Below, in pieces: positions 1-64,000 of a stretch of 64,000 nucleotides of DNA (within the stretch, counting starts at the first letter, position 1; each line of letters starts with the position of its first letter). A program made the position numbers and the translations under genes. This DNA is from Chitinophaga sp. (GTDB lineage Bacteria > Bacteroidota > Bacteroidia > Chitinophagales > Chitinophagaceae): assembly GCF_019236475.1 (NCBI RefSeq), contig NZ_JAFAIX010000004.1:1-64000 (forward strand), written 5' to 3'. Under the pieces are notes generated by a model. It was not told where the DNA came from. It ran no database searches and was given only the letters and a program-made list of their open reading frames with translations.

Positions 1-1
1 A

Positions 2-385
2 ACAGGCACGTATAATATTCAACTGTTCACCCGATTGGGAGAATGTGCGGACGCGATCACGAAAACAGTGATAGTAGTGCCAGAACAGGACAGAGGTACA
101 GCGGATAGCATCTTGGGATATCGGGAAAAACTAATCAGAAATATCACCATCTATCCGAACCCCACTACTGGCCAGTTTAAAGTAGGTGTGGAATTGTCGA
201 AAGAAGCGGCGGTAACTATCCGCTTGATTTACTTCAATGATGGCAACTTGATGGAAATGCGTACTAGTCAAAGTGCGAAGAAGCATGAAGTGCCGTTCAG
301 TATAGGGGCTTTACCACAAGGTACTTACCTGATAGGCGTTCAGGCGGATAAGGAATATGAGGTCCGAAAAATGATAAAACTATAA
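2..385 (+). CDS. T9SS type A sorting domain protein, 3' end
   Basis: This is the C-terminal end of a larger exported protein; the frame is open to the first bases of the window, so the start lies upstream. The last ~75 residues have the Por/T9SS type A sorting signature: an IYPNPTTGQF motif, a beta-rich stretch, LPQGTYLIGV and a basic MIKL end. In this family the domain directs transport across the outer membrane by the type IX secretion system and is usually cleaved during anchoring or release. The catalytic or adhesive part of the protein is outside the window, so its function cannot be told. A strong hairpin follows the stop. Confidence 0.85.
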   Translation, partial: TGTYNIQLFTRLGECADAITKTVIVVPEQDRGTADSILGYREKLIRNITIYPNPTTGQFKVGVELSKEAAVTIRLIYFNDGNLMEMRTSQSAKKHEVPFSIGALPQGTYLIGVQADKEYEVRKMIKL

Positions 386-388
386 TGC

Positions 389-426
389 AACGAAAAAGGA
401 TTGTCAATGGACAATCCTTTTTCGTT
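389..426. terminator. bidirectional terminator hairpin
   Basis: Perfect 17-base arms (389-405 and 410-426, AACGAAAAAGGATTGTC and its complement) around a 4-base loop. It lies between the convergent T9SS gene and the UvrA-like gene. The A-rich and T-rich edges suit termination in both directions. Confidence 0.8.
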
Positions 427-442
427 TATACGTTTAGTATCA

Positions 443-2701
443 TCATTGAATCACTCCAATATGGTTTTGCAAATAAGTAGCGGTAATAGTGTTGGCATTG
501 TTGATTAAGGCAGACACGGTTCCCTCGAACACAATCTGGCCGCCATATTTGCCGGCTCCAGGCCCGATGTCTATGATCCAGTCGGCCTGCGCAATGATAT
601 CCATGTTGTGTTCGATTACTATCAAGGTATTCCCAGCATCGACCATCTCATTCATCATATGGAGGAGACGTGCGGTATCTGCCGGGTGAAGTCCAGTGCT
701 AGGTTCATCCAACACAATAATGCTATTCCGGTTATTCAGTTCTTTAGATAGTTTCAGCCGTTGCCTTTCTCCGCCGGAATAGGTATCCAGGCGTTGACCC
801 AGCGTGATATAATCCAATCCCAACCGGGTAAGTAGCTGAAATTGTTCTCGTATATGCTTCTCTGTGAAAAACTGTGCGGCCTCTTCTACGGTCATGTTCA
901 TGATATCCACAATGTTTTTCCCCTGGTAACGATAGGGGAGTACCTCTGGAGAAAATCCGCTGCCATCGCATACATCACAAGTTGTTTCGGTATCGTCCAT
1001 AAAGGCCATATCAATTTTCAGCACGCCATATCCTTTGCAAGCAGGGCAAGCGCCTTCACTGTTCCGACTAAACAAGGCGGCTCTTTTATGATTGGCTTTG
1101 GCCAATAGGTCCCGGATATGATCGGAAATACCCAGGTAGGTGAGGCAGTTGGAACGCACATTCCCCGCAAAGAGAGATTGATCAATCACCTTCACGTCCG
1201 GGTATAGCAGGGGCAGCTCATCGCTGATCAAACTACTTTTGCCCGATCCGGCTACGCCAGTAACCACGGTCATCACGGAAAGGGGTATACGCACATTTAC
1301 ATGCTGTAAATTATGAAGGGTAACATCTTTTACTGGTAAATAATCGCTCGCCGTACGTGGGTGAGCGTTATAGGTGCGTGGATGGGAAAAGTAGACCCCT
1401 GTTTTTCCCGTAGACTTAGGAAGCCCCTTGAAATCGCCCTGATAAACGATCTCGCCACCATGCGAACCAGAGCCTGGTCCCATGTCGATTATGTGATCGG
1501 CTATACGAATAATATCAGGATCATGCTCTACAATCATGACCGTATTGCCTTTATCTCGGATCTGACGGATGATGCGGATGATTTTGTCTACATCCGCAGG
1601 ATGTAAGCCTATACTGGGTTCATCAAAGATATACAGCATATCGGTAAGACTATTGCCGAGATGCCTGACCATTTTTATGCGTTGAGACTCGCCGCCAGAG
1701 AGGGTATTAGTGGTCCTGTCCAGGGTGAGATATTGCAGTCCTATGGTCTTCATGTTCTCGAGTTTCCGACGCACCTCTTGGAGGACGGGTTCATAAGCAT
1801 CGGCTGTTATCTCCCGTAAAAAATCCAGTAGATCATCCACAGGCATGGCAGTACAATCAGCAATGCTATGGCCTTTTATCTTGCAAGAGAGGATTTTTTC
1901 GTTTAGTCGTTGTCCTTTGCAGCTCGGGCAAGGCATTTCAGATACGATCGTAGCAAGGGATTTACTGTGAAGGTCTTGTTCCCTGGAATCTTTTTTTAGG
2001 AAAGCCTTCTCAATGCGAGGAATAATTCCTTCGTATTGCACGGTCTTCCCCCAGCCTTGCCCCGGATGTTTGGGCTTATGGGCAGGCGCATGCAAGAGTA
2101 AATCCCATTCTTCCTTCGTATAGTCCTGTATTTTTTTATTGACATCGAAATAGCCGGAATTCGCATATCTCGTCCATCTCCAGCCACCAGGCTGGAAAGT
2201 CGGGAAACGGATAGCACCCTCCTCCAACGATTTCGTGCGATCAATCAGTTTGAGTTCATCAATTGATTTGACAAATCCTAATCCTTCGCAGGTAGGGCAC
2301 ATGCCGGATGGATGATTAGGACTGAATATATTGGAGTAACCCACGAAAGGCTGGCCTATCCTGGAAAATAGGAGTCGCAAGGATGCGCTGATATCTGTAG
2401 CTGTACCTACGCTAGAACGTATATTCCCTCCCAACCGCTGCTGGTTAATAATAACAGGATAGTTGAGGTTTTCAATCTTATCTACCTCTGGAATGCCTAG
2501 GTGTAGCAACCTGTTCCTTGCAAAGCTATGTTGCGTTTCATTGATCTGGCGTTGCGCTTCTGCACCAATGGTTTCAAATACCAACGATGATTTACCCGAA
2601 CCGGAAACGCCTGTGAATACAGTGATACAGCCCCTGGGGATCTCCAGGGAAAGGTTCTTTAGATTGTTTTGCCTAGCTCCCGTTATACTTATTGGTTTCA
2701 T
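443..2701 (-). CDS. UvrA-like ABC ATPase (short form)
   Basis: A 752-residue twin ABC protein of the UvrA family, which binds damaged DNA or distorted structures. The first Walker A (GVSGSGKSSL, residues 31-40) is followed by zinc-finger type CPTC and CPSC pairs and by the LSGGESQR signature. The second half has GVAGSGKSSL, CPAC...CDVC and YSGGERQR, each with a DEPS Walker B. Canonical UvrA is about 940 residues; the shortfall suggests the UvrB-binding and other inserted regions are reduced, as in UvrA2-type proteins tied to drug or DNA-damage tolerance. It is therefore probably not the housekeeping UvrA. It appears monocistronic and convergent with the T9SS gene. Confidence 0.88.
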   Translation of the reverse strand: MKPISITGARQNNLKNLSLEIPRGCITVFTGVSGSGKSSLVFETIGAEAQRQINETQHSFARNRLLHLGIPEVDKIENLNYPVIINQQRLGGNIRSSVGTATDISASLRLLFSRIGQPFVGYSNIFSPNHPSGMCPTCEGLGFVKSIDELKLIDRTKSLEEGAIRFPTFQPGGWRWTRYANSGYFDVNKKIQDYTKEEWDLLLHAPAHKPKHPGQGWGKTVQYEGIIPRIEKAFLKKDSREQDLHSKSLATIVSEMPCPSCKGQRLNEKILSCKIKGHSIADCTAMPVDDLLDFLREITADAYEPVLQEVRRKLENMKTIGLQYLTLDRTTNTLSGGESQRIKMVRHLGNSLTDMLYIFDEPSIGLHPADVDKIIRIIRQIRDKGNTVMIVEHDPDIIRIADHIIDMGPGSGSHGGEIVYQGDFKGLPKSTGKTGVYFSHPRTYNAHPRTASDYLPVKDVTLHNLQHVNVRIPLSVMTVVTGVAGSGKSSLISDELPLLYPDVKVIDQSLFAGNVRSNCLTYLGISDHIRDLLAKANHKRAALFSRNSEGACPACKGYGVLKIDMAFMDDTETTCDVCDGSGFSPEVLPYRYQGKNIVDIMNMTVEEAAQFFTEKHIREQFQLLTRLGLDYITLGQRLDTYSGGERQRLKLSKELNNRNSIIVLDEPSTGLHPADTARLLHMMNEMVDAGNTLIVIEHNMDIIAQADWIIDIGPGAGKYGGQIVFEGTVSALINNANTITATYLQNHIGVIQ

Positions 2702-2772
2702 CTATTAGCATGGTTAGTAGTTCTAAGTTAAGTATTTTCTACACGGGTGTAACAGGTATTGCAAAATAAAAA

Positions 2773-2795
2773 ACGGGCGCCTGTAGAGCGCCCGT
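2773..2795 (-). terminator. terminator of the SH3-domain gene
   Basis: An 8-base stem (ACGGGCGC / GCGCCCGT, 2773-2780 and 2788-2795) is followed on the minus strand by a run of T. It lies just downstream of the SH3-domain protein stop at 2801. Confidence 0.7.
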
Positions 2796-2800
2796 GTGGA

Positions 2801-3691
2801 TTATTTCTTCTGTTTGGTGATGCGTTTATTTTCTGGGTCCCAGTTGTAATAGACCTTACCTTTATCGGTGGTTTTCATAATGTGAGCACCGTCTTTACCT
2901 ACTTTATCTGTGGCTTCCTCTTCCTCCATATCCCAGATCACCATATCCGGCTGACCACCTTTTTCATTGGGGAATATAAATTGCTCCGAATGATAGAAGG
3001 CATCAGCATCGCCGATATTGGTTTTGTCTGGAAATCTTACGAGTTGGTTATCCTTTGTTAAAGCAAAATAGTAATCATATGTTGGGATACCGCAAGCTTC
3101 TCCGCTGAAAGTCAATACCACTATGTTTTGCACATTGGTGAGGCCCATGCCACTCATGACTTTCCCGCTGGAATAGCTGGCACTTTCATCATCGCCGGTA
3201 ATAACACTGCCCTTAGCAATCACGGCTCCATTTTGAACTACTTTCAATCGTACAAAGTAGCGACGAACAGTATCCCGCTCTTTGTATTCATTGACATAAG
3301 CACTATCCGCCCGGCGTTCTACACCATATACGAATTTGATATCGCCACGGCGCATAGGGGTACAACTGATAAGTCCTTGCCATACATAACCATTACGTTG
3401 TTCTCCGTTTTTGTTATATAGAATTTTCAGCCAAGGACCTTGGAGACCGCGGATGGTAAGCGCCTGATTGGTGATTTGGGTAACGATGATATTATCCCCT
3501 GCAAACAAGGTATCTAATGGGGCTTGTTTGGTATTCGGCGCTGGACGTATAAACGCAGTATCTGAAAATATATACCGCTCCGAGCTGTCCGAATTAAGGC
3601 TCCAGACACGCATGTCCGGAAAATAGGGCTCCTCCTGGGCGTATGCAACATGCCCAAGACAGATAAACAATAAGAATAAAAGCTTTTTCAT
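2801..3691 (-). CDS. secreted SH3-like domain protein
   Basis: A 296-residue exported protein. I place the start at 3691 because MKKLLFLLFICLGHVAYAQ is a clean signal peptide; an upstream in-frame ATG at 3790 would add 33 residues that do not look like one. After the signal there is a bacterial SH3-type stretch (about residues 40-110: FIRPAPN, LFAGDNIIV, GPWLKILY, GYVWQGLI) that in other proteins binds cell-wall or peptide ligands. The C-terminal half has no family I recognise. It is transcribed alone, upstream of the UvrA-like gene on the same strand, with a terminator between. Its role is unknown. Confidence 0.7.
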   Translation of the reverse strand: MKKLLFLLFICLGHVAYAQEEPYFPDMRVWSLNSDSSERYIFSDTAFIRPAPNTKQAPLDTLFAGDNIIVTQITNQALTIRGLQGPWLKILYNKNGEQRNGYVWQGLISCTPMRRGDIKFVYGVERRADSAYVNEYKERDTVRRYFVRLKVVQNGAVIAKGSVITGDDESASYSSGKVMSGMGLTNVQNIVVLTFSGEACGIPTYDYYFALTKDNQLVRFPDKTNIGDADAFYHSEQFIFPNEKGGQPDMVIWDMEEEEATDKVGKDGAHIMKTTDKGKVYYNWDPENKRITKQKK

Positions 3692-3834
3692 GGCCGCAAA
3701 TATCCTAAATATGTGCTTATAGCGGTACTTTCCGAAAGAAGAAATCGTGTCTGGATATAAAAAAATAACAGATCGGGAAAAATATTGCACGCGAAAATTT
3801 CCCGAATCGATTAAAGCTCCCGCCTGCTGCAGCT

Positions 3835-3842
3835 TACCTTTG
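3835..3842 (+). promoter_or_regulatory. -7 box TACCTTTG of the siderophore receptor
   Basis: This matches the Bacteroidota -7 consensus TAnnTTTG, 14 bases before the ATG at 3857. No clear -33 TTTG is seen at the usual distance. The same octamer occurs before the rhodanese and ArsR genes of this window. Confidence 0.5.
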
Positions 3843-3856
3843 CGGAAATTTTTTCT

Positions 3857-6223
3857 ATGTCAGCATTTTTTAGGCAACTTATCTTGACCATTGTAGTTAT
3901 CTGCCCGTTATTCGCAATGGGGCAGTCGGAAGAAAGCAACAAGAACGAAGGGAGTATAGGAGGACAAGTACTGTCGAATGCAGGACAGCCACTGGAGCTA
4001 GTATCCGTGTCTATCCAACAACTAGAAAAAAGTACATTGACAGACAACGAAGGTAAATATCTCCTGGAGCATATCCTCCCAGGCACTTATATCGTGCGTA
4101 TCCAACTGTTGGGCGCTGCCGAAAAGGATTTCCAGGTAATAGTGCGCAAAGGGGAAAAAGCAATTCTGGATTACCGTCTGCCGAAAGAGAATATCCAATC
4201 TTTGCAGGAAGTACGTATAGTCGGCAACGTTAATAAATTTTCCAAGAAAGAAAGTAGTTATGTCAGTCGGCTTCCCCTGAAGAACCTGGAGAATCCACAG
4301 GTATACAACATTGTACCGAAAGAGCTGATCCAAGAGCAAATGGCGCTGGATTTAGGGAGTATTTCTAAGAATGTGCCTGGTGCGGGGATTCCTATGTTGG
4401 CGAACCAGGGTAGAGTTACTTTCCGTTCTCGTGGATTTGAAACGGAGCCTAATGCGCGCAATGGCGTTGCCGGGCAGGCATTCTCCGCTATAGATCCGGC
4501 CAACTTAGAAAGGGTGGAGGCCATCAAAGGGCCTTCTGCTACGCTCTTTGGCACCAATGTTTCTAGTAGCTACGGCGGATTGTATAACCGTGTTACCAAG
4601 AAGCCTTACAATGGCTTTGGAGGGGAAGTAGCCTACTATGGCGGGAGCTGGAACTTCAATCGTTTAACCGTAGACGTTAATACGCCTGTTAATAAGGATA
4701 AAACAATGCTTTTCCGCCTCAATGGCGCTACTACCTTCGAGAAAAGCTTCCAGGATATGGGCTTTACCAAAAGTCTGAGTCTGGCCCCTAGCTTCTCTTA
4801 TCAGATCACCGATAAGCTCTCTTTATTACTGGATGTAGAATTCGGTCAGGCGAAAGGTACTTCTGTGGTGCGTTTCAACCCATATACCGGCGGTACCAAA
4901 AACTTATCCATCGCTACAATGGGATTTCCGTATAACAAAATGTTCCTCAGCAATGATATCGCCTACAATACCCAGATGATGAACATTTTCGCGCAGGTAA
5001 ATTATAAGATCTCCGAAAACTGGACTTCCCAGACCATCGTTTCCCGCGCTAGATCCTCCATTGATGGGTATATCACCGCGCTCAATGGTCGTACGGATTC
5101 CACCCTACGTGCAAATGTGATGGTCGGTAATACCGCTTTCATTGCAACAGATATTCAACAGAACTTCATCGGGGATTTCAAACTGGGTAACTTCCGTAAT
5201 CGCCTGGTAGTGGGACTGGACTATTACAACAACTCCAATTCCTTTGATAGGGTGGCGGTCAACGGACCTACTGTGAATTTCATAAACCCCGGAAAGAATT
5301 ATAAAGTATACCGTTATCAAATAGATTCCCTGCTGCCAACAGGTACGCCACGTACAGAGAACAACGGGGACGATAGCTATGCCGCTTATGCCTCCGATGT
5401 ATTTAACGTAACAGATCGACTCATGGCGATGCTGAGTCTTCGTGTAGACTTCTACCGCAACAGAGGCGTTTATAATATAGCCACTGGCGTTAGAACCGGT
5501 ACTTATAGCCAGACGGCACTTTCCCCTAAATTAGGGTTGGTATACCAACTAGTAAAAGACCGTGTATCCCTGTTTGGTAGCTACATGAATGGGTTCTTCA
5601 ATAAAAATGGCTCCGACCTGGATGGTAATAGCTTCAAACCAGAAAGAGGCAATCAACTGGAATATGGGGTGAAGGCGGATGTACTGGATCACCGACTGGT
5701 AGGAACAATCAGTTATTATGATATTGAGATCAGTAATGTATTGAGAATTGATCCCCGCGATGTCAACTATTCTATCCAGAATGGTACGCAGCGTAGTAAG
5801 GGGATTGAAGTGGAAATTACCGCCAATCCATTACCAGGACTTAATATCGTGGCTGGTTATGCCTACAACGACAGTAAATACCTGAAGGCAGATTCTACTG
5901 TGCAAGGGCTTCGCCCTGCTTTATCGGGGCCTGCCAATATGCTGAATGGTTGGATCAGTTATAACTTGACGAAAGGTAAGCTGAAAGGGCTGGGTGTAGG
6001 TTTTGGTGGGAATGCCGGCAGCTCTTCCTTCCAAACCAATACGCAGAAAGTGAAAATTACGATCCCTTCTTATGTAATGCTGGATGCATCTGTTTTCTAC
6101 GATCAACCTAAGTTTCGTGTAGGCGTTAAAGTAGATAACCTGACTAGCGAGAAAGCTTGGTCTGTACGACTTATACCGCAGGCGCCAGCAAGGTTTACGG
6201 GTAGTTTTGCATTGAAGTTTTGA
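3857..6223 (+). CDS. TonB-dependent siderophore receptor
   Basis: A 788-residue outer-membrane receptor that would import ferric siderophores using energy from TonB. It has a signal peptide (1-22), a CarboxypepD_reg-like domain (about 32-110), a plug domain (about 135-245) with the siderophore-receptor signature AIKGPSATLFGTN and YNRVTKKP, and a 22-strand type barrel ending in a terminal phenylalanine (FALKF). The family usually has this length. No anti-sigma/sigma pair or siderophore biosynthesis gene lies next to it, so regulation is probably by an unlinked factor; no Fur box was recognised. The ligand cannot be read from the sequence. Confidence 0.9.
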   Translation: MSAFFRQLILTIVVICPLFAMGQSEESNKNEGSIGGQVLSNAGQPLELVSVSIQQLEKSTLTDNEGKYLLEHILPGTYIVRIQLLGAAEKDFQVIVRKGEKAILDYRLPKENIQSLQEVRIVGNVNKFSKKESSYVSRLPLKNLENPQVYNIVPKELIQEQMALDLGSISKNVPGAGIPMLANQGRVTFRSRGFETEPNARNGVAGQAFSAIDPANLERVEAIKGPSATLFGTNVSSSYGGLYNRVTKKPYNGFGGEVAYYGGSWNFNRLTVDVNTPVNKDKTMLFRLNGATTFEKSFQDMGFTKSLSLAPSFSYQITDKLSLLLDVEFGQAKGTSVVRFNPYTGGTKNLSIATMGFPYNKMFLSNDIAYNTQMMNIFAQVNYKISENWTSQTIVSRARSSIDGYITALNGRTDSTLRANVMVGNTAFIATDIQQNFIGDFKLGNFRNRLVVGLDYYNNSNSFDRVAVNGPTVNFINPGKNYKVYRYQIDSLLPTGTPRTENNGDDSYAAYASDVFNVTDRLMAMLSLRVDFYRNRGVYNIATGVRTGTYSQTALSPKLGLVYQLVKDRVSLFGSYMNGFFNKNGSDLDGNSFKPERGNQLEYGVKADVLDHRLVGTISYYDIEISNVLRIDPRDVNYSIQNGTQRSKGIEVEITANPLPGLNIVAGYAYNDSKYLKADSTVQGLRPALSGPANMLNGWISYNLTKGKLKGLGVGFGGNAGSSSFQTNTQKVKITIPSYVMLDASVFYDQPKFRVGVKVDNLTSEKAWSVRLIPQAPARFTGSFALKF

Positions 6224-6227
6224 TAAT

Positions 6228-6264
6228 AAAACATGGGCGCTGAGTTTATCAGCGCCCATGTTTT
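6228..6264. terminator. terminator after the siderophore receptor
   Basis: Sixteen-base arms (AAAACATGGGCGCTGA, 6228-6243, complement 6249-6264) around a 5-base loop, starting 5 bases after the receptor stop. Confidence 0.8.
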
Positions 6265-6314
6265 ACTATCTTGATATCTTTCTCCATACATCGCGTTTGA
6301 GCGTAAATAAAAAA

Positions 6315-6334
6315 GCACCTGTAAAAACAGGCGC
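6315..6334 (-). terminator. terminator of the small secreted protein gene
   Basis: An imperfect 8-base stem (GCACCTGT / ACAGGCGC) followed on the minus strand by a run of T. It sits downstream of the leftward gene ending at 6366. Confidence 0.55.
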
Positions 6335-6365
6335 CATCGTTTGACTCTATATAAAAAAAGCAACT

Positions 6366-6932
6366 TTACTTTAACAGCCATTCCAGTTTGTACATATGGT
6401 GATAGCTGTCGTATGCCATTAATTCATTATCATGTTTAAAGTTCGTATCGAGTAAATCAGCCCAGTCATGTTTATCTGGGAAGGCCGCTTTCAACTCCAT
6501 ACTTGTCAATGGGTGTATAACGCCATCGGCCGTACTAAAATAGTAACTGTAACGATCATTACGGTATTCCCTATTGGAAGATAATGTACGCTTGCGATAT
6601 AATAGCAGTCGGGCATTTTTGTTCATTACCTCGTAGGTGTCGCCGCCATGGATACAAAATACTTTCCCCTCGATAGTGGCATAGCCAAACAATTGACTTA
6701 CCGGTATCCGAGAGTTATTGCCATTAAAAGATAAATCCACGTAGTCTTTCGGCGCCAGCAGGTGCAGCTTCAGTTTTCCTGGATTGGCTGCAGATGGGCC
6801 ATAGCTGGTTATTCCTTTTACATAATCTGCTGGTGTACGGTACAGCGCATTGGTTTTTACCTGCGCATCCCCATTTATGGAAAATAGACATATCACCAGG
6901 AGCAGGGCAAAACAATTTAATACTATTCTCAT
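6366..6932 (-). CDS. small secreted protein, unknown
   Basis: A 188-residue protein with an N-terminal signal peptide (MRIVLNCFALLLVICLFSINGDAQ). The mature part is rich in Tyr, Lys and Asn and contains no catalytic motif I recognise; a VFCIHGGDTYEVM segment and a C-terminal YDSYHHMYKLEWLLK end are the most distinctive parts. It is transcribed alone and leftwards between two terminators, with the porin gene divergent upstream. Proteins like this are common orphan periplasmic or surface proteins in Chitinophagaceae. No function is proposed. Confidence 0.6.
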   Translation of the reverse strand: MRIVLNCFALLLVICLFSINGDAQVKTNALYRTPADYVKGITSYGPSAANPGKLKLHLLAPKDYVDLSFNGNNSRIPVSQLFGYATIEGKVFCIHGGDTYEVMNKNARLLLYRKRTLSSNREYRNDRYSYYFSTADGVIHPLTSMELKAAFPDKHDWADLLDTNFKHDNELMAYDSYHHMYKLEWLLK

Positions 6933-7082
6933 AGATCAGGATCTTGTTGTAGGAAGATAACAGCAATCAGGATGCCTTAGTTACATGGAAGCATTAAATT
7001 CTGATTAAAATCAATAGGAGAGGGCAATCCCGCCTAAAATGAGCGCTGTTTCCATTTGCTATTTGCTGCGTATTGACCTTCC

Positions 7083-7107
7083 CAAAATGATAAAGTTTAT
7101 CATTTTG
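7083..7107. promoter_or_regulatory. inverted repeat upstream of the porin (probable activator site)
   Basis: A perfect inverted repeat, CAAAATGATAAA and its complement around one base, 137 bases before the porin ATG. Related CAAAATG...CATTTTG elements (27 and 26 bp) lie upstream of the sensor gene at 11239-11304. The distance and symmetry suit an upstream activating sequence for the NtrC-type regulator encoded at 8645-9994. The 311-base gap 6933-7243 holds this site and the promoter box at 7198; I see no gene in it. Confidence 0.6.
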
Positions 7108-7191
7108 ATAGGGTCATGCCAACATCGCTTATGAATCATTTGCTACTTGAAACGAAGTACAATGGCGGGTTTGCAAAGAAGTACCTATGGT

Positions 7192-7207
7192 TGGACATAT
7201 ATTTGAA
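7192..7207 (+). promoter_or_regulatory. porin promoter, type ambiguous
   Basis: TATATTTG at 7198-7205 fits the Bacteroidota -7 box TAnnTTTG. The same stretch also reads TGG-N8-TTG (7192-7205) with sigma-54 spacing, but the invariant GC of the -12 element is GA here. The upstream inverted repeat favours sigma-54; the bases favour the housekeeping factor. ATG follows at 7244. Confidence 0.4.
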
Positions 7208-7243
7208 TAGCCTAGGCCCAAATCGCTTAAATAAGCCAAAAAC

Positions 7244-8590
7244 ATGAAAAATGGAATTTTAACTGTGCTGGCGCTGGTAGGCTCTCTCACGGCCGGATTC
7301 GCGCAGCAGGACTCAACAAAAAGCACTACTGTAGTCCCAGATGGTTCTAATGGCAGAAGTCTGCCTTCTCCTATCTCCGCACCGCCATTCCCTAGCAGTG
7401 AATGGGTGGGCGCTTCCCTCATCGGTAGCCCGGCGGACGCCCCGGATTACCCATTAACTAAAGCATTAGGACTGGCGAAAAGTAAAAGTCGCATCAAAGT
7501 GTACGGTTGGCTGGACGTCGGCGGTAACTTCAGTACCTCGAGAGTTTCCAACGCACCTACTTCCTATAACCTGGTACCCAACAGCGTTGTGCTGGATCAA
7601 CTGATCCTCCGGGTAGAACGACAGCCCAATACAGTCCAACAGGATCATGTAGACTGGGGCTTCCTAGTTGATAATATTTACGGAACGGATTACCGCTATA
7701 CCATCTCCAAGGGGATTGTCAGTGATCAGTTGTTGAAAAAGAATAGTCTCTATGGCTACGATCCCGCTCAAGTATATGCCATGCTCTATATCCCCAAAGT
7801 AGCCCAGGGACTGCTGATAAGGGTTGGTAGATTTATCAGTCCCGCTGATATAGAAGCGCAGTGGGCGCCGGATAATTACCTGTACTCCCATTCTCTGATG
7901 TTTACTGTAGATCCTTATACTTTCACGGGTGTACACGCTACCTTGCGCCTGAGCCCTTATTGGCAGGTATACCTGGGCGTACATGGTGGAAATGATATGG
8001 CGCCATGGAGTAGTTCCAGCAGTGTAAACGGTCTGGCGATGATGCGCTGGGTATCTCATAATAACCGGAACTCTATTTACGGTGGGATCAACTCTCTCGG
8101 AAAGGGGAATTACAAGGACGAGCATGATAACCTGCAAATGCTGGTATTCACCTGGGGCCATAAATTCAGCGAACGTGTACACATGAATACGGAGGCTTAT
8201 TACATGTGGCAGCATCATGCAGCCGTGGGTGGTACTGCTATCGATGGTCCTGGAAAAGATTGGTACATGGGTACTGGCTTAGGCCCAACCATTTCTGGTC
8301 TTGCTTCTGCCGTAGGCCTGGTCAACTATTTCGAGATCCAGTTATCTCCGAAGAAAGATTATCTCTCCATTCGTAATGATATGCTAAACGACCCTCAGGG
8401 CAACCGTACGGGCTTCAATACTTGCTATTCTAGTCATACCATCGGTTGGGTACATCACTTCAGCCCGTTGTTAAGGATACGCCCGGAAGTCCGTTATGAA
8501 AAGGCCTGGACAAACGATCAAACACCATACGACAATGGTACACGAAGGGATCAGTTTACATTAGCTATGGATGCTATTGTTAGATTCTAA
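7244..8590 (+). CDS. OmpL-like beta-barrel porin
   Basis: A 448-residue outer-membrane porin resembling the putative beta-barrel porin-2 (BBP2/OmpL-like) family. It has a signal peptide (MKNGILTVLALVGSLTAGFAQ), a short Ser/Pro-rich linker, then alternating amphipathic strands from about residue 85 (VYGWLDVGGNFS) to the end, which is the aromatic-terminated strand TLAMDAIVRF. Such porins pass small solutes through the outer membrane. It is convergent with the response regulator and sensor genes. An inverted repeat shared with the sensor promoter lies upstream, so it is probably a target of that regulator. The solute is unknown. Confidence 0.8.
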   Translation: MKNGILTVLALVGSLTAGFAQQDSTKSTTVVPDGSNGRSLPSPISAPPFPSSEWVGASLIGSPADAPDYPLTKALGLAKSKSRIKVYGWLDVGGNFSTSRVSNAPTSYNLVPNSVVLDQLILRVERQPNTVQQDHVDWGFLVDNIYGTDYRYTISKGIVSDQLLKKNSLYGYDPAQVYAMLYIPKVAQGLLIRVGRFISPADIEAQWAPDNYLYSHSLMFTVDPYTFTGVHATLRLSPYWQVYLGVHGGNDMAPWSSSSSVNGLAMMRWVSHNNRNSIYGGINSLGKGNYKDEHDNLQMLVFTWGHKFSERVHMNTEAYYMWQHHAAVGGTAIDGPGKDWYMGTGLGPTISGLASAVGLVNYFEIQLSPKKDYLSIRNDMLNDPQGNRTGFNTCYSSHTIGWVHHFSPLLRIRPEVRYEKAWTNDQTPYDNGTRRDQFTLAMDAIVRF

Positions 8591-8600
8591 CGACGACATA

Positions 8601-8647
8601 TAAACGAAAAAGCAGGCGTTTTTTTTATCGCCTGCTTTTTTCGTTTA
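8601..8647. terminator. shared terminator, porin / response regulator
   Basis: A long hairpin (TAAACGAAAAAGCAGGCG pairing with 8629-8647, one bulged T) between the convergent porin and regulator genes. The last three bases are the regulator's stop codon. Confidence 0.8.
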
Positions 8648-9994
8648 TCCTATACCGTATTCTTCCATTTTTCGGTAGAGGGTGGAAAGTCCAATATTCA
8701 TGAGGCGTGCGGCCCTGGACTTATTCCCTTTTACATATTCCATTACCCACTTGATATGCATTTTCTCCATTACTGCCAGGTCGAAATTACCTTGCTTCTG
8801 TGGGGCCGGACGCTGATCCAGTTTGAATTCCAGGGGTAAGTCGTCTGTAGTGAGGGTGGTGTTATTGGTGATAATCACCGCGCGTTCGATGGTATTTTTC
8901 AGTTCCCGGATATTCCCTCGCCACGGATGCGTTTTCAACTGATGGAGAAATTCAGGGCTCATATCTGTTACCTGTTTATTTGTTTTCGCAGCGAAATATC
9001 GCAGGAAATGAGCAGCAAAGGTGGGGATGTCTTCTGCTCGCTCTCTCAACGGAGGTAAGGAGATCGTGAATACATTCAGTCGGTAGTATAAATCTTCCCG
9101 AAACCTTCCCTGTTCTATTTCTTCTTGTAAATCGCGGTTGGTAGCCGCAATAATGCGTATATCCACTCGCGTTACTCGGGTGTCGCCTACTTTGATGAAC
9201 TCTTTTGTTTCGAGTACTCTTAACAGTTTGGCTTGTAGGTCCAATGGCATTTCCCCGATTTCATCCAGAAAGAGGGTACCGTTATTGGCTTCTTCCATCA
9301 ATCCTTTTTTGTTTTTGGCCGCACCAGTAAAGGCGCCGGCCTTATAGCCAAAGATTTCACTTTCCAGGATATCCTTACCTATAGCACTGCAATTGATGGC
9401 AAGAAAATCTTTTTCCGCGCGTTTGCTGGCCTGATGAATGGCTTGGGCAAACATTTCTTTGCCGGTGCCTGTTTCACCTAATAGTAATACAGGCGCATCG
9501 CTGGGAGCCGCTTTGGCCGCCAGTTCCCTGGCCGCTGCGATAGCGGGAGAGTGACCAATGAGTCCATGGAAGGTGGCGTATTTGTTGGCGATTTTTTCCT
9601 GCAAATGTTCCACCCTATTTTGTAAGTGGACGCGCTCCAAAGCGCGATGTATCAAGGGAATAATCCTAGCGTTGTCATTCCCTTTGGTAATGTAGTCGAA
9701 AGCCCCTGCTTTAATGGCTTTTACGCTGTCTGGGATATTGCCGTAAGCCGTGAGCATGATGATGGCAGTACTAGACGGGGATTCATGAATATATTCTACC
9801 AGGGAGAGGCCGTTGCCATCAGGTAGCATGACATCACAGAGTACCACATCGATTTGTTCTGTTTGCAACTGTTTCCTGGCGACTTTCAGGTTTTCAGCCG
9901 TGAGTACACGGAAGCCTTCCAGGGAAATGATTCTATAGAGCAACTGGCGGAGCTTTTCTTCATCTTCCACCAGCAAAATAGTGCCGTTGTTCAT
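8645..9994 (-). CDS. sigma-54-dependent response regulator (NtrC family)
   Basis: A 449-residue activator with three domains in the usual order: receiver (1-120; phospho-acceptor Asp54 in LCDVMLPDG), AAA+ (about 145-370; Walker A GETGTGKE, the sigma-54 contact loop GAFTGA, Walker B TLFLDEIGEM, arginine-finger region FREDLYYRLNV), and a FIS-type HTH at the end (KSRAARLMNIGLSTLYRK). It would bind upstream sites and open sigma-54 promoters in an ATP-driven way. It lies 26 bases after the sensor gene, so the two form one operon. Probable targets are its own operon and the porin, from the shared inverted repeats. Confidence 0.93.
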   Translation of the reverse strand: MNNGTILLVEDEEKLRQLLYRIISLEGFRVLTAENLKVARKQLQTEQIDVVLCDVMLPDGNGLSLVEYIHESPSSTAIIMLTAYGNIPDSVKAIKAGAFDYITKGNDNARIIPLIHRALERVHLQNRVEHLQEKIANKYATFHGLIGHSPAIAAARELAAKAAPSDAPVLLLGETGTGKEMFAQAIHQASKRAEKDFLAINCSAIGKDILESEIFGYKAGAFTGAAKNKKGLMEEANNGTLFLDEIGEMPLDLQAKLLRVLETKEFIKVGDTRVTRVDIRIIAATNRDLQEEIEQGRFREDLYYRLNVFTISLPPLRERAEDIPTFAAHFLRYFAAKTNKQVTDMSPEFLHQLKTHPWRGNIRELKNTIERAVIITNNTTLTTDDLPLEFKLDQRPAPQKQGNFDLAVMEKMHIKWVMEYVKGNKSRAARLMNIGLSTLYRKMEEYGIG

Positions 9995-10020
9995 GTTTTG
10001 GTGTATTGAAACGTAATAAA

Positions 10021-11097
10021 TTATACCGCATCGGAGGGTGGTATGGAGGATATTTTTTCCTCCGTGATATCGAGTAAATCACTGCTGATCTTTAAAATCC
10101 GATCTACATCCTCCCGAATACTGTTCAGTAAATCTTGTTGGTTGGGTGCCAATGGCCCGGTGCGACTATCCTGTAGCAGACTTATACTCATCTGCATAGA
10201 AGATATGGGCGTTTTGAGTTCATGTGATGCAGCGGCAATGAATCGGGTTTTAGCATGGGCAAATGCCTCCAGGGCGCTGATGTCTCTCAAAACTATCACA
10301 TATCCCATCGGGTCTCCTTCGTTGGTAATACTGATTTTTTCTTTTATGAAGATGCCATATCCCTCTGCACCGGGTAAAGTAATTCGTTGCTGTGTAGGAA
10401 AATTCATCACCGCAAGGAGCATTTCTTCTTTTGTTTTTTGTTGAGCAGTACATAACCGCAGCATTACATCATTCATGAACAGGATATTATTATCCATATC
10501 ATAGCCAATGACGGCATCTTTCATCTGGTTGATGATGGCCTCTATGCGGTTTTTTTCTGTTTTTATCTGCTGCATTAAAAGCAGTATTGGTTTTTCCACC
10601 AACGATGGATAAGTGAAAACAAAGATGATGGATACACCCAGCAGAATAAATGTCACAATGGATAAACCCACAATCGCTTTATCAGAATGGGCAGATAGAC
10701 TTTCATTTTTATGAATCACTGCTTGCTGGTTGATAGCTGATACCTGCAATATCGCCTCTCTAAGTTGGTTGATCAGTTGCTGATCGTTGGGCTGCTGTTG
10801 CAGCGCCTTTACCAAGGCGGCTGCTTTGGCAGTAGCCGTATCTTCTCCTGGTTCGGTGATGTTCTGCTGCTGGAGGCGCAGGTTCTTTTCCAAATCTTCC
10901 AGTCGGACCGGACTGGATTCCATAGCCATAAGCATATTGTTGGAAAATACGATGGACTGAAGGTTTTGATGCATGATCAATTTGGCCTCTCCATTCATTT
11001 TGTAAATCTGGTATACGCCTTCCATACTAATAGCCAGTGTTAGGAGGAAGAGAAATACAAGACCCAAGGTCACTTTAGTCCTTAAATTAGACAACAT
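10021..11097 (-). CDS. sensor protein with HisKA but no ATPase domain
   Basis: A 358-residue membrane sensor. TM1 is at about 9-27 and TM2 at about 142-163, with a helical periplasmic domain (about 30-140) between. A PAS-like domain (about 180-275) leads into HisKA with the H-box SHELKTP, phospho-acceptor His292. Histidine kinases then have a HATPase_c domain of over 100 residues with N, G1 and G2 boxes; here the protein stops 66 residues after the histidine. There is no room for one before the regulator ATG at 9994. It may depend on another kinase, act only as a dimerising or phosphatase partner, or be a decayed kinase. A sigma-54 promoter precedes it. Confidence 0.85.
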   Translation of the reverse strand: MLSNLRTKVTLGLVFLFLLTLAISMEGVYQIYKMNGEAKLIMHQNLQSIVFSNNMLMAMESSPVRLEDLEKNLRLQQQNITEPGEDTATAKAAALVKALQQQPNDQQLINQLREAILQVSAINQQAVIHKNESLSAHSDKAIVGLSIVTFILLGVSIIFVFTYPSLVEKPILLLMQQIKTEKNRIEAIINQMKDAVIGYDMDNNILFMNDVMLRLCTAQQKTKEEMLLAVMNFPTQQRITLPGAEGYGIFIKEKISITNEGDPMGYVIVLRDISALEAFAHAKTRFIAAASHELKTPISSMQMSISLLQDSRTGPLAPNQQDLLNSIREDVDRILKISSDLLDITEEKISSIPPSDAV

Positions 11098-11131
11098 ATC
11101 ATTGCAGTGTTAATACTTGATAATTTTCGGG

Positions 11132-11147
11132 CGCTAAAGGAATGCCA
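11132..11147 (-). promoter_or_regulatory. sigma-54 promoter of the sensor-regulator operon
   Basis: On the minus strand this reads TGGCATTCCTTTAGCG. The -24 TGGCA is perfect and the -12 GC is at the right distance (consensus TGGCAC-N5-TTGCW); the weak point is TA for TT before GC. Transcription would begin near 11120, about 23 bases before the ATG at 11097. Inverted repeats lie 92-172 bases further upstream. Confidence 0.65.
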
Positions 11148-11238
11148 GTTGAAAGAAAGTGATGGTTAAATAGTATTAATTATTGATAGTTAATTAGTTA
11201 TAATAGATTTGCTAAACGAGGCAAAATGAGAACCATGC

Positions 11239-11304
11239 CAAAATGGAAGGGTGTTTCCCATTTTGAAAGACTATTACCCAAAATGACTGCTTGGGTTCGT
11301 TTTG
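11239..11304. promoter_or_regulatory. two inverted repeats upstream of the sensor operon
   Basis: Site 1 (11239-11265, CAAAATG...CATTTTG, 27 bp) and site 2 (11279-11304, CAAAATG...CGTTTTG, 26 bp) resemble the 25-bp perfect repeat upstream of the porin; another CAAAATG lies at 11222-11228. They are about 92-172 bases upstream of the sigma-54 promoter, which is the usual place for enhancer sites. The 322-base gap 11098-11419 holds these sites and that promoter; no gene was seen. Confidence 0.6.
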
Positions 11305-11419
11305 CTGGTAACAGCTTGGGGAAATACTGCTACAGGTTTCTATGGAGATTCTAATGGAGATTTTCCATTATTTAATCTGGTTATGTATAAATTTGTCTTT
11401 TATCCGATAACTAAAAGTA

Positions 11420-11785
11420 ATGGAAGTAATAACACATATAGCTGGAGCGTATAAAATTGCAGAATTGCAGGCAGACACGGTGCTGTTGGATAATGCGGAT
11501 AACGCTTTGCAAATATTCGTGGATCTTTATTATCAGGATTTCGAGCGAGTGATCGTACATGAACAGAACATCATTCCGGCATTCTTTGATTTGTCGTCCG
11601 GGATTGCAGGAGAGATATTGCAGAAATGTTCCAACTATAAAATGCATTTGTATATCGTAGGTGATTTCGAGAAATACCCAGGTAAGAGTATACGCGATTT
11701 TATCTTCGAAAGTAATAAAGGGAAACTGGTGAATTTCCATCCTACAGTAGCGGCTGCACTAGAAAAATTTAATCAGTTTAAGTAA
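11420..11785 (+). CDS. DUF4180 domain protein
   Basis: A 121-residue cytoplasmic protein that matches the DUF4180 family in length and pattern: LLDNADNALQIFVDLYYQDFERVIVHEQNI, then FFDLSSGIAGEILQKCSNYKM and a C-terminal HPTVAAALEKF. The fold is predicted alpha/beta, similar to STAS-like domains, but no biochemical role is established that I know of. It lies 19 bases before the TPR protein, so the two may be co-transcribed. No signal peptide or catalytic motif is visible. Confidence 0.8.
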   Translation: MEVITHIAGAYKIAELQADTVLLDNADNALQIFVDLYYQDFERVIVHEQNIIPAFFDLSSGIAGEILQKCSNYKMHLYIVGDFEKYPGKSIRDFIFESNKGKLVNFHPTVAAALEKFNQFK

Positions 11786-11804
11786 TTCCCGCCTGTCCCG
11801 ATTT

Positions 11805-12623
11805 ATGAGAACGATACTATTCTTATTGCTGTCTATTTTGTGCCTCTCTGCAAATGCGCAGCAGGACCCTCTGAAAGTATTGGCTGCGCAAATACAGAAA
11901 GAAGGCCCAGCAGCCAAACAGCATGTGCAGCAGAAAATTATTTCAGGAAAAGCCACTGGCACTGATTTCATCAAAGCTGTTTTATTGCTGTATGGCAGTA
12001 ATAGCGAAGTGGCGGTAAATTTACTCACCGCCGCTATTCCCAAATTATCACCACAAGATCCGCTGTATCGCGAAGCGTTTCGCCTGCGTTCAGAAGCCTA
12101 TGTGCGACTGGTAAATATCGACAGCGCCATTGCTGACCTGGAAAAGTACCATAAGCTGGCGCCGCATGATGTGGCTTCGATGATAAATTTATCTTACCTC
12201 TATGGCTTGGATGAAAACTATCCGATGGCCATTGGATTGTTACAGACGGCGTTACAATCAGATTCAACAAACCCCAATCTATACGCCAACTTGGCCTACT
12301 ATCATGCAGAAGCCACTCAGTACGACAGTGCTATTTACTATGGCACCCAGGGTATGCGTTTTGCAAAAGATCCCAAGCTGGTAGGGAGTATCCTCAGTAG
12401 TGTAGGCTATGCGCAAGGCATGTCTGTTTCAAGAGAAAAAGGGATGGCCGTGATAAGAAAAAGCCTGGAAGTATATCCGGATAATTCTTTCGCATGGTTT
12501 AATATCGGGAGGATTTACTTGAGCATGAATAACCGCGATGAAGCCTGCGAAGCCTTTCGCAGAGCGAAAAGCCTGGGAGGTGTAAACTTGACCGCAGCGT
12601 ATTTGGAGTCCTTTTGTCAGTAG
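11805..12623 (+). CDS. secreted tetratricopeptide-repeat protein
   Basis: A 272-residue exported protein with a signal peptide (MRTILFLLLSILCLSANAQ) and several TPR units from about residue 80 to the end, for example LANLAYYHAEATQYDSAIYY and AWFNIGRIYLSMNNRDEACEAF. TPR arrays bind partner proteins; here it would act in the periplasm. Its stop codon (12621-12623) directly abuts the stop of the convergent phosphoesterase gene, with no terminator in between. The partner is unknown. Confidence 0.8.
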   Translation: MRTILFLLLSILCLSANAQQDPLKVLAAQIQKEGPAAKQHVQQKIISGKATGTDFIKAVLLLYGSNSEVAVNLLTAAIPKLSPQDPLYREAFRLRSEAYVRLVNIDSAIADLEKYHKLAPHDVASMINLSYLYGLDENYPMAIGLLQTALQSDSTNPNLYANLAYYHAEATQYDSAIYYGTQGMRFAKDPKLVGSILSSVGYAQGMSVSREKGMAVIRKSLEVYPDNSFAWFNIGRIYLSMNNRDEACEAFRRAKSLGGVNLTAAYLESFCQ

Positions 12624-13343
12624 TTATTTACCGAGGAGGAAGTCGCCATAAAAATTGGGTATCTCACTGTTATAAATCGCATCTGCTACGCGATGACGAT
12701 CATAAGGAACTTTCACAATGGCCGCGGTAGGCCCTTGTGCGCTGATGGAAATAACAGCATAAGAGGCAAGCCTGTCGGCCTCTTTACTTCTGCCCACTGC
12801 GCCACAGTTGATCGCGTGAAAACCAGTACGCGTAATGCGATGATAGGAGAGATGGGTGTGACCCATGATAATCGTGTCTGCCTTAGCTTCTCTAAACATA
12901 CTTTCTACATCCTCCTCTGCATGGTTTTCATAAATGTATTCCTCATTACTGCGGGTACTTCCATGCACGAGCAATACGTTATAACCCTCATGGGTAAACG
13001 AAATCTGTTTCGGTAAGGTGGCCAGCCATTGTTTGTTGGATGGGGAGATACGTTCCTTGGAATGAGCAATGGCTGCTCGTCTGTGGCCCGTTTCGATAGC
13101 ATCATGATGCGGTAGCGGCATCACCTGGTAATCGAATGCTACCCGCTCATCATGATTTCCCAGCAGACATGGAATACCCCGACTTTTGATAATTTCAATC
13201 ACTTCATTGCCCCATGGCGCGAAATCGACCAGATCTCCCAGGCAGTATATCTCTTGGATGCCTCGTTGTGAAATATCGTCCAATACGGCTTCCAGGGCAG
13301 GCAGGTTGGCATGTACGTCACTGAAGACGGCTATCTTCCTCAT
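12624..13343 (-). CDS. metallophosphoesterase (YfcE/MJ0936-like)
   Basis: A 239-residue calcineurin-like phosphoesterase. The metal-binding motifs are all present: DVHAN (Asp9, His11), GDLVD (Asp37), GNHDE (Asn63, His64), the LLVHGS histidine and the GHTH pair. Relatives hydrolyse phosphodiesters or small phosphoesters using two metal ions in the cytoplasm; the substrate here is not known. The protein has the usual length for single-domain members. It is transcribed leftwards and ends exactly against the TPR gene. Confidence 0.88.
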   Translation of the reverse strand: MRKIAVFSDVHANLPALEAVLDDISQRGIQEIYCLGDLVDFAPWGNEVIEIIKSRGIPCLLGNHDERVAFDYQVMPLPHHDAIETGHRRAAIAHSKERISPSNKQWLATLPKQISFTHEGYNVLLVHGSTRSNEEYIYENHAEEDVESMFREAKADTIIMGHTHLSYHRITRTGFHAINCGAVGRSKEADRLASYAVISISAQGPTAAIVKVPYDRHRVADAIYNSEIPNFYGDFLLGK

Positions 13344-13426
13344 TCCTTTTTTTGAATGCTAAGGTAACTGTCATGGATATACTGAAATTGTACATTTTCC
13401 AGCAATTTTTGTAAAAATCAATAAAA

Positions 13427-13457
13427 AACCGGCTGGCACTCGTAGCGCCAGCCGGTT
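13427..13457 (-). terminator. bioB terminator
   Basis: An 11-base stem (AACCGGCTGGC / GCCAGCCGGTT) followed on the minus strand by T6. It lies 20 bases after the bioB stop. Confidence 0.85.
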
Positions 13458-13476
13458 ATATAAAGATGCTCCTGTA

Positions 13477-14460
13477 TTAGCAGGTAGTAGCTGTTTTCTT
13501 ATTTTCCATTGGTTTCAGACCAAGGTTCTGGAACATCTGCATGTCTTCTGTAACACCTGGGTTAGGTGTTACCAGTAAGGTTTGACGCTCGCCGGTAAAG
13601 ATGGAATTGGCGCCTGCCATGAAGCACCATGCTTGTTCCGCTTCGGTCATTTCAATACGACCAGCGCTCAAACGCACTACGGAAGCCGGCATTACGATAC
13701 GTGCAGTGGCAATCATGCGCACCATATCCCAGATATCCACTTTCGGATTATTTTCCAATGGGGTACCTTTCACGCGAGCCAGCGCATTCACAGGTACGGA
13801 CTCCGGATGCTTAGGCATAGTGGCCAAAGTCAGGAGCATAGACATACGATCGGCATGCGTTTCTCCCAGCCCGATGATACCGCCGGAACATACAGTAATG
13901 CCAGCTTTACGAACGTTATTGATGGTGTTGATGCGGTTATCGAATTTACGGGTAGATATGATCTCCTGGTAATACTCTTCGGATGTATCGAGGTTGTGGT
14001 TATATGCATGCAAACCAGCTTCCTGCAGGCGCTGGGCTTGTTCTTCTGTCAGCAATCCCAGTGTGCAGCATACTTCCATACCCAGCTCATTTACGCCTTT
14101 CACCATGTCGATCACGCGATCAAAGTCGCTGTTATTGCGTACTTCCCTCCAAGCGGCAGCCATACAAAATCTGGTAGATCCAGTTTCTTTTGCTTTCTGG
14201 GCATGTGCAATCACGGTTTCAGTAGGCAATAATGCTTGCACTTTGATATCGGTATGATACCTGGCTGCTTGTCCGCAATAGGAGCAGTCTTCCGGGCATC
14301 CGCCGGTTTTGATAGACAGGAGGGTGCATACCTGTACCTCATCTGCTTTATGATACTCGCGATGTACGGTAGCTGCGCGGTAAATAAGCTCCATTAAAGG
14401 GAGGTCATATATTTCCTGGATTTCGTCTTTGGTCCAGTTATGTCTGATGGGAGATGTCAT
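13477..14460 (-). CDS. bioB: biotin synthase
   Basis: A 327-residue radical SAM enzyme that inserts sulfur into dethiobiotin, the last step of biotin synthesis. The [4Fe-4S] motif is [12 protein letters not shown] (Cys55, Cys59, Cys62); the further cysteines of the sacrificial [2Fe-2S] cluster are seen in [19 protein letters not shown] and [13 protein letters not shown], with its arginine in [11 protein letters not shown] chose ATG 14460 ([10 protein letters not shown]) because the frame further upstream would overlap the preceding gene. That gene, a ferritin-like protein, ends 35 bases before bioB, suggesting one operon. No other biotin gene is present in the window. Confidence 0.95.
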
Positions 14461-14495
14461 AGCTTCCTTATAGATTTTTGAAATATCGTGTATGC

Positions 14496-15128
14496 TTATG
14501 CGTAAACTTGAATATCTTTTTCGATGGCGTACATCCAGTTGATAAACAACTGTTGTTCGAGGGTTTGCACGTGTTGGGCGTGCTTTTCCCAATCTGGGGA
14601 GAAGCCTTTCAGTTGGGCCATCATTTCTTCTAAGTGGCCTTCTTCTTCCACGATAATGGAGCGTACCATTACTCTGCTACCCGCTTTGTCTAGGGCCTCT
14701 TGGTAGACCGGATACAAGGCGTCTGCCCGTACTTCTATGGCGTAAGTAACAAAGAGATAGGCGGCATATTTCAGCGATTGCCCACTGAGCTTGAATGTTT
14801 GTTTCAGGTAGCGGCAGGTCTGCATGTCTAGTTGATGGAGATAATGCTTCGTGGCAAATGGCGCCAGCAAAGAGGCATCTCTATAATCAGGGCAGGCTTT
14901 TGCATCCAGCTTACCAATTTGTTTTTTCAGGTAATAGGCATGACGATGTTCTTCGGCGGCATGTTTCAGTTGGATGATATCCACTTTGGTCTTGTCTTCA
15001 CAGGCGGAAATTTTCCGGGCGCCGGCATTTTCCATAAAAGACAATGTATTTAACCACCTGGTATGTAATTCGTTATGTTCAACTATATGTTGCAGCAGAG
15101 GAGACATATATATCTTATTTCGATTCAA
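14496..15128 (-). CDS. ferritin-like diiron protein upstream of bioB
   Basis: A 210-residue helical protein with a full ferritin-type diiron ligand set at the usual spacing: Glu33 (helix 1), Glu60-x-x-His63 (helix 2), Glu132 (helix 3), Glu162-x-x-His165 (helix 4); spacing is 27 and 30 residues within each helix pair. I do not recognise a named family; MiaE-type hydroxylases and DUF455 share the fold but not the sequence. A second in-frame ATG at 15107 (MSPLLQH) could be the true start. It lies 35 bases before bioB, with a MocR regulator divergent upstream. It may oxidise a small or fatty-acyl substrate, or protect or supply iron; a role in biotin synthesis is inference from position only. Confidence 0.75.
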
Positions 15129-15141
15129 ATGTAGGGGCTGT

Positions 15142-15208
15142 CCGGGCTATCAAACTAGGCCGGATTGTATATTTAAGCTAGTCCGGTTAAATTGTGCTAT
15201 ATTGCCGG
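15142..15208. promoter_or_regulatory. CCGG repeats, probable MocR operator
   Basis: The divergent gap between the diiron protein and the MocR gene has two direct repeats, CTAGGCCGGAT (15155-15165) and CTAGTCCGGTT (15178-15188), 23 bases apart. Further CCGG cores lie at 15142 and 15205. The spacing of about two helical turns is typical of direct-repeat sites bound by MocR dimers. Confidence 0.6.
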
Positions 15209-15228
15209 TCTGTCTAAAAAATAGAAAT

Positions 15229-16716
15229 ATGAGTAGTCCGGTGGAGGTGCCATATAAGAGTTTTGTTTCGATAGACCGCCAGTCCACGACAGCAGTCTAT
15301 CTCCAAATAGCCAACCAGCTCATCAACGCTATACAGCGCGGTTTCCTCCTCGCAGGAACCCGCCTTCCCGGTACCCGCAGCTTCAGTGAGCTGCTGGAAG
15401 TACATCGCAATACCATTGTGGCAGTATACGAAGAGCTGGATGCCCAAGGATGGGTGGAAACAAAACCCAATAAAGGAACCTTTATCATCGGGAAAATAGA
15501 TGCCCGTCCACAAAAAATCCGTACCGCCACCGAAACACAACTAGTACAGTATCCGAAAGTAACAGGGTTTCATTTTCGCAAATCCAGTTTGCTCGATAAT
15601 CCCTTCGAACACGCCGCCTGCGATTACATCTTCAACGATGGTACCCCGGATATCCGCCTCACACAAGTGGCCCAGTTATCTAGTCTATATAGCGCCAACC
15701 TGAAACGGAAAAGCAATCATAAAAAACTGGGCTATTATAACCAGGATGGCAGCGAATTCTTCAAACGCAATCTGTCTAATTACCTCAACCTCTCCCGAGG
15801 ACTGCATATCTCCAATGATAATATCCTCATTACCCGCAGTACGGAGATGAGCGTTTATATTACCGCGGAAATCCTGCTGAATAAAGGCGATATCGTGCTG
15901 GTAGGGGCGCTCAGCTATTTTTCTGTGAATATGATCTTCCAGAAATCAGGCGCCCGTATTATGTCGGTGCCCATCGATGAGGAAGGCATTGATGTGGAAG
16001 CCGTACGGCGTATATGCGAGCAACATACCATACGTATGCTGTACATCACCCCGCATCATCATTACCCTACCACCGTGACCCTCAGTGCCAAGCGCCGATT
16101 GGAACTCTTGGAACTAGCTGCTGTATTCGGTTTTGTTATTTTGGAAGATGATTACGATTACGATTTCCATTACGATAAAACACCCGTATTGCCGCTGGCC
16201 AGTGCTGATAGGAATGGCATGGTGGTCTATATCGGGGCCTTCGGGAAATCGCTGGCGCCGGGCTTCAGAACTGGTTTTATCGTAGCGCCGGAAGACCTGA
16301 TGGTAGAAATGCGCAAACACCTCGGTATCATCGACCGGCAAGGGGATATTCTTATGGAACAGGTGCTGGGAGAAATGATTGAAGAAGGCGAAATTCACCG
16401 TTATTTGAAGAAATCCCTGAAAGTATACCAGGAAAGGAGAGATCACTTTGTGGCGCAGTTGGAAGAGCACCTGAGCGATTATATGACGTTCCGAAAGCCG
16501 GCAGGAGGACTGGCTGTCTGGTCGCAATGGAAACAACCGGTGAACCTCCTTTCACTCGCGAAAGAATGCGCAAGGAATAACCTTTTTATTCCCAAAACCT
16601 TACTGTATCAGCATAAGGACCTTACCGCTATGCGACTGGGATTTGGCCACCTGACCACTAAAGAGGCACAGGAGAGTATTGCTATCCTGAAACATAGTTT
16701 GCTTACCCAACTATAA
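15229..16716 (+). CDS. MocR-type regulator (GntR HTH + aminotransferase fold)
   Basis: A 495-residue transcription factor with a GntR winged helix (about 25-95: AVYLQIANQL, GTRLPGTRSFSELLEVHRNTIVAVYEELDAQG) fused to a class I/II aminotransferase fold. The PLP-binding lysine is in FGKSLAPGFRTG (about Lys340), with the LEDDYDYDF motif before it. Family members sense PLP or a PLP-amino acid adduct. I chose ATG 15229 (MSSPVEVPYK) because upstream codons overlap the divergent gene region. It faces the diiron-bioB operon across repeated CCGG sites, so those genes are its likely targets along with its own. Confidence 0.9.
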   Translation: MSSPVEVPYKSFVSIDRQSTTAVYLQIANQLINAIQRGFLLAGTRLPGTRSFSELLEVHRNTIVAVYEELDAQGWVETKPNKGTFIIGKIDARPQKIRTATETQLVQYPKVTGFHFRKSSLLDNPFEHAACDYIFNDGTPDIRLTQVAQLSSLYSANLKRKSNHKKLGYYNQDGSEFFKRNLSNYLNLSRGLHISNDNILITRSTEMSVYITAEILLNKGDIVLVGALSYFSVNMIFQKSGARIMSVPIDEEGIDVEAVRRICEQHTIRMLYITPHHHYPTTVTLSAKRRLELLELAAVFGFVILEDDYDYDFHYDKTPVLPLASADRNGMVVYIGAFGKSLAPGFRTGFIVAPEDLMVEMRKHLGIIDRQGDILMEQVLGEMIEEGEIHRYLKKSLKVYQERRDHFVAQLEEHLSDYMTFRKPAGGLAVWSQWKQPVNLLSLAKECARNNLFIPKTLLYQHKDLTAMRLGFGHLTTKEAQESIAILKHSLLTQL

Positions 16717-16811
16717 GATTGACAGATTTACCCCCAAAATTGGCGTTAATACCCCCCATCCAGACAAAATCTATCCGGCATCTTTGTAGTGCTAAGATTA
16801 TACGCATCCAC

Positions 16812-17666
16812 ATGAAAACGGTATATCATCTTTTTGTTACACTCGTATTAATGCTCATTCCCATGATCAGCACTGCGCAAGCCCCTAAGCTGGCAAACAC
16901 CGGATATGCTCCAGTAAACGGTTTAAAAATGTATTATGAAATTCATGGGGAAGGGACCCCGTTACTGCTGCTGCATGGCAGTTTTATGACCGGACAAATG
17001 ACCTTCGGTTCCATGATCCCTGAACTAGCCAAACATCATAAAGTGATTGTGGTGGATTTGCAGGGGCATGGGCGTACTGCGGATGGCGCGAGGGACTTTT
17101 CCTTTCCCCATTTTGCAGAAGATGCGGCCGCACTATTGCAATACTTACATATCCAACAGGCAGATGTGATGGGCTATAGTTTAGGCGCCACCATTGGGCT
17201 CCAGTTGGCCATCTCCCACCCAGAACTGGTACGTAAACTGGTTTTTATTTCTGCTGTGTATAATTCTACTGGCTGGATTCCATCTACACAGGCTGCCTTT
17301 GCGGCGCTCACGCCGGAAATGCTCACCAATTCCCCACTGAAAGAGGCATATGATGCAGTAGCGCCGGATAAATCGCACTGGAATACCTTCTTGCAACGCA
17401 TGATCGCATTCGCACAAAAGCCTTTCGATCTGGGCAAAGAGAACTTAAAAAAGGTGAAAGCCCCTGTATTGATTATCAAGGGCGACAATGACGGGATCGA
17501 CTACACGCATATGGCGGAAATGTACACTGCGCTGGGTGGAGGCGTATTCGGCGATATGGTGCCCATGCCCGCTTCTCAGTTGGCAGTACTGCCTGGAGCT
17601 TCTCATACAGGCATTATCATGATGCCGGAAAAACTCCTAATGCTCATCACGCCATTCCTACAATAA
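16812..17666 (+). CDS. secreted alpha/beta hydrolase
   Basis: A 284-residue alpha/beta hydrolase. The start at 16812 gives a clean signal peptide (MKTVYHLFVTLVLMLIPMISTAQA), so it acts outside the cytoplasm. The oxyanion region LLLLHGS, the nucleophile elbow GYSLGA (Ser), and a late GASHTG histidine give the expected triad; the acid is likely the Asp of IIKGDNDG. It lies 95 bases after the MocR gene on the same strand, but the gap and own leader make co-transcription uncertain. The substrate (ester, lactone or peptide) cannot be told. Confidence 0.82.
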   Translation: MKTVYHLFVTLVLMLIPMISTAQAPKLANTGYAPVNGLKMYYEIHGEGTPLLLLHGSFMTGQMTFGSMIPELAKHHKVIVVDLQGHGRTADGARDFSFPHFAEDAAALLQYLHIQQADVMGYSLGATIGLQLAISHPELVRKLVFISAVYNSTGWIPSTQAAFAALTPEMLTNSPLKEAYDAVAPDKSHWNTFLQRMIAFAQKPFDLGKENLKKVKAPVLIIKGDNDGIDYTHMAEMYTALGGGVFGDMVPMPASQLAVLPGASHTGIIMMPEKLLMLITPFLQ

Positions 17667-17689
17667 TTCAGTATATATCATTATCTTAG

Positions 17690-17717
17690 CGGCAAGAAGT
17701 CATCCGATTTCTTGCCG
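17690..17717 (+). terminator. terminator of the secreted hydrolase
   Basis: Nine-base arms (CGGCAAGAA / TTCTTGCCG) followed by T7. It is 24 bases after the hydrolase stop. Confidence 0.8.
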
Positions 17718-17753
17718 TTTTTTTATATTTTCGTTGTTACCCAACTTTTTGAA

Positions 17754-18179
17754 ATGAACCTTATAGTGAATGTAAAACAGTTAGGACGGAAACATGCACT
17801 GATTGCGAATAAGACCTTAGAGATTGATGATATCGGAGTTAACCCTACCCTGGAAATGCTCATTCTCGCTGTGGTCAAACAGCAGGTCCAGGCGTACAAT
17901 CAACGTCCTAAAGACAGGCATGTACTTCCTTTCCTTAGTACAAATGAAATCGCCACACAGGCGGCCACCGGAAAAGTGGACTTCGGTGTCAATTACAATG
18001 AAACAGTAGCCAATATTACGGAGGCACAGCAAACGGCATTACTGGCTTTTAAAGACGGAATGTTTGCCGTATTTGCCGACGATAGGGAGATACAATCCCT
18101 AGCGGAGCAAATTCCCCTGGAATCCACTACTGTCATGACTTTTATTCGCCTGACCTTTTTGGCTGGTAGCTATTGGTAA
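17754..18179 (+). CDS. small protein paired with the giant DUF4132-type protein
   Basis: A 141-residue cytoplasmic protein, starting at 17754 (MNLIVNVKQLGRKHALI); upstream codons would overlap the terminator of the previous gene. It begins with a beta strand-rich stretch and has a central FLSTNEIATQAATGKVDFGVNYNE segment, followed by FKDGMFAVFADDREI. I do not recognise a family. It lies 43 bases before the 1677-residue gene on the same strand, so the two are probably one operon and may work together. Its role is unknown. Confidence 0.7.
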   Translation: MNLIVNVKQLGRKHALIANKTLEIDDIGVNPTLEMLILAVVKQQVQAYNQRPKDRHVLPFLSTNEIATQAATGKVDFGVNYNETVANITEAQQTALLAFKDGMFAVFADDREIQSLAEQIPLESTTVMTFIRLTFLAGSYW

Positions 18180-18222
18180 TTGCTTGTTTTAACCCATCAT
18201 ATCATTTTAATCATACCTTAAC

Positions 18223-21200
18223 ATGGAGACAAAAGATTTATTGAAAGACTGGGAAGTTCCCGGCTTCAGACAAACATTGGTAGATACCCTGAAGGCTGTT
18301 TATACAGGCAGCGCATCCAACGAATTATTAACCCCGTCTTCTGCAAGAGCCGGACTGGTATTGCTGAATGAAGACGAGGAATACCAACCACAACCCAATC
18401 AATATCCTCCGAATAAATTTTCATATGGGGATGACCGTTATGAATTCTTTATCAACTATCTCGGCACTGACGACTGGGAAGGCACTGAGAAAGAAGGATT
18501 GCTGGTTTTCTTCTTTGGAAAGGAACTAACGCCATATGTAAAATATGCTTGGAATCAAATTCGGTTCCGCAGCTATCAGCGCAGTTATTACCGTCGCTCT
18601 TTCCGAGCGCCTAATAACAGGGAATTATATTTCGCTAACCAACTGAATTTCCTGCAAGCCGCCATTTTACAGATGAATAAGCTGGATTATTATGGCGATT
18701 CGAAAGCGAATGTTTACATCATGCCATTGGAAGAACAGGTGAGATATAGTTTTTACCTCCCCAATGATAGTATGTTCCTGATCTGGGCAGCCGCCCTGGA
18801 TGCAGGAAATGAAACCTTATTCCAGACTTTCGAGGATATCGTTTTTAATAAAGATACAGTAGGGAAAGTGACGATGCAAATCCTGAAAGCCTTACTGAAC
18901 AGTGAAAAAGAAAAGTGCTGGCAACTGGTAGAAAAGCTACTGCTGGCCGCTCAGCGCCAGGAAGGACTGCGGCAAACCATTACAGAGTCATTGGATGAAT
19001 GTAGTCTCGGCGCAATGAAATACATGATGCGTGTCATCATCGATGAAAAATTATTCCGTTTCGCCGGTATCATACGTGCGCTGGATGTTTGGGCGGGCCT
19101 CGGATGGAACGCGGAAAAAGATACCACGGTGAAATCATTCTTCGAAAAAGGGTATCATTATCTCAGCCATCCTGAAGAAATTCCTGCGGCTATCGACAGC
19201 CAAAATAACGCAGATGTATATATGGCCCTCTGGGCGCAGGGTGTGGTGGATGTGCAGGCAACCTATCCATACCTGGACAAGCTATTGACGGAGGGCAATG
19301 TAGAGAAACAATGCCTGGCGCTTAAATTCGCAGATGAATCCAAACATTTTAACCTGGATATGCCCTTGTTTGAAAAGGCGTTGGCCAGTAATGATATTGC
19401 AGTGTTGGGGCTAGCTGTCAGTAGCATTAATTCCCAGGTAGAATATCATAAATCCCATTATAGCAAGCACTTTCCAAACCTCTTCGATCACCTGCACCAG
19501 GTGCTGATTCGCGTGAAAGATAAAGCGCAAACCATCGCTGGTAAAGTGTTCTCCTGGACTGTTATTCAGTATGACCGCAACCAGGTGTTGCAGGCTATGA
19601 GCTCCCTGATTAATTATAATCCCGCAAAACTGGATATTGTAATGTCCTATTTTGATGAGATGGATGTGAATATGCGGGAAAGACTGACCAGAATTGTATT
19701 ACCCGGCTATGCCGATTATCATTGGGATAAAGTAGAACTGAAACCAGTAACGCCCCTACAAAGAGATTATGCTTTCCGTATCCTGAAAGATCGTGGGGAA
19801 TACAATGTGAGAGTGGCTTTTCGCGTGATCGATACATTGGAGCTGACCTTGGAAGACTTACAGGTGTTTGTTGAAATGCTCAAACGTAAGAGTGCTAATA
19901 TCCGCGCCAGCATCATTCCTATTATTACAAAACAACCAGATGCCATGGTGATCAACCTCACTGGGCAACTGCTCCAAGGGGATGCAGAACAGCGTACAGC
20001 CGGACTGGATGTAGCATTGCAACTGAAGAAATCCGGACGCGTACCAGAACAGGTAAAAACCTGGGCAGAGGAATTCAGTAACAGAAAAACGATTGCACAG
20101 AAAGAAGAAATCCTGCTCACACAATTGAAAGCAGATGATGGAGGCCTGATACTCTCCGAAGAAAATGGCTATACCTTATATAATCCTGCTAATATTGTAC
20201 GTACGGAATTGCCGCCAATCCGCCCTGATAGCCTGTATGAGCAATTGCTCGCTAAGAATACGTTTGGCCTATCTATGCCGGTTGAAAAGGTAAGAGAGAA
20301 AATGCTGGACTTGTATAATATTTATCTGGCCAACGGTGAACATGAATATGAAGCGGAAAGCTGGGATGGCTCTAAGAATACAATTATCCTGGCTAATTCT
20401 TTCCAAAGTAATAAGCCTTACAATTATAAATACGCCACCAAGGAAGAAGAATATAACGCTTATCCATTGCCGGAAGTATGGGAAGCCTGGTATAAAGCCT
20501 CCGGACTCACTGATATGGATTTATACATCATCGGTGTGCTTGGCAATGATAGAAAGGATAAGGTTCCGGAAAAATGGCAGCATCTGATCCATAACATTCC
20601 TGTCAGGAATGAAATGATGCCTGCAGAGGCGTTAGAGAAATTCACGTATAGAAATCCTTTGCACAATATCATTAATACCCTGCTATTAATACATCCTCCT
20701 GCTGATAAATACGACTGGCTGATAGGCGCCTGTACGCGCCTCTTTGCAAGTCTGCCGGAAGAATACCTGCAAGCAAAGGATATGGAACAAAACCGCTATT
20801 ACTATAAGAATGGCAATGGCTGGCAGTCTACCCATACCATGCAAATTTTCCTGGATTCCTTCAATTCAAAAGAGTTGGCTGAGCATCAGGTAAAAGATGT
20901 ATGGCAGATTTTCCGCTGGCGGCAGTTTAACGGTCTTCCTGAAAATGTAAATTATTGTAATCCGCCGCTGGGCCTTATTTGCAGGGCTTTCCAGGCTGGT
21001 ATTATTAATGAAGACGAATTGTACAATGGGCTGATGGATACCGAATATCTGCATACCTTATCCACCAACAGATACGGTAAAAATTATAAGACTTGGTTTG
21101 AATCGTATCCGTTCTTAACCGCACCTTTCAATCGTATCCGCGAAACCCTCCTGGATGCAGAGCTGAAACGTGGTGATAGTGCTACCACCATTACTATGAA

Positions 21201-23256
21201 GGTGCAGCAGTTCGGTATTATCTTCGGTATAAACCGCTTCTTTGAACTGTTGACAGGTTTAGGAAAGACGAACCTCTACAGAGGTTACATTTACTCTCCT
21301 CATAATTCAGTTTATAATAAAACAGAGCTCTTCAGCGTCCTCTTAAAAAAATGCCAACCTGCCGAAAACGATACGCAGGAAATCTTTAACAAAGCAGCGA
21401 AAGCTGCACAGTTGCCGGAACAACGTTTAATTGATGCGGCCGTATATGCGCCACAGTGGCAAAAATATATCAGCAGTTTTCTGGGCTGGAAAGGCCTGGA
21501 CTCCGCTATCTGGTGGATGCACGCACATACGAAATCGTCTGGCGTCAACGAGCAAAATGCTGAAGCAGAAAGCGAAATCGCAAAATATTCTGCGGTGGAC
21601 CTGCAGGATTTCAAAGACGGCGCAGTAGATAAAGACTGGTTCCAACGCGCCTATAAAGAATTAGGAAAAGACCGTTGGCAAATGGTATACGATGCTGCTA
21701 AATATATCAGCGACGGGAATGCTCACAGACGGGCACGCCTATACGCAGATGTGATCATCGGTGAACTCAAACTGAAAGAAGTTACTGCCAAAGTAAAAGA
21801 TAAACGTGACCAGGATTACCTACGCCTCTACGGACTCGTAACACTTGCCAAAGCCAATCCACAAAAGGATGTATTGGCCAGGTATCAGGTATTGCAACAA
21901 TTCCATAAGGAAACCAAACAGTTCGGCTCTCAAAAGCAAGCCAGTGAGAACCTCGCTTATCGTATCGCTATGGAAAACCTGGCCCGCAATGCCGGTTATA
22001 CCGATCCATTACGCCTCAGTTGGGCCATGGAAACCAAACAGGTGCAGGAAATCATGGCTGCCAATACACAAATTCAGCTAGATGATGTGGCAATAGGCTT
22101 GATTATAGACGAAGAAGGTATGGCAGACGTAGTGGCCTTTAAAGGGGACAAGCAACTGAAAGCCATTCCGCCTAAATATAAGAAGGATAAGAAGGTACTG
22201 GAACTATTGGATTATAGGAAAACCCTCCGTGAACAGTTTAGTCGTTCCCGTAAGGCGCTCGAAGATGCCATGGTGCGTGCAGACGCCTTTACCAAATCCG
22301 AACTGGAAGCCCTATTCGGCCATCCTGTTATCAGTAAACACCTGGAAAAACTGATCTTCATTTCCGGTGATCAACTGGGCTTCTGGCACAATGGTAAATT
22401 ATCCGATGCTAACGGTAAGGATTATACGTTGGAAGCAACATCAGAACTGCGTATCGCACACTGTACTGATTTGTATGCTTCCGGCCAATGGAGCGGCTAT
22501 CAACATTATTGCTTCACGAAGAGCCTGCAACAACCGTTCAAACAAATCTTCCGAGAACTCTATCTGCCACTGGAAGAGGAGCTGAAAGAAAGAACCATTT
22601 CCCGCAGATATGCTGGTCACCAGGTGCAGCCGTCACAAACCGTTGCGCTCTTGAAAGGACGCGGCTGGAAAGTAGATTACGAAGATGGTTTACAGAAAGT
22701 ATTCCATAAAAATGGCTTTGTAGCTAAGCTCTATGCGATGGCTGATTGGTTCTCTCCGGCGGATGTGGAAAGTCCAACCCTGGAAACAATTGAGTTCCAT
22801 CACCTGAAAACAGGTAAATCCGTACCTTTTGAAGAGATCCCTAGTTATATCTTCAGTGAAGTAATGCGGGATGTAGACTTGGTGGTGAGTGTAGCGCACG
22901 TGGGTGGAGTGGATCCTGAAGCTAGTCATTCTTCTATTGAACTGCGTAAAGTACTCGTAGAAGAATCAGCGCGACTCTTCAAACTCAACAATGTAACAGT
23001 GAAAGGAAATCATGTCTTCATCAAAGGACATTATGGAGAATACAGTGTACATTTGGGAAGTGCAGTGGTGCATCAGTTGCCAGGTAATTACCTGTCCATT
23101 CTACCTGTTCACTCTCAGCACAGGGGAAGGATCTTCCTGCCATTCGCAGATGATGATCCAAGATCAGCAGAACTGATTTCTAAAATACTGTTGCTGGCTC
23201 GTGATAACGAAATCCAGGACCCTACTGTATTACGTCAGTTGCAGACTACCGCTTGA
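18223..23256 (+). CDS. giant DUF4132/MolR-like protein
   Basis: A 1677-residue cytoplasmic protein with no signal peptide. The first ~800 residues are helical and repeat-like (HEAT-type periodicity), the middle has many Trp/Tyr-rich helices, and the region at about 1220-1480 (AYRIAMENLARNAGYTDPLRLSWAMETKQ, FSRSRKALEDAMVRADAFTKSELEALF) resembles the DUF4132 domain of E. coli YehI/MolR. The last ~150 residues (SHSSIELRKVLVEESARLFKL, HLGSAVVHQLPGNYLSILPVHS, IFLPFADDDP) match the conserved tail of this group. No catalytic motif is evident. Function is not established; proteins of this type are sometimes linked to stress or conflict responses. It is preceded by a small partner gene. Confidence 0.75.
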   Translation: METKDLLKDWEVPGFRQTLVDTLKAVYTGSASNELLTPSSARAGLVLLNEDEEYQPQPNQYPPNKFSYGDDRYEFFINYLGTDDWEGTEKEGLLVFFFGKELTPYVKYAWNQIRFRSYQRSYYRRSFRAPNNRELYFANQLNFLQAAILQMNKLDYYGDSKANVYIMPLEEQVRYSFYLPNDSMFLIWAAALDAGNETLFQTFEDIVFNKDTVGKVTMQILKALLNSEKEKCWQLVEKLLLAAQRQEGLRQTITESLDECSLGAMKYMMRVIIDEKLFRFAGIIRALDVWAGLGWNAEKDTTVKSFFEKGYHYLSHPEEIPAAIDSQNNADVYMALWAQGVVDVQATYPYLDKLLTEGNVEKQCLALKFADESKHFNLDMPLFEKALASNDIAVLGLAVSSINSQVEYHKSHYSKHFPNLFDHLHQVLIRVKDKAQTIAGKVFSWTVIQYDRNQVLQAMSSLINYNPAKLDIVMSYFDEMDVNMRERLTRIVLPGYADYHWDKVELKPVTPLQRDYAFRILKDRGEYNVRVAFRVIDTLELTLEDLQVFVEMLKRKSANIRASIIPIITKQPDAMVINLTGQLLQGDAEQRTAGLDVALQLKKSGRVPEQVKTWAEEFSNRKTIAQKEEILLTQLKADDGGLILSEENGYTLYNPANIVRTELPPIRPDSLYEQLLAKNTFGLSMPVEKVREKMLDLYNIYLANGEHEYEAESWDGSKNTIILANSFQSNKPYNYKYATKEEEYNAYPLPEVWEAWYKASGLTDMDLYIIGVLGNDRKDKVPEKWQHLIHNIPVRNEMMPAEALEKFTYRNPLHNIINTLLLIHPPADKYDWLIGACTRLFASLPEEYLQAKDMEQNRYYYKNGNGWQSTHTMQIFLDSFNSKELAEHQVKDVWQIFRWRQFNGLPENVNYCNPPLGLICRAFQAGIINEDELYNGLMDTEYLHTLSTNRYGKNYKTWFESYPFLTAPFNRIRETLLDAELKRGDSATTITMKVQQFGIIFGINRFFELLTGLGKTNLYRGYIYSPHNSVYNKTELFSVLLKKCQPAENDTQEIFNKAAKAAQLPEQRLIDAAVYAPQWQKYISSFLGWKGLDSAIWWMHAHTKSSGVNEQNAEAESEIAKYSAVDLQDFKDGAVDKDWFQRAYKELGKDRWQMVYDAAKYISDGNAHRRARLYADVIIGELKLKEVTAKVKDKRDQDYLRLYGLVTLAKANPQKDVLARYQVLQQFHKETKQFGSQKQASENLAYRIAMENLARNAGYTDPLRLSWAMETKQVQEIMAANTQIQLDDVAIGLIIDEEGMADVVAFKGDKQLKAIPPKYKKDKKVLELLDYRKTLREQFSRSRKALEDAMVRADAFTKSELEALFGHPVISKHLEKLIFISGDQLGFWHNGKLSDANGKDYTLEATSELRIAHCTDLYASGQWSGYQHYCFTKSLQQPFKQIFRELYLPLEEELKERTISRRYAGHQVQPSQTVALLKGRGWKVDYEDGLQKVFHKNGFVAKLYAMADWFSPADVESPTLETIEFHHLKTGKSVPFEEIPSYIFSEVMRDVDLVVSVAHVGGVDPEASHSSIELRKVLVEESARLFKLNNVTVKGNHVFIKGHYGEYSVHLGSAVVHQLPGNYLSILPVHSQHRGRIFLPFADDDPRSAELISKILLLARDNEIQDPTVLRQLQTTA

Positions 23257-23300
23257 TAATCGCATAAAATTGGATCGTCTAACCATAAAACCTTTAGTTT

Positions 23301-23684
23301 ATGAAAACAAAAATCTGGGCTAATTTCAGCGTCCGTGATTTAGATCGAACTACCAAGTTCTATAAACAATTAGGATTTAAACATAACGGGGAGTCGGCCC
23401 AATTGACGAGTTTCTTCTTTGGCGAAGAAAAGTTTATCATTCATTTCTTTTTGAAGGATATGCTTGAACCCGCCATGAAAGGGCCCATCATCGATTCAAA
23501 AGCTGGGAATGAAATCATATTCACCCTTTCTGCGGATAGTAAGAACGCGGTGCATGACTGGGAGGAATTAGTACGCAAAGCCGGTGGAACAATCGTTTCC
23601 AAACCAGAAGCGTTTGGGCCAGGTTATTACGGCTTTGTGTTTGCTGATCCTGACGGGCATAAGTTCAATGTATTTCATATGTAG
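23301..23684 (+). CDS. VOC-family protein (glyoxalase/bleomycin-resistance fold)
   Basis: A 127-residue protein with the two-beta-alpha-beta-beta-beta pattern of the VOC superfamily: WANFSVRDLDRTTKFYKQLGF at the start and YGFVFADPDGHKFNVFHM at the end. Members bind a metal or hydrophobic ligand and act as dioxygenases, isomerases or drug-binding proteins. The canonical C-terminal Glu of metal-binding VOC enzymes (here DGHKFNVF) is not obvious, so it may be a binding protein. It lies 44 bases after the giant gene, but whether it is co-transcribed is not clear. Confidence 0.85.
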   Translation: MKTKIWANFSVRDLDRTTKFYKQLGFKHNGESAQLTSFFFGEEKFIIHFFLKDMLEPAMKGPIIDSKAGNEIIFTLSADSKNAVHDWEELVRKAGGTIVSKPEAFGPGYYGFVFADPDGHKFNVFHM

Positions 23685-23703
23685 TAAATACCTGAAATCT
23701 ACT

Positions 23704-23841
23704 GTCTGTCGGCCCTCCCGCAGTTGACAAGACGACAAAAAAATTGCCCGAAGTAAATGAAGGCAAAACTCTGCCTGTTGCCCTTCCCGCAGTGGGCAAG
23801 ACGACAAAAAAAATTGCCCAAAGTAAATGAAGGCAAAACTC
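23704..23841. repeat. two tandem 69-70 bp repeats
   Basis: Two imperfect direct copies, period 69-70 bp. Landmarks: CAGTTGACAAGACGAC at 23721 and CAGTGGGCAAGACGAC at 23790; the 21-base end AAGTAAATGAAGG... begins at 23751 and again at 23821. Each unit has a G/C-rich palindromic part and a run of A. A third, shorter relative follows as the hairpin at 23851. Reading frames across this block come from the repeats and are not genes. Confidence 0.85.
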
Positions 23842-23850
23842 ATCTGTCTG

Positions 23851-23877
23851 TTGTCCCTGCCCACAGGGCAGGGACAA
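23851..23877. repeat. REP-like hairpin
   Basis: A perfect 12-base stem (TTGTCCCTGCCC / GGGCAGGGACAA) with a 3-base loop. The 23-base core at 23853-23875 recurs with 19 of 23 bases identical at 42910-42932, also between genes. Confidence 0.75.
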
Positions 23878-23886
23878 CAAAAAAAT

Positions 23887-23929
23887 AAAAGGCCGAAAAT
23901 GACGTCGCAGACGTCATTTTCGGCCTTTT
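23887..23929. terminator. bidirectional terminator, VOC / GH16
   Basis: A perfect 20-base stem (23887-23906 and 23910-23929) around a 3-base loop, with A4 and T4 at the edges. It separates the convergent VOC and GH16 genes. Confidence 0.9.
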
Positions 23930-23943
23930 ATATAGTCACTTTT

Positions 23944-24771
23944 TTATTGATAAACCTTCACCCAATCTACAATCATTTGTACGGGTAAATCGGCCGGATT
24001 GATTTTTCCGACCCAATTACCACCCAACTGTTGATCGATGAGAATAAAGAAAGGCTGATCGTATGGCCATTGAGATGCATTCACTCCCGTAATTCTCGGG
24101 TAGGTAAAAGTATCATGTCCATTCACCTGAAACACAATCTTATCCGGATACCAACTGATGCCAAATGTGTTAAACTCCAATGGATTCAATTTCGCGGTGC
24201 CAAAATGTGGCGGATGTTCTGTTTGTTTGAGGTCCAGGGTATAGTAGGAGTGGGTCGTTTGGTAGATGATACTATCCCGGTTCAGGTGTTCCATGATATC
24301 AATTTCCCCATTGCGAGGGTATTTGCCATATTTGTCCAGTTCTGCGAGCATCCACATGGCAGGCCATGCACCTCCCGCGCATTCCAACTTTGCACGGATT
24401 TCTATACGGCCGTATTGGAACGCGAACTTCCCTTTAGACCATATGCCTCCTGTCAAATAAGGACGCTTATCCACCGTGGTATCAGGATTGATAATACCGC
24501 GAAGATAGAGCAGGCCATTGTCTAGGCGATAGCAGGCATCATTGCTGCTCATATGCGTATCCCAGGCAGATCTGCCGGGTGGAATGCGCGTCCACTTGGT
24601 AGTGTCCAGGGACTTGCCATTGAAATCGTCCTGCCAGACGAGCTTCCAGTCCTTATTTTCCCGTCCTTTTTTCTGGACATAGATATGATTTTTTGGGCCG
24701 GAGCGTTCCGTCACTTTGCAAGCGGTAAGTGCGGTAACTGTAGACAGCAGCACCATCAGGATCTTTTTCAT
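23944..24771 (-). CDS. GH16 beta-glucanase lipoprotein
   Basis: A 275-residue lipoprotein of glycoside hydrolase family 16. The lipobox LTAC (Cys18) puts it in an outer or inner membrane leaflet. The catalytic signature is GEIDIMEH: nucleophile Glu156, assisting Asp158, acid/base Glu161, preceded by the jelly-roll tryptophans AWPAMWML. Enzymes of this family cleave beta-1,3 or mixed beta-1,3/1,4 glucans, or related galactans. No SusC/SusD pair or other glycan enzymes flank it, so it looks like a stand-alone laminarinase-type enzyme. The oxygenase gene lies upstream on the same strand, only 19 bases away. Confidence 0.9.
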   Translation of the reverse strand: MKKILMVLLSTVTALTACKVTERSGPKNHIYVQKKGRENKDWKLVWQDDFNGKSLDTTKWTRIPPGRSAWDTHMSSNDACYRLDNGLLYLRGIINPDTTVDKRPYLTGGIWSKGKFAFQYGRIEIRAKLECAGGAWPAMWMLAELDKYGKYPRNGEIDIMEHLNRDSIIYQTTHSYYTLDLKQTEHPPHFGTAKLNPLEFNTFGISWYPDKIVFQVNGHDTFTYPRITGVNASQWPYDQPFFILIDQQLGGNWVGKINPADLPVQMIVDWVKVYQ

Positions 24772-24790
24772 TGTTCAACTGTTTGTCTTC

Positions 24791-25342
24791 CTAAATATCT
24801 TTATACATAATGTCTGTACGCAAAACGTATTTCATGCCGCTGTGCAGCAGGCTGCCCTCATGGCGGAGGGGATGGTAAAATATCAATGCGCTACCTGCTT
24901 CCGGTTGTACTACTTCTCCACTGTGGAATACGGTTTCTCCACCCTCATAACCATCATTCAGGTATATGAGAAAGGTATATTGACTGGCCTCTGACGGGTT
25001 GCGGATATAACTGCCATCCATATGCATTTTAAAGCGTTGTCCTGGCGTATAACGATAGAAACGCAGCAGTTCATTCAAACCACAAGCCACGCGGTTTTGC
25101 TTTCCTTCCGGGGCAAAGGGCGCTACCCTTTCCCATAGCCATTCTACATACGTATCGTCTGTAAACATGACCCGTTCATTATTGCGGATACCTTTTATCA
25201 TTTGTTGTTTGCCGCCGCCTACATCTACTTTGGCTTCCTCATAGCCAAGCGCCTCGCTTCTGTCGATCAAATGTTGACATTCCTCTTTCGTGAAAAAGTT
25301 GCTGATAGTAAATATTTCTGGAGAATAATGATGCACTTTCAT
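24791..25342 (-). CDS. 2OG-Fe(II) oxygenase (prolyl 4-hydroxylase-like)
   Basis: A 183-residue non-haem iron dioxygenase. The iron ligands are His107-x-Asp109 (MHMDGSY) and His161 (LRHEG), and a basic residue for 2-oxoglutarate lies in KYVLRTD (Lys171/Arg175). The jelly-roll core FLIYLNDGYEGGET is typical of bacterial P4H-like proteins. It probably hydroxylates a protein side chain, but the target is unknown; it has no signal peptide. It is 19 bases upstream of the GH16 gene, which is compatible with one transcript, although no functional link is obvious. Confidence 0.88.
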   Translation of the reverse strand: MKVHHYSPEIFTISNFFTKEECQHLIDRSEALGYEEAKVDVGGGKQQMIKGIRNNERVMFTDDTYVEWLWERVAPFAPEGKQNRVACGLNELLRFYRYTPGQRFKMHMDGSYIRNPSEASQYTFLIYLNDGYEGGETVFHSGEVVQPEAGSALIFYHPLRHEGSLLHSGMKYVLRTDIMYKDI

Positions 25343-25389
25343 ATATCAATCTTTGGGAGTAGGAAAGGTACAAATTTTTAATAGGATAA

Positions 25390-25417
25390 AACAGGCAGGT
25401 ATGCGAACCTGCCTGTT
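25390..25417 (-). terminator. EamA transporter terminator
   Basis: An 11-base stem (AACAGGCAGGT / ACCTGCCTGTT), with T4 after it on the minus strand, between the EamA transporter and the oxygenase. Confidence 0.75.
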
Positions 25418-25427
25418 CTTAATCGAT

Positions 25428-26297
25428 TTATCTGGTTTTATGTACCAGTCGCATTTGTAGAAAAACAGAGAGCAATATCAGCATCAAACCGACATAAAAA
25501 CTGATATTCAGTTCTCGATTTTCATTGAATAGAAAAATTGCCAAAATGATGCTGTATACGGGTTCCAGGTTAAAAGAAAGATTGACAGTAAAGGCGGAAA
25601 TTTTCCGCAACGATTCCGCTATCATTACATATACTGCAATCGTGCAGCAGGATGCCAGCAACACCAGGTAGATTAGGTCCGTCCCGGTGGGGGTGAAATG
25701 CAGTGCGGGCATCAGGTGCTGATAAAAAGGCACTAGTAAACCGATGCCCAGTGTGATCCCTAACATCTGGTAAAAGTTAATCATACCGGCGTCAAAACGT
25801 TTTATTAATTGCTCGTTCGTCAGCATGTACAATGCCCCTAAAATGCTGGAAATGGTGCCCAGTATGATTCCCAGCCGGTAGGAGGTGTCGAAGTGAAATA
25901 CCAATGCCACGCCGGCTACTGTCAGTAAACTCAAGCCCAGTTCTGTGGCGGATAAACGCGCCTTTGTAACGAATGGAGCCAGTAAGGCCGTGAAGAATCC
26001 TGTGGTACAAAAACAGATAACACCTACAGAAACATTTGCATATTTAATGCTGCCATAAAAGAATACCCATTGCAAACCCGGTAATAGTCCGGAAATAGTG
26101 ATCTGTAGCCGCTCTTGGAGGGTGTGCTTCGTAAATCTTCCCGTGGCCTTTAGGAATGGAAATAAAAACAAAAAGGAAAATAGCGCCCTATACCAAACGA
26201 GACTGACTTCATTCAACGAGATTAATTTGCCGAAAATACCACTAAAACCCGCCAAAAATATGGCGGTATGCAGCAGCAGAAATGATTTTTTCATCAT
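25428..26297 (-). CDS. EamA/DMT-family transporter
   Basis: A 289-residue inner-membrane protein with ten predicted membrane segments in two EamA halves, the layout of the drug/metabolite transporter superfamily. The first half has SLVWYRALFSFLFLFPFL and the second NFYQMLGITLGIGLLVPF and SFNLEPVYSIILAIFLFNE, the typical second-repeat signature. Relatives export amino acids, nucleosides or other metabolites. The cargo cannot be inferred. It is transcribed leftwards on its own, with a terminator after it and the SNF2 gene divergent upstream. Confidence 0.87.
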   Translation of the reverse strand: MMKKSFLLLHTAIFLAGFSGIFGKLISLNEVSLVWYRALFSFLFLFPFLKATGRFTKHTLQERLQITISGLLPGLQWVFFYGSIKYANVSVGVICFCTTGFFTALLAPFVTKARLSATELGLSLLTVAGVALVFHFDTSYRLGIILGTISSILGALYMLTNEQLIKRFDAGMINFYQMLGITLGIGLLVPFYQHLMPALHFTPTGTDLIYLVLLASCCTIAVYVMIAESLRKISAFTVNLSFNLEPVYSIILAIFLFNENRELNISFYVGLMLILLSVFLQMRLVHKTR

Positions 26298-26395
26298 TAA
26301 AAAATATAGCTTGACCAGTGCGGATATGAACGTCGAGATGACTTCGGATCAGCATCAGTTTGATGTGTAATAAATTAAGTGTGAGATATTTGGGT

Positions 26396-26488
26396 TAACT
26401 AAATAGCCAGCAGCTTAGAGAAAGCAATACAAATCATTCTCCCAAATGAATGGGAAGCCATTACATGTAAACGCCGGTTATTTAGTTA
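26396..26488. other. nested inverted repeats upstream of the SNF2 gene
   Basis: The 332-base gap 26298-26629 holds an outer repeat (TAACTAAATA at 26396-26405, complement at 26479-26488, extendable to 13 bp with one G-U pair in RNA) and a near-concentric inner one (TCCCA/TGGGA, 26440-26455). This could be a leader RNA structure, a protein site or a small mobile-element remnant. No gene is visible in the gap. Confidence 0.4.
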
Positions 26489-26600
26489 GCAGGAAACTAC
26501 TACAACTACTGGCGGAGGTAATACGTTGGAGAATGATGGTTTATACATAATTTCAAAAATAGTAAAAGATATCCGCTCCAGCAAGGGGATTAAAAAATAC

Positions 26601-26608
26601 TATTTTTG
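26601..26608 (+). promoter_or_regulatory. -7 box of the SNF2 gene
   Basis: TATTTTTG fits TAnnTTTG. It puts the transcript start near 26614, so translation should begin at ATG 26630 rather than at an upstream in-frame ATG at 26606. Confidence 0.5.
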
Positions 26609-26629
26609 CGAGATATCAGTAGTACCGCC

Positions 26630-29600
26630 ATGTTCGAAGATGTTAGATTCCAGCAGCAATATGACCACTTATCTCCGGAGCTTCGTATGATGACAGATAT
26701 CCTGTCTATTTACATGTATCCGGTGGATAAACCTACGCTCAATGCTGCCGTGCAGGCCATCCTGCCTACGATGCAAGCAGTAGAAGTAGGGGACTTGTTG
26801 CAGCAGTTGGCAGATCAGGAAATATTGGCCCGCAATTTTGCCGGTAATTACTTTCTACCGTTGGAATATTGCTTGCAATTATTCCCGGAAAATATCAAGC
26901 AGGCCAAGTACCAGCACATGTTGCAGAAAGTGCCTGCCAATGATTTTAGCTTCTATAGTGCACATGCCGCCTTGCAGGAAACACAACGCTTACTGGTAGC
27001 TTATTTCATCGGAGATAGAACGCTGATAGGGCCTCCGGTAAAGAAAATGGAACAGCAGTTGGCGGATTATCTGCCTTATCTTTCTTGTTTGGCGGGAAGA
27101 ATTCCCTATCGGCCGTTATTGCAGTATTTTTCTGTTATTGCGGTAGATGCCATCTTCTCGCAGGCAATACGGTTTCAAGAGCAGCAACTACAGCCGGTTT
27201 CACTGCTGCGCCAGTTACAGGAGGAGCTACAGCAGTTCAGTGCATCAGTTGTCTGCCCCGAAATAAAGCTACTGGATGGTCGTATGTCATCTTCCGCCGA
27301 ACTGCATTCCGCGGATGATTACTTTGCACAAGCGGTATGGCTCCTCTACCACGATACGCCCGCCAAAGCAAAGCTGGCATTTGAACAAGGCATGAAAAAA
27401 CAACGCAGTGGCGATAAGAAAAACATCATTCCCACTGGACCTCTATTTGCCTTCTATCATGCGATTCATCTCTGTTTGCTACCCACGGAAGTGGCTACAC
27501 CGTTGATGCAGAAGATCACTACGCACTACGAACGAAAAACTACGCCGGCCAACGTACCGGCTGTCTCCCTATTATATCTGCACCTCGGAAAAAGAGAAAG
27601 GGCAGAAAATCTCCTGGAAATCCTTTTTGAGAATGCTGCCAAAGAGCCAGATAAGCGACTCATGGCTTTTCTCGGATATTGGGCGCTGAAATGGTATCAT
27701 CCCAACAATAAATTATTGCTGTTACATCAGCCATCCTTGCGGATGCTATTGTCCAAAGTAGTGGCCAATGGTTACCAGTTGCCCGCCTTCGAATACCTGT
27801 ACTATACGAGGGATGAACATTTTGATGGTTACCAGGAATTTTATGATGACTTTGCCACCAATACTGGTTTGCAGCCATTAGGCGCTTCCTCCGAACAAGT
27901 GCCGGAATGGGAGCGGGTACTGAATACGTTACTATCACAGGAAGAAAAGCAAAAAGAGAAAGCCGCTGCTGTGGCTAGGATTGCCTACTTTATTGATATG
28001 GATCAGTACAGCATTCAGCCGGTGTTGCAACATTTCAAAGATCCGATTGGCTGGAGTCGTGGTAGGCAACTACCGTTAGGATACCTGAAAGATCCGCAGG
28101 CAGAGGGAATGACAGCGCAAGATATTCGTATAGGCGCTACCGTACAAAAAGTAAGTTTTTATAATGCCGGCACAGATGGATGGTCTTTTGATCCTAAAGT
28201 CTGGAAGGAACTGGCAGGCCATCCCTTGCTGTTTAATATGTATGATGGGGAGACGCCAGCAGAAGTGGTCACCGGTAGCCCTGAAGTCAATGTGATCACT
28301 ACTGCCAGAGGGTTTTCCTTTGGTAGCAATGTGCATGATTTTCATTCGCCGGTTATCTTCTTGCGAGAAACCATGAATCGACTGAAAGTCATTTACGTTA
28401 GTCAGCGACAACAATATGTATTGCGCACCCTCAACCAATTGCAGTCGGTGCCTTTATCTGGTCGTGATAAACTGAACAGTGTGTTAGAACATTTATCCGC
28501 TTCGCTCACTATCCATGCGGATATGCTGGATACGCCAACGGATATACGGAGTATAAAGGGAGACACGAGGATCGTTGTGCAGCTCCTGCCCCTCAACACA
28601 GGACTGAAAGCAGCCTTTTTTGTAAAGCCTTTCAGTACAGATCCTCCTTACTGTAAGCCCGGCCTGGGAGGTAAGTCAATATTGGGTATCATGAACGGCG
28701 AACGTTGCCAGGCACGCCGCGATCAGGAGCTAGAATTAGCCAATTACCAGCAATTGCTACAATTGATCCAACAAGAGGTAGTACAGGAGCTAGAAGAGGA
28801 TCAGATCGTGTTTGAAGATCCGGCTGATTGTCTCCAACTCCTGGAAGTGATCCGCCTGCACCCTGATCTGGCAGTGGCCGAATGGCCGGAAGGAGAGAGG
28901 TATAAAGTCCGTACGGCGATAGACCTTTCACAACTGCATATCACTATCAAAGAAAAAGACCACTGGTTTACTTGTGAGGGGCATGTGCAGGTGGATGAGT
29001 ACACCGTACTTTCCCTGAAAGAATTACTGGATAATACCACCCTGCGTAAAAACACCCGCTTCTATACCTTAAAAAACGGCGAAATCGTTTCGCTGACAGA
29101 TGGCATCCGCAGACGTTTGCAGGAGCTGGCCGCCTTTACCATGGACGATGATAAAGGTCTCAGGATACGTCCTATGCTGGTACCGTTTGCATCCGAAGCC
29201 TTGATGGACCTGGAAGCTGTACAAACCGATATGGCATGGCAACGGATGTTGCAGCAATGGGAGGCTTCTCGTGCCGTATCAGCACCGATTCCATCTACTT
29301 TACAAACCACCTTGCGCGCCTACCAGGAAGAAGGTTTTCGCTGGATGGTGCAACTGGCCTCCTGGGGCGCAGGCGCCTGCCTAGCCGATGATATGGGATT
29401 GGGGAAAACCGTACAGTCGTTGACGTTATTGCTACATCGAGCAGCAGATGGACCAGCATTGGTAGTATGTCCTGCCTCTGTATTGCCCAACTGGATCAGC
29501 GAGGCTGCTAAGTTCGCACCTACGTTGAATTTTATAGACCTGAGTGCTGGCAATCGCGCGCATACCATCCGCGATGCTTCGGCCTTTGATATCGTTGTCA

Positions 29601-30682
29601 CTACTTACGGCCTCTTACAATCCGAACGACAACTACTTTCCAATAAAGTATGGGCAACAGTGGTATTAGATGAAGCACATATCATCCGAAACCCGCAAAC
29701 ACGCACTGCTAAAGCAGCTTATGCGCTACAAGCGGGCTTCCGACTGGCCCTCACCGGTACGCCGGTACAAAACAACCTGGGCGAAATCTGGGGATTATTC
29801 CATTTCCTCAACCCGGAATTACTAGGCAGTCAAGATTTTTTCAACAAGCAATATGTATTCCCTGGAATACGAAATCCGGAGAGCGCCGTGAAAAAGCAAC
29901 TGAAGAAATTATTATCTCCGTTTATGCTTCGCCGTACGAAAACGGCGGTATTGGAAGAACTGCCGCCTAGTACAGAAATCGTTAAGCTGGTGGCACAAAC
30001 CCCTGATGAAGCAGCCTTCTATGAAGCCGTTCGCCGGAATGCATTGGAGGCATTGCAATCGCAAGAAGGGAATAATGCACAACGACATATTAAAGCATTA
30101 GCAGAGATTACCAAACTCCGATTGGCAGCCTGCCATCCGAAACTGGTGAACAATCATGTGGAAATCAGTTCCTCCAAATTGGAAGTATTCCTGGAAGTAG
30201 TAGACGAGTTGATAGAGAATCAGCACAGAGCACTCGTGTTTAGTCAGTTTGTGATGCACTTGGAGTTGGTGAAAGCGGCTTTACTGCAAAAGGGGATACG
30301 TTTCCTCTATCTGGATGGCAGTACACCTATTGCTACGAGAGCCAAGCTGGTACAACAATTCCAGGCAGGAGAGGCAGATTTGTTCCTGATAAGTCTCAAG
30401 GCAGGCGGATTAGGGCTTAATCTCACAGCCGCTGATTATGTGATCCACCTGGACCCATGGTGGAACCCTGCCATCGAAGAACAGGCTTCAGATCGTGCCA
30501 GACGTATCGGTCAAACGCGCCCAGTAACGGTATATCGACTGGTAACGATGCATACCATAGAAGAAAAAATTCTTACCCTGCACCATACCAAGCGGGAGTT
30601 GGCCGATCAGCTCCTCGAAGGAGCGGATAAATCATTACAACTCTCCGCTGATGAACTGATGCAATTACTAAAAAGCTATTGA
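26630..30682 (+). CDS. large SNF2-type DEAD/DEAH helicase
   Basis: A 1350-residue protein. The C-terminal ~470 residues are a Swi2/Snf2 ATPase: Walker A DDMGLGKT, motif II DEAH, motif III LTGTPVQN, then the RecA2 half with FSQFVMHLE, LISLKAGGLGLNLTAAD and DRARRIGQTRPV. Such enzymes move along double-stranded DNA or remodel protein-DNA complexes. The first ~850 residues are mostly helical with a Gln/Leu-rich part (about 190-220) and have no domain I recognise. No zinc-finger SWIM motif was seen. No methylase or nuclease gene lies next to it, so a role in a DISARM-like defence system is not supported here. Confidence 0.88.
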   Translation: MFEDVRFQQQYDHLSPELRMMTDILSIYMYPVDKPTLNAAVQAILPTMQAVEVGDLLQQLADQEILARNFAGNYFLPLEYCLQLFPENIKQAKYQHMLQKVPANDFSFYSAHAALQETQRLLVAYFIGDRTLIGPPVKKMEQQLADYLPYLSCLAGRIPYRPLLQYFSVIAVDAIFSQAIRFQEQQLQPVSLLRQLQEELQQFSASVVCPEIKLLDGRMSSSAELHSADDYFAQAVWLLYHDTPAKAKLAFEQGMKKQRSGDKKNIIPTGPLFAFYHAIHLCLLPTEVATPLMQKITTHYERKTTPANVPAVSLLYLHLGKRERAENLLEILFENAAKEPDKRLMAFLGYWALKWYHPNNKLLLLHQPSLRMLLSKVVANGYQLPAFEYLYYTRDEHFDGYQEFYDDFATNTGLQPLGASSEQVPEWERVLNTLLSQEEKQKEKAAAVARIAYFIDMDQYSIQPVLQHFKDPIGWSRGRQLPLGYLKDPQAEGMTAQDIRIGATVQKVSFYNAGTDGWSFDPKVWKELAGHPLLFNMYDGETPAEVVTGSPEVNVITTARGFSFGSNVHDFHSPVIFLRETMNRLKVIYVSQRQQYVLRTLNQLQSVPLSGRDKLNSVLEHLSASLTIHADMLDTPTDIRSIKGDTRIVVQLLPLNTGLKAAFFVKPFSTDPPYCKPGLGGKSILGIMNGERCQARRDQELELANYQQLLQLIQQEVVQELEEDQIVFEDPADCLQLLEVIRLHPDLAVAEWPEGERYKVRTAIDLSQLHITIKEKDHWFTCEGHVQVDEYTVLSLKELLDNTTLRKNTRFYTLKNGEIVSLTDGIRRRLQELAAFTMDDDKGLRIRPMLVPFASEALMDLEAVQTDMAWQRMLQQWEASRAVSAPIPSTLQTTLRAYQEEGFRWMVQLASWGAGACLADDMGLGKTVQSLTLLLHRAADGPALVVCPASVLPNWISEAAKFAPTLNFIDLSAGNRAHTIRDASAFDIVVTTYGLLQSERQLLSNKVWATVVLDEAHIIRNPQTRTAKAAYALQAGFRLALTGTPVQNNLGEIWGLFHFLNPELLGSQDFFNKQYVFPGIRNPESAVKKQLKKLLSPFMLRRTKTAVLEELPPSTEIVKLVAQTPDEAAFYEAVRRNALEALQSQEGNNAQRHIKALAEITKLRLAACHPKLVNNHVEISSSKLEVFLEVVDELIENQHRALVFSQFVMHLELVKAALLQKGIRFLYLDGSTPIATRAKLVQQFQAGEADLFLISLKAGGLGLNLTAADYVIHLDPWWNPAIEEQASDRARRIGQTRPVTVYRLVTMHTIEEKILTLHHTKRELADQLLEGADKSLQLSADELMQLLKSY

Positions 30683-30856
30683 GTTCTGGTTTTAGGAAGT
30701 ATTGTAAAGTCATATCCTCTACATGATAAGTAGACTGTTATTTAACAGATGTTTATCAGGCTTGATAACAATTAGCTCCGAATTATTATGGATTTTTGGC
30801 CCCGTTGCATCTTTTGATATGACTGTACATTATTCCTAAAACTCTGTGACCCGTTA

Positions 30857-33643
30857 ATGAAAAAACTTACCTCTGTCTTGGCCATGCTGTTCATCATGCA
30901 TGTAGCCATGGCGCAAAAGGCGATAGTAAAAGGAACAGTGACGGATACCCTGAACCACACACAACTGGCTAACGCGGTAGTATCTGTGCTACAAGCGAAG
31001 GATTCCATCCTGTACAAATTTCAGCGAACAAATGAAAAAGGACATTTTGAAATTAAAGATTTAAAACCGGGTAAGTACCTGGTGATGGTCAACTATCCCA
31101 AGTTTGCCGATTACGTTGAGTCGGTCACGTTAGCAGATTCCACGGTGCAAAATATGGGAGCCGTCAAGCTGACGCAGAAATCCAGGCTCTTACAAGAGGT
31201 AGTCATCAAGCAGCAGGTAGCCGCCATCCGCTTCAAAGGGGATACCACCGAATTTAATGCAGACAGCTTCAAAACCGTTGCCAATGCGAATGTGGAAGAT
31301 CTGTTGAAGATACTCCCAGGGATATCTGTAGATAATAAAGGGCAGGTCACTGCTATGGGGCAGAAAGTAAAAAAAGTATTGGTTGATGGAGAAGAATTTT
31401 TTGGAGACGACCCTACGCTTGTGACTAAGAATCTCCGCGCGGATATGGTGGATAAGGTACAAGTGTTTGATAAGAAAAGTGAACAGGCCGATTTCACAGG
31501 TGTAGATGATGGGGAGAAATCTAGGACCATCAACATCACGCTGAAAGATAACAAGAAGAAAGGATATTTTGGGCGAGCCAGTGCTGGTGGCGGTACAGAT
31601 GGATATTTCGATACACAGTTGATGTTCAACCTGTTCAAAGGGAAGAAGAAATTTGCAGCTTATGGCATAGCAGGAAACACCAATAAAATTGGGCTTAACT
31701 GGGACGAAAGAGCAAAGTTTGGTCAGGGAGACGCAGATAATGTGAACTATGATGAAACGATGGGTTATTATGAGTTCACTGGCAATGGCAATGATGGCTT
31801 TGGTGGATGGGGAGGACAGTTCGATGGGCAGGGTTTCCCCCTGGTGCAGAATGGCGGCTTACACTTTGAAGATAAATGGAACGAGGACAAACAGCGGGCG
31901 AACGTAAATGCAAAAGCGATGCGCTTGGGCGTGGAACAGTGGTCTGCCAATGTGCGTCAGCAGGTCCTGAACAATAGCGTACAGTATGCCAATGATAGCA
32001 GCAGTTCAAAGAATGTGGTGAATAAAATGCGGGGAGACGGTATGTACGAGTGGAAAATTGATTCTTTTTCTACGGTGCAGGTAAAAGTGCAGGGAGGAAG
32101 AGATAATACCTCTAGCTTTTCAAATTCCCATGGCACTGTAAAGAATGAACTCGGTGAACTGTTAAACGAAAGTACCAACAAGACTTCTGGTTCCGGGCAG
32201 AAAGATATGTTTGGATCCAATTTGCTATGGAAACAAAAGTTCAAAAAGAAAGGACGTACCTTTTCTTTGAACCTGGCCCAGAACTATGATAAGAATAACC
32301 GGGACGGGTTCCAGCTATCGCGTGCGGATGTATATGCCGGCGGCGTATTGGATACCACTATGATCGTGGATCAGCATAAAATCACTACTGGAGAATCGAT
32401 GAATGTATCCGGCAATGCTACTTATACAGAGCCATTGGGGAAATACTCCTTATTACAATTTAGCTATGGACTGATTGTTAATAATAATCACTCCGGTAGA
32501 AATTCCTTCAATATAGATGGTTCCGGGAAATATGCGCTACTGGATTCTCTTTACAGTAACGACTTTGCGTATAATGTACTGACAAATACCGGAGGACTGG
32601 CATACAATTATAATAAAAAGAAATTTCGTTTTAATATAGGCGTTTCCGTAGGATCGAGTAACCAAACGCAGGAGAATAAGTTCACCAATACCGTTTGGAA
32701 AAGAAGCTATGTTAATTGGAATCCACGGATGCGATTTACTTACAATATTAAGCAGCAGACAAGGTTCTCTTTTGGTTATAATGGTAATACTGGTCAGCCT
32801 TCTATTTCTCAATTGCAGCCACTGGTCAGCAATGACAACCAGATTAACATTTATGTGGGAAATCCCAATTTGAAGCCGGCGTTCTACAATAGCCTATACG
32901 CTTCTTTCAGTGATTACAAGATATTGACGGAACGCAATATATGGGTGAATTTTTCCTACAATACCACCTTCAATGATTTTAGTACCAGCAGTGTAACGGA
33001 TGCGGGTGGCCGTACCAAAACGATGACTGTAAACGTAAATGGGAATCAGCATTTTTCCCTCTATTACAACGGCTCCTGGAAAGTGAAGCCGCTTGGAATA
33101 ACCGTAGGTGTTGAAGGAAATAGTGGTTTAGGCAAAAGGATCAACTTCGTGAATGGCGAAGAAAACAAAGCCAGCACTTTTAATGCTTCCAATACTTTGT
33201 CTTTCTATAAGTATAAGGAGAAAGTGATCAACAGTAATCTTTCTTTCGGTGCCACTTATAATTCCAGTGTATCTTCTATACAGTCAGCCATAAAAACAAG
33301 TTATTGGACCTATAACATAACAGGAGAAACCACCGTATTTCTGCCATGGAAGCTGGAATTGACGAATTCACTTGAATATTTTATCCGTCCTAAAACGAAT
33401 CTCTTCCCTGCTAGCAATATGCCTATCTGGTTTGCTGCTGTGACGAAAAAGATAGGGAAGAAGGATGTATTTTCAGTGAAAGCGGCTGTAGAGGATATAT
33501 TAGGTAAACGCGTGGGCCTCGACAGGAATATGAATGGCAATACGATTTCGCAGAATACTTATGGCATCATTGGCCGTTATGCCATGCTCTCGTTTATATG
33601 GAATTTTAACAAATTTGGGGCTGGAGCAGCCGCCGCAAAATAA
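30857..33643 (+). CDS. outer-membrane beta-barrel receptor (OMP_b-brl_3 type)
   Basis: A 928-residue outer-membrane protein with a signal peptide (MKKLTSVLAMLFIMHVAMAQ), a CarboxypepD_reg-like domain (about 22-105) and a plug-like region with VEDLLKILPGISVDNKGQVTAMGQKVKKVLVDGEEFFGDDP, a hallmark of this TonB-receptor-related group. The rest is a barrel with Asn/Tyr/Phe-rich strands. The group is common in Bacteroidota and is often followed by a GLPGLI protein, as here: the next gene starts 8 bases after its stop. Its ligand is unknown. Confidence 0.85.
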   Translation: MKKLTSVLAMLFIMHVAMAQKAIVKGTVTDTLNHTQLANAVVSVLQAKDSILYKFQRTNEKGHFEIKDLKPGKYLVMVNYPKFADYVESVTLADSTVQNMGAVKLTQKSRLLQEVVIKQQVAAIRFKGDTTEFNADSFKTVANANVEDLLKILPGISVDNKGQVTAMGQKVKKVLVDGEEFFGDDPTLVTKNLRADMVDKVQVFDKKSEQADFTGVDDGEKSRTINITLKDNKKKGYFGRASAGGGTDGYFDTQLMFNLFKGKKKFAAYGIAGNTNKIGLNWDERAKFGQGDADNVNYDETMGYYEFTGNGNDGFGGWGGQFDGQGFPLVQNGGLHFEDKWNEDKQRANVNAKAMRLGVEQWSANVRQQVLNNSVQYANDSSSSKNVVNKMRGDGMYEWKIDSFSTVQVKVQGGRDNTSSFSNSHGTVKNELGELLNESTNKTSGSGQKDMFGSNLLWKQKFKKKGRTFSLNLAQNYDKNNRDGFQLSRADVYAGGVLDTTMIVDQHKITTGESMNVSGNATYTEPLGKYSLLQFSYGLIVNNNHSGRNSFNIDGSGKYALLDSLYSNDFAYNVLTNTGGLAYNYNKKKFRFNIGVSVGSSNQTQENKFTNTVWKRSYVNWNPRMRFTYNIKQQTRFSFGYNGNTGQPSISQLQPLVSNDNQINIYVGNPNLKPAFYNSLYASFSDYKILTERNIWVNFSYNTTFNDFSTSSVTDAGGRTKTMTVNVNGNQHFSLYYNGSWKVKPLGITVGVEGNSGLGKRINFVNGEENKASTFNASNTLSFYKYKEKVINSNLSFGATYNSSVSSIQSAIKTSYWTYNITGETTVFLPWKLELTNSLEYFIRPKTNLFPASNMPIWFAAVTKKIGKKDVFSVKAAVEDILGKRVGLDRNMNGNTISQNTYGIIGRYAMLSFIWNFNKFGAGAAAAK

Positions 33644-33651
33644 GATAGTTT

Positions 33652-34404
33652 ATGAAGACAAAATTTCATGTAATACTGATCTTGCTACTATGCAACGTAT
33701 TATGGGCAGCGGCACAGCAGGCCATGTTTGTTACGCATGGGAAGATAGAATTTGAACGTCGTAGGAATGAGCATGCCATCATAGATGCTATATCCAGTGA
33801 GGGAGATTGGAAGGAAATCGTAAAGAAGTCCACTCCAAAGTTTGCCGTGCATTACTTTGATTGTTGGTTTACGGATAGTACCACCTTGTACAAACCGGGG
33901 AGGGATAATCCTGAAAATGGCAGTAATAGCAGGGAGTATCCTGGAGATGATAACATTGTTTATAATTTACTGGAGGCAGGCAAAACGATTACGAAGAAAA
34001 AAATTTTTGAAGCCACCTATAGGGTAGAAGACAGTCTCCGTAACATACAATGGAAGATCACCGAAGAAACGAGAAACATTGCAGGATTTGAGTGTAGGAG
34101 AGCGAATGCCATTATCATGGACAGTATTTATGTAGTGGCTTTTTATACGGATCAGATTACAACGCCTGGTGGGCCGGAGTCTTTTACAGGATTACCGGGG
34201 ATGATCTTGGGAGTGGCTTTGCCACATGAACATGTGACTTGGTTTGCCACGAAAGTATTGGTGGAAGAGATTGCGCCGGGGCAGTTACAGCCTTTCCAAA
34301 AAGGAAAGAAAACTACCAGGAAAGGCTTGCATGATGATTTGGCCAAGGCCCTTGCTGATTGGGGGAATTACGGCAAGCAATTCATAAAGAATGCAGAACT
34401 ATAA
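33652..34404 (+). CDS. GLPGLI-family protein
   Basis: A 250-residue exported protein with a signal peptide (MKTKFHVILILLLCNVLWAAAQ). The family motif appears as FTGLPGMILGVALPHEHVTW, preceded by the conserved AGFECRRANA and YVVAFYTDQI segments. These proteins are found only in Bacteroidota and usually sit beside an OMP_b-brl_3 receptor; their function is not known. It is translationally close to the upstream receptor (8-base gap) and the two share a terminator at 34423. Confidence 0.88.
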   Translation: MKTKFHVILILLLCNVLWAAAQQAMFVTHGKIEFERRRNEHAIIDAISSEGDWKEIVKKSTPKFAVHYFDCWFTDSTTLYKPGRDNPENGSNSREYPGDDNIVYNLLEAGKTITKKKIFEATYRVEDSLRNIQWKITEETRNIAGFECRRANAIIMDSIYVVAFYTDQITTPGGPESFTGLPGMILGVALPHEHVTWFATKVLVEEIAPGQLQPFQKGKKTTRKGLHDDLAKALADWGNYGKQFIKNAEL

Positions 34405-34422
34405 GGATATTGTATTCATAGG

Positions 34423-34449
34423 AAAATGCCTCCGTTAGGGGGCATTTTT
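34423..34449 (+). terminator. terminator of the receptor-GLPGLI operon
   Basis: Stem AAAATGCC-TCC / GGG-GGCATTTT with loop GTTA, running into T6. It lies 19 bases after the GLPGLI stop. Confidence 0.75.
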
Positions 34450-34686
34450 TATTTCAATAAATTGTTTGATTGTGGATAAATATATTTATTTGGTGGATAA
34501 AAAAGAACCTGTTAAATTTGGAGTCCTACGTAAAAATTTCGAATTACTCCTGAGCATTTAACCGCAAGCAATCATTTTAAATTCTTAATCGGAAAATTAG
34601 CCTGTATCAATGTATTTAGTTATATGTCTAATAAATAATTGATAAAAGACACTTCTTTTTCGTAACGTGGAATTATAATGAATGAA

Positions 34687-34708
34687 TGCGGAGTGTTCCC
34701 ACTCCGCA
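34687..34708. other. hairpin in the long gap before the small secreted gene
   Basis: A perfect 9-base stem TGCGGAGTG / CACTCCGCA, loop TTCC, followed by AAATTTTTC. It may be a leader hairpin or a weak terminator. The 745-base gap 34405-35149 is AT-rich. Apart from the terminator at 34423, this hairpin and the interrupted small ORF at 34811, I see nothing in it. Confidence 0.45.
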
Positions 34709-34810
34709 AATTTTTCAGACACAGCATTTTAATGGCAACTATGAACCTGGTATTCGAGAGGCAATGACCTGTTGATGGTGTATATTGTTGATTAAAAAAA
34801 GCATATCCTT

Positions 34811-35068
34811 ATGAAAATTGAAATCTACTCGACAGAGATCTATAGCCGCAATGTCGTTTCAAATTCATGTAACCGTAGTATGAAGGTTGTTTTCGCTTAA
34901 TGGAGCAACGATTCACAGCGTGCAGGATTTTCTCAAACAGACTGGACCGGGAGTAAGGTTTGCAACATTACATCGGCATCTGGTAATCATGTGAAGCCCT
35001 CATCATTTGACCCCGGAAGAATAGGTGTTAAGATAGTTACAACAACGGCGACATCGTATGTGTCCTAA
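34811..35068 (+). pseudogene. small protein ORF interrupted by one TAA
   Basis: An ATG at 34811 opens a frame of 29 codons (MKIEIYSTEIYSRNVV...MKVVFA) that stops at TAA 34898-34900. The same frame then continues for 55 codons (WSNDSQRAGFSQTDW...TSYVS) to TAA at 35066. A single C-to-T change from CAA would create the stop, so this may be a recently broken ~85-residue protein. No family is recognised. It could also be chance, since the total is short. Confidence 0.4.
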
Positions 35069-35149
35069 ACAGGCCAGCTTTGGCCTGCGGTGATTTACGC
35101 CTTTACGGCAACAGATCTCAAGTTACCTATCACCATAAAACATATCGCT

Positions 35150-35677
35150 ATGAAAAATTTGTTTTGTTTGTTTGTTGTTATGTTCGCCGCGATGGGTCTG
35201 TATGCACAGACTACACCGGTAGTCATGCCAATTGAGGAGGGAGATATCATCAATGAGATCTTCGGAAAAAACAAAGATGCCCTAATGCAGGATTATTTAC
35301 GTATATCGCCTGTAGAAGCTAGATCATTCCATGAAGCGTTGTTTGATTATGAGACAGAGAAGCAGCCCTGGCAGGCAGAGCGTTTGAGTTTGTTACGGAT
35401 GTATAATGAAGAATTCTCTTCTCTAGATGAAAAAAAGTTGAATTCACTTACTAAGCAAATTATGGCAAATGACATGGAGTATAGTCATTTGCAGATGCGT
35501 TATTTCAGAAGAATGAATAAGTTGCTGGGAGCCACTCGTGCAGCGAAATTCTTCCAGTTGGATAGCTACTTTGAACAGTCCACCAAATCATATATACAGA
35601 ACAACTTACCTTTTATTAAGGAGTTGGAAGCAGACCGGCAGGTTTATTTCCGTGATAAGCCGGTTTCAAGTCGCTGA
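35150..35677 (+). CDS. small secreted helical protein, unknown
   Basis: A 175-residue exported protein, start at 35150 (MKNLFCLFVVMFAAMGLYAQ, a clean signal peptide). The mature protein is predicted mostly alpha-helical with many charged residues (YETEKQPWQAERLSLLRMYNEEFSSLDEKKL and SHLQMRYFRRMNKLLGATRAAKFFQLDSYFEQ). The helix content and size recall periplasmic Spy/CpxP-like chaperone or sensor proteins, but no LTxxQ motif is seen, so I do not assign it. It is followed by a strong terminator and lies alone. Confidence 0.65.
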   Translation: MKNLFCLFVVMFAAMGLYAQTTPVVMPIEEGDIINEIFGKNKDALMQDYLRISPVEARSFHEALFDYETEKQPWQAERLSLLRMYNEEFSSLDEKKLNSLTKQIMANDMEYSHLQMRYFRRMNKLLGATRAAKFFQLDSYFEQSTKSYIQNNLPFIKELEADRQVYFRDKPVSSR

Positions 35678-35696
35678 TTGATCCTCAAACACTGGA

Positions 35697-35728
35697 AAGT
35701 CCGCCCCGTGTACCTTTGGGGCGGACTT
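35697..35728. terminator. bidirectional terminator
   Basis: An 11-base stem AAGTCCGCCCC / GGGGCGGACTT between the secreted-protein gene and the convergent thioesterase gene. Confidence 0.8.
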
Positions 35729-35756
35729 CCTTATTTAAGTACTTTATCGTAAATGT

Positions 35757-36188
35757 TTACTCTTCTACATAATCTTCTGTTAACGGTAGGGTACTGAAAC
35801 GTTGTTGTAGTTCAGGCGGGAGTGTACCGAGTTTTCGTTTGGCGGTATCCATCCAGGCGCCATCTACGTTAATGGTAGCTGCTTTCACACCATCTTGACG
35901 GAAGAGTTCATGGCGGATAGACCAGCGGGAGCCATCTTTTTTTGTTTTTGCAATCCGACAAGTCACTTTTAGATAATCATTAGGGCCTACTTCCCGATGA
36001 TAGATTAGTTCTTCTCGGAACAGAATCGGTCCCAGGTGTAGTGCCACCAGGTCTCTAGCCTGAATTCCCACTTTATCCAGCATATTCAGCCTGGCTTGGG
36101 CAGCAAAGTCGGCATAAGCAGAATGCCGCATATGCATATTCGCGTCTAACTGCGCCCACATTACGGGCCCTTCAAAAAATATATCCAT
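35757..36188 (-). CDS. acyl-CoA thioesterase-like hot-dog protein
   Basis: A 143-residue protein with the hot-dog fold of the 4-hydroxybenzoyl-CoA thioesterase / YbgC group. The beginning, VMWAQLDANMHMRHSAYADFAAQARLNML, has the segment holding the family's active-site Asp/Asn and helix; later strands are LIYHREVGPNDYLKV and RWSIRHELFRQDGVKAATINVDGAWMD. Such enzymes hydrolyse acyl-CoA or acyl-carrier thioesters in the cytoplasm. The acyl group is unknown. It is monocistronic. Confidence 0.85.
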   Translation of the reverse strand: MDIFFEGPVMWAQLDANMHMRHSAYADFAAQARLNMLDKVGIQARDLVALHLGPILFREELIYHREVGPNDYLKVTCRIAKTKKDGSRWSIRHELFRQDGVKAATINVDGAWMDTAKRKLGTLPPELQQRFSTLPLTEDYVEE

Positions 36189-36397
36189 TCTTAAATTTAC
36201 GAAAACCGGATGATACGGAGGGCAATTTTCCGTTACCTGGCGGTTATCTGCTTGCCCTTGGATATATGGTTAAAGGCGAAGTCATATCCAGGGAAAATAA
36301 TCCATGGATATGCGCCGTCTGTCCATTTTACAGTTATTATTCTTATCGCAATTTTGGGTTGTCAATTATCATACAAAATCATTCAAAAATTCAAGTT

Positions 36398-36940
36398 ATG
36401 ACAACAACAAAATTTAAAGTACCTGAAAGGGAAGATGTATCTCCGAACAATCAGGTTATTTTTGATAACCTAAAAAAAGCGTTAGGGTTTGTTCCTAACC
36501 TTTACGCCACTATAGCATACAGTGATACCGGTCTGGAAAATTATTTGAACTTTCAAAATGGGAAGACTTCCTTAAGCAAGAAGGAAAAAGAAGCGATTAA
36601 CCTTGTGGTGAGCCAGATAAACAATTGCGAGTATTGTTTATCGGCACATACGTTATTAGGGAAAATGAATGGCTTTACTGAAGAACAGACTATTGAATTA
36701 AGAAAAGGTAGTGCTTCGTTTGACAGTAAATTAGACGCATTGGTAAAGTTTACAAATGAGGCTACCGTTAATAAAGGAAAAGTAAGCGAGCCAACCTTGG
36801 CTAATTTCTTCAAAGCTGGATATGGAGAAGCAAGCATTATTGATGTACATATTGCTATTGCTGAAAAGGTAGTGATGAATTACATTCACAATCTTACGCA
36901 AATTCCCATTGACTTTCCTTTGGCTAAACCCTTAAATTAA
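36398..36940 (+). CDS. AhpD-like carboxymuconolactone decarboxylase family protein
   Basis: A 180-residue protein, start at 36398 (MTTTKFKVPE). The AhpD-type motif ExxxxxCxYCxxxH is present as NNCEYCLSAH (Cys77, Cys80, His84), typical of peroxidase-like or thiol-redox members of the family. It is helical throughout and likely forms oligomers in the cytoplasm. A DUF1348 gene follows by 57 bases and an AraC gene after that, an arrangement that suggests a small stress-response group. The upstream codons back to 36266 are in frame but lack any recognisable coding signal. Confidence 0.87.
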   Translation: MTTTKFKVPEREDVSPNNQVIFDNLKKALGFVPNLYATIAYSDTGLENYLNFQNGKTSLSKKEKEAINLVVSQINNCEYCLSAHTLLGKMNGFTEEQTIELRKGSASFDSKLDALVKFTNEATVNKGKVSEPTLANFFKAGYGEASIIDVHIAIAEKVVMNYIHNLTQIPIDFPLAKPLN

Positions 36941-36997
36941 ATGATATGTTCAAAGCTGCAGGTGTTGCGCTTGTAGCTTTGTTTTAAAAAAATATAT

Positions 36998-37411
36998 ATG
37001 GAAAATCAACGTCCTCCTCTGCCGCCATTCACACTGGAAACGGCATTACAAAAAGTACAATTAGCAGAAGATGCATGGAATACAAAGAATCCTGAAATCG
37101 TAAGCCTTGCTTATACAGCAGATACGGAGTGGCGAAACCGTACAGCGTTTATCCATGGACGTGAAGAGGTGAAGGCTTTTTTGAAACAAAAGTGGGAGAA
37201 AGAACTGGATTATAAATTAAAAAAAGAACTTTGGGGATTTCGGGAAAATCGTATGGCTGTGGCATTTCAGTACGAGTGGCATGATCATACAGGGCAATGG
37301 TATAGAAGTTATGGAAATGAGCTATGGGAATTTGATGAAAACGGTTTGATGCGTAAACGTTTTGCGAGCATTAATGATTTAGCGATTAAAGAGGCGGAGA
37401 GAAGAATATGA
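36998..37411 (+). CDS. DUF1348 (NTF2-like) protein
   Basis: A 137-residue NTF2-fold protein of the DUF1348 group. Recognisable parts are [41 protein letters not shown] and [16 protein letters not shown], which cover almost the whole family profile. NTF2-like folds hold a deep pocket for small ligands, but this group has no settled reaction. It follows the AhpD-like gene on the same strand and may share its transcript. Confidence 0.85.
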
Positions 37412-37555
37412 ATTCCAAGACCACTTTTTATTAATTTTGTGCATCGTATGTGATGAGAGATAAAAAGTTAAAAGCAATGAATACCGCAATTCACTTAAAA
37501 GTGGAATTAATGTAACAAGTTTTTCATTATATTTAATTTAATGCTCAAAGAATAA

Positions 37556-38437
37556 ATGCGGAATACAAGTAACCATACATTAATAAACCCACAGAATGGC
37601 AACTTGGCTTTTAAAGTCTTTGATTTTGAAAGTAACGAACATTTTGACCATATCCAACGAAATAATTATTATTCTTTAATTATTGTAAGGAAAGGTACTG
37701 GGACGGTAAAGGCGGATTTTACAAGTTATGCATTCCAAGAAAAATCCGTCTTTGCATTTTCTCCCTATCAACCGTTTATGTTTACGGTAAGTGGTGAGTT
37801 TATTGGAGTTGCAATATATTTTCATCCGGATTTTTTTTGTATTCATAAACATCAAAAAGAAGTTGCTTGCAACGGAGTTTTATTTAACAACATATACCAT
37901 CCTCCTTTTATAACATTAAGTTTAAAACAAGAACAACAACTTGATTTGATGATTGCGCAACTCAAAGATGAAATTCGGAACGTTGCTTTGGCGCAATATG
38001 AATTACTTGTATCACAGTTGAAAATTCTATTGATTCAATTGTCAAGAGCAAAAGTAGACCAACAACCGCAGGTGGCTATTGATATTGCCGAGAACGATCA
38101 GCCTTTTATTTTACAAAATCTTAAAGAAGCAATTGAAAATAATTTTAAAACCAAGCATACTGCAAGTGATTATGCAGATTTACTGCATATTTCAGCAAAG
38201 GCATTAGCAAGAATAGCAAAGACGCACTTTAACAAGACACTTACAGAATTGATCTCGGAACGAATTATAATTGAAGCAAAACGGGAACTGTATCTTACAT
38301 CAAAAACAATAAAGGAAATAGCTTATGAATTAGGCTATGAAGATGAATATTATTTTAGCCGTTTTTTTAAAACTAATACCGATGTTTCTCCGCAGCTATA
38401 TCGCGAAACTGTTGGTTTTGCAGCAGCAGAAAGGTGA
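37556..38437 (+). CDS. AraC-family transcriptional regulator
   Basis: A 293-residue regulator with an N-terminal cupin-like ligand domain (about 15-150; YSLIIVRKGTGTVKADF, FSPYQPFM) and two C-terminal HTH units: HTASDYADLLHISAKALARIAKTHFNKTLTELI and KTIKEIAYELGYEDEYYFSRFFKTNTDVSPQLYR. The last segment is the AraC signature. The gene is clearly more AT-rich than the flanking core genes. It may control the AhpD-like and DUF1348 genes just upstream or the hydrolase downstream; no operator was identified. Confidence 0.9.
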   Translation: MRNTSNHTLINPQNGNLAFKVFDFESNEHFDHIQRNNYYSLIIVRKGTGTVKADFTSYAFQEKSVFAFSPYQPFMFTVSGEFIGVAIYFHPDFFCIHKHQKEVACNGVLFNNIYHPPFITLSLKQEQQLDLMIAQLKDEIRNVALAQYELLVSQLKILLIQLSRAKVDQQPQVAIDIAENDQPFILQNLKEAIENNFKTKHTASDYADLLHISAKALARIAKTHFNKTLTELISERIIIEAKRELYLTSKTIKEIAYELGYEDEYYFSRFFKTNTDVSPQLYRETVGFAAAER

Positions 38438-38483
38438 AATTGTTTACAGTTGTATAGCATAAAACTGATTAGGGAAGACAAAG

Positions 38484-38516
38484 AAAGCTCAGGACTGGTT
38501 CGCAGATCTGAGCTTT
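38484..38516 (+). terminator. terminator after the AraC gene
   Basis: A 9-base stem (AAAGCTCAG / CTGAGCTTT) ending in T6. Confidence 0.75.
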
Positions 38517-38719
38517 TTTAATGGAACAATTTCCTTGAACAAACCGTTTAATAGATTGCTGACGTATATATGAAGGTAATTAAGTGATCATTAAAGGATT
38601 TTACTTAACCACATTAGAATAGAATTTTAGAAAAGGTTACTAATCAGTTGGATAAGAGGATTTGCCCCGGATACATATGTCTTTTTTTTACAATGAAAAT
38701 AACGGAAAACTAAAAGAAA

Positions 38720-39493
38720 ATGTACAATCAAGTTGCATCAAAAACAATAGTTTTCGCTCACGGGTTATTTGTAACGGCTAAATGCTGGGATGGTTGGGTA
38801 AAGTTTTTTGAATCGAAGGGTTATACCTGCTATGCTCCCTCCAACCCTTACCATGAGGGGACGGTGAAAGAGATGTGGGAGCACACGCCAGCAGAATTGG
38901 GCAATGTAACTTTTAAAGATGTGGTAGAGAAGCTGGCGTCCTTCATTGACACATTACCGGAAAAGCCTATTGTCATTGGTCATTCCTTAGGTGGACTCTC
39001 CGTTCAAAAACTGGTAGCAATGGATAAGGCATCTGCCGGTATTTGTATAGATGGCGCCGCTCCAGCAGGAATACTACCTACACAATGGAGCTTTTTAAAA
39101 GCCAACTTACCTGTATTAAATCCGCTAAAAGGTAATTCGGTTTTCCGTCCATCGAAAAATTGGTTCTATTATGCTTTTGGCAACAATCTGCCCAGGGAAG
39201 AATCTGATAGGGCCTTTGATGAGTTTGCGGTACCAGAAAGCAGAAATATACCCAGAAGTACTACCGGTAAGTTTGCAAAAATAGATTTTAATAAACCACA
39301 TGTTCCTTTACTTTTTATTGCTGGAGAAAAAGACCACATCATTCCCCATGGCCTCAATGAAAAGAATTTTAAGGCTTATAAAGACGCGAACAGCGTGAAG
39401 GGTTTTAAAATATTTGAAAACAGAGGGCATTTTATTTGTGGCGATAGAAACTGGAAAGAAGTAGCTGACTATATTTACAATTGGATAAAATAA
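38720..39493 (+). CDS. cytoplasmic alpha/beta hydrolase
   Basis: A 257-residue alpha/beta hydrolase without signal peptide. It has VFAHGLFVTAKCWDGW (oxyanion loop), nucleophile elbow GHSLGG, acid region FIAGEKDHIIP and late histidine GHFICGDRNWKEVADY. The pattern resembles esterase and lactonase-type members, but the substrate is not identifiable. A second AraC gene starts 57 bases downstream in the same direction, and a DHFR-like gene after it, so this may be one regulated unit. Confidence 0.85.
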   Translation: MYNQVASKTIVFAHGLFVTAKCWDGWVKFFESKGYTCYAPSNPYHEGTVKEMWEHTPAELGNVTFKDVVEKLASFIDTLPEKPIVIGHSLGGLSVQKLVAMDKASAGICIDGAAPAGILPTQWSFLKANLPVLNPLKGNSVFRPSKNWFYYAFGNNLPREESDRAFDEFAVPESRNIPRSTTGKFAKIDFNKPHVPLLFIAGEKDHIIPHGLNEKNFKAYKDANSVKGFKIFENRGHFICGDRNWKEVADYIYNWIK

Positions 39494-39550
39494 CATTCAT
39501 AAAATTGATCGGCATCATTCAGATGATAAATAGCCAATTAAGTTGTAGTA

Positions 39551-40285
39551 ATGGAGTATAATGAAGTGAAACCTTGCCAGGAATTGGCGGCCTATATCCA
39601 TTCTTTTTGGGAATTGAAAGGCGATGAAAGCGATGAACAATGGGAACGAATATTTCCAGATGGGTGTCCGGGAATAGTTATTAATTTAGGGGGACCTGTT
39701 AAAACGGATAATGGTTTAACGACTATGGATTATGGTAAAACATACGTAGTAGGAGCAATGACTTCTTTTAAGGAAAGTTTTGTAGATGCCAGTGCACATC
39801 TATTAGGAGTATGTTTGAAGCCATCTGTATTCTCGTCTCTTTACAACTATGCATCACAACATGAAATAACGAATCAAACTGTTGAATTTGATTTATCCCA
39901 ATCATTTGAAATGGGAAAGTTAAACAAGGAGCCCTACGCTTATTTCAATAGTTATTTTTTGGATAAGAGAAGTAGTGTCAATCCAGTTCTACAGGCTGTC
40001 CTTAGCGATATTCATGTCTCCAAAGGAAATGTACGCATCTTTGAAATTGCTAAAAGAAATTTTTTAACGGTCAGGCAGTTAGAGCGGATGTTTAAAACCC
40101 ATATTGGCTTGACTCCGAAGGAATATGTTAATATAATTCGCTTCCAGTCGGCACTTGCTATGATGAACAATTTAGGTCAGCAAAAAAAGTTATCTGATAT
40201 AGCTTTTGAATGTGGCTTTTATGATCAGGCGCATCTTACCAACGAAATAAAACGACATACAGGTCTAACTCCTGGTCAGTTGTAA
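39551..40285 (+). CDS. AraC-family regulator with DUF6597-like N-terminus
   Basis: A 244-residue regulator. The N-terminal half (CQELAAYIHSFWELKGDES, RIFPDGCPGIVINLG, LLGVCLKPSVFSSLY) matches the sensory region common to short AraC proteins of this group. The C-terminal HTH pair is NVRIFEIAKRNFLTVRQLERMFKTHIGLTPKEYVNIIRFQSAL and KLSDIAFECGFYDQAHLTNEIKRHTGLTPGQ. It lies between the alpha/beta hydrolase and the DHFR-like gene and may regulate either. The effector is unknown. Confidence 0.9.
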   Translation: MEYNEVKPCQELAAYIHSFWELKGDESDEQWERIFPDGCPGIVINLGGPVKTDNGLTTMDYGKTYVVGAMTSFKESFVDASAHLLGVCLKPSVFSSLYNYASQHEITNQTVEFDLSQSFEMGKLNKEPYAYFNSYFLDKRSSVNPVLQAVLSDIHVSKGNVRIFEIAKRNFLTVRQLERMFKTHIGLTPKEYVNIIRFQSALAMMNNLGQQKKLSDIAFECGFYDQAHLTNEIKRHTGLTPGQL

Positions 40286-40349
40286 TTTTGTCGTATTTTT
40301 CCAAAGTATAACATAGGGCAGTTTTTATTTTTGCTTAAAATTATATTGT

Positions 40350-40895
40350 ATGAAGAAAATAATTTTGAACATAGCTGTTACTTTGGATGGATTTATTGAA
40401 GGCCCAAATGGAGAGGTAGATTGGTGCATCATGGATGATGATATGGATTTTGGAGGATTCTTATCCAGTATTGATACTATCTTATATGGAAGGGTAAGTT
40501 ATGATGCCTGGGGGAATTTTCAGCCAGATGCCGCTGCTGGTCTGGCAGAAAAAGAAATGTGGCAAGGCATCCATTCAAAGCAAAAATTTGTTTTTTCCCG
40601 TCAAAATAGGGGGGATGACAATGCTACCTTCATTCATTCCGATATCGTTAACCGAGTTGCTGCCATCAAAGCGCAAGGAGGCAAAGATATATGGCTATAT
40701 GGTGGAGCAAACCTCATTAAGACATTTATCCATGCAGGACTTATAGATGTATATAAGGTATACGTACATCCGGTAGTGTTGGGAGAAGGTAAGCCATTGT
40801 TTGAAGATGTAAAAGAGCGAATAGGTTTAAAGCTGACCGACACCAAGGCTTTTAAATCAGGTGTGGTGGAACTCATCTATGTACCTGGAAAATAA
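40350..40895 (+). CDS. dihydrofolate reductase-family (RibD C-terminal) protein
   Basis: A 181-residue protein of the DHFR/RibD C-terminal superfamily: NIAVTLDGFIEGPNGEVDW at the start, ILYGRVSYDAW, a nucleotide-binding KDIWLYGGANLIKTF and the strand YKVYVHPVVLGEGKPLF. It is probably an NAD(P)H-dependent reductase of the YyaP/YwjB kind rather than the folate enzyme, since the folate-pocket residues are not clear. It follows the AraC gene by 64 bases. Confidence 0.87.
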   Translation: MKKIILNIAVTLDGFIEGPNGEVDWCIMDDDMDFGGFLSSIDTILYGRVSYDAWGNFQPDAAAGLAEKEMWQGIHSKQKFVFSRQNRGDDNATFIHSDIVNRVAAIKAQGGKDIWLYGGANLIKTFIHAGLIDVYKVYVHPVVLGEGKPLFEDVKERIGLKLTDTKAFKSGVVELIYVPGK

Positions 40896-40989
40896 GTTAA
40901 GAGGCAGTCTTCCAGGAGGCCGATCATTTAAAAAAAACTGGGTAAATGCCATTTAATTGTTATATTTAATTATCAAAAAAATATCCAAT

Positions 40990-41229
40990 ATGTTATGGAC
41001 TTTACTCATCGGCGGCATTGCAGGCTGGCTCGCCGGTAAATTAATGCGAGGAGAAGGATTTGGAGTGCTGATAGATATCCTAGTTGGTGTTGTGGGTGGC
41101 TGGCTGGGAGGCTGGTTATTCGGCAAACTGGGTATTCACATGGGGAATGGCCTGATTGGTTCCCTGATAGTAGCCTTGGTAGGCTCGGTGATCCTTATCT
41201 GGTTGCTACGCCTTATCAAAGGGAAGTAA
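40990..41229 (+). CDS. GlsB/YeaQ/YmgE-family stress membrane protein
   Basis: A 79-residue membrane protein, start at 40990 (MLWTLLIGGIAGWLAGKLM). Three hydrophobic segments with many glycines (GWLAGKLMRG, VGVVGGWLGGWLFGKLG, NGLIGSLIVALVGSVILIWLLRLI) are the family pattern. Relatives are induced by acid or general stress and are thought to act in the inner membrane; their exact role is unknown. It is transcribed alone. Confidence 0.88.
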   Translation: MLWTLLIGGIAGWLAGKLMRGEGFGVLIDILVGVVGGWLGGWLFGKLGIHMGNGLIGSLIVALVGSVILIWLLRLIKGK

Positions 41230-41257
41230 CAGGTTGGAGTCGAGGGAAATGTTTTTA

Positions 41258-41292
41258 CACGGCGTTGGGATTTAATAAATCACAGCGCCGTG
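41258..41292. terminator. bidirectional terminator
   Basis: Outer stem CACGGCG / CGCCGTG with an inner GGATTTA / TAAATC pairing, between the YeaQ-like gene and the convergent SnoaL-like gene. Confidence 0.7.
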
Positions 41293-41296
41293 CTTC

Positions 41297-41749
41297 TTAT
41301 TTGGATTCGTTTAGTTTTTGCATTTTTTGTGTTGCCAATGCCGGCAGCTCCGTGTTCCCGCTTTGCTGCGTGAAATTAAATTTTTGCCCTGTAATCAGCC
41401 AGGAACCATTTATCAACTTCAGATTGGTATGATAAGTACCTTCCACCGTCCAAATTTCTTGATTAATAAAATGATCTGCTTTTCCGGCGTAATCGGCGGT
41501 TGCTAGATCACCATCTATCGTAACTGAAAAATTAGATAGCTGGTGGTGCGTGCTATCGAAGCCAGGCAAGAAGGCAGCCCATGCATTAGTAATATCGTTT
41601 GGCGTGAGGGAAATGGCCGGGTTGCCGGTCATAGAGGAGTAATCAAGTGTTATCGTATCATTCATTACGGCTTTCACTTTTTCCCAATCTCGTGCATCGG
41701 CCCCTGAAAAAAGGTTTTTTATCTGTTGGATTATGTTATTCTCCATCAT
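41297..41749 (-). CDS. SnoaL-like NTF2-fold protein
   Basis: A 150-residue NTF2-like protein: IKNLFSGADARDWEKVKAVMNDTITLDYSS, a central NDITNAWAAFLPGFDSTHHQLSNF and VEGTYHTNLKLINGSWLITGQKF fit the SnoaL-like polyketide-cyclase-type profile. The His pair in THHQLSN lines the pocket in related proteins. No catalytic role is proven for this group. It is transcribed leftwards, separated from the upstream MBL gene by a terminator. Confidence 0.82.
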   Translation of the reverse strand: MMENNIIQQIKNLFSGADARDWEKVKAVMNDTITLDYSSMTGNPAISLTPNDITNAWAAFLPGFDSTHHQLSNFSVTIDGDLATADYAGKADHFINQEIWTVEGTYHTNLKLINGSWLITGQKFNFTQQSGNTELPALATQKMQKLNESK

Positions 41750-41797
41750 TTTTTAAAGTTGTTATTATGTAATATACCAACTTTCCAGACACAACTA

Positions 41798-41833
41798 AAA
41801 AAGCCTTCCATTCATAAGAGTGGAAGGCTTTTT
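41798..41833 (-). terminator. MBL-hydrolase terminator
   Basis: A perfect 13-base stem AAAAAGCCTTCCA / TGGAAGGCTTTTT, 18 bases after the MBL gene stop on the minus strand. Confidence 0.8.
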
Positions 41834-41850
41834 AGTGTCAATGTGCTGTA

Positions 41851-42720
41851 TTATAAGGACACTACTTTTCCTGCTGGCACAATTCTTAATCTCTTCGCAT
41901 AAGTGGTGGTATCCAATGTTTGCTGCAATTTAGCAATAGGCTCTATGTACATGGAGAAAGTGGAATGATGTACGGGTGCAATCACATCAGGATGCAGGGT
42001 TTCTATTATCTTCAAACAATCCTGTGCATTCAATCCACGGCGCCCAATAGGGCCATCTGAACCTACAGCACCCATATCGGGGATAAACAGATTGATCTTT
42101 CCGTAACGAGTATAGTGCTGCATGTCATCAAACCAAACGGTATCGCCGGTCCAATATACCCGATATACCTGGCCGTTTACCGTATACTCGATGATGTAAC
42201 CATTTCCTTTACCCAGCTCCGTTTTTAATGGATCATCTTTGGCATGCATCGCTTCTACCGCAATGATTCGAAGGGATTCATTTCCTTTTTTAAATTCGGT
42301 AGTATCGCCCCAATTGAGTCCTGTAAGATGCATAAAGCCCCAGTCTTTTAAAGTAGAGGTCTTGGCCCCCGGAGCTACCACTTGCAGGTGTTTATTCAAG
42401 GTATTCCTTGCTTCCCGGTCAAAGTGATCCGCATGTGGATGGCTTACCAGGAGGATGTCTATATGGGAAGTATCGAATGTCGCTGGTGCAATATAGCGCT
42501 GAATATATGCGTTGGCCACTCCGGTAGAAGGATGCTTTTTAATCATAAATGCGGAATCGCCTTTCGGGCTAAACATAGGATCTGTCAGTATTTTAAAGCT
42601 ACCCAGTTGTAATACATAAGTAGGCCCGCCTATCCATTGAAATGTTTTTTTATGTTGGGATTTTACTGATCCTGCGAGGAGGATGCCAAGGATAAACAAG
42701 TAGATTTTTAAGGATTTCAT
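41851..42720 (-). CDS. secreted MBL-fold metallohydrolase (UlaG-like)
   Basis: A 289-residue exported enzyme with signal peptide (MKSLKIYLFILGILLAGSVKSQ). The zinc motif HxHxDH is HPHADHFD, followed by AVEAMHAKD, the YWTGDTVWFDD aspartate and the C-terminal PVHHSTFSM histidine. The pattern resembles the UlaG/NAPE-PLD group, which cleaves phosphodiesters or lactones. It begins with a TWIGGPTYVLQLGSFKILTDPMFSP-like segment, also typical of that group. Substrate unknown; monocistronic. Confidence 0.87.
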   Translation of the reverse strand: MKSLKIYLFILGILLAGSVKSQHKKTFQWIGGPTYVLQLGSFKILTDPMFSPKGDSAFMIKKHPSTGVANAYIQRYIAPATFDTSHIDILLVSHPHADHFDREARNTLNKHLQVVAPGAKTSTLKDWGFMHLTGLNWGDTTEFKKGNESLRIIAVEAMHAKDDPLKTELGKGNGYIIEYTVNGQVYRVYWTGDTVWFDDMQHYTRYGKINLFIPDMGAVGSDGPIGRRGLNAQDCLKIIETLHPDVIAPVHHSTFSMYIEPIAKLQQTLDTTTYAKRLRIVPAGKVVSL

Positions 42721-42860
42721 CTTATAGTGCTTTTATTGTTTTGTCGATTTGACAGAACAAAGCTATTGCACTTCCGACATGGAGACCATGGACAAACATG
42801 GCTAATGCATGGATAAATCGGTTCGAGGGTTTTCTCTTCACGTAACCATGAAGCAACTAT

Positions 42861-42941
42861 ATCAAGAAACCAGCAGTGAGGTTACGGCTGGTTCCTTGAT
42901 CTTTTCCTCGTCCCTGCCCGCCTGGCAGGGACGAGGAAAAG
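42861..42941. repeat. two adjacent hairpins, one REP-like
   Basis: Hairpin 1 pairs 42861-42874 with 42887-42900 (13 of 14). Hairpin 2 has a perfect 18-base stem (42901-42918 and 42924-42941). Its 23-base core at 42910-42932 nearly repeats the one at 23853-23875. The second hairpin may end the leftward hydrolase transcript, though no T run follows. Confidence 0.65.
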
Positions 42942-42960
42942 AGTGTTTTGCTAAGGTTGA

Positions 42961-43803
42961 TTATTTCACCCGGTTATTCACCCAATCTAAAATATCATTC
43001 ATCACAATTTCTTTGTCAATGTCGTTGAGTAAATCATGGTAATGGCCTTCGTAAAACTTAAGCGTTTTATCTACGGATGTTGCATTGTCGTGGAAGTATT
43101 GGCTGCCACTTGGTTTGGTAGCTTTATCAGCGGTTCCGTGAAGTATAAGTAATGGCAGTTTAATAGTCGGAATTTCTGCTTTTAATCTTTCATCAGCCAG
43201 CGCCAATTGTTGTACTGTTTTCGTAGGTTGTACTTCGTGGGCGATGAGTGGGTCGTTGTTCATAAAATCGACCACCTCTTTATTCCGTGAGAAATCTTCA
43301 TTTTTCAATTTCAACACGTGCGCATGTGGAAAGACATAACTGAGTCCTTTCAAAACCGCCACTGCGAAATCGGGCGCTGGCACCTGAAAAGCAAAACTCT
43401 CACAAATGAATCCATTCAGTTTTTGCTGATGGTCCAATGCATAGATAGTGGAGAACACCCCACCGGCGCTGTGCCCTAACAGAAAGGTAGGTAACCCTGG
43501 ATGTGAGGATTGTGCTATATCCACCAATTTGTCGATATCAGCAGCAAAGGCATTATAGTCTGCAATATAATAGCGTTCTCCGTCGGATTTTCCTCTACCG
43601 GGGAAATCTAATGCATACACTTCAAAACCTTGCGTAGTTAATTGTTCTGCTGCCCACTGATAGTAGCCGCTATGTGAATTGAAACCATGGGCTATTACCA
43701 TGAGTCCCTTTGCTGGGGCGTCTGATTTCCAATTACGATGGAATACATTCAGACCGTCTTTACCGAGGAAAGTACTTGTTTGGGATTGATTGGAGGCTTG
43801 CAT
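42961..43803 (-). CDS. alpha/beta hydrolase (monoacylglycerol lipase-like)
   Basis: A 280-residue cytoplasmic hydrolase of the serine aminopeptidase S33 / monoglyceride-lipase type: VIAHGFNSHSGYYQWAAEQL, the cap-containing LDFPGRGKSDGERYYI, nucleophile elbow GHSAGG, acid in LILHGTADKAT and histidine in YEGHYHDLLND. These features match bacterial monoacylglycerol lipases and lysophospholipases. It has no signal peptide. A 310-base AT-rich gap separates it from the rloAB operon upstream on the same strand. Confidence 0.88.
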   Translation of the reverse strand: MQASNQSQTSTFLGKDGLNVFHRNWKSDAPAKGLMVIAHGFNSHSGYYQWAAEQLTTQGFEVYALDFPGRGKSDGERYYIADYNAFAADIDKLVDIAQSSHPGLPTFLLGHSAGGVFSTIYALDHQQKLNGFICESFAFQVPAPDFAVAVLKGLSYVFPHAHVLKLKNEDFSRNKEVVDFMNNDPLIAHEVQPTKTVQQLALADERLKAEIPTIKLPLLILHGTADKATKPSGSQYFHDNATSVDKTLKFYEGHYHDLLNDIDKEIVMNDILDWVNNRVK

Positions 43804-44113
43804 ATTTGTTGATTATTATTAGTGTATTTATAATCGTGTAAGCGGAAATTAGCCAGTCTCAAAGCCTTATGCTGATTGTGTTATGCATTGATATTAAAAT
43901 CCAATGGGTGAGGTGCTCCTTCTCAGCCGTTAAAGTCTTGAACCCAAGGCGTTTAAAATCAAACGTTATTAAGGGAATTGGGGGATTAGCATATCAATTT
44001 ACAAAAAAATGCTCATTTTTATAGGCTTGGTCATGGAGGGAGTAAAATTTAATATGGTCATTAAAAAGCCTCTTCCAATAAGGAAAGGGAAGTTAATACG
44101 GAATAGAGGTATT
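43804..44113. other. AT-rich gap without a visible gene
   Basis: This 310-base stretch between the hydrolase start and the rloB stop holds no ORF with a coding signal, no strong hairpin and no tRNA-like sequence. It marks the edge of the AT-rich defence segment. Confidence 0.5.
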
Positions 44114-44801
44114 TTATCTCCTTAAGTTATTATTCAATTCAACCACTAATGCATAGACTAAAGTAACAGGATTCTGCTGATGATAGGGGAGATCCTTTTG
44201 GTCGATATGTAATTTTATGGCCCTTTCAATTGCTTTCTTTTGGCAGGAATTAGTGTCATTTGCAAGCAGTTGATATGTTTTCAAGCAAAAGTCATACTTC
44301 TTGCCATCCCTCGTGTAATTCAAATTGAATTTTTTACTCAGTTCTTCATAGTAAAATGTACGAAGTTGTTGGGCTTCAGAATGTGTATAATGTAAATAAA
44401 ACCAAATCTCAAATGCATCATTTGAATAGGCTACTTTATACTTGAGTAATTTAGCTTTTTGGATGGCATTGTCAAAATCTGAAAATTCATCTTTTCCTCT
44501 TTGGACATCCATATCAAATACACACCAAACTTCGTCATAAGTTTCATGGGAGTTTTGAAGTATATCCTGCGTTGTCTCTACTAATTTTAGCTTCGATTGT
44601 CCTTCCAGATTGATAACTTTAACCCTTGCTCCCAATACAGGAAATGATTTAAAGTACAGTTCCTCTGTTTGTCCCTCACAAGTAATCAGAAAAGTCTTAT
44701 TTAAAGGAATTGTGGCTATACGATAATCACTGGGTTGGGCCCTTTCTATTCCATGCTTTATCCTTATCCGTTACCTTAATAGCTCTTGTACTCTTAGGCA
44801 T
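44114..44801 (-). pseudogene. rloB: rloB-like nuclease subunit, frameshifted near the start
   Basis: The ATG at 44801 overlaps the rloA stop (ATGCCTAA), giving MPKSTRAIKVTDKDKAWNRKG, but the frame ends at TGA after 24 codons. One extra base in the GGGCCC run (44737-44742) explains this: with one G removed the frame joins to RIATIPLNKTFLITCEGQTEELYF and runs to the stop at 44114, about 228 residues in all. The CEGxTE motif and VWCVFDMDVQRG (DxD) are Toprim-like metal-binding motifs of RloB/AbiLii proteins. Without the repair, translation could only begin internally, for example MGARVKV at 44635, losing the CEG motif. The gene may be inactive, or the base may be a sequencing error. Confidence 0.75.
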
Positions 44802-46089
44802 TATCAAGGGTTATTAAAGTTGTAAAATCTCCCAAAAATGGAATGGCACCATATTTCCCTTGGATATAATCCTTCTCAAGAGATGCATTATTCCTTACGC
44901 CCTTCAATTCAACAAGCGTATAAAGATGGCTCGCTCCATATCTGTCCTTCTCCACAAAATCAATTTGATCCCTTCTTAGCAATTCTGAAGATAATAAATT
45001 GGTATCATGCGTGATAAAGATAATCTGGGCGTTGGGGTTTTGGGAAGAATTAAATAATTCCACAATTTTTTTGGTTAATAGTGGATGGAACCTCGCATCG
45101 AATTCATCGATAATCAGGGTGGAACCTTCTTTGAGGGAACGATAAATAAATGGGCTCAATTCAAACATCTTTCTCGTTCCTTCTGATTCTTGCAGTCCAA
45201 AGGAGAAGCGGCTTAGTCCATCAGATTCTAAGTTAGCATTGTATTTAGTTCTACTGGACACAATTATTTTTCTCTTTTTCAATGCATTCTTCACTTCAAT
45301 CTCCCAGCTTTCAGGTATATCCTCGCTGGCAATTTCGACCGTATCTAGATCTTCAATTCCTACATCTGCATTTTTTAAAAAATCTAAGATGAATTTCTTT
45401 TGAACCGCATCACTTAATGCATTTCCAGCAGCTCCATACATTCCACTATGGCCCAACCCACTAATAATGGTAATCTCTGATAAGGACTGAATAATCCTCT
45501 TCGATAATTTACCAAAACCAAAAGATGCTAATGATGATAGAAATAAAGAATTATTTCTAAAAATTTGATCATTATTATCTCCATCCATTAGAGACATGGA
45601 TTTGTATCCTTCCTCAAAATGCTTTTGATTAATAGTGATGATTTTATCCTCCTCTCTAATGAATAAAGGTTGTTCTCTTTTGTTCGGGGTAGAAAATAAC
45701 CATTCACTCTTAATAGATTCGGCATCTGCTTCAAATCCGTATCTGTATCGCGTGTTTTCTAGTCTAAAAATAATTTGAAAGAAAGAGGGTTTCTCTGATG
45801 TTTCTGTGGAAAGTTCAAATGACATGATTCTCTCAAGCGCTCTATCATCTTTGACAGATTCCATGACAGTCTTGATAAAAGCACCTATTGCCTTAATAAT
45901 ATTGCTCTTACCGCTCGCATTTGCACCATAAATAGCTTTCGCCTTTAACAGTTGTACATCTTCGTTTACACTAATGACATTATCTATATCCAGAGAAGGG
46001 TGGAAGGATTTGATCTTTGCAGCGGTCATCTTTAAAGTCTGGATATCCTTGAATGACCAAAAGTTTCCAAAGCTAAATTCTTCAATCAT
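44794..46089 (-). CDS. rloA: AAA15-type ATPase, RloA/AbiLi-like
   Basis: A 431-residue ATPase of the abortive-infection-linked AAA15/COG1106 group. The N-terminus FGNFWSFKDIQTLKM, Walker A GANASGKS (55-62), an SMC-like signature region around RKMFELSP and the Walker B STLIIDEFDARFHPLL with later FITHDTNLL are all in place. In AbiL- and PARIS-like systems this ATPase binds a Toprim nuclease subunit and triggers it on phage infection. Here the next gene is that subunit, overlapping by 8 bases. The region is markedly more AT-rich than its flanks, suggesting acquisition by transfer. Confidence 0.88.
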   Translation of the reverse strand: MIEEFSFGNFWSFKDIQTLKMTAAKIKSFHPSLDIDNVISVNEDVQLLKAKAIYGANASGKSNIIKAIGAFIKTVMESVKDDRALERIMSFELSTETSEKPSFFQIIFRLENTRYRYGFEADAESIKSEWLFSTPNKREQPLFIREEDKIITINQKHFEEGYKSMSLMDGDNNDQIFRNNSLFLSSLASFGFGKLSKRIIQSLSEITIISGLGHSGMYGAAGNALSDAVQKKFILDFLKNADVGIEDLDTVEIASEDIPESWEIEVKNALKKRKIIVSSRTKYNANLESDGLSRFSFGLQESEGTRKMFELSPFIYRSLKEGSTLIIDEFDARFHPLLTKKIVELFNSSQNPNAQIIFITHDTNLLSSELLRRDQIDFVEKDRYGASHLYTLVELKGVRNNASLEKDYIQGKYGAIPFLGDFTTLITLDNA

Positions 46090-46121
46090 ATTCTCTTATT
46101 TTATTTTTTGCTGAATTTATG

Positions 46122-46129
46122 CAAAATTA
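46122..46129 (-). promoter_or_regulatory. -7 box of the rloAB operon
   Basis: TAATTTTG on the minus strand fits TAnnTTTG, 33 bases before the rloA ATG. No clear -33 element was seen. Confidence 0.5.
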
Positions 46130-46220
46130 AGAATAAGGATTGAAAAGTGGTTCATTTTTAGCTTTTTTATGCCATTTTATAAGTTTTTTGAAGTAAATGT
46201 AGTATGTATTTTATTTATTG

Positions 46221-47204
46221 TTATTTGTACCTCCCTGGCGTCACTCCAAACTTCTTCTTAAACGCTTTATTAAAATGCTGCACCGAAGAATACCCCGTCA
46301 ACAGGGCAATATCATTAATGCTTTTCTCTTTTGCCGCCAGCTCTCGCACTGCCATTTCCAGCCGCTTATCACCTAGGTATCCGAAAACCGTGTTGCCAAA
46401 CATTTCCTTAAACCCGTTTTTTAACTTAAACAGGTTAATTCCTGCAATACGGGAAAGCTCCGCCAAGCTAGGAGGGGCGTCCATATGCTCCAACAGGTAC
46501 TCACGGGCGAAGACAATTCTCTCTTTATCGTAATCGGTTTTGATGATTTTATGACTGTCAGCGCGATTCCTATGATAAGCATCGGCTTGAAGGACTAACA
46601 ACTCCAGGCATTTGGAGAAAAGGTACATCTGCCTGATACCACCTGTATACGGACAATTTCGTATATCCTCAATCGTTTGTGCCAGTTGGCCATCGATGTA
46701 TAGATTTTCTGGAGAAAAAGCGCAAGGGTAGCCGCTGGTGATCAATGATCCAAAGTGCTGCAAGGATTCATTGGAATCTTTTATCAGCTCCAGGAACTTC
46801 TCCACCTTGTACTGCACCATAAAAATAATCAACTTGGAATCATGACTTTTAATGATACCATGACTTTGTGGGGCATAAATTAAATTGTGTGTATAGTTGC
46901 CTAACGGAAAATCTTTCCCATATACATGAATGTCTGTACTCACTTCTCCACGCAGATTGAAATATTGGGTCACCAAGTCTAGATCGGCTTTCCATTCAAA
47001 ATGCATATCCTTTTTGAAGTTCCATTCAGAGTAGCCGATACGAATGCCATCAAACCAACAATTCTGCGACTGTAACTCCATCTCAGGAGTAACGAAACTG
47101 ATATTCTTCTCCGTTAATCCAGGAGAATTATATCCGTCTTGCACATAGCTGTTGGCAAACAACGATTCCAGTGTATCCGTTCCCGTGAGTACATTTTCGC
47201 CCAT
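46221..47204 (-). CDS. AraC-family regulator, PchR-like
   Basis: A 327-residue regulator. The N-terminal ~200 residues carry the ligand-binding region; the C-terminal HTH pair is PSLAELSRIAGINLFKLKNGFKEMFGNTVFGYL and KSINDIALLTGYSSVQHFNKAFKKKFGVTPGRY, close to PchR-type proteins, which in other bacteria sense siderophores. No siderophore gene is adjacent, so the target is unknown. It lies 131 bases from the rloA start, in the same direction. The 190-base gap upstream of it (47205-47394) holds nothing I can identify. Confidence 0.9.
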   Translation of the reverse strand: MGENVLTGTDTLESLFANSYVQDGYNSPGLTEKNISFVTPEMELQSQNCWFDGIRIGYSEWNFKKDMHFEWKADLDLVTQYFNLRGEVSTDIHVYGKDFPLGNYTHNLIYAPQSHGIIKSHDSKLIIFMVQYKVEKFLELIKDSNESLQHFGSLITSGYPCAFSPENLYIDGQLAQTIEDIRNCPYTGGIRQMYLFSKCLELLVLQADAYHRNRADSHKIIKTDYDKERIVFAREYLLEHMDAPPSLAELSRIAGINLFKLKNGFKEMFGNTVFGYLGDKRLEMAVRELAAKEKSINDIALLTGYSSVQHFNKAFKKKFGVTPGRYK

Positions 47205-47394
47205 AAAATGATGTGATAGGAGCGTAAAAATAATCGTTTCCCCGCTCCCAAGGAGGACGGCACCGCATATAATCCTGCTGATATAAAAAGTAATCCCTTA
47301 AGTATAAAAGGCTGTTTCATTCCTGCGAACCGTTGTGAGAACCAGGAAACAGGAGAGCTGGCTGTCTCCCGAAAGCTAAAATATAGAAACCCTA

Positions 47395-47847
47395 CTATAG
47401 CGGCATACGTTCATCTAGGATGTTCAGTATTTTGGTCCAACTCTCTTTGGTACGATCTGCATATGGCGCCCATTTGTTATCCATATCATGGGTCAATGTA
47501 AGCGTACAGCCAACTTCCGTAGGTTGTATATCCAGACTAACCATACTGTCGTCCCCGGAATCGATGTCTACACCCCAGCTAAATACCAGGCGTGTAGGCC
47601 GGTCTATCTCCAGGTAGGTACCAATATGGTCCAGCTCCTGATCTCCTCGCTTGACTTTATAGCTAAACTTGCCACCAGGATAGAGATCATTGGTAAGATG
47701 GATAATTTCCTCTTCCCTGACAGAAGGGCCAAACATCCATTTGTCTAGTTTCCAGATATCTGTCCAGGCATCGAAGATGGCTTCGGCGGTATGGTGGAAA
47801 TCCTTCTGTACTTGTATTGAAAAGGTATTGTCGGATGTTTGTTCCAT
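47395..47847 (-). CDS. SRPBCC/AHSA1-like protein
   Basis: A 150-residue START-fold protein: VQKDFHHTAEAIFDAWTDIWKLDKWMFGPS at the start, then GGKFSYKVKRGDQELDHIGTYLEIDRPTRLVFSWG and a C-terminal ESWTKILNILDERM helix. This is the AHSA1/SRPBCC pattern of small ligand-binding or stress proteins. It lies 17 bases after the DUF72 gene, so it is probably the last gene of the leftward run starting at the rhodanese gene. Ligand unknown. Confidence 0.85.
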   Translation of the reverse strand: MEQTSDNTFSIQVQKDFHHTAEAIFDAWTDIWKLDKWMFGPSVREEEIIHLTNDLYPGGKFSYKVKRGDQELDHIGTYLEIDRPTRLVFSWGVDIDSGDDSMVSLDIQPTEVGCTLTLTHDMDNKWAPYADRTKESWTKILNILDERMPL

Positions 47848-47864
47848 ATCAATGAATTTTAAGA

Positions 47865-48602
47865 TTATCGGTGAGACAACATATCCTGTAGCTTCCTGGC
47901 GTTCTCGGCGGCAAAGCCTTGCTGATCATTGTCGAAATAAATATACACATCTTTCTTTTCCTTATTCCAATGTTGGCATCGATACGCCCATTTCCGAAGC
48001 GCAGTTGTACTGTACTTTCCCTGATATTTCCCATCAGGGCCATGGAGCCGGATATACACCCAGTCTGCCGTCACTTCCATTGGAGAAAGCTGTCCGCTCA
48101 GTTCATAAATACAAAAGGCACAATTATATTGTTTCAATAGTGCGTATATGCTGGGAGCCCACCAACTAGGATCTCTGAACTCAAATGCATAACGATACTT
48201 TTGGGGCAACAGGGTAAGAAATGATTGTAAGCGGTCCGGATTAATTTTCCATCTGGGCGGCAACTGCCACAATATAGGACCCGTCTTGGTTTTCAGGTGG
48301 GCGGCATTGGAGATTAATTTGTGAATAGGTTCGGCATCCACCTGCAATTTCTTCATATGCGTGATATACCGACTTCCCTTAATGGCAAAAATAAACGCGC
48401 TGGGAGTAACTGCTTTCCAGTCGCGAAACCTTTCTGGTGGCGGTAGATGATAGAAAGAATTATTTATTTCAACGGTATGAAACGTTTGTGCATAGACGGA
48501 TAATTCATCTGCTTCTTTGATATCTTCCGGGTAGAAGACCCCTTTCCAGTGTTTGTACTGCCACCCGGAAGTGCCTACATATGTCTGGCTGCTGCGTTTC
48601 AT
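47865..48602 (-). CDS. DUF72 family protein
   Basis: A 245-residue TIM-barrel-like protein of the DUF72 (YecE) family: TYVGTSGWQYKHWKGVFYPE near the start, HTVEINNSFYHLPPPERFRDW, then ILWQLPPRWKINPDRL and the end VYIYFDNDQQGFAAENARKLQDML. The conserved YVRLHG-type motif is YIRLHGPDGKY. The function of the family is not settled. It lies 40 bases after the MFS gene and 17 bases before the SRPBCC gene. Confidence 0.9.
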   Translation of the reverse strand: MKRSSQTYVGTSGWQYKHWKGVFYPEDIKEADELSVYAQTFHTVEINNSFYHLPPPERFRDWKAVTPSAFIFAIKGSRYITHMKKLQVDAEPIHKLISNAAHLKTKTGPILWQLPPRWKINPDRLQSFLTLLPQKYRYAFEFRDPSWWAPSIYALLKQYNCAFCIYELSGQLSPMEVTADWVYIRLHGPDGKYQGKYSTTALRKWAYRCQHWNKEKKDVYIYFDNDQQGFAAENARKLQDMLSHR

Positions 48603-48642
48603 AATGAAGAGCCATCAATTTCTGCACCAACCAATCAGCATA

Positions 48643-49884
48643 TTATTTTTTCATCGTTTCTTTCATCCTGATCCATACCACGACTCCGGAAAGGAAGGTG
48701 ACGAATCCTGCAATATGCACTGCCCAGATAAGTCCCAGGAAATGCGCTACGATACCCGCCATCAATGCGCCTACGGCATAACCGATATCTCTCCAAAAAC
48801 GATATACGCCCAGGGATGAAGCTCTCCAGGAGGGATGCGCCGCATCGCTTACTGCTGCCAGCAAGGCCGGGTATACCATGGCAGTACCCATTCCCAAGAA
48901 GACAGACCCCACCAAGCCGGATGTCAATGGGGAGAAGAATTCCAGCCCGATAACGATATGTCCCAATACCTGGACAAACATGCCCCATACGATTAATGGC
49001 TTTCTCCCTATACGATCCGCCAATGGCCCTGTAATAATCTGACCTACGCCCCATACTACCGGATAAACCGCTTTAATCCAACCTACACCTTCCAATCCTA
49101 CACCCATGGAAATAAACAGTAATGGGAAAACGCCCCATGACATGCCATCATTCAAGTTATTGATCAAACCAGCCTGAGAAATGGAAAAGAGATTTTTATT
49201 GCGGAAAGTTGTTTCTTTAAATACCCATAGCAGATTTGGTTTATGCACTTGTTCTCCGGAAGTAGTGGCTGTTACCATGGCAGATTCCAGATGTGCATGC
49301 TGGCGGGTGTCCTTGATCACCAAGATCGACAGTATCAGCCCGGCAATCGTATAAAATATACCGATGTAGAATGGCTGTGGTCTTAATCCGTAGGTGGCAG
49401 CAAGATACCCAGTCAGCAGGGCCGTGAGACCTACAGCGCCATAGCCAGCCGCTTCATTGATACCCATTGCGAAGCCGCGTTTTTTAGGCCCTACCAGGTC
49501 AATTTTCATGTTCACGGTCATAGACCAGGTGAGTCCCTGGCTGACGCCCAAGAGGATGTTGGCCGCAATAATCCAATTCCAGCTAGGGCCCCAGGCCAAA
49601 AGGAAAGGCACTGGCAACCCGATAATCCAACCCAATATCAGTACGCGTTTGCGGGTGTATTTATCCGCCAAAACCCCGGAAATGAGGTTGGTAAAGGCTT
49701 TCACCACGCCAAAGGCAATGATGAAAGAAAAAACTACTATGTCCGATCCAATCTTAAACTCTTCTGTACCTACCAATGGAACAACTGTTCTTTCCAATCC
49801 CACCATTCCACCTACCAGCATATTGACCAGTACGAGTAATGAGAATTGCCTCCAGTTTTCTTTTAATCCTAACTTTATATCCAC
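48643..49884 (-). CDS. MFS transporter
   Basis: A 413-residue inner-membrane protein with 12 predicted helices in two six-helix halves. The MFS motif A region is GVLADKYTRKRVLILGW in the first half and GPLADRIGRKPLIVWGM in the second, with a central loop at about 190-220 (RQHAHLESAMVTATTSGEQVHKPN). The cargo is unknown; linkage to a rhodanese gene and an ArsR-rhodanese operator suggests a sulfur compound or metalloid oxyanion, as inference. It starts 96 bases after the rhodanese gene. The gap has an inverted repeat (GAAATAGC, 49916-49923 and 49930-49937) that could be a leader or internal terminator. Confidence 0.9.
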   Translation of the reverse strand: MDIKLGLKENWRQFSLLVLVNMLVGGMVGLERTVVPLVGTEEFKIGSDIVVFSFIIAFGVVKAFTNLISGVLADKYTRKRVLILGWIIGLPVPFLLAWGPSWNWIIAANILLGVSQGLTWSMTVNMKIDLVGPKKRGFAMGINEAAGYGAVGLTALLTGYLAATYGLRPQPFYIGIFYTIAGLILSILVIKDTRQHAHLESAMVTATTSGEQVHKPNLLWVFKETTFRNKNLFSISQAGLINNLNDGMSWGVFPLLFISMGVGLEGVGWIKAVYPVVWGVGQIITGPLADRIGRKPLIVWGMFVQVLGHIVIGLEFFSPLTSGLVGSVFLGMGTAMVYPALLAAVSDAAHPSWRASSLGVYRFWRDIGYAVGALMAGIVAHFLGLIWAVHIAGFVTFLSGVVVWIRMKETMKK

Positions 49885-49980
49885 TATTGTATGGTTGCTT
49901 TAAATAAAACTACCTGAAATAGCCGTGTAGCTATTTCCGTAGTAACAGGTTGATTTTCTATTTACGAAATGGCCCTGGTA

Positions 49981-50310
49981 TCAGTTCCTACCAAATTTGC
50001 TTTCCCAGGCTTTCATGCCGCCTTCCAGGGAAAGGGCATGGACGCCTCTTTTTATTAATGCTGCTGCCGCTATGAGGCTCAGTCCTCCGGCGCCACAGAT
50101 GGTGACTGCGAGGGTGCCTTCCGGTATATCAATGGCATCCAGTGCGGAATAGTCGCCTTCACGTAGATGGTTATACGCATCTACAAACTGACTGCCTGCT
50201 ATTTGCCATTCTTCTCTTTGTGCTTTCGGACGAATATCCAGCATTGTTACAGCCTTTCCTGTTGCCAGCATTTCGTGCAGTTCTTCCACTGTTATGATAG
50301 GATTGCTCAT
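49981..50310 (-). CDS. single-domain rhodanese
   Basis: A 109-residue rhodanese-like protein. The core TMLDIRPKAQREEWQIAGSQ corresponds to the CH2A region, and the active-site loop is ICGAGGLSLI with Cys72 at the catalytic place; the C-terminal end SLEGGMKAWE is typical. It would carry sulfane sulfur as a cysteine persulfide in the cytoplasm. The loop is not the usual CxxGxRS, so thiosulfate activity is uncertain. A TACCTTTG promoter box and a palindromic operator shared with the ArsR-rhodanese gene lie upstream, so that regulator probably controls it. Confidence 0.85.
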   Translation of the reverse strand: MSNPIITVEELHEMLATGKAVTMLDIRPKAQREEWQIAGSQFVDAYNHLREGDYSALDAIDIPEGTLAVTICGAGGLSLIAAAALIKRGVHALSLEGGMKAWESKFGRN

Positions 50311-50332
50311 GATTTACCTACTTTATTAAACT

Positions 50333-50340
50333 CAAAGGTA
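50333..50340 (-). promoter_or_regulatory. -7 box of the rhodanese gene
   Basis: TACCTTTG on the minus strand, 22 bases before the ATG at 50310. The operator at 50350-50383 covers the expected -33 position. Confidence 0.65.
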
Positions 50341-50349
50341 GGAAATAAT

Positions 50350-50383
50350 ATCAACTATTCAATAATTTCATTGAATAGTTGAT
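50350..50383. promoter_or_regulatory. palindromic operator, ArsR-rhodanese regulon
   Basis: A perfect 14-base inverted repeat (ATCAACTATTCAAT, spacer of 6, complement). The core CTATTCAAT-N6-ATTGAATAG recurs upstream of the ArsR-rhodanese gene at 54041-54064 with the same spacer. Its overlap with the promoter suggests repression. Confidence 0.75.
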
Positions 50384-50463
50384 TTATCGGGAGATGAAAG
50401 TCGCTTTGATTATATAAGTCACTTAAAACCAGGGAGTGGTGAATGGGGCTTCTCCAAAAATAG

Positions 50464-50574
50464 AGAGGCCACCTCTTGGGGAGGCGGCCTCTTTATGGGT
50501 TAAGGAAATATTTGGAATAACTAAACAAAGGACGAAAGGCCGTAGACGTTAGGTTAAGTTCAGCCTACGGGTCC
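50464..50574 (+). other. two hairpins in the 50.3-50.7 kb gap, possible small RNA
   Basis: In the 424-base gap 50311-50734, hairpin 1 (AGAGGCCACCTC / GAGGCGGCCTCT, 50464-50492) runs into CTTT, and hairpin 2 (CCGTAG / CTACGG with outer GGAC / GTCC, 50530-50574) runs into TTTTT at 50578-50582. Neither follows an identified gene, so they may belong to a short non-coding transcript. The rest of the gap holds the rhodanese operator and the CTACAA array. Confidence 0.3.
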
Positions 50575-50667
50575 AGGTTTTTCAATTGATTATTTTACTA
50601 TCCTTTCTGTAGATGAACTCTGGTGCAAAAATATATGCTCATGGCGGATTTCATGGATTTTGAGCCT

Positions 50668-50718
50668 CTACAAGGTGACTACACTACATCATTTTTTGCA
50701 TCTACAAAACATCTACAA
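50668..50718. promoter_or_regulatory. phased CTACAA array before the TPR/HTH regulator
   Basis: Copies at 50668, 50679 (CTACAC), 50702 and 50713, spaced 11, 23 and 11 bases. Nearly the same array (11, 22, 11) lies at 53128-53177. A TATTTTTG box at 50723-50730 follows directly, so binding here would probably block or touch the promoter. Confidence 0.65.
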
Positions 50719-50734
50719 ATGTTATTTTTGCCGA

Positions 50735-52672
50735 ATGAACCGTATCCAAAAAAGCCTGGTATTACTATTATGTACCCTGATGGGCTTGTTGTATAAAACT
50801 AACGTGGTTGCCCAAACGGTGGTAGACTCACTACAGAAAGTGTTGGCCCAACCTACGCTCACACCGGAGGAGCAGGTGTTGACCCGGTTAAAATTGAGTC
50901 GTGCCCTATTGAGTACAGACCGCAAAGGCGCCTTGACGAACGCGCAAGTGGCCTTGTCTATGAGTCACTCGTTGAAGGACAGTAAGTATGCCGCACAATC
51001 TCATTCCTCTTTGGTGTCTATTATGTATGGGCAGGAAGATATTAAAGGTGTAAACCAGCAACTGGACAGTGCCTTTCTATTAGCGGAGCAATCCGGCGAT
51101 CCACTCACTATGGAGAATGTTTGGTACCGTAAAGGTTGGATGGAAACGAGAGTGGGCAAGCCACATGAGGCGGTGAAGAGCTTCCAACAAGCCTTGAAAT
51201 TCGGAGAAAAAAGGCCTCCTAACAGTTATACCACCAGCATATATTATAATCTTTCGGCTATTTACGCAGATTGGGACGACCTGGATAACCAGTCCAGATA
51301 CGCGTTTGCCTGCTTGGATGCGGCCAAGCAAGTCCAGGACCCGGATGATATCTGTAATGCCTACCAGGCCGTAGCTACCAGCTATGAGCATAGGTTCGGC
51401 AAGGATAATAATGCGCGGGAACTGTTGGATTCTTCCCTGTATTACAATCGCTTAGCGATTCAATTTTATCAGCAAAACAAGAACCGGATCAGTTTTTCCA
51501 GTACGCTAGGGGTGATTGCTCTCAATACCGCGAATCTCTATGCGGAGTTTTTCCCTCGCAATTTCCGCGATTCCGCCCAACATTATCTGAAGATCGCCCA
51601 GGATATTGGAATTGCTACCAATCAACAGGAAGTAATTGCCAGTAGTTACGGTATGCAAAGCAGCTTCGAGCTAGCGGATGGTCATTATGATGCAGCGGCA
51701 GGATTACTACTAACGGGATTGCATATACTACAGGAATCGCCGGTACCAGATAATAATCTGATGGCGCATTTTATGAGTAGTTTGTCGGAAGTCTCGGAGA
51801 AAAAAGGGGACCTGGCAGGCGCCCTGCATTATGAAAGGGAACATACCAAATACTATGCTGCGGCCTTTGATGCAGAAAAAATGGCCATTGCGAAAAGACT
51901 GGAAGCCCAGTACCAGACCCAACAAAGAGAACAACAACTGCTAACATTGCAGGAAAAAGCGGCTTTCAATAAGAAACTGAATATTGTCTATATCATATTA
52001 ATCATCGCTTCTATATTGGCGTTGATCTTCCTGTTCCGATCTTACCATTTTCACCTCAAATCCACTATTCAGCAGCAGGCATTGTTGGAAAAAGAAAAGC
52101 AGGATGCCGTATTACAGGTGCGTCTGAAAGAGGAAGAAGCAAAAACATTGGAGTTGGAAAAACAGGAAGCTGCCCTTCAAGCACAGTTGCAAAGCGAGGC
52201 GGCAGCCCGATCATTGGCGGAGCAGCAATTGATACAGGCGCAGAAGGAGCAACTCCAGAAAGACTTACTGGCGGGCACTTTGCAAGTGGAACAAAAGAAT
52301 GAACTGCTGCAAACCCTCCAAGCCAAATTGCAAGAGAAATCTGGCGACCGTAACCTGATTGGGCAGATCAATCGTATGATAGACCAGGATCGGCGGATGG
52401 ATGAGGATTTTGAAACGGCGAAAACAGAATTGGAAAATATTCATCCGGAGTTCTTCTCCCGATTACAATTGAAGGCGAATAATAGTCTTACCAGACTTGA
52501 TTTAAAGCATTGTTCTTATATATCTATGGGGTTGTCGACCAAGGAAATTTCTTCGAGGTTGGGAGTGGCGCCTAAGAGTATCTTGATGTCGCGGTATCGA
52601 ATCAAACAGAAGCTGGGACTGGGGAAAGACGAGGGGCTGGATGCCTATTTGATGAAAGAAGCAGGTAATTAA
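50735..52672 (+). CDS. membrane TPR regulator with C-terminal HTH
   Basis: A 645-residue protein, start at 50735, where MNRIQKSLVLLLCTLMGLLYKTNVVAQ makes a signal sequence. TPR-like helices fill about residues 30-390, a membrane segment lies at about 413-436 (VYIILIIASILALIFLF), a Gln/Glu/Leu-rich coiled coil at about 440-560, and a LuxR-type HTH near the end (CSYISMGLSTKEISSRLGVAPKSILMSRYRIKQKLGL). This layout is a Bacteroidota one-component sensor: periplasmic TPR input, cytoplasmic DNA-binding output. The phased CTACAA array just upstream is a likely autoregulatory site. Confidence 0.85.
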   Translation: MNRIQKSLVLLLCTLMGLLYKTNVVAQTVVDSLQKVLAQPTLTPEEQVLTRLKLSRALLSTDRKGALTNAQVALSMSHSLKDSKYAAQSHSSLVSIMYGQEDIKGVNQQLDSAFLLAEQSGDPLTMENVWYRKGWMETRVGKPHEAVKSFQQALKFGEKRPPNSYTTSIYYNLSAIYADWDDLDNQSRYAFACLDAAKQVQDPDDICNAYQAVATSYEHRFGKDNNARELLDSSLYYNRLAIQFYQQNKNRISFSSTLGVIALNTANLYAEFFPRNFRDSAQHYLKIAQDIGIATNQQEVIASSYGMQSSFELADGHYDAAAGLLLTGLHILQESPVPDNNLMAHFMSSLSEVSEKKGDLAGALHYEREHTKYYAAAFDAEKMAIAKRLEAQYQTQQREQQLLTLQEKAAFNKKLNIVYIILIIASILALIFLFRSYHFHLKSTIQQQALLEKEKQDAVLQVRLKEEEAKTLELEKQEAALQAQLQSEAAARSLAEQQLIQAQKEQLQKDLLAGTLQVEQKNELLQTLQAKLQEKSGDRNLIGQINRMIDQDRRMDEDFETAKTELENIHPEFFSRLQLKANNSLTRLDLKHCSYISMGLSTKEISSRLGVAPKSILMSRYRIKQKLGLGKDEGLDAYLMKEAGN

Positions 52673-52677
52673 AACAA

Positions 52678-52716
52678 TAAAACGGGGCCGCTGCTATAGC
52701 TCGCGGCCCCGTTTTA
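52678..52716. terminator. bidirectional terminator
   Basis: A perfect 14-base stem TAAAACGGGGCCGC / GCGGCCCCGTTTTA between the TPR/HTH regulator and the convergent DUF4870-like gene. Confidence 0.85.
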
Positions 52717-53052
52717 TTAAGCTTCCTGTAAGAAAGCGAATTTGTTTTGGAAGAATTTACCAATTACGGGAATTGGTTTTTGTACACCGTTATTGGCATT
52801 GATGATTCCAAAAACCATAAAGATAATCGGCAATAATCCTGCAATGGATAAAATACCAGCCAGGGCAGCAGGTAAGATCGCAATCACGATACTCAGAGCA
52901 ATACACCACACCATACCAGCGATGGCCAATCCGAGGGCCTGTTCCAGGTGATAGCTTACCAGGCTGCTTTTATTGTCTTTACTTTTCACATATGCTACAA
53001 TCCATCCGATAATTGTGATATAAGCGATCATAGCCCATTGATTTGTTTTCAT
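52717..53052 (-). CDS. DUF4870/Tic20-like membrane protein
   Basis: A 111-residue membrane protein, start at 53052 (MKTNQWAMIAYITIIGWIVAY). The pattern SLVSYHLEQALGLAIAGMVW, three to four hydrophobic helices and the end IPVIGKFFQNKFAFL fit small DUF4870/Tic20-like proteins of Bacteroidota, often named import component proteins. Function is unknown. A TAATTTTG promoter box (53086-53093) is followed upstream by a phased CTACAA array like the one before the TPR/HTH regulator, so that regulator may activate it. Confidence 0.82.
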   Translation of the reverse strand: MKTNQWAMIAYITIIGWIVAYVKSKDNKSSLVSYHLEQALGLAIAGMVWCIALSIVIAILPAALAGILSIAGLLPIIFMVFGIINANNGVQKPIPVIGKFFQNKFAFLQEA

Positions 53053-53085
53053 AGCTGAGGTTTTTTGTTTAAGAATGATTTCCAG

Positions 53086-53093
53086 CAAAATTA
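53086..53093 (-). promoter_or_regulatory. -7 box of the DUF4870-like gene
   Basis: TAATTTTG on the minus strand, 33 bases before the ATG at 53052. The CTACAA array begins 35 bases upstream, an activator-type position. Confidence 0.55.
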
Positions 53094-53127
53094 GATCGCC
53101 GGCCCTTCAGCGCGAAAAATGTAGCTA

Positions 53128-53177
53128 CTACAAGACATCTACAATTTGCAGAAAATAGCGCTACAAAAAAACTACAA
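53128..53177. promoter_or_regulatory. phased CTACAA array before the DUF4870-like gene
   Basis: Perfect CTACAA copies at 53128, 53139, 53161 and 53172, spaced 11, 22 and 11 bases, so all face one side of the helix. The decamer ACATCTACAA (53135-53144) also occurs at 50709-50718 in the matching array. Confidence 0.7.
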
Positions 53178-53242
53178 TGGTTTTATATGATTGATTATAA
53201 ATTAATTGTAAATATGTAAAATGTGCATATTAGTATATGCGT

Positions 53243-53911
53243 CTACGTGGTAGTATGTTCAACGGGGAGACCTCTGAGTGCCCAATCGGGATAGCCTTCG
53301 TTCATTCGCACAGCATTAAAACCTTTCTTTTTCAGCATGGCCACCGCTTCATCGGCGTAGACACAGAATGGTCCGCGGCAATAAGCGACGATCATTTTAT
53401 TTTTTTCCAGGTGTTTTAATTGTTCGTTCAGTTTATCTACAGGGGCAGAAATAGCCCGATGGATATGTCCGCGGTTATATTCCTCTTCTGGTCTTACATC
53501 CAGGAGGATGACTTCCTCTTTCTCGATCTTTTTGACAAGGGAGGCCGCATCTACAGAGGTCACTTCTCCATGGCCTTTTCTGAAATCGGTGACTACTTTT
53601 TCAACTTCCGCATTGTATTCCAGTCCTAATTCCCGGAGTCCTGCCCAAGCATGGAAGACGCTTTCTCCTGCCAGGCTATAATGAATAAAATTGCCGTTCC
53701 GGCTGATCTTAACCAGTTTGGCATGCTTTAATGTCTGCAAATGTTGGGAGGCATTGGCAACAGACATACCCGTGTAATGGGCGATTTCTTCCACTGAAAA
53801 TGGCCCTTGCGCCAAGAGGTCTATGATCTCCAAGCGATGGGGATTACTCAAAGCTTTGGTTACTTTGGATAATTCCCCATACACTTTATCTTTAAAATCT
53901 CTCTTATTCAT
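53243..53911 (-). CDS. ArsR-type repressor fused to rhodanese
   Basis: A 222-residue fusion. The winged helix of ArsR type spans about 10-90 (SNPHRLEIIDLLAQG, SVEEIAHYTGMSVANASQHLQTLKHAKLV), followed by a rhodanese domain (about 115-218; LLDVRPEEEYNRGHI, active loop AYCRGPFCVYADEAV). The only cysteines are Cys178 (catalytic) and Cys183, both in that loop, so the sulfur signal is probably sensed there, not in the HTH as in SqrR or BigR. I chose ATG 53911 (MNKRDFKDKV); an in-frame ATG at 53974 is also possible. The operator upstream matches that of the rhodanese gene. Confidence 0.9.
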   Translation of the reverse strand: MNKRDFKDKVYGELSKVTKALSNPHRLEIIDLLAQGPFSVEEIAHYTGMSVANASQHLQTLKHAKLVKISRNGNFIHYSLAGESVFHAWAGLRELGLEYNAEVEKVVTDFRKGHGEVTSVDAASLVKKIEKEEVILLDVRPEEEYNRGHIHRAISAPVDKLNEQLKHLEKNKMIVAYCRGPFCVYADEAVAMLKKKGFNAVRMNEGYPDWALRGLPVEHTTT

Positions 53912-54025
53912 ACCATGATAATTTGACCAGATACCCTGCCCCTCAAAGCGATCATTTCTTTCTCCGCTGCTCACTTGTAAAATTCATAAATGAAGTGCTG
54001 TTTCGGATATTGCTTGTCCTTTCTG

Positions 54026-54033
54026 CAAAGGTA
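54026..54033 (-). promoter_or_regulatory. -7 box of the ArsR-rhodanese gene
   Basis: TACCTTTG on the minus strand, identical to the rhodanese gene box. It lies 7 bases from the operator at 54041-54064, so a transcript would start near 54019. Confidence 0.6.
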
Positions 54034-54040
54034 AATAAAT

Positions 54041-54064
54041 CTATTCAATGGATAAATTGAATGG
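54041..54064. promoter_or_regulatory. operator of the ArsR-rhodanese gene
   Basis: CTATTCAAT-N6-ATTGAATGG, one mismatch from a perfect palindrome and with the same arm and spacer as the operator at 50355-50378. Its position over the -33 region suggests autorepression. Confidence 0.7.
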
Positions 54065-54179
54065 TTTTTGGGTGGGGAAAAGGCAGTAGGAGAGACTGTT
54101 ATCTCCCTAAAATAATTTATGGAACTCGGGATGCAACTTTAATTTAATCCATTCGTCTTTATCCAAATATTCCACCTAT

Positions 54180-55295
54180 ATGCAATTGAAAACTGTATTA
54201 ATAATTTCGGGATTGTTGTTTTCCTATACCGTCTTTGCACAAAAACCTATCCCTGTTATCCGGGCTACTGCCAAAAATGTAAAGATTAAAGTTGACCACC
54301 AATTTACCAATGACAATTGGACGATTGCACCGGAAGCCAAACCGGATATCTACCTCACTTCCGGGAAAACGGTAACGTTCCTGACGGATATCGATTCCAT
54401 TACTATCCGTGTAAATCAGGCAGTTCCGAAGGATTTTTATATTCTCTTGAATGGAAAAGATTCCGCGCTGACGAGGGTGAAGTATCAGCCATCCCGACTG
54501 GAGATGTTGAAACAAGGCAAAGCCTATAATAATAATGAAAACAAGGCATTACCAACGTTTACTTATTTGTCGGCCGAAGATCCTGCGCTAAAAAAGATTC
54601 GTCAGGATCTTAACCTGGATTCCATTGCAGGCAAAGGAAATGAGGTCTCCCAAATGATCAATCTGATGCAATGGGTGCATAATGTTATCAGGCATGATGG
54701 TAATAGTAATAATCCCAAATTAAGGAATGCTTTAGATATCATCAGTGTATGTCATAGTGAAAAACGCGGTGTGAACTGTAGGATGATGGCTACTGTATTA
54801 AATGAATGTTATCTGGCTATGGGCTTTAAATCCCGGTTTATCACCTGTATGCCTAAAGAGCTGCAATTTGACGATTGTCATGTGATTAATATAGTCTATT
54901 CAGAAGAACTGCAGAAATGGGTTTGGATGGACCCTACTTTCGGTGCTTATGTGATGAATGAAAAAGGAGAACTACTGGGCCCACAGGAAGTACGGGAACG
55001 CCTGATAAATAACAAACCGCTGATCCTGAATCCAGAGGCCAACTGGAACCGGTTGGTCACTAAAACGAAAGAACAGTATCTTGAAAAATATATGGCTAAA
55101 AATCTGTATCGTATAGAATGCCTCGTAGCCAGCGGTTATGACAGTGAAACCAGAATTGCTGGTAAAGAACTGGCATACATTCAGTTGGTACCACTGGATG
55201 CACTGAACCAGAAAGGGGAAGTATCAGAGAGTGGAAAAGTGACAGTTACCCATGAAGTAACAAATAACCCGAATCTCTTCTGGAAAAAGCCATAA
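54180..55295 (+). CDS. secreted transglutaminase-like protein
   Basis: A 371-residue exported protein with signal peptide (MQLKTVLIISGLLFSYTVFAQ). Residues about 155-265 form a transglutaminase-like core with the Cys-His-Asp triad: Cys in RGVNCRMMATVL, His in FDDCHVINIVYS and Asp in WVWMDPTFGAYV. An N-terminal beta domain (about 25-115) precedes it. The fold is that of cysteine proteases or amidases acting in the periplasm or at the cell surface; the substrate is unknown. Transcribed alone, with a terminator after it. Confidence 0.85.
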   Translation: MQLKTVLIISGLLFSYTVFAQKPIPVIRATAKNVKIKVDHQFTNDNWTIAPEAKPDIYLTSGKTVTFLTDIDSITIRVNQAVPKDFYILLNGKDSALTRVKYQPSRLEMLKQGKAYNNNENKALPTFTYLSAEDPALKKIRQDLNLDSIAGKGNEVSQMINLMQWVHNVIRHDGNSNNPKLRNALDIISVCHSEKRGVNCRMMATVLNECYLAMGFKSRFITCMPKELQFDDCHVINIVYSEELQKWVWMDPTFGAYVMNEKGELLGPQEVRERLINNKPLILNPEANWNRLVTKTKEQYLEKYMAKNLYRIECLVASGYDSETRIAGKELAYIQLVPLDALNQKGEVSESGKVTVTHEVTNNPNLFWKKP

Positions 55296-55301
55296 TATAG
55301 C

Positions 55302-55333
55302 ATGCGCTTGTCTTGTACGCAAGACAAGCGCAT
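55302..55333 (+). terminator. terminator of the transglutaminase-like gene
   Basis: A perfect 13-base stem ATGCGCTTGTCTT / AAGACAAGCGCAT, 7 bases after the stop codon. Confidence 0.75.
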
Positions 55334-55506
55334 TTGTTCCCCCAAATATTTCGTATATTCATTTCCGTTTTAGGGAGATGAATGCTGCTCCCCACCGCAT
55401 TTGTTTCACGTAGCTACTGTAGTATCAATATTATGCCTATCTGAGAGTATATAGCTTTCCTATAATTGTCAGATAAAAACTACTAGACAACATTATTATT
55501 TTTCCG

Positions 55507-56271
55507 ATGAAGCATATTATCATTTTTATTTTCCTGCTGTTTCCCGGCTTCCAATTGCGGGCGCAGATTATAAAATTCACATCGCTTCATCCTCCCAATG
55601 TATGGATAAAAACCAAATACTTTAATGGTTATGGAAAGGGATACTGGTTGCTGGAAAAAACAGATTCTTTGGGTAGAGTAGTGGAAGAGAAGTCTTACCA
55701 AAAGAAGGTGTTGACAGGGAAATACTTATATACTTGCAATGATCACAATGATCTAATCCTACGGGTATCTGTATACGATTTCAACAACCCCGGAAGAAAA
55801 GACACATTGGAAAATAAATATTCTTATCGTGGTGATATCATCACCAGGCTCGTTTGGCAGATAAATGCTATCACGCGGTTGTATGAGCTTAAAGCGCAGC
55901 ATGATTCTGTATTGAAATATTTGCAAACTGATTATGCTGATACCGCGCTTACAAGAGTCACCGATTCTACTGAAAAATATACTGAACTGACCTATAGTAA
56001 TGGCCTCCTCATTAAAAAAAAAGAAATAAACGGGAAACAGGACAGCACGACTACTCAATTTGAATATTTTCCGGATGGTCGCCTGAAACGTAGGGTTATT
56101 AACAGGGATCCTGAGCCAGCATTGAAAGCTGTTTACTTAGGTTCTCCGGGAGCAGATGATCAATCATGGTATTATGAATTTGACAAAAAAGGTCGTGTAA
56201 TTCGCATGTATAATATTGTAAATGGAAAGACCTATCTGCGGAAAACATACAGTTACAGGAAAGTGAAGTGA
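55507..56271 (+). CDS. secreted YD-repeat-like protein
   Basis: A 254-residue exported protein with signal peptide (MKHIIIFIFLLFPGFQLRAQ). The mature part has repeated YxxDGR / YDxxG-type units, for example YWLLEKTDSLGRVVEEKSY, FEYFPDGRLKRRVINR and YYEFDKKGRVIRMYNIVNG, as in RHS or YD-repeat wall proteins but in a short form. No toxin or anchor domain is seen. It lies between the transglutaminase-like gene and the ECF sigma gene. Function unknown. Confidence 0.65.
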   Translation: MKHIIIFIFLLFPGFQLRAQIIKFTSLHPPNVWIKTKYFNGYGKGYWLLEKTDSLGRVVEEKSYQKKVLTGKYLYTCNDHNDLILRVSVYDFNNPGRKDTLENKYSYRGDIITRLVWQINAITRLYELKAQHDSVLKYLQTDYADTALTRVTDSTEKYTELTYSNGLLIKKKEINGKQDSTTTQFEYFPDGRLKRRVINRDPEPALKAVYLGSPGADDQSWYYEFDKKGRVIRMYNIVNGKTYLRKTYSYRKVK

Positions 56272-56329
56272 TATAACGGCATTTTTGTTATTAACAATTA
56301 TTTCATCTGCAAATCATCCTCCTGCTGAT

Positions 56330-56337
56330 TACTTTTG
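56330..56337 (+). promoter_or_regulatory. -7 box of the ECF sigma gene
   Basis: TACTTTTG fits TAnnTTTG. It implies a transcript start near 56343, which favours a start codon downstream of the ATG at 56339. Confidence 0.45.
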
Positions 56338-56353
56338 AATGGAAATTGACCGT

Positions 56354-56938
56354 ATGGGAATCGACATGGGATGCCTTCCTGATGAAAAGGAGCTGATATA
56401 CCAGCTAAAAACAGGAGATGCAGCAGCTTTCCGGGAAATTTATGATCGCTATTGGGAGCAACAGTATGATCTGGCTTTCTATAAGCTAGGATCTAAAGAT
56501 GCTGCGGAAGAAATTACCCAGGAAGTATTTGTGACACTCTGGCTACAAAAAGATGAACTGGACCCTCAACGGCCGGTAGCAGCATGGTTATATGGTGTCT
56601 CCCGAAATCTGATTCTTAAAACCTTCCGTAAACAAGCTATTCATCAACGTTATCTCCAACAAGCCCAACTCACTGAAATTACCCACAATACCTCGGAACA
56701 ACTGGCATTCAATGAACTGCATGCCATGGTGCATCAACAAATCAATCAGCTACCGGATAAATGCCGAGAAGTGTTTACGCTCAGTCGCGTGAACGGACTG
56801 AATACCCAACAGATCGCTGACACGTTGAATATCTCTCCCAAAACCGTTAACAATCACCTGGTGAAAGCGATTAAAATCATGAGAGGCAATCTGAAAGATT
56901 ATATCATGATTATGGTGATCCTCACCGTTAGGCCGTAA
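56354..56938 (+). CDS. ECF RNA polymerase sigma factor
   Basis: A 194-residue extracytoplasmic-function sigma factor of the Bacteroidota FecI-like type. Region 2 is FREIYDRYWEQQYDLAFYKLGSKDAAEEITQEVFVTLW and region 4 is LPDKCREVFTLSRVNGLNTQQIADTLNISPKTVNNHLVKAI. I prefer ATG 56354 over 56339 because a -7 box sits at 56330-56337; ATG 56366 is also possible. The FecR gene follows by 94 bases, then a TonB receptor with an STN domain, which is the usual signal chain for receptor-controlled expression. Confidence 0.9.
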   Translation: MGIDMGCLPDEKELIYQLKTGDAAAFREIYDRYWEQQYDLAFYKLGSKDAAEEITQEVFVTLWLQKDELDPQRPVAAWLYGVSRNLILKTFRKQAIHQRYLQQAQLTEITHNTSEQLAFNELHAMVHQQINQLPDKCREVFTLSRVNGLNTQQIADTLNISPKTVNNHLVKAIKIMRGNLKDYIMIMVILTVRP

Positions 56939-57032
56939 CATTAATTTAATACAGGATGCAGTAGGTGTTTCTTTCCTGCAAAGGTAAATAGTATGTGAAC
57001 TGTTGCTATTACAGCAGTTGCACAAAGAATGT

Positions 57033-57998
57033 ATGCAGGAAGATCCTATTATTCAACGCATAGATAGTTATTTATCCGGTCAGGCTACACCGGAAGAGGA
57101 AGCAGCGCTCCAGCAATGGTTCGATGAATTGCATACGCCGCCACTGGATGATTCCCAGGAAGATAAAGCCCAGTTGGGCGAACGGATGTATGCTGAGATC
57201 TCCGACCGGATCGGCATTACACCGGTTGTTAAGAAATTCCAGGTATCGCGTAGTACCTGGTGGAAACTGGCCGCATCTGTGCTATCGGCCGCAATTGTGA
57301 CAGCAGGCGGATTGCTGTATAAAAGTAGGAGTCCTCAGAAACCGCCGGTAGCAAAGCTCATTGATGTATATACCCGCAAAGGTCAACTGACCAAAATTAT
57401 TCTCACAGATAGCTCTGTGGTATGGCTGAATGCGAATAGCCATTTCCGTTATCCAGAACAGTTTGGCGCAAACCGTACCGTCTACCTGCAAGGAGAGGCC
57501 TACTTTGATATTCACCAAGATCCTGCACATCCATTTACTATTGAAAGTAATGGGTATCGTACACAGGTATTGGGTACCACTTTCAGTATTCGTTCTTATC
57601 CCGCACCGAATATCTACCGGGTCACGGTGGCTAGCGGAAAGGTAATGGTATGTAGGGCGCAGGACAGTTCCAAATTGGCTGTACTGACCGCCAATCAAGA
57701 GTTCCGCTTTAACGGTAACGATAGTACGGAGCTAGTTCGTAATGTGCATGCGGCTTCGGTGTTGTCATGGAAAGAAGGCAAACTCACTTTTGAAAAAGAT
57801 CAGTTGAGTGAAGTGTTGGTATCGTTGGAAAATAGGTATGGTAAAAAGTTGGTGTTACTGTCGAAACATAAAGCAGCCATGGAGATTTCCGGCACATTCG
57901 ACCGGAATCAATCGCTCAGCGATGTATTACATATTCTTTCGAAGGTCTATGGCCTTCGTCAGCAAAAGCAAACTGACGGCACTATTTGTATTAACTGA
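57033..57998 (+). CDS. FecR-type anti-sigma factor
   Basis: A 321-residue inner-membrane regulator. I chose ATG 57033 (MQEDPIIQRIDSYLSG), since an earlier in-frame ATG at 57003 lacks support. An N-terminal cytoplasmic anti-sigma part (about 1-70, with TPEEEAALQQWF) is followed by a single membrane helix (about 78-98, KLAASVLSAAIVTAGGLLY), a periplasmic FecR domain (about 110-215, TRKGQLTKIILTDSSVVWLNANS) and a C-terminal DUF4974-like part (about 240-318, LVSLENRYGKKLVLL). It holds back the adjacent sigma factor until the receptor's STN domain signals. Confidence 0.92.
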   Translation: MQEDPIIQRIDSYLSGQATPEEEAALQQWFDELHTPPLDDSQEDKAQLGERMYAEISDRIGITPVVKKFQVSRSTWWKLAASVLSAAIVTAGGLLYKSRSPQKPPVAKLIDVYTRKGQLTKIILTDSSVVWLNANSHFRYPEQFGANRTVYLQGEAYFDIHQDPAHPFTIESNGYRTQVLGTTFSIRSYPAPNIYRVTVASGKVMVCRAQDSSKLAVLTANQEFRFNGNDSTELVRNVHAASVLSWKEGKLTFEKDQLSEVLVSLENRYGKKLVLLSKHKAAMEISGTFDRNQSLSDVLHILSKVYGLRQQKQTDGTICIN

Positions 57999-58045
57999 CC
58001 AAAATATATATGCCATGACTGAGAGATTTACTTAAGAACAAAAAA

Positions 58046-58068
58046 CCGGATAACGCAAGCGTATCCGG
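58046..58068 (+). promoter_or_regulatory. leader hairpin before the TonB receptor
   Basis: CCGGATAACGC / GCGTATCCGG with one bulged A, in the 168-base gap between fecR and the receptor. It may be an attenuator, a processing site or a weak internal terminator that lets the receptor genes be expressed separately. No T run follows. Confidence 0.45.
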
Positions 58069-58166
58069 CTCGTCGCGATGCTGATGACACCAGGCCTGAG
58101 AAACCGCGTCATCCCATCGCTGTCAATTACTCACCCGAAGGATTAACTAATTAACAAGGTAAAAGT

Positions 58167-61100
58167 ATGAATTTTTTCCTGGGGAAACCCTGTGCTTATT
58201 TAAAATGGGTTATGCGTATTTCTTTTTACGTAATGGTGCTGTCGCTCACAGTTACCAACCTAATGGCCAGCGTCGCTTCCAGGGGGCAGTCTGCCGATAA
58301 CATTCGGATGTCGCTAGACATTCACGGACAGCCTCTGAGAACGGCATTGGAACAAATTTCCACCAAGTCAGGTGTGCGTATCTACTTCAATGATGAAAAA
58401 GTAGACCGGATCAAACAGGTTAGCGTGCATGCACAAGATGAACTGTTGATGGATATCCTGAAAGATCTCCTCTCTTCTTCAGGAATGGCGGCACAAATAT
58501 ATGCCGACAACAAAATCACCATCATTCCTGCCAGCGACCTGCCACCGCCTGTTAAAGGGGTTATTATCGATAAAACCACCGGCACTCCGCTGCCTGGCGT
58601 AGGCGTACGCATCAAAGGCAAGCAGGGAGGCGTTATCACGGATGGTAATGGTCGGTATACCATCAATATCCCTGATGGCGGCGCTACCTTGCTCATTACC
58701 TACATCGGTTATGAACAACAGGAACTGCATGTAGGCGCAGGTACTACTACATTGAATATCTCCCTGAAACCTTCGCGTACCCAACTGAGTGAAGTACAGG
58801 TACAGGCCCGTCGTAAAGCCAACACGGAAATGGCCGTGCTGTCTGAACGCCGCGCTGCCGCTATCGTGCAAGATGGTATCTCTGCTGCTAATATTGAGAA
58901 AACAGCGAGTATCACCACCACACAGGCATTACAACGCGTTTCTGGGGTAACAATTACAGATGATAAATATGTGGCGATACGTGGTCTCGGAGACCGCAGC
59001 GTTATTGGTCAGTTGAATGGGGTGCGACTCGCATCTTCCGATCCTGACAGAAGCGCTATTCCTCTGGACCTCGTTCCTGCTGGCCTTTTGGATAATATTA
59101 CTGTTTATAAAACCTATACCCCCGATAAACCTGCCGATGCAGCCGCTGGTATCATCGAGCTGAAAACCCGCTCTGTTCCTGATTCCGCCACTTTCAATGT
59201 GACCGTACAGGCTGGGTTTAATTCCAATATCGGTCTCGGTGGAAAAGTGAACAGCTTCTATAATAGCGATCCTGGTTTCCTCGGACAGAAAGTAAAAAAT
59301 GCCGGCCTTTCCAACGATTTCGTGCAGTTGGGAAAACAATATCCTGGCGGATTTTCTTCGGTGCAGTCTATGATTGCTAATAGCGGCAATGATCCTGCCA
59401 TGCGACAAGAAGTAAATAGAATCAATGGCATCATGCATGGCTTTGATCCGGTACTCACTACCCGCTATACCACCGCGAAATTGAACCAGATCTATTCCGC
59501 AACTTATGGTAACAGTTTTACCATATTTAAAAAACATAAGCTGGGTGTTATTGCCGGCGTAAACTACTACCAACGTTCTACAGATATCCAAGGCGGTGAT
59601 CTCACCCAGTGGAGCATCTATCAAGGGGTACTCACCGGAAATAACCAGGTGAGCAGTACCCGTATCATTCCAAATTATATCACTCCTAACAATATCAATC
59701 TGGGAAAATATATTTCCTATAAAGAAAATACGGGAACGTCTACACTAAACTATGGATTCCTGGGAGGATTGACCTATCGTGTGAATGCGCGCAACGAAAT
59801 CAGTATGCAGTATATGGGTAGCCGCGGCGCCGAAGTGCAAGCCAGCAACCTCTATGGCGCATATGAATATACCGGACTCCCAGGAACAGTGAGCAATGTG
59901 GTGTACTCCCTTCGTCGTAGTTATCGTACCCTGAATACTTTTAACTTGCAAGGAGAGCATCGTCTTTCAGCGAGGGAATATGCACCGCGACTCAGTTATA
60001 ATTTAGCTACTTCTACTTCCAGCCAGGATGATCCGGATTATCGTTTTGTGAACTTGGCTGCTTACAGACCCGCCGGTGGCGGCAGTTACACCGGCAATGG
60101 AAGTTTACCTAATACGGGTGGCGCGCCAGAAGGTACGCCTGTGTATTACTCCCTCGTTTCTGGCTATGTGAATGGTTATGGACCTTATGGTATCATTCAG
60201 GCTGATCCTAACGGTCGCCGTTATAGGAACCTGCATGAAACAAACTATAACTATAAAGCAGACCTCTCTTTCCCTTTCCGTTTATTCGGACAAAGACAGG
60301 AATTCAAAACAGGGGTGAACTATCTGCACCGCGATAGAACCTTTAATGAAAACGTGTTATCACTGCCGGGTTCGAACTTTTCTTCTACTGGTAATATGGC
60401 ATTGTACACCGTTCATGGTAACCTGGACAGGCTCGTTGGGTATGATCAGATTGGTGTTAAACTGCCTGGTGGCGCCACCGGAGAAGGCCAACCAGCTATT
60501 GGTGGATTCCTTTATAATGCCCAGAAATCACCGAACAACTATAAAGGGTTTTATGAAACACGCGCCTTCTATGGCATGCTGGATCTACATTTGCTGAAGA
60601 ACCTCCGTGTAACCGGCGGTACGCGATTTGAACTGACAGATATCCAAGCAGCCGTAGATACAGCCGGCGTATTCCTGGACCCTAGTTTGACCACACCTAA
60701 CAAAGATGGTCAGACCGTGAAGTTGGTATTTACACAACCGAATTCAGTATATAAAACAGACTATACTCCTTACTATTCACTCAATATCACCTATAATCCT
60801 CAGCAGGACATGAACTTCCGCCTGGGCTACAGTACAACGCTTGCCAGACCAGAGTTACGGGAGATCACCAATGTGTTCGAGTTTGATCCGTTTCAATTTG
60901 CATTAGTGGTAGGTAATCCTAAATTGGTGAACCAAACCACTACTAACTACGATTTTCGTTGGGAATGGTTTCCTGCTGCAGGAGAGGTGATCGCTGCTTC
61001 CGCGTTCTACAAGGAAATAGACCACCAGCTCACTAAAGTTTACAGCGCTAATTCTACCGGACTGGATGCGCGTTTCCCAGAATTCCCTTCTATCCGTTTT

Positions 61101-61652
61101 GAAAATGATCCTAACAAAGGACGTGTATACGGTATTGAGCTGGAAGTAGTGAAAAACCTGGGCAGATGGTGGCGTCCGTTGAAACATTTCAATCTGGGTA
61201 GTAACCTCTTGCTGGCACAGAGTGAAATTAAAAAATCAACTGAACGCCTAAATGATTCCAGGATTGTAGACAGACGTTCTCCTTCTAATAGTCCGCTCTT
61301 TGAACAAGCGCCTTATTCTGTGAACGTATGGCTCAACTACAGCAATCCTGCGAGCAGAACAGACTTGACGCTCACTTTCAACGAAGTAGGAGAGCGACTG
61401 ATCCAGATCAACCTGACAGGGGAACCGGATTTGTATAGCAGGCCAGCGCCGGTACTGGACTTCGTTTTCAGTCAGTACCTCACTAAAAGATTACAACTGA
61501 AAGGATATGCCAAGAACATCCTGAACCCAGCATGGCAAGAAGTGTATGCCAACCCAGGAACAGGTGGTAAGTATTATGGGAATACGTATATCCGTCGCAG
61601 TTACTACCGCGGTACGGAGTTCATGATTGGCCTTAACTACAATATTTTCTAA
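58167..61652 (+). CDS. TonB-dependent receptor with STN signalling domain
   Basis: An 1161-residue outer-membrane transducer. A long signal region (1-40) leads to an STN domain (about 46-118; PLRTALEQISTKSGVRIYFNDEKV), then a CarboxypepD_reg-like domain (about 128-200), a plug (about 230-340; RVSGVTITDDKYVAIRGLGDRSVIGQLNGVRL) and a large barrel. The STN domain is what contacts FecR. The SusC/RagA signature is absent and no SusD gene follows, so this is not a standard glycan PUL; relatives of this type are called FecA-like or plain TonB receptors. The next gene is a DUF4397 lipoprotein. Ligand unknown. Confidence 0.9.
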   Translation: MNFFLGKPCAYLKWVMRISFYVMVLSLTVTNLMASVASRGQSADNIRMSLDIHGQPLRTALEQISTKSGVRIYFNDEKVDRIKQVSVHAQDELLMDILKDLLSSSGMAAQIYADNKITIIPASDLPPPVKGVIIDKTTGTPLPGVGVRIKGKQGGVITDGNGRYTINIPDGGATLLITYIGYEQQELHVGAGTTTLNISLKPSRTQLSEVQVQARRKANTEMAVLSERRAAAIVQDGISAANIEKTASITTTQALQRVSGVTITDDKYVAIRGLGDRSVIGQLNGVRLASSDPDRSAIPLDLVPAGLLDNITVYKTYTPDKPADAAAGIIELKTRSVPDSATFNVTVQAGFNSNIGLGGKVNSFYNSDPGFLGQKVKNAGLSNDFVQLGKQYPGGFSSVQSMIANSGNDPAMRQEVNRINGIMHGFDPVLTTRYTTAKLNQIYSATYGNSFTIFKKHKLGVIAGVNYYQRSTDIQGGDLTQWSIYQGVLTGNNQVSSTRIIPNYITPNNINLGKYISYKENTGTSTLNYGFLGGLTYRVNARNEISMQYMGSRGAEVQASNLYGAYEYTGLPGTVSNVVYSLRRSYRTLNTFNLQGEHRLSAREYAPRLSYNLATSTSSQDDPDYRFVNLAAYRPAGGGSYTGNGSLPNTGGAPEGTPVYYSLVSGYVNGYGPYGIIQADPNGRRYRNLHETNYNYKADLSFPFRLFGQRQEFKTGVNYLHRDRTFNENVLSLPGSNFSSTGNMALYTVHGNLDRLVGYDQIGVKLPGGATGEGQPAIGGFLYNAQKSPNNYKGFYETRAFYGMLDLHLLKNLRVTGGTRFELTDIQAAVDTAGVFLDPSLTTPNKDGQTVKLVFTQPNSVYKTDYTPYYSLNITYNPQQDMNFRLGYSTTLARPELREITNVFEFDPFQFALVVGNPKLVNQTTTNYDFRWEWFPAAGEVIAASAFYKEIDHQLTKVYSANSTGLDARFPEFPSIRFENDPNKGRVYGIELEVVKNLGRWWRPLKHFNLGSNLLLAQSEIKKSTERLNDSRIVDRRSPSNSPLFEQAPYSVNVWLNYSNPASRTDLTLTFNEVGERLIQINLTGEPDLYSRPAPVLDFVFSQYLTKRLQLKGYAKNILNPAWQEVYANPGTGGKYYGNTYIRRSYYRGTEFMIGLNYNIF

Positions 61653-61671
61653 AGTGACAGCCCGAAAAAAT

Positions 61672-63408
61672 ATGATGATGAAAACTGCAAAATATCTTTC
61701 GGCCATGCTGCTGTTAGCCAGTATGTGGGCTTGTAAGAAAGATAAAAAAGACTTTGTCTACATAGAGCAGACGGTTCCACCCTTAACCTCATCTACCGTT
61801 AGGCTGATGAATTACGGGAGAGGAGCCACAGAACTGACTATTAACGATACGCCACTGACTAGTTTTATTGCACCCAGTATTGAAGGAATATATACAGAGG
61901 CAGAAACCAGACCGACGATTTATTTCAGCAATGGCCGGTTGGGTAAGACTTACACCATTCCACAGCGCTTTATCCGCCAGGATGGTACGGCGAATGTAAA
62001 GATGGGCTCGATGGCATATGGCATGAAAGACATGCAATATCCGAAGGTATTCCAGGTAAAAGAGAATGTGAGTGTACCTACCGATTATTATAATGTGTTG
62101 TATGGAGACCACAAGTCATCTGACATAATCGGCTCTGACAGCTTGTTTGCGATTCCTCGATCTGTTTCACCCCCATCGGACCCTAAGCATTTCCGTATTC
62201 GCTTGCTGAACCTTAGTTCTGCACCGGATAAAGTGGGATTGGAAGGGAATATGACACTGGTGTTTGCAGACGGTACGCCCGTTAGTGGCATGACCAGTCA
62301 TGTAGCCACTGGTAACTACTCCGACTATACCGAATTACCTTATGGTACCTATCAGTTCAAAGTAATCACAGATGACGGTAAAGTATTGCCGGCAGTACCT
62401 GTGAACCCAGATGAGCAACTGAAAACACTGAATGGCACCACCGCCACCATGACAGTAGGGAATAATCCGCCAACAGATTTATGGCTGACCTATGCCCCTA
62501 GTCAGACCTTCCAACCCGGAGGCGTATATACGGTGATGGTCTGTGCTAGCAGTGCTTTCGATTACTATCCAGCAGGAAATAATACCAGTAGCCAGACAAC
62601 GCTGAATGCCTATCGTATTATCCCGGATATTAAGGAGTCCCTGAATATCACTTGGGGTAGGATACAAGCAGTCAATGCATACCCTAGCAATAATATCCGT
62701 GTTAGCGTGGATAATCAGCCGATACAGGAAGATGTATTGGCCTTTGGGAATGCGTCTCCCTATAAAATCTTTATCACTGGCAATCATATCATACAGGTTA
62801 CGGACGCTAGTGGTAAATCGCTGGGATCCACTACTGTGAATATTTCCGGCAGTGATAACTACAGTATCTGGTGTTATCCGGATGCCACAGGCCAACCTGT
62901 GGTAAAAGCCGTTGCCAATAACCTCAGTGGTAGTTTTTACGCCAATCGCAACAATAGTGGGGATGATGGCTCTGCCAATCAATTCAAGGTAACCATGCCT
63001 TTCTGGATTCGCTTCCTGAACCTGAGTACAGATATCCCTGAAGTAACCTTTACGGGTGCGGATGGCCAGTTGTTGAACAGCTTCCTTACTTATAGCGGAA
63101 CTGCCAGTCAGCGCTTACAACAAGGGCAAATTATCACTACCAACCCATATATGTTGTTTAGTCCTGTGCTCGGTGTAAACAAGCTACAGGCGTATGCATC
63201 AGGGCCTAATATGTTACCAGGTAACTGGATTCAAGCGATTCCTTCATTGAAGGGTACTGATTTTATCGCTCGCCCAGACCTATATAAAACCGTCAACCTG
63301 CCACCTTATGAATGTGGCGTGTATACGGTAGCGTTAGTAGGTTCTTTGAATCCTAAGAAAGCAGGAGACGTACCTGCGAAAATGATCATCATTAAGCATA
63401 ACCAATAA
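61672..63408 (+). CDS. DUF4397-type lipoprotein
   Basis: A 578-residue lipoprotein, start at 61672 (MMMKTAKYLSAMLLLASMWACKKD; lipobox SMWAC); either of the next two Met codons would also do. The mature part has repeated beta-sandwich units of DUF4397 type (TVRLMNYGRGATELTINDTPLT, RIRLLNLSSAPDKVGL, IQAVNAYPSNNIRVSVDNQPI, IRFLNLSTDIPEVTFTGADGQL), probably facing outwards in the outer membrane. It lies 19 bases after the TonB receptor and 9 before another lipoprotein, so it may be the ligand-handling partner of the receptor. Binding target unknown. Confidence 0.85.
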   Translation: MMMKTAKYLSAMLLLASMWACKKDKKDFVYIEQTVPPLTSSTVRLMNYGRGATELTINDTPLTSFIAPSIEGIYTEAETRPTIYFSNGRLGKTYTIPQRFIRQDGTANVKMGSMAYGMKDMQYPKVFQVKENVSVPTDYYNVLYGDHKSSDIIGSDSLFAIPRSVSPPSDPKHFRIRLLNLSSAPDKVGLEGNMTLVFADGTPVSGMTSHVATGNYSDYTELPYGTYQFKVITDDGKVLPAVPVNPDEQLKTLNGTTATMTVGNNPPTDLWLTYAPSQTFQPGGVYTVMVCASSAFDYYPAGNNTSSQTTLNAYRIIPDIKESLNITWGRIQAVNAYPSNNIRVSVDNQPIQEDVLAFGNASPYKIFITGNHIIQVTDASGKSLGSTTVNISGSDNYSIWCYPDATGQPVVKAVANNLSGSFYANRNNSGDDGSANQFKVTMPFWIRFLNLSTDIPEVTFTGADGQLLNSFLTYSGTASQRLQQGQIITTNPYMLFSPVLGVNKLQAYASGPNMLPGNWIQAIPSLKGTDFIARPDLYKTVNLPPYECGVYTVALVGSLNPKKAGDVPAKMIIIKHNQ

Positions 63409-63417
63409 TTCACTGCA

Positions 63418-64000
63418 ATGAAAATAACATATCACTTCCTGTTGCGATGGATGGCTGGTGCAGTACTGTTACTAACTGCATGCAGGAAAACAGATTTCCC
63501 GGAAGTAAGTTCCCCGGCCTATCTGCGGGTATTCAATTGCCTGACTTATAATATCACTATTGCCAATAAAGATGCACCGCAACCATTTCTGACCATGCTG
63601 GTAGATCCACAATTGGATGCTTCCGGTGCGCCTATAGGAGCGGCTATCACTTTCGATTTCATGGATGTACGCGGCGAACTGGCCCGTCCTTACCCGGATG
63701 CAGGTAATACCGCGCTGTTCCAGAAAGATTTCCCAGGAACCGCCAAAATCCCTGTGGGGCCTATTGTTAACGGTTATGACCTTTCCGGTTATGGGATGAT
63801 CAGCAGTGGTACACACCGTTTCATGTTTGTGACGAGGCCACGTAGTACCCAGGCATTCTACTCGCTGTCTGCGGACATCCGTAAGCATATATTGGTGGAT
63901 ACTACGGTAAGACTGGATCAAGGAGAAGTATATACGATGAATGTGTTGGAACAGTCTATCTATACGAGGAAAACAGGCGTTTATCTGCGCCAGGAACAGT
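63418..64000 (+). CDS. lipoprotein, 5' part, runs off the window
   Basis: An open frame of 194 codons to the window end, 9 bases after the DUF4397 gene. MKITYHFLLRWMAGAVLLLTACRKTD is a signal peptide with lipobox LLTAC. The following residues (AYLRVFNCLTYNITIANKDAPQPF and VGPIVNGYDLSGYGMISSGTHRFMFVTRP) look like a beta-sandwich of the same general kind as the previous gene. It probably belongs to the same operon as the sigma/FecR/receptor cassette. The C-terminus and any further domain lie outside the window. Confidence 0.75.
   Translation, partial: MKITYHFLLRWMAGAVLLLTACRKTDFPEVSSPAYLRVFNCLTYNITIANKDAPQPFLTMLVDPQLDASGAPIGAAITFDFMDVRGELARPYPDAGNTALFQKDFPGTAKIPVGPIVNGYDLSGYGMISSGTHRFMFVTRPRSTQAFYSLSADIRKHILVDTTVRLDQGEVYTMNVLEQSIYTRKTGVYLRQEQ

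Follow-up and report, generated by a model that had tools for sequence, protein, structure and literature searches.

The window analysed here, a 64,000-nucleotide stretch of a Chitinophaga genome, encodes on its minus strand a regulator in which an ArsR winged-helix domain (HTH_5, E 7.6e-11) is joined to a rhodanese domain (PF00581, E 3.2e-17), together with a single-domain rhodanese and an MFS transporter (Table 1). The length of the regulator follows from reading ATG 53911 as its start, the methionine of which aligns with the start methionine of homologues, and NF033788 matched the protein with 84.1 bits (cut-off 55). An AF2 model (pLDDT 93.3, pTM 0.87) gave fold matches to NolR, CzrA and SmtB, and placed a strand at residues 173-177 that ends at Cys178 and a helix that starts at residue 184; Pfam, the model and the fold matches thus agree on a rhodanese fold with a loop cysteine. 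PADLOC matches of the regulator (Csa3, CasR and similar), all of which fell within residues 3-118 (HTH half and linker), were set aside.

Table 1. Genes, loop codons, promoter boxes and operators of the locus (window coordinates).
Feature	Position	Strand	Basis or remark
MFS transporter	48643..49884	-	Pfam; genus distribution; operator association; conserved regulon target
Single-domain rhodanese, 109 aa	49981..50310	-	Pfam; Cys72 in CGAGGL loop; local to source genome
TACCTTTG, predicted -7 promoter box of rhodanese-MFS unit	50333..50340	-	14 bp from operator 1
Operator 1 (putative), CTATTCAATAATTTCATTGAATAG	50355..50378	.	Perfect 9-6-9 palindrome; upstream of rhodanese-MFS unit
ArsR-rhodanese regulator, 222 aa	53243..53911	-	Pfam; HTH_5 residues 23-68, Rhodanese residues 122-211
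Cys178-Arg-Gly-Pro-Phe-Cys183 codons, rhodanese loop	53363..53380	-	The only two cysteines of the regulator
TACCTTTG, predicted -7 promoter box of regulator	54026..54033	-	7 bp from operator 2
Operator 2 (putative), CTATTCAATGGATAAATTGAATGG	54041..54064	.	Palindrome with one mismatch; upstream of regulator gene (autoregulation)

The earlier note on this DNA had placed all cysteines of the regulator in the rhodanese loop, and this was borne out: on the 222-aa reading, residues 1-177 contain none, and Cys178 and Cys183 of the CRGPFC loop are invariant in 58/58 homologues and in 56/56 of a second set, collected with whole-protein queries of a kind that favours conserved domains. Both are also kept in all 80 named loci (the best 80 of 523 relatives, one of them read through a stop) and in 30/30 loci from Actinomycetota; some loci were oriented by the YCRG..C motif, after selection by E-value. 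They are the only conserved cysteines of the family in any set examined, the ArsR half having no conserved one among the 58 homologues. The SqrR/BigR/YgaV-type pair of the ArsR domain is absent from the regulator, which scored 43.2 bits with the BigR model (cut-off 155). A C-x-G-P-x-C loop (CWGPAC) also occurs in BH2092, a stand-alone rhodanese of known structure (3nhv/3o3w) and the type that gave the top fold match of the regulator model but that has no DNA-binding domain; the C-x4-C motif by itself is therefore no proof of sensing. The single-domain rhodanese contains one cysteine and the MFS protein none. With regard to an alpha-5 metal site, which would call for conserved Asp/His ligands in the dimerisation helix, His87 varies in alignment A1 (N, D, A, S, K, Q).

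Palindromes had been noted upstream of the single-domain rhodanese and ArsR-rhodanese genes, both on the minus strand, and both were recovered at the positions given in Table 1. At ≤3 mismatches the window contains these 2 sites (4 strand matches, 0.46 expected), a number of matches reached in 1 of 100 shuffles. The search for further sites recommended in the note recovered both at ≤1 mismatch in the 6.48-Mb source genome, together with a third palindrome at 2 mismatches and a fourth at 3. The two additional sites are weak and probably due to chance, since a control pattern also yields 2 sites at ≤3 mismatches; the third, which lies between nuoD-like and nuoE-like ORFs (judged by eye), was accordingly not retained as a regulon member. 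Among 79 Chitinophaga-type genomes, of which 25 encode the regulator, the operator was found at ≤1 mismatch in 24 of these 25 but in only 2 of the 54 lacking it (Fisher p 7e-17), and the control pattern in none of the 79. All 35 sites from the 24 genomes head units with the regulator, the MFS transporter or AraC-thioredoxin, and 6 of them are far from the regulator, with exact operators preceding the MFS gene in G013, G019, G031 and G076 and AraC-thioredoxin in G018 and G061. Sites with ≤1 mismatch occur in G026 and G028, the former having been inspected. On comparative genomics, operator identity is close to certain.

The distribution of the cargo genes revises which of them is the likely target. 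A transporter that the note had included only with a 'perhaps' emerged as the conserved one, an operator (≤2 mismatches) lying within 3.5 kb upstream of the MFS gene in 23 of the 24 MFS-bearing genomes with the regulator as compared to 0 of 4 without it. In G077, where both regulator and MFS gene are present, the latter has no operator, and G051 has the regulator with no MFS gene. The single-domain rhodanese, by contrast, which had been proposed as the regulated gene, was matched (E ≤ 1e-15) in 2 of the 79 genomes, its own and a second where a rhodanese-MBL protein matches through its N-terminal part; this distribution rules it out as the main target and marks it as a local addition. The MFS protein had no match among PDB chains at E ≤ 1e-5.

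The identical boxes that the note had described beside the palindromes (CAAAGGTA/TACCTTTG) are present, although they look like promoter -7 elements rather than additional regulator boxes. They fit TAnnTTTG, a Bacteroidota -7 element reported as the sigma-A consensus of a flavobacterium (PMC9723704). For 34 of 50 genus and family operators this motif lies no more than 26 bp downstream (shuffles: mean 1.4, maximum 7), and the TTG of operator 1 lies at -33 distance from its -7 box; a second box recognised by the regulator was on these grounds discarded. The association holds only for the genus and family, a full TAnnTTTG box occurring at 1 of 27 core-like sites in loci L100-L122. With the boxes matching the -7 element, the operators would lie on promoters, and their position on the core promoter in genus and family favours repression. 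On sequence evidence, the regulator shows the ArsR/SmtB feature of palindromic operators in the predicted promoters of its own and cargo genes.

The operator core extends beyond the genus. At ≤1 mismatch and no more than 120 bp from the start of the regulator, it was present in 12/25 genus loci, 25/33 family and phylum loci and 52/80 named loci (best 80 of 523 relatives), with permuted half-sites in at most one locus of each set; the named loci overlap with the genus and family genomes, so that these counts are not additive. No core at ≤2 mismatches was found within 120 bp in 17 of the 80 named and 5 of the 33 family and phylum loci. The exact form ATTCAA-N8-TTGAAT occurs as a single genome copy, preceding the regulator gene, in a mycobacterium, an acidobacterium, Thermaerobacter and a deltaproteobacterium (one genome each). 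The mycobacterial genome G748 encodes a second homologue (47% identity), yet has one exact site only. Across 30 Actinomycetota loci, which include near-identical groups (L246-L248; L258, L260, L262, L265, L267), the core was found at ≤2 mismatches in 11 (permuted half-sites in at most 1) and was absent from 19, some of which retain TTCAA-TTGAA halves. Together, the co-occurrence within the genus and the conservation across phyla support the suggestion that the twin sites are operators of the regulator.

The genes under these sites are mixed. Genes that recur beside the regulator (from longest-ORF calls, not annotations) encode the MFS transporter, rhodanese-MBL fusions, SQR-like enzymes and DsrE. 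Where the downstream gene of a named locus was readable (67 loci, from the best 80 of 523 relatives), sulfur genes were found in 37 and the MFS gene in 36. Genes for thioredoxins, RND-type efflux, AraC and methyltransferases are seen as well, and some regulons contain VKOR or TlpA-like genes; this mixed cargo leaves room for thiol-redox or toxic-compound signals.

We propose that the regulator is an autoregulated ArsR-type repressor, the dimer of which would bind ATTCAAT-N6-ATTGAAT palindromes overlapping the core promoter of the regulator gene and that of the MFS unit (in the source genome including the rhodanese gene) and would block RNA polymerase. Sensing would fall to the rhodanese domain fused at the C-terminus. 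There, Cys178 would be loaded by a donor of sulfane sulfur (persulfide, polysulfide or thiosulfate), and a disulfide or polysulfide link to Cys183 may then close the loop; so altered, the domain would make the dimer release DNA, whereupon the transporter and sulfur-handling genes would be expressed. A probability of about 0.7 is given to an autoregulated repressor relieved by sulfane-sulfur modification of the Cys178/Cys183 loop. Comparative sequence data argue strongly that the operator is correctly identified, that the regulator controls its own gene and targets the MFS gene, that the sites overlap promoters and that both cysteines matter; we infer that it represses and does not activate, that the signal is sulfane sulfur and that Cys178 and Cys183 form a bridge.

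The leading alternative, which we consider unlikely, keeps the same repressor, operators and cysteines but has an oxidant or disulfide stress oxidise Cys178, which would pair with Cys183 with no sulfur transfer. The invariant C-x4-C pair and the TlpA-like, thioredoxin and VKOR genes of some regulons are consistent with it, but the rhodanese fold is specialised for sulfur transfer, and the recurrence of SQR-like, DsrE and rhodanese-MBL neighbours also speaks for sulfur. A precedent for oxidant sensing is RexT, a cyanobacterial ArsR protein described as sensing H2O2 and controlling thioredoxin (PMC8960804). Much less probable is metal or metalloid sensing, with As(III), Hg(II) or the like bound by Cys178 and Cys183 and the MFS protein as an efflux pump. 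The ArsR/SmtB fold, an MFS target and the ability of two thiols to bind soft metals are compatible with it, but the HTH domain of the regulator has no cysteine that could serve as a CxC-type ligand, and 58 homologues have no conserved cysteine there. For 60 downstream genes not classified in other ways, the 25 Pfam families with the most members include none of ArsB, ACR3 and ArsC (a further 35 families have one member each). Three of four scanned neighbouring methyltransferases (seven were counted) match arsenite methyltransferase models at ~26-31 bits, far under the cut-offs of 240-510, and were not accepted as such. The loop, with four residues between its cysteines, is also at odds with metal sensing, short rhodanese loops being assigned to the sulfur/selenium kind (PMC5525254). 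Slimmer still is the chance that the rhodanese domain has only a structural or enzymatic role, with some other ligand as the signal of the regulator or with activation in place of repression, a reading that the variation of the cargo between lineages would allow but that sits poorly with cysteines invariant across phyla despite that cargo and with operators on the core promoter in genus and family.

The preferred reading, a sulfane-sulfur-responsive repressor, resembles the SqrR/BigR/YgaV/SoxR group, ArsR repressors in which a cysteine pair is reported to form sulfur bridges and release DNA, and which target genes for rhodanese, SQR and persulfide dioxygenase (PMC12423496, PMC9774250, PMC10509353); for the window regulator this likeness is a proposal. 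Persulfide-sensing ArsR repressors are described as adjoining rhodanese and sulfur-transport genes (PMC10509353). Their cysteine pair, as reported also for Cys50/Cys116 of sHdrR and C38/C104 of HlyU, is in the ArsR domain, whereas that of the window regulator is in the fused rhodanese loop. In E. coli, YgaV is an ArsR repressor of an operon holding its own gene and that of the rhodanese YgaP, and sulfide is reported to weaken its DNA binding (PMC9774250), but the two are separate proteins, whereas the window regulator joins both domains in one chain. No characterisation of an ArsR-rhodanese fusion was found in the literature searched, as judged on titles, abstract openings and passages. The best PDB ArsR match by sequence, with fold matches too, is the HTH fragment of Mb0332 (2kko/3gw2). 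We take Mb0332 to be the counterpart of Rv0324, which presumably carries a rhodanese domain; a Mycobacteroides homologue is full length, with a CRGPYC loop and an operator. Rv0324 has been discussed as a bedaquiline-tolerance regulator (PMC9480834), and no paper treating it together with rhodanese was found in the literature searched.

That distant bacteria have the same operator before the regulator gene, a transporter gene and genes of sulfur handling points to a widespread, apparently unstudied reactive-sulfur sensor. The odds are somewhat in favour of a bacteria-wide repressor family that is switched allosterically by an enzyme loop, through a Cys178 persulfide and a bridge to Cys183, and that acts from Bacteroidota to Actinomycetota on a single ancient operator, ATTCAA-N8-TTGAAT, to control an uncharacterised MFS family and sulfur-oxidation genes. 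If this is true, bacteria would sense sulfane sulfur with a second architecture, one whose switch is placed in an enzyme domain and not in the domain that binds DNA, and an MFS transporter so far uncharacterised would be linked to sulfur stress. The precise operator allows regulons to be predicted from sequence in several phyla, and mycobacterial homologues may gain a testable signal.

The two palindromes that the earlier note had put forward as operators were confirmed to be real and rare, since a search of the whole 6.48-Mb genome returned only two sites with at most one mismatch, both in the window, and one more with two mismatches, L003 (G000:C2:616629-616652), which lies between nuoD-like and nuoE-like ORFs and is probably a chance copy. 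The interval between the operators contains, apart from the regulator gene, one gene of TPR/LuxR type and one for a DUF4870 protein, and neither is counted in the regulon. The DUF72 and AHSA1 genes (47395-48602) may be co-transcribed with the MFS gene.

Features of the ArsR-rhodanese locus in the window
Feature	Position	Strand	Remarks
AHSA1 gene	47395-47847	same as MFS and DUF72 genes	downstream of these, short gap
DUF72 gene	47865-48602	same as MFS gene	follows MFS gene, short gap
MFS gene	48643-49884	minus, same as rhodanese gene	downstream of operator 1
Rhodanese gene	49981-50310	minus	downstream of operator 1
Operator 1 (predicted)	50355-50378		upstream of rhodanese and MFS genes, both on the same strand
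Regulator gene	53243-53911	minus	222 aa; ArsR HTH and rhodanese domain
Operator 2 (predicted)	54041-54064		upstream of regulator gene

Within the genus, Chitinophaga, the regulator was found in 25 of 79 genomes (E ≤ 1e-30), and the palindrome at ≤1 mismatch occurred in 24 of these 25 versus two of the 54 others (Fisher p 7e-17), a control pattern being absent from all 79. In the 25th regulator genome, G041, the regulator and the MFS gene are each preceded by a site with two mismatches. Comparison of site and gene positions showed that all 35 sites in the 24 genomes precede regulator, MFS or AraC-thioredoxin units. The two sites in regulator-less genomes are identical in sequence, with a spacer rich in G+C; of these, the one examined overlaps the start of an ORF.

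The regulon also appears to include targets that the regulator does not adjoin. In clade A, it is adjacent to the MFS gene, and in clade B (seven genomes, with a CRGSLC or CRGTLC loop) to AraC and thioredoxin genes; four clade-B genomes have an exact remote site directly upstream of a distant MFS gene, and two clade-A genomes have one directly upstream of a distant AraC-thioredoxin pair. An MFS orthologue is present in 24 of the 25 regulator genomes of the genus versus 4 of the 54 others, and an operator (≤2 mismatches) lies within 3.5 kb upstream of it in 23 of those 24 versus none of the four without regulator. The exceptions are G077, with regulator and MFS gene and no site at the latter, and G051, with a regulator and no MFS gene. 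The earlier note had centred the regulon on the rhodanese gene, with the transporter as a possible addition; the conserved output is the MFS gene, and the rhodanese gene does not hold that place.

The boxes beside both operators match TAnnTTTG. At operator 1, 19 bp separate the TTG of the downstream half-site from this box, which by the spacing rule we take to be the position of a -33 element relative to a -7 box; at operator 2, 7 bp lie between the palindrome end and the box. A study on a flavobacterium (PMC9723704) gives TAnnTTTG as the -7 promoter element. Across 50 genus and family operators, the box occurs ≤26 bp downstream in 34 (mean 1.4, maximum 7 in 500 shuffles) and on the upstream side in none. 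The operators thus lie on core promoters, as a repressor would need. Beyond genus and family few sites have the box (in loci L100-L122, one of 27 core-like sites), so this argument is local.

The regulator was detected (E ≤ 1e-40) in 13 of 294 sampled family genomes and 24 of 395 sampled phylum genomes, the window's own included, a scattered distribution. The core, ATTCAAT-N6-ATTGAAT, lies ≤120 bp upstream of 25 (≤1 mismatch) or 28 (≤2) of 33 further family and phylum homologues (38-73% identity), and in 52 or 63, respectively, of the 80 named loci (best 80 of 523 relatives); permuted half-sites gave at most one locus and other spacers 0-6. Twelve of the 25 genus loci have it at ≤1 mismatch in this interval, the other 13 further upstream, at the operon head or before the MFS gene. 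Exact ATTCAA-N8-TTGAAT occurs once per genome, before an ArsR-rhodanese gene by comparison of positions, in Mycobacteroides, an acidobacterium, Thermaerobacter (a partial, 1.3-Mb assembly) and a deltaproteobacterium, one genome each; the Mycobacteroides genome encodes a second homologue, 47% identical, without an exact site. In the phylum of Mycobacteroides, Actinomycetota, a homologue is present in 42 of 246 genomes. Among 30 listed loci from this phylum, 28 of them 61-74% G+C, the core at ≤2 mismatches lies within 200 bp in 11 (permuted versions, at most 1) and is absent from 19, and ATTCAA-N8-TTGAAT at ≤2 mismatches is found in 23, a count without permuted control. In the predicted recognition helix (51-63), A52, S55, H57, L58 and L61 are invariant.

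The cysteine pattern of the earlier note was likewise correct. Cys178 and Cys183 are invariant in 58/58 genus-to-phylum homologues, which have no other conserved cysteine column, in 56/56 sequences of homologue alignment A2 and in the 30 listed Actinomycetota loci, and are kept in 79 of the 80 named loci (best 80 of 523), as well as in the 80th when read through an in-frame stop; these sets partly overlap. Arg179 and Gly180 are also invariant in alignments A1 and A2. A confident structure model (pLDDT 93.3, pTM 0.87) places Cys178 after strand 173-177 and Cys183 before helix 184-195, the pair thereby spanning the rhodanese loop. Among the PDB matches listed, by sequence or fold (50 best of 163 fold matches, E ≤ 0.001), none is a full-length fusion, and each covers a single half: Mb0332, NolR and CzrA the HTH, BH2092 the rhodanese. 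In-frame stop codons were seen in homologues L118 and L220, which may be decayed copies or assembly errors; that of L240, near the C-terminus, may be a natural end.

A downstream gene was readable in 67 of the 80 named loci (best 80 of 523), and comprised a sulfur-handling relative (rhodanese-MBL, SQR-like, DsrE or secreted rhodanese-like) in 37, an MFS gene in 36 and efflux-type genes in 3, with at least one of these in 55, each label standing for similarity at E ≤ 1e-6 to a protein from the window, L041, L100 or L113. The SQR-like protein scored 216 bits against the type III SQR selenoprotein model, below the cut-off of 525. One or more of the non-regulator query proteins found a match at E ≤ 1e-6, in some cases a weak one, in 29 of the 30 Actinomycetota loci; further companions include methyltransferases, VKOR, DsrE and a BshB1-like deacetylase that scores below its cut-off. 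At the operon heads of L036, L039, L041 and L090 stands a recurrent, apparently secreted protein with a motif resembling CGCCPF..KCPN; its L041 copy has no match in Pfam or NCBIfam. TolC-MFP-RND efflux-like genes, named by eye, follow the regulator in some distant homologues (L100, L105, L120), a cargo unexpected for a sulfur sensor. Because of these gene neighbours, sulfane sulfur is the likeliest signal of the regulator, oxidant stress being the main rival.

With sulfane sulfur as the signal, the switch that the earlier note proposed, in which sulfur loading of Cys178, perhaps bridging to Cys183, would release the operator, is the best available mechanism, its chemistry being a proposal from sequence. 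Known ArsR persulfide sensors carry two ArsR-domain cysteines whose sulfur bridge releases DNA (PMC12423496, PMC10509353), and in E. coli, YgaV acts as repressor of the operon that contains its own gene and the rhodanese gene ygaP (PMC9774250). No paper characterising an ArsR-rhodanese fusion was found among the open-access papers searched; work elsewhere is possible. Although the regulator looks as if it works as a persulfide sensor, the positions of its cysteines place it outside the SqrR/BigR group, and it may represent another mode than two-cysteine ArsR-domain persulfide sensing.
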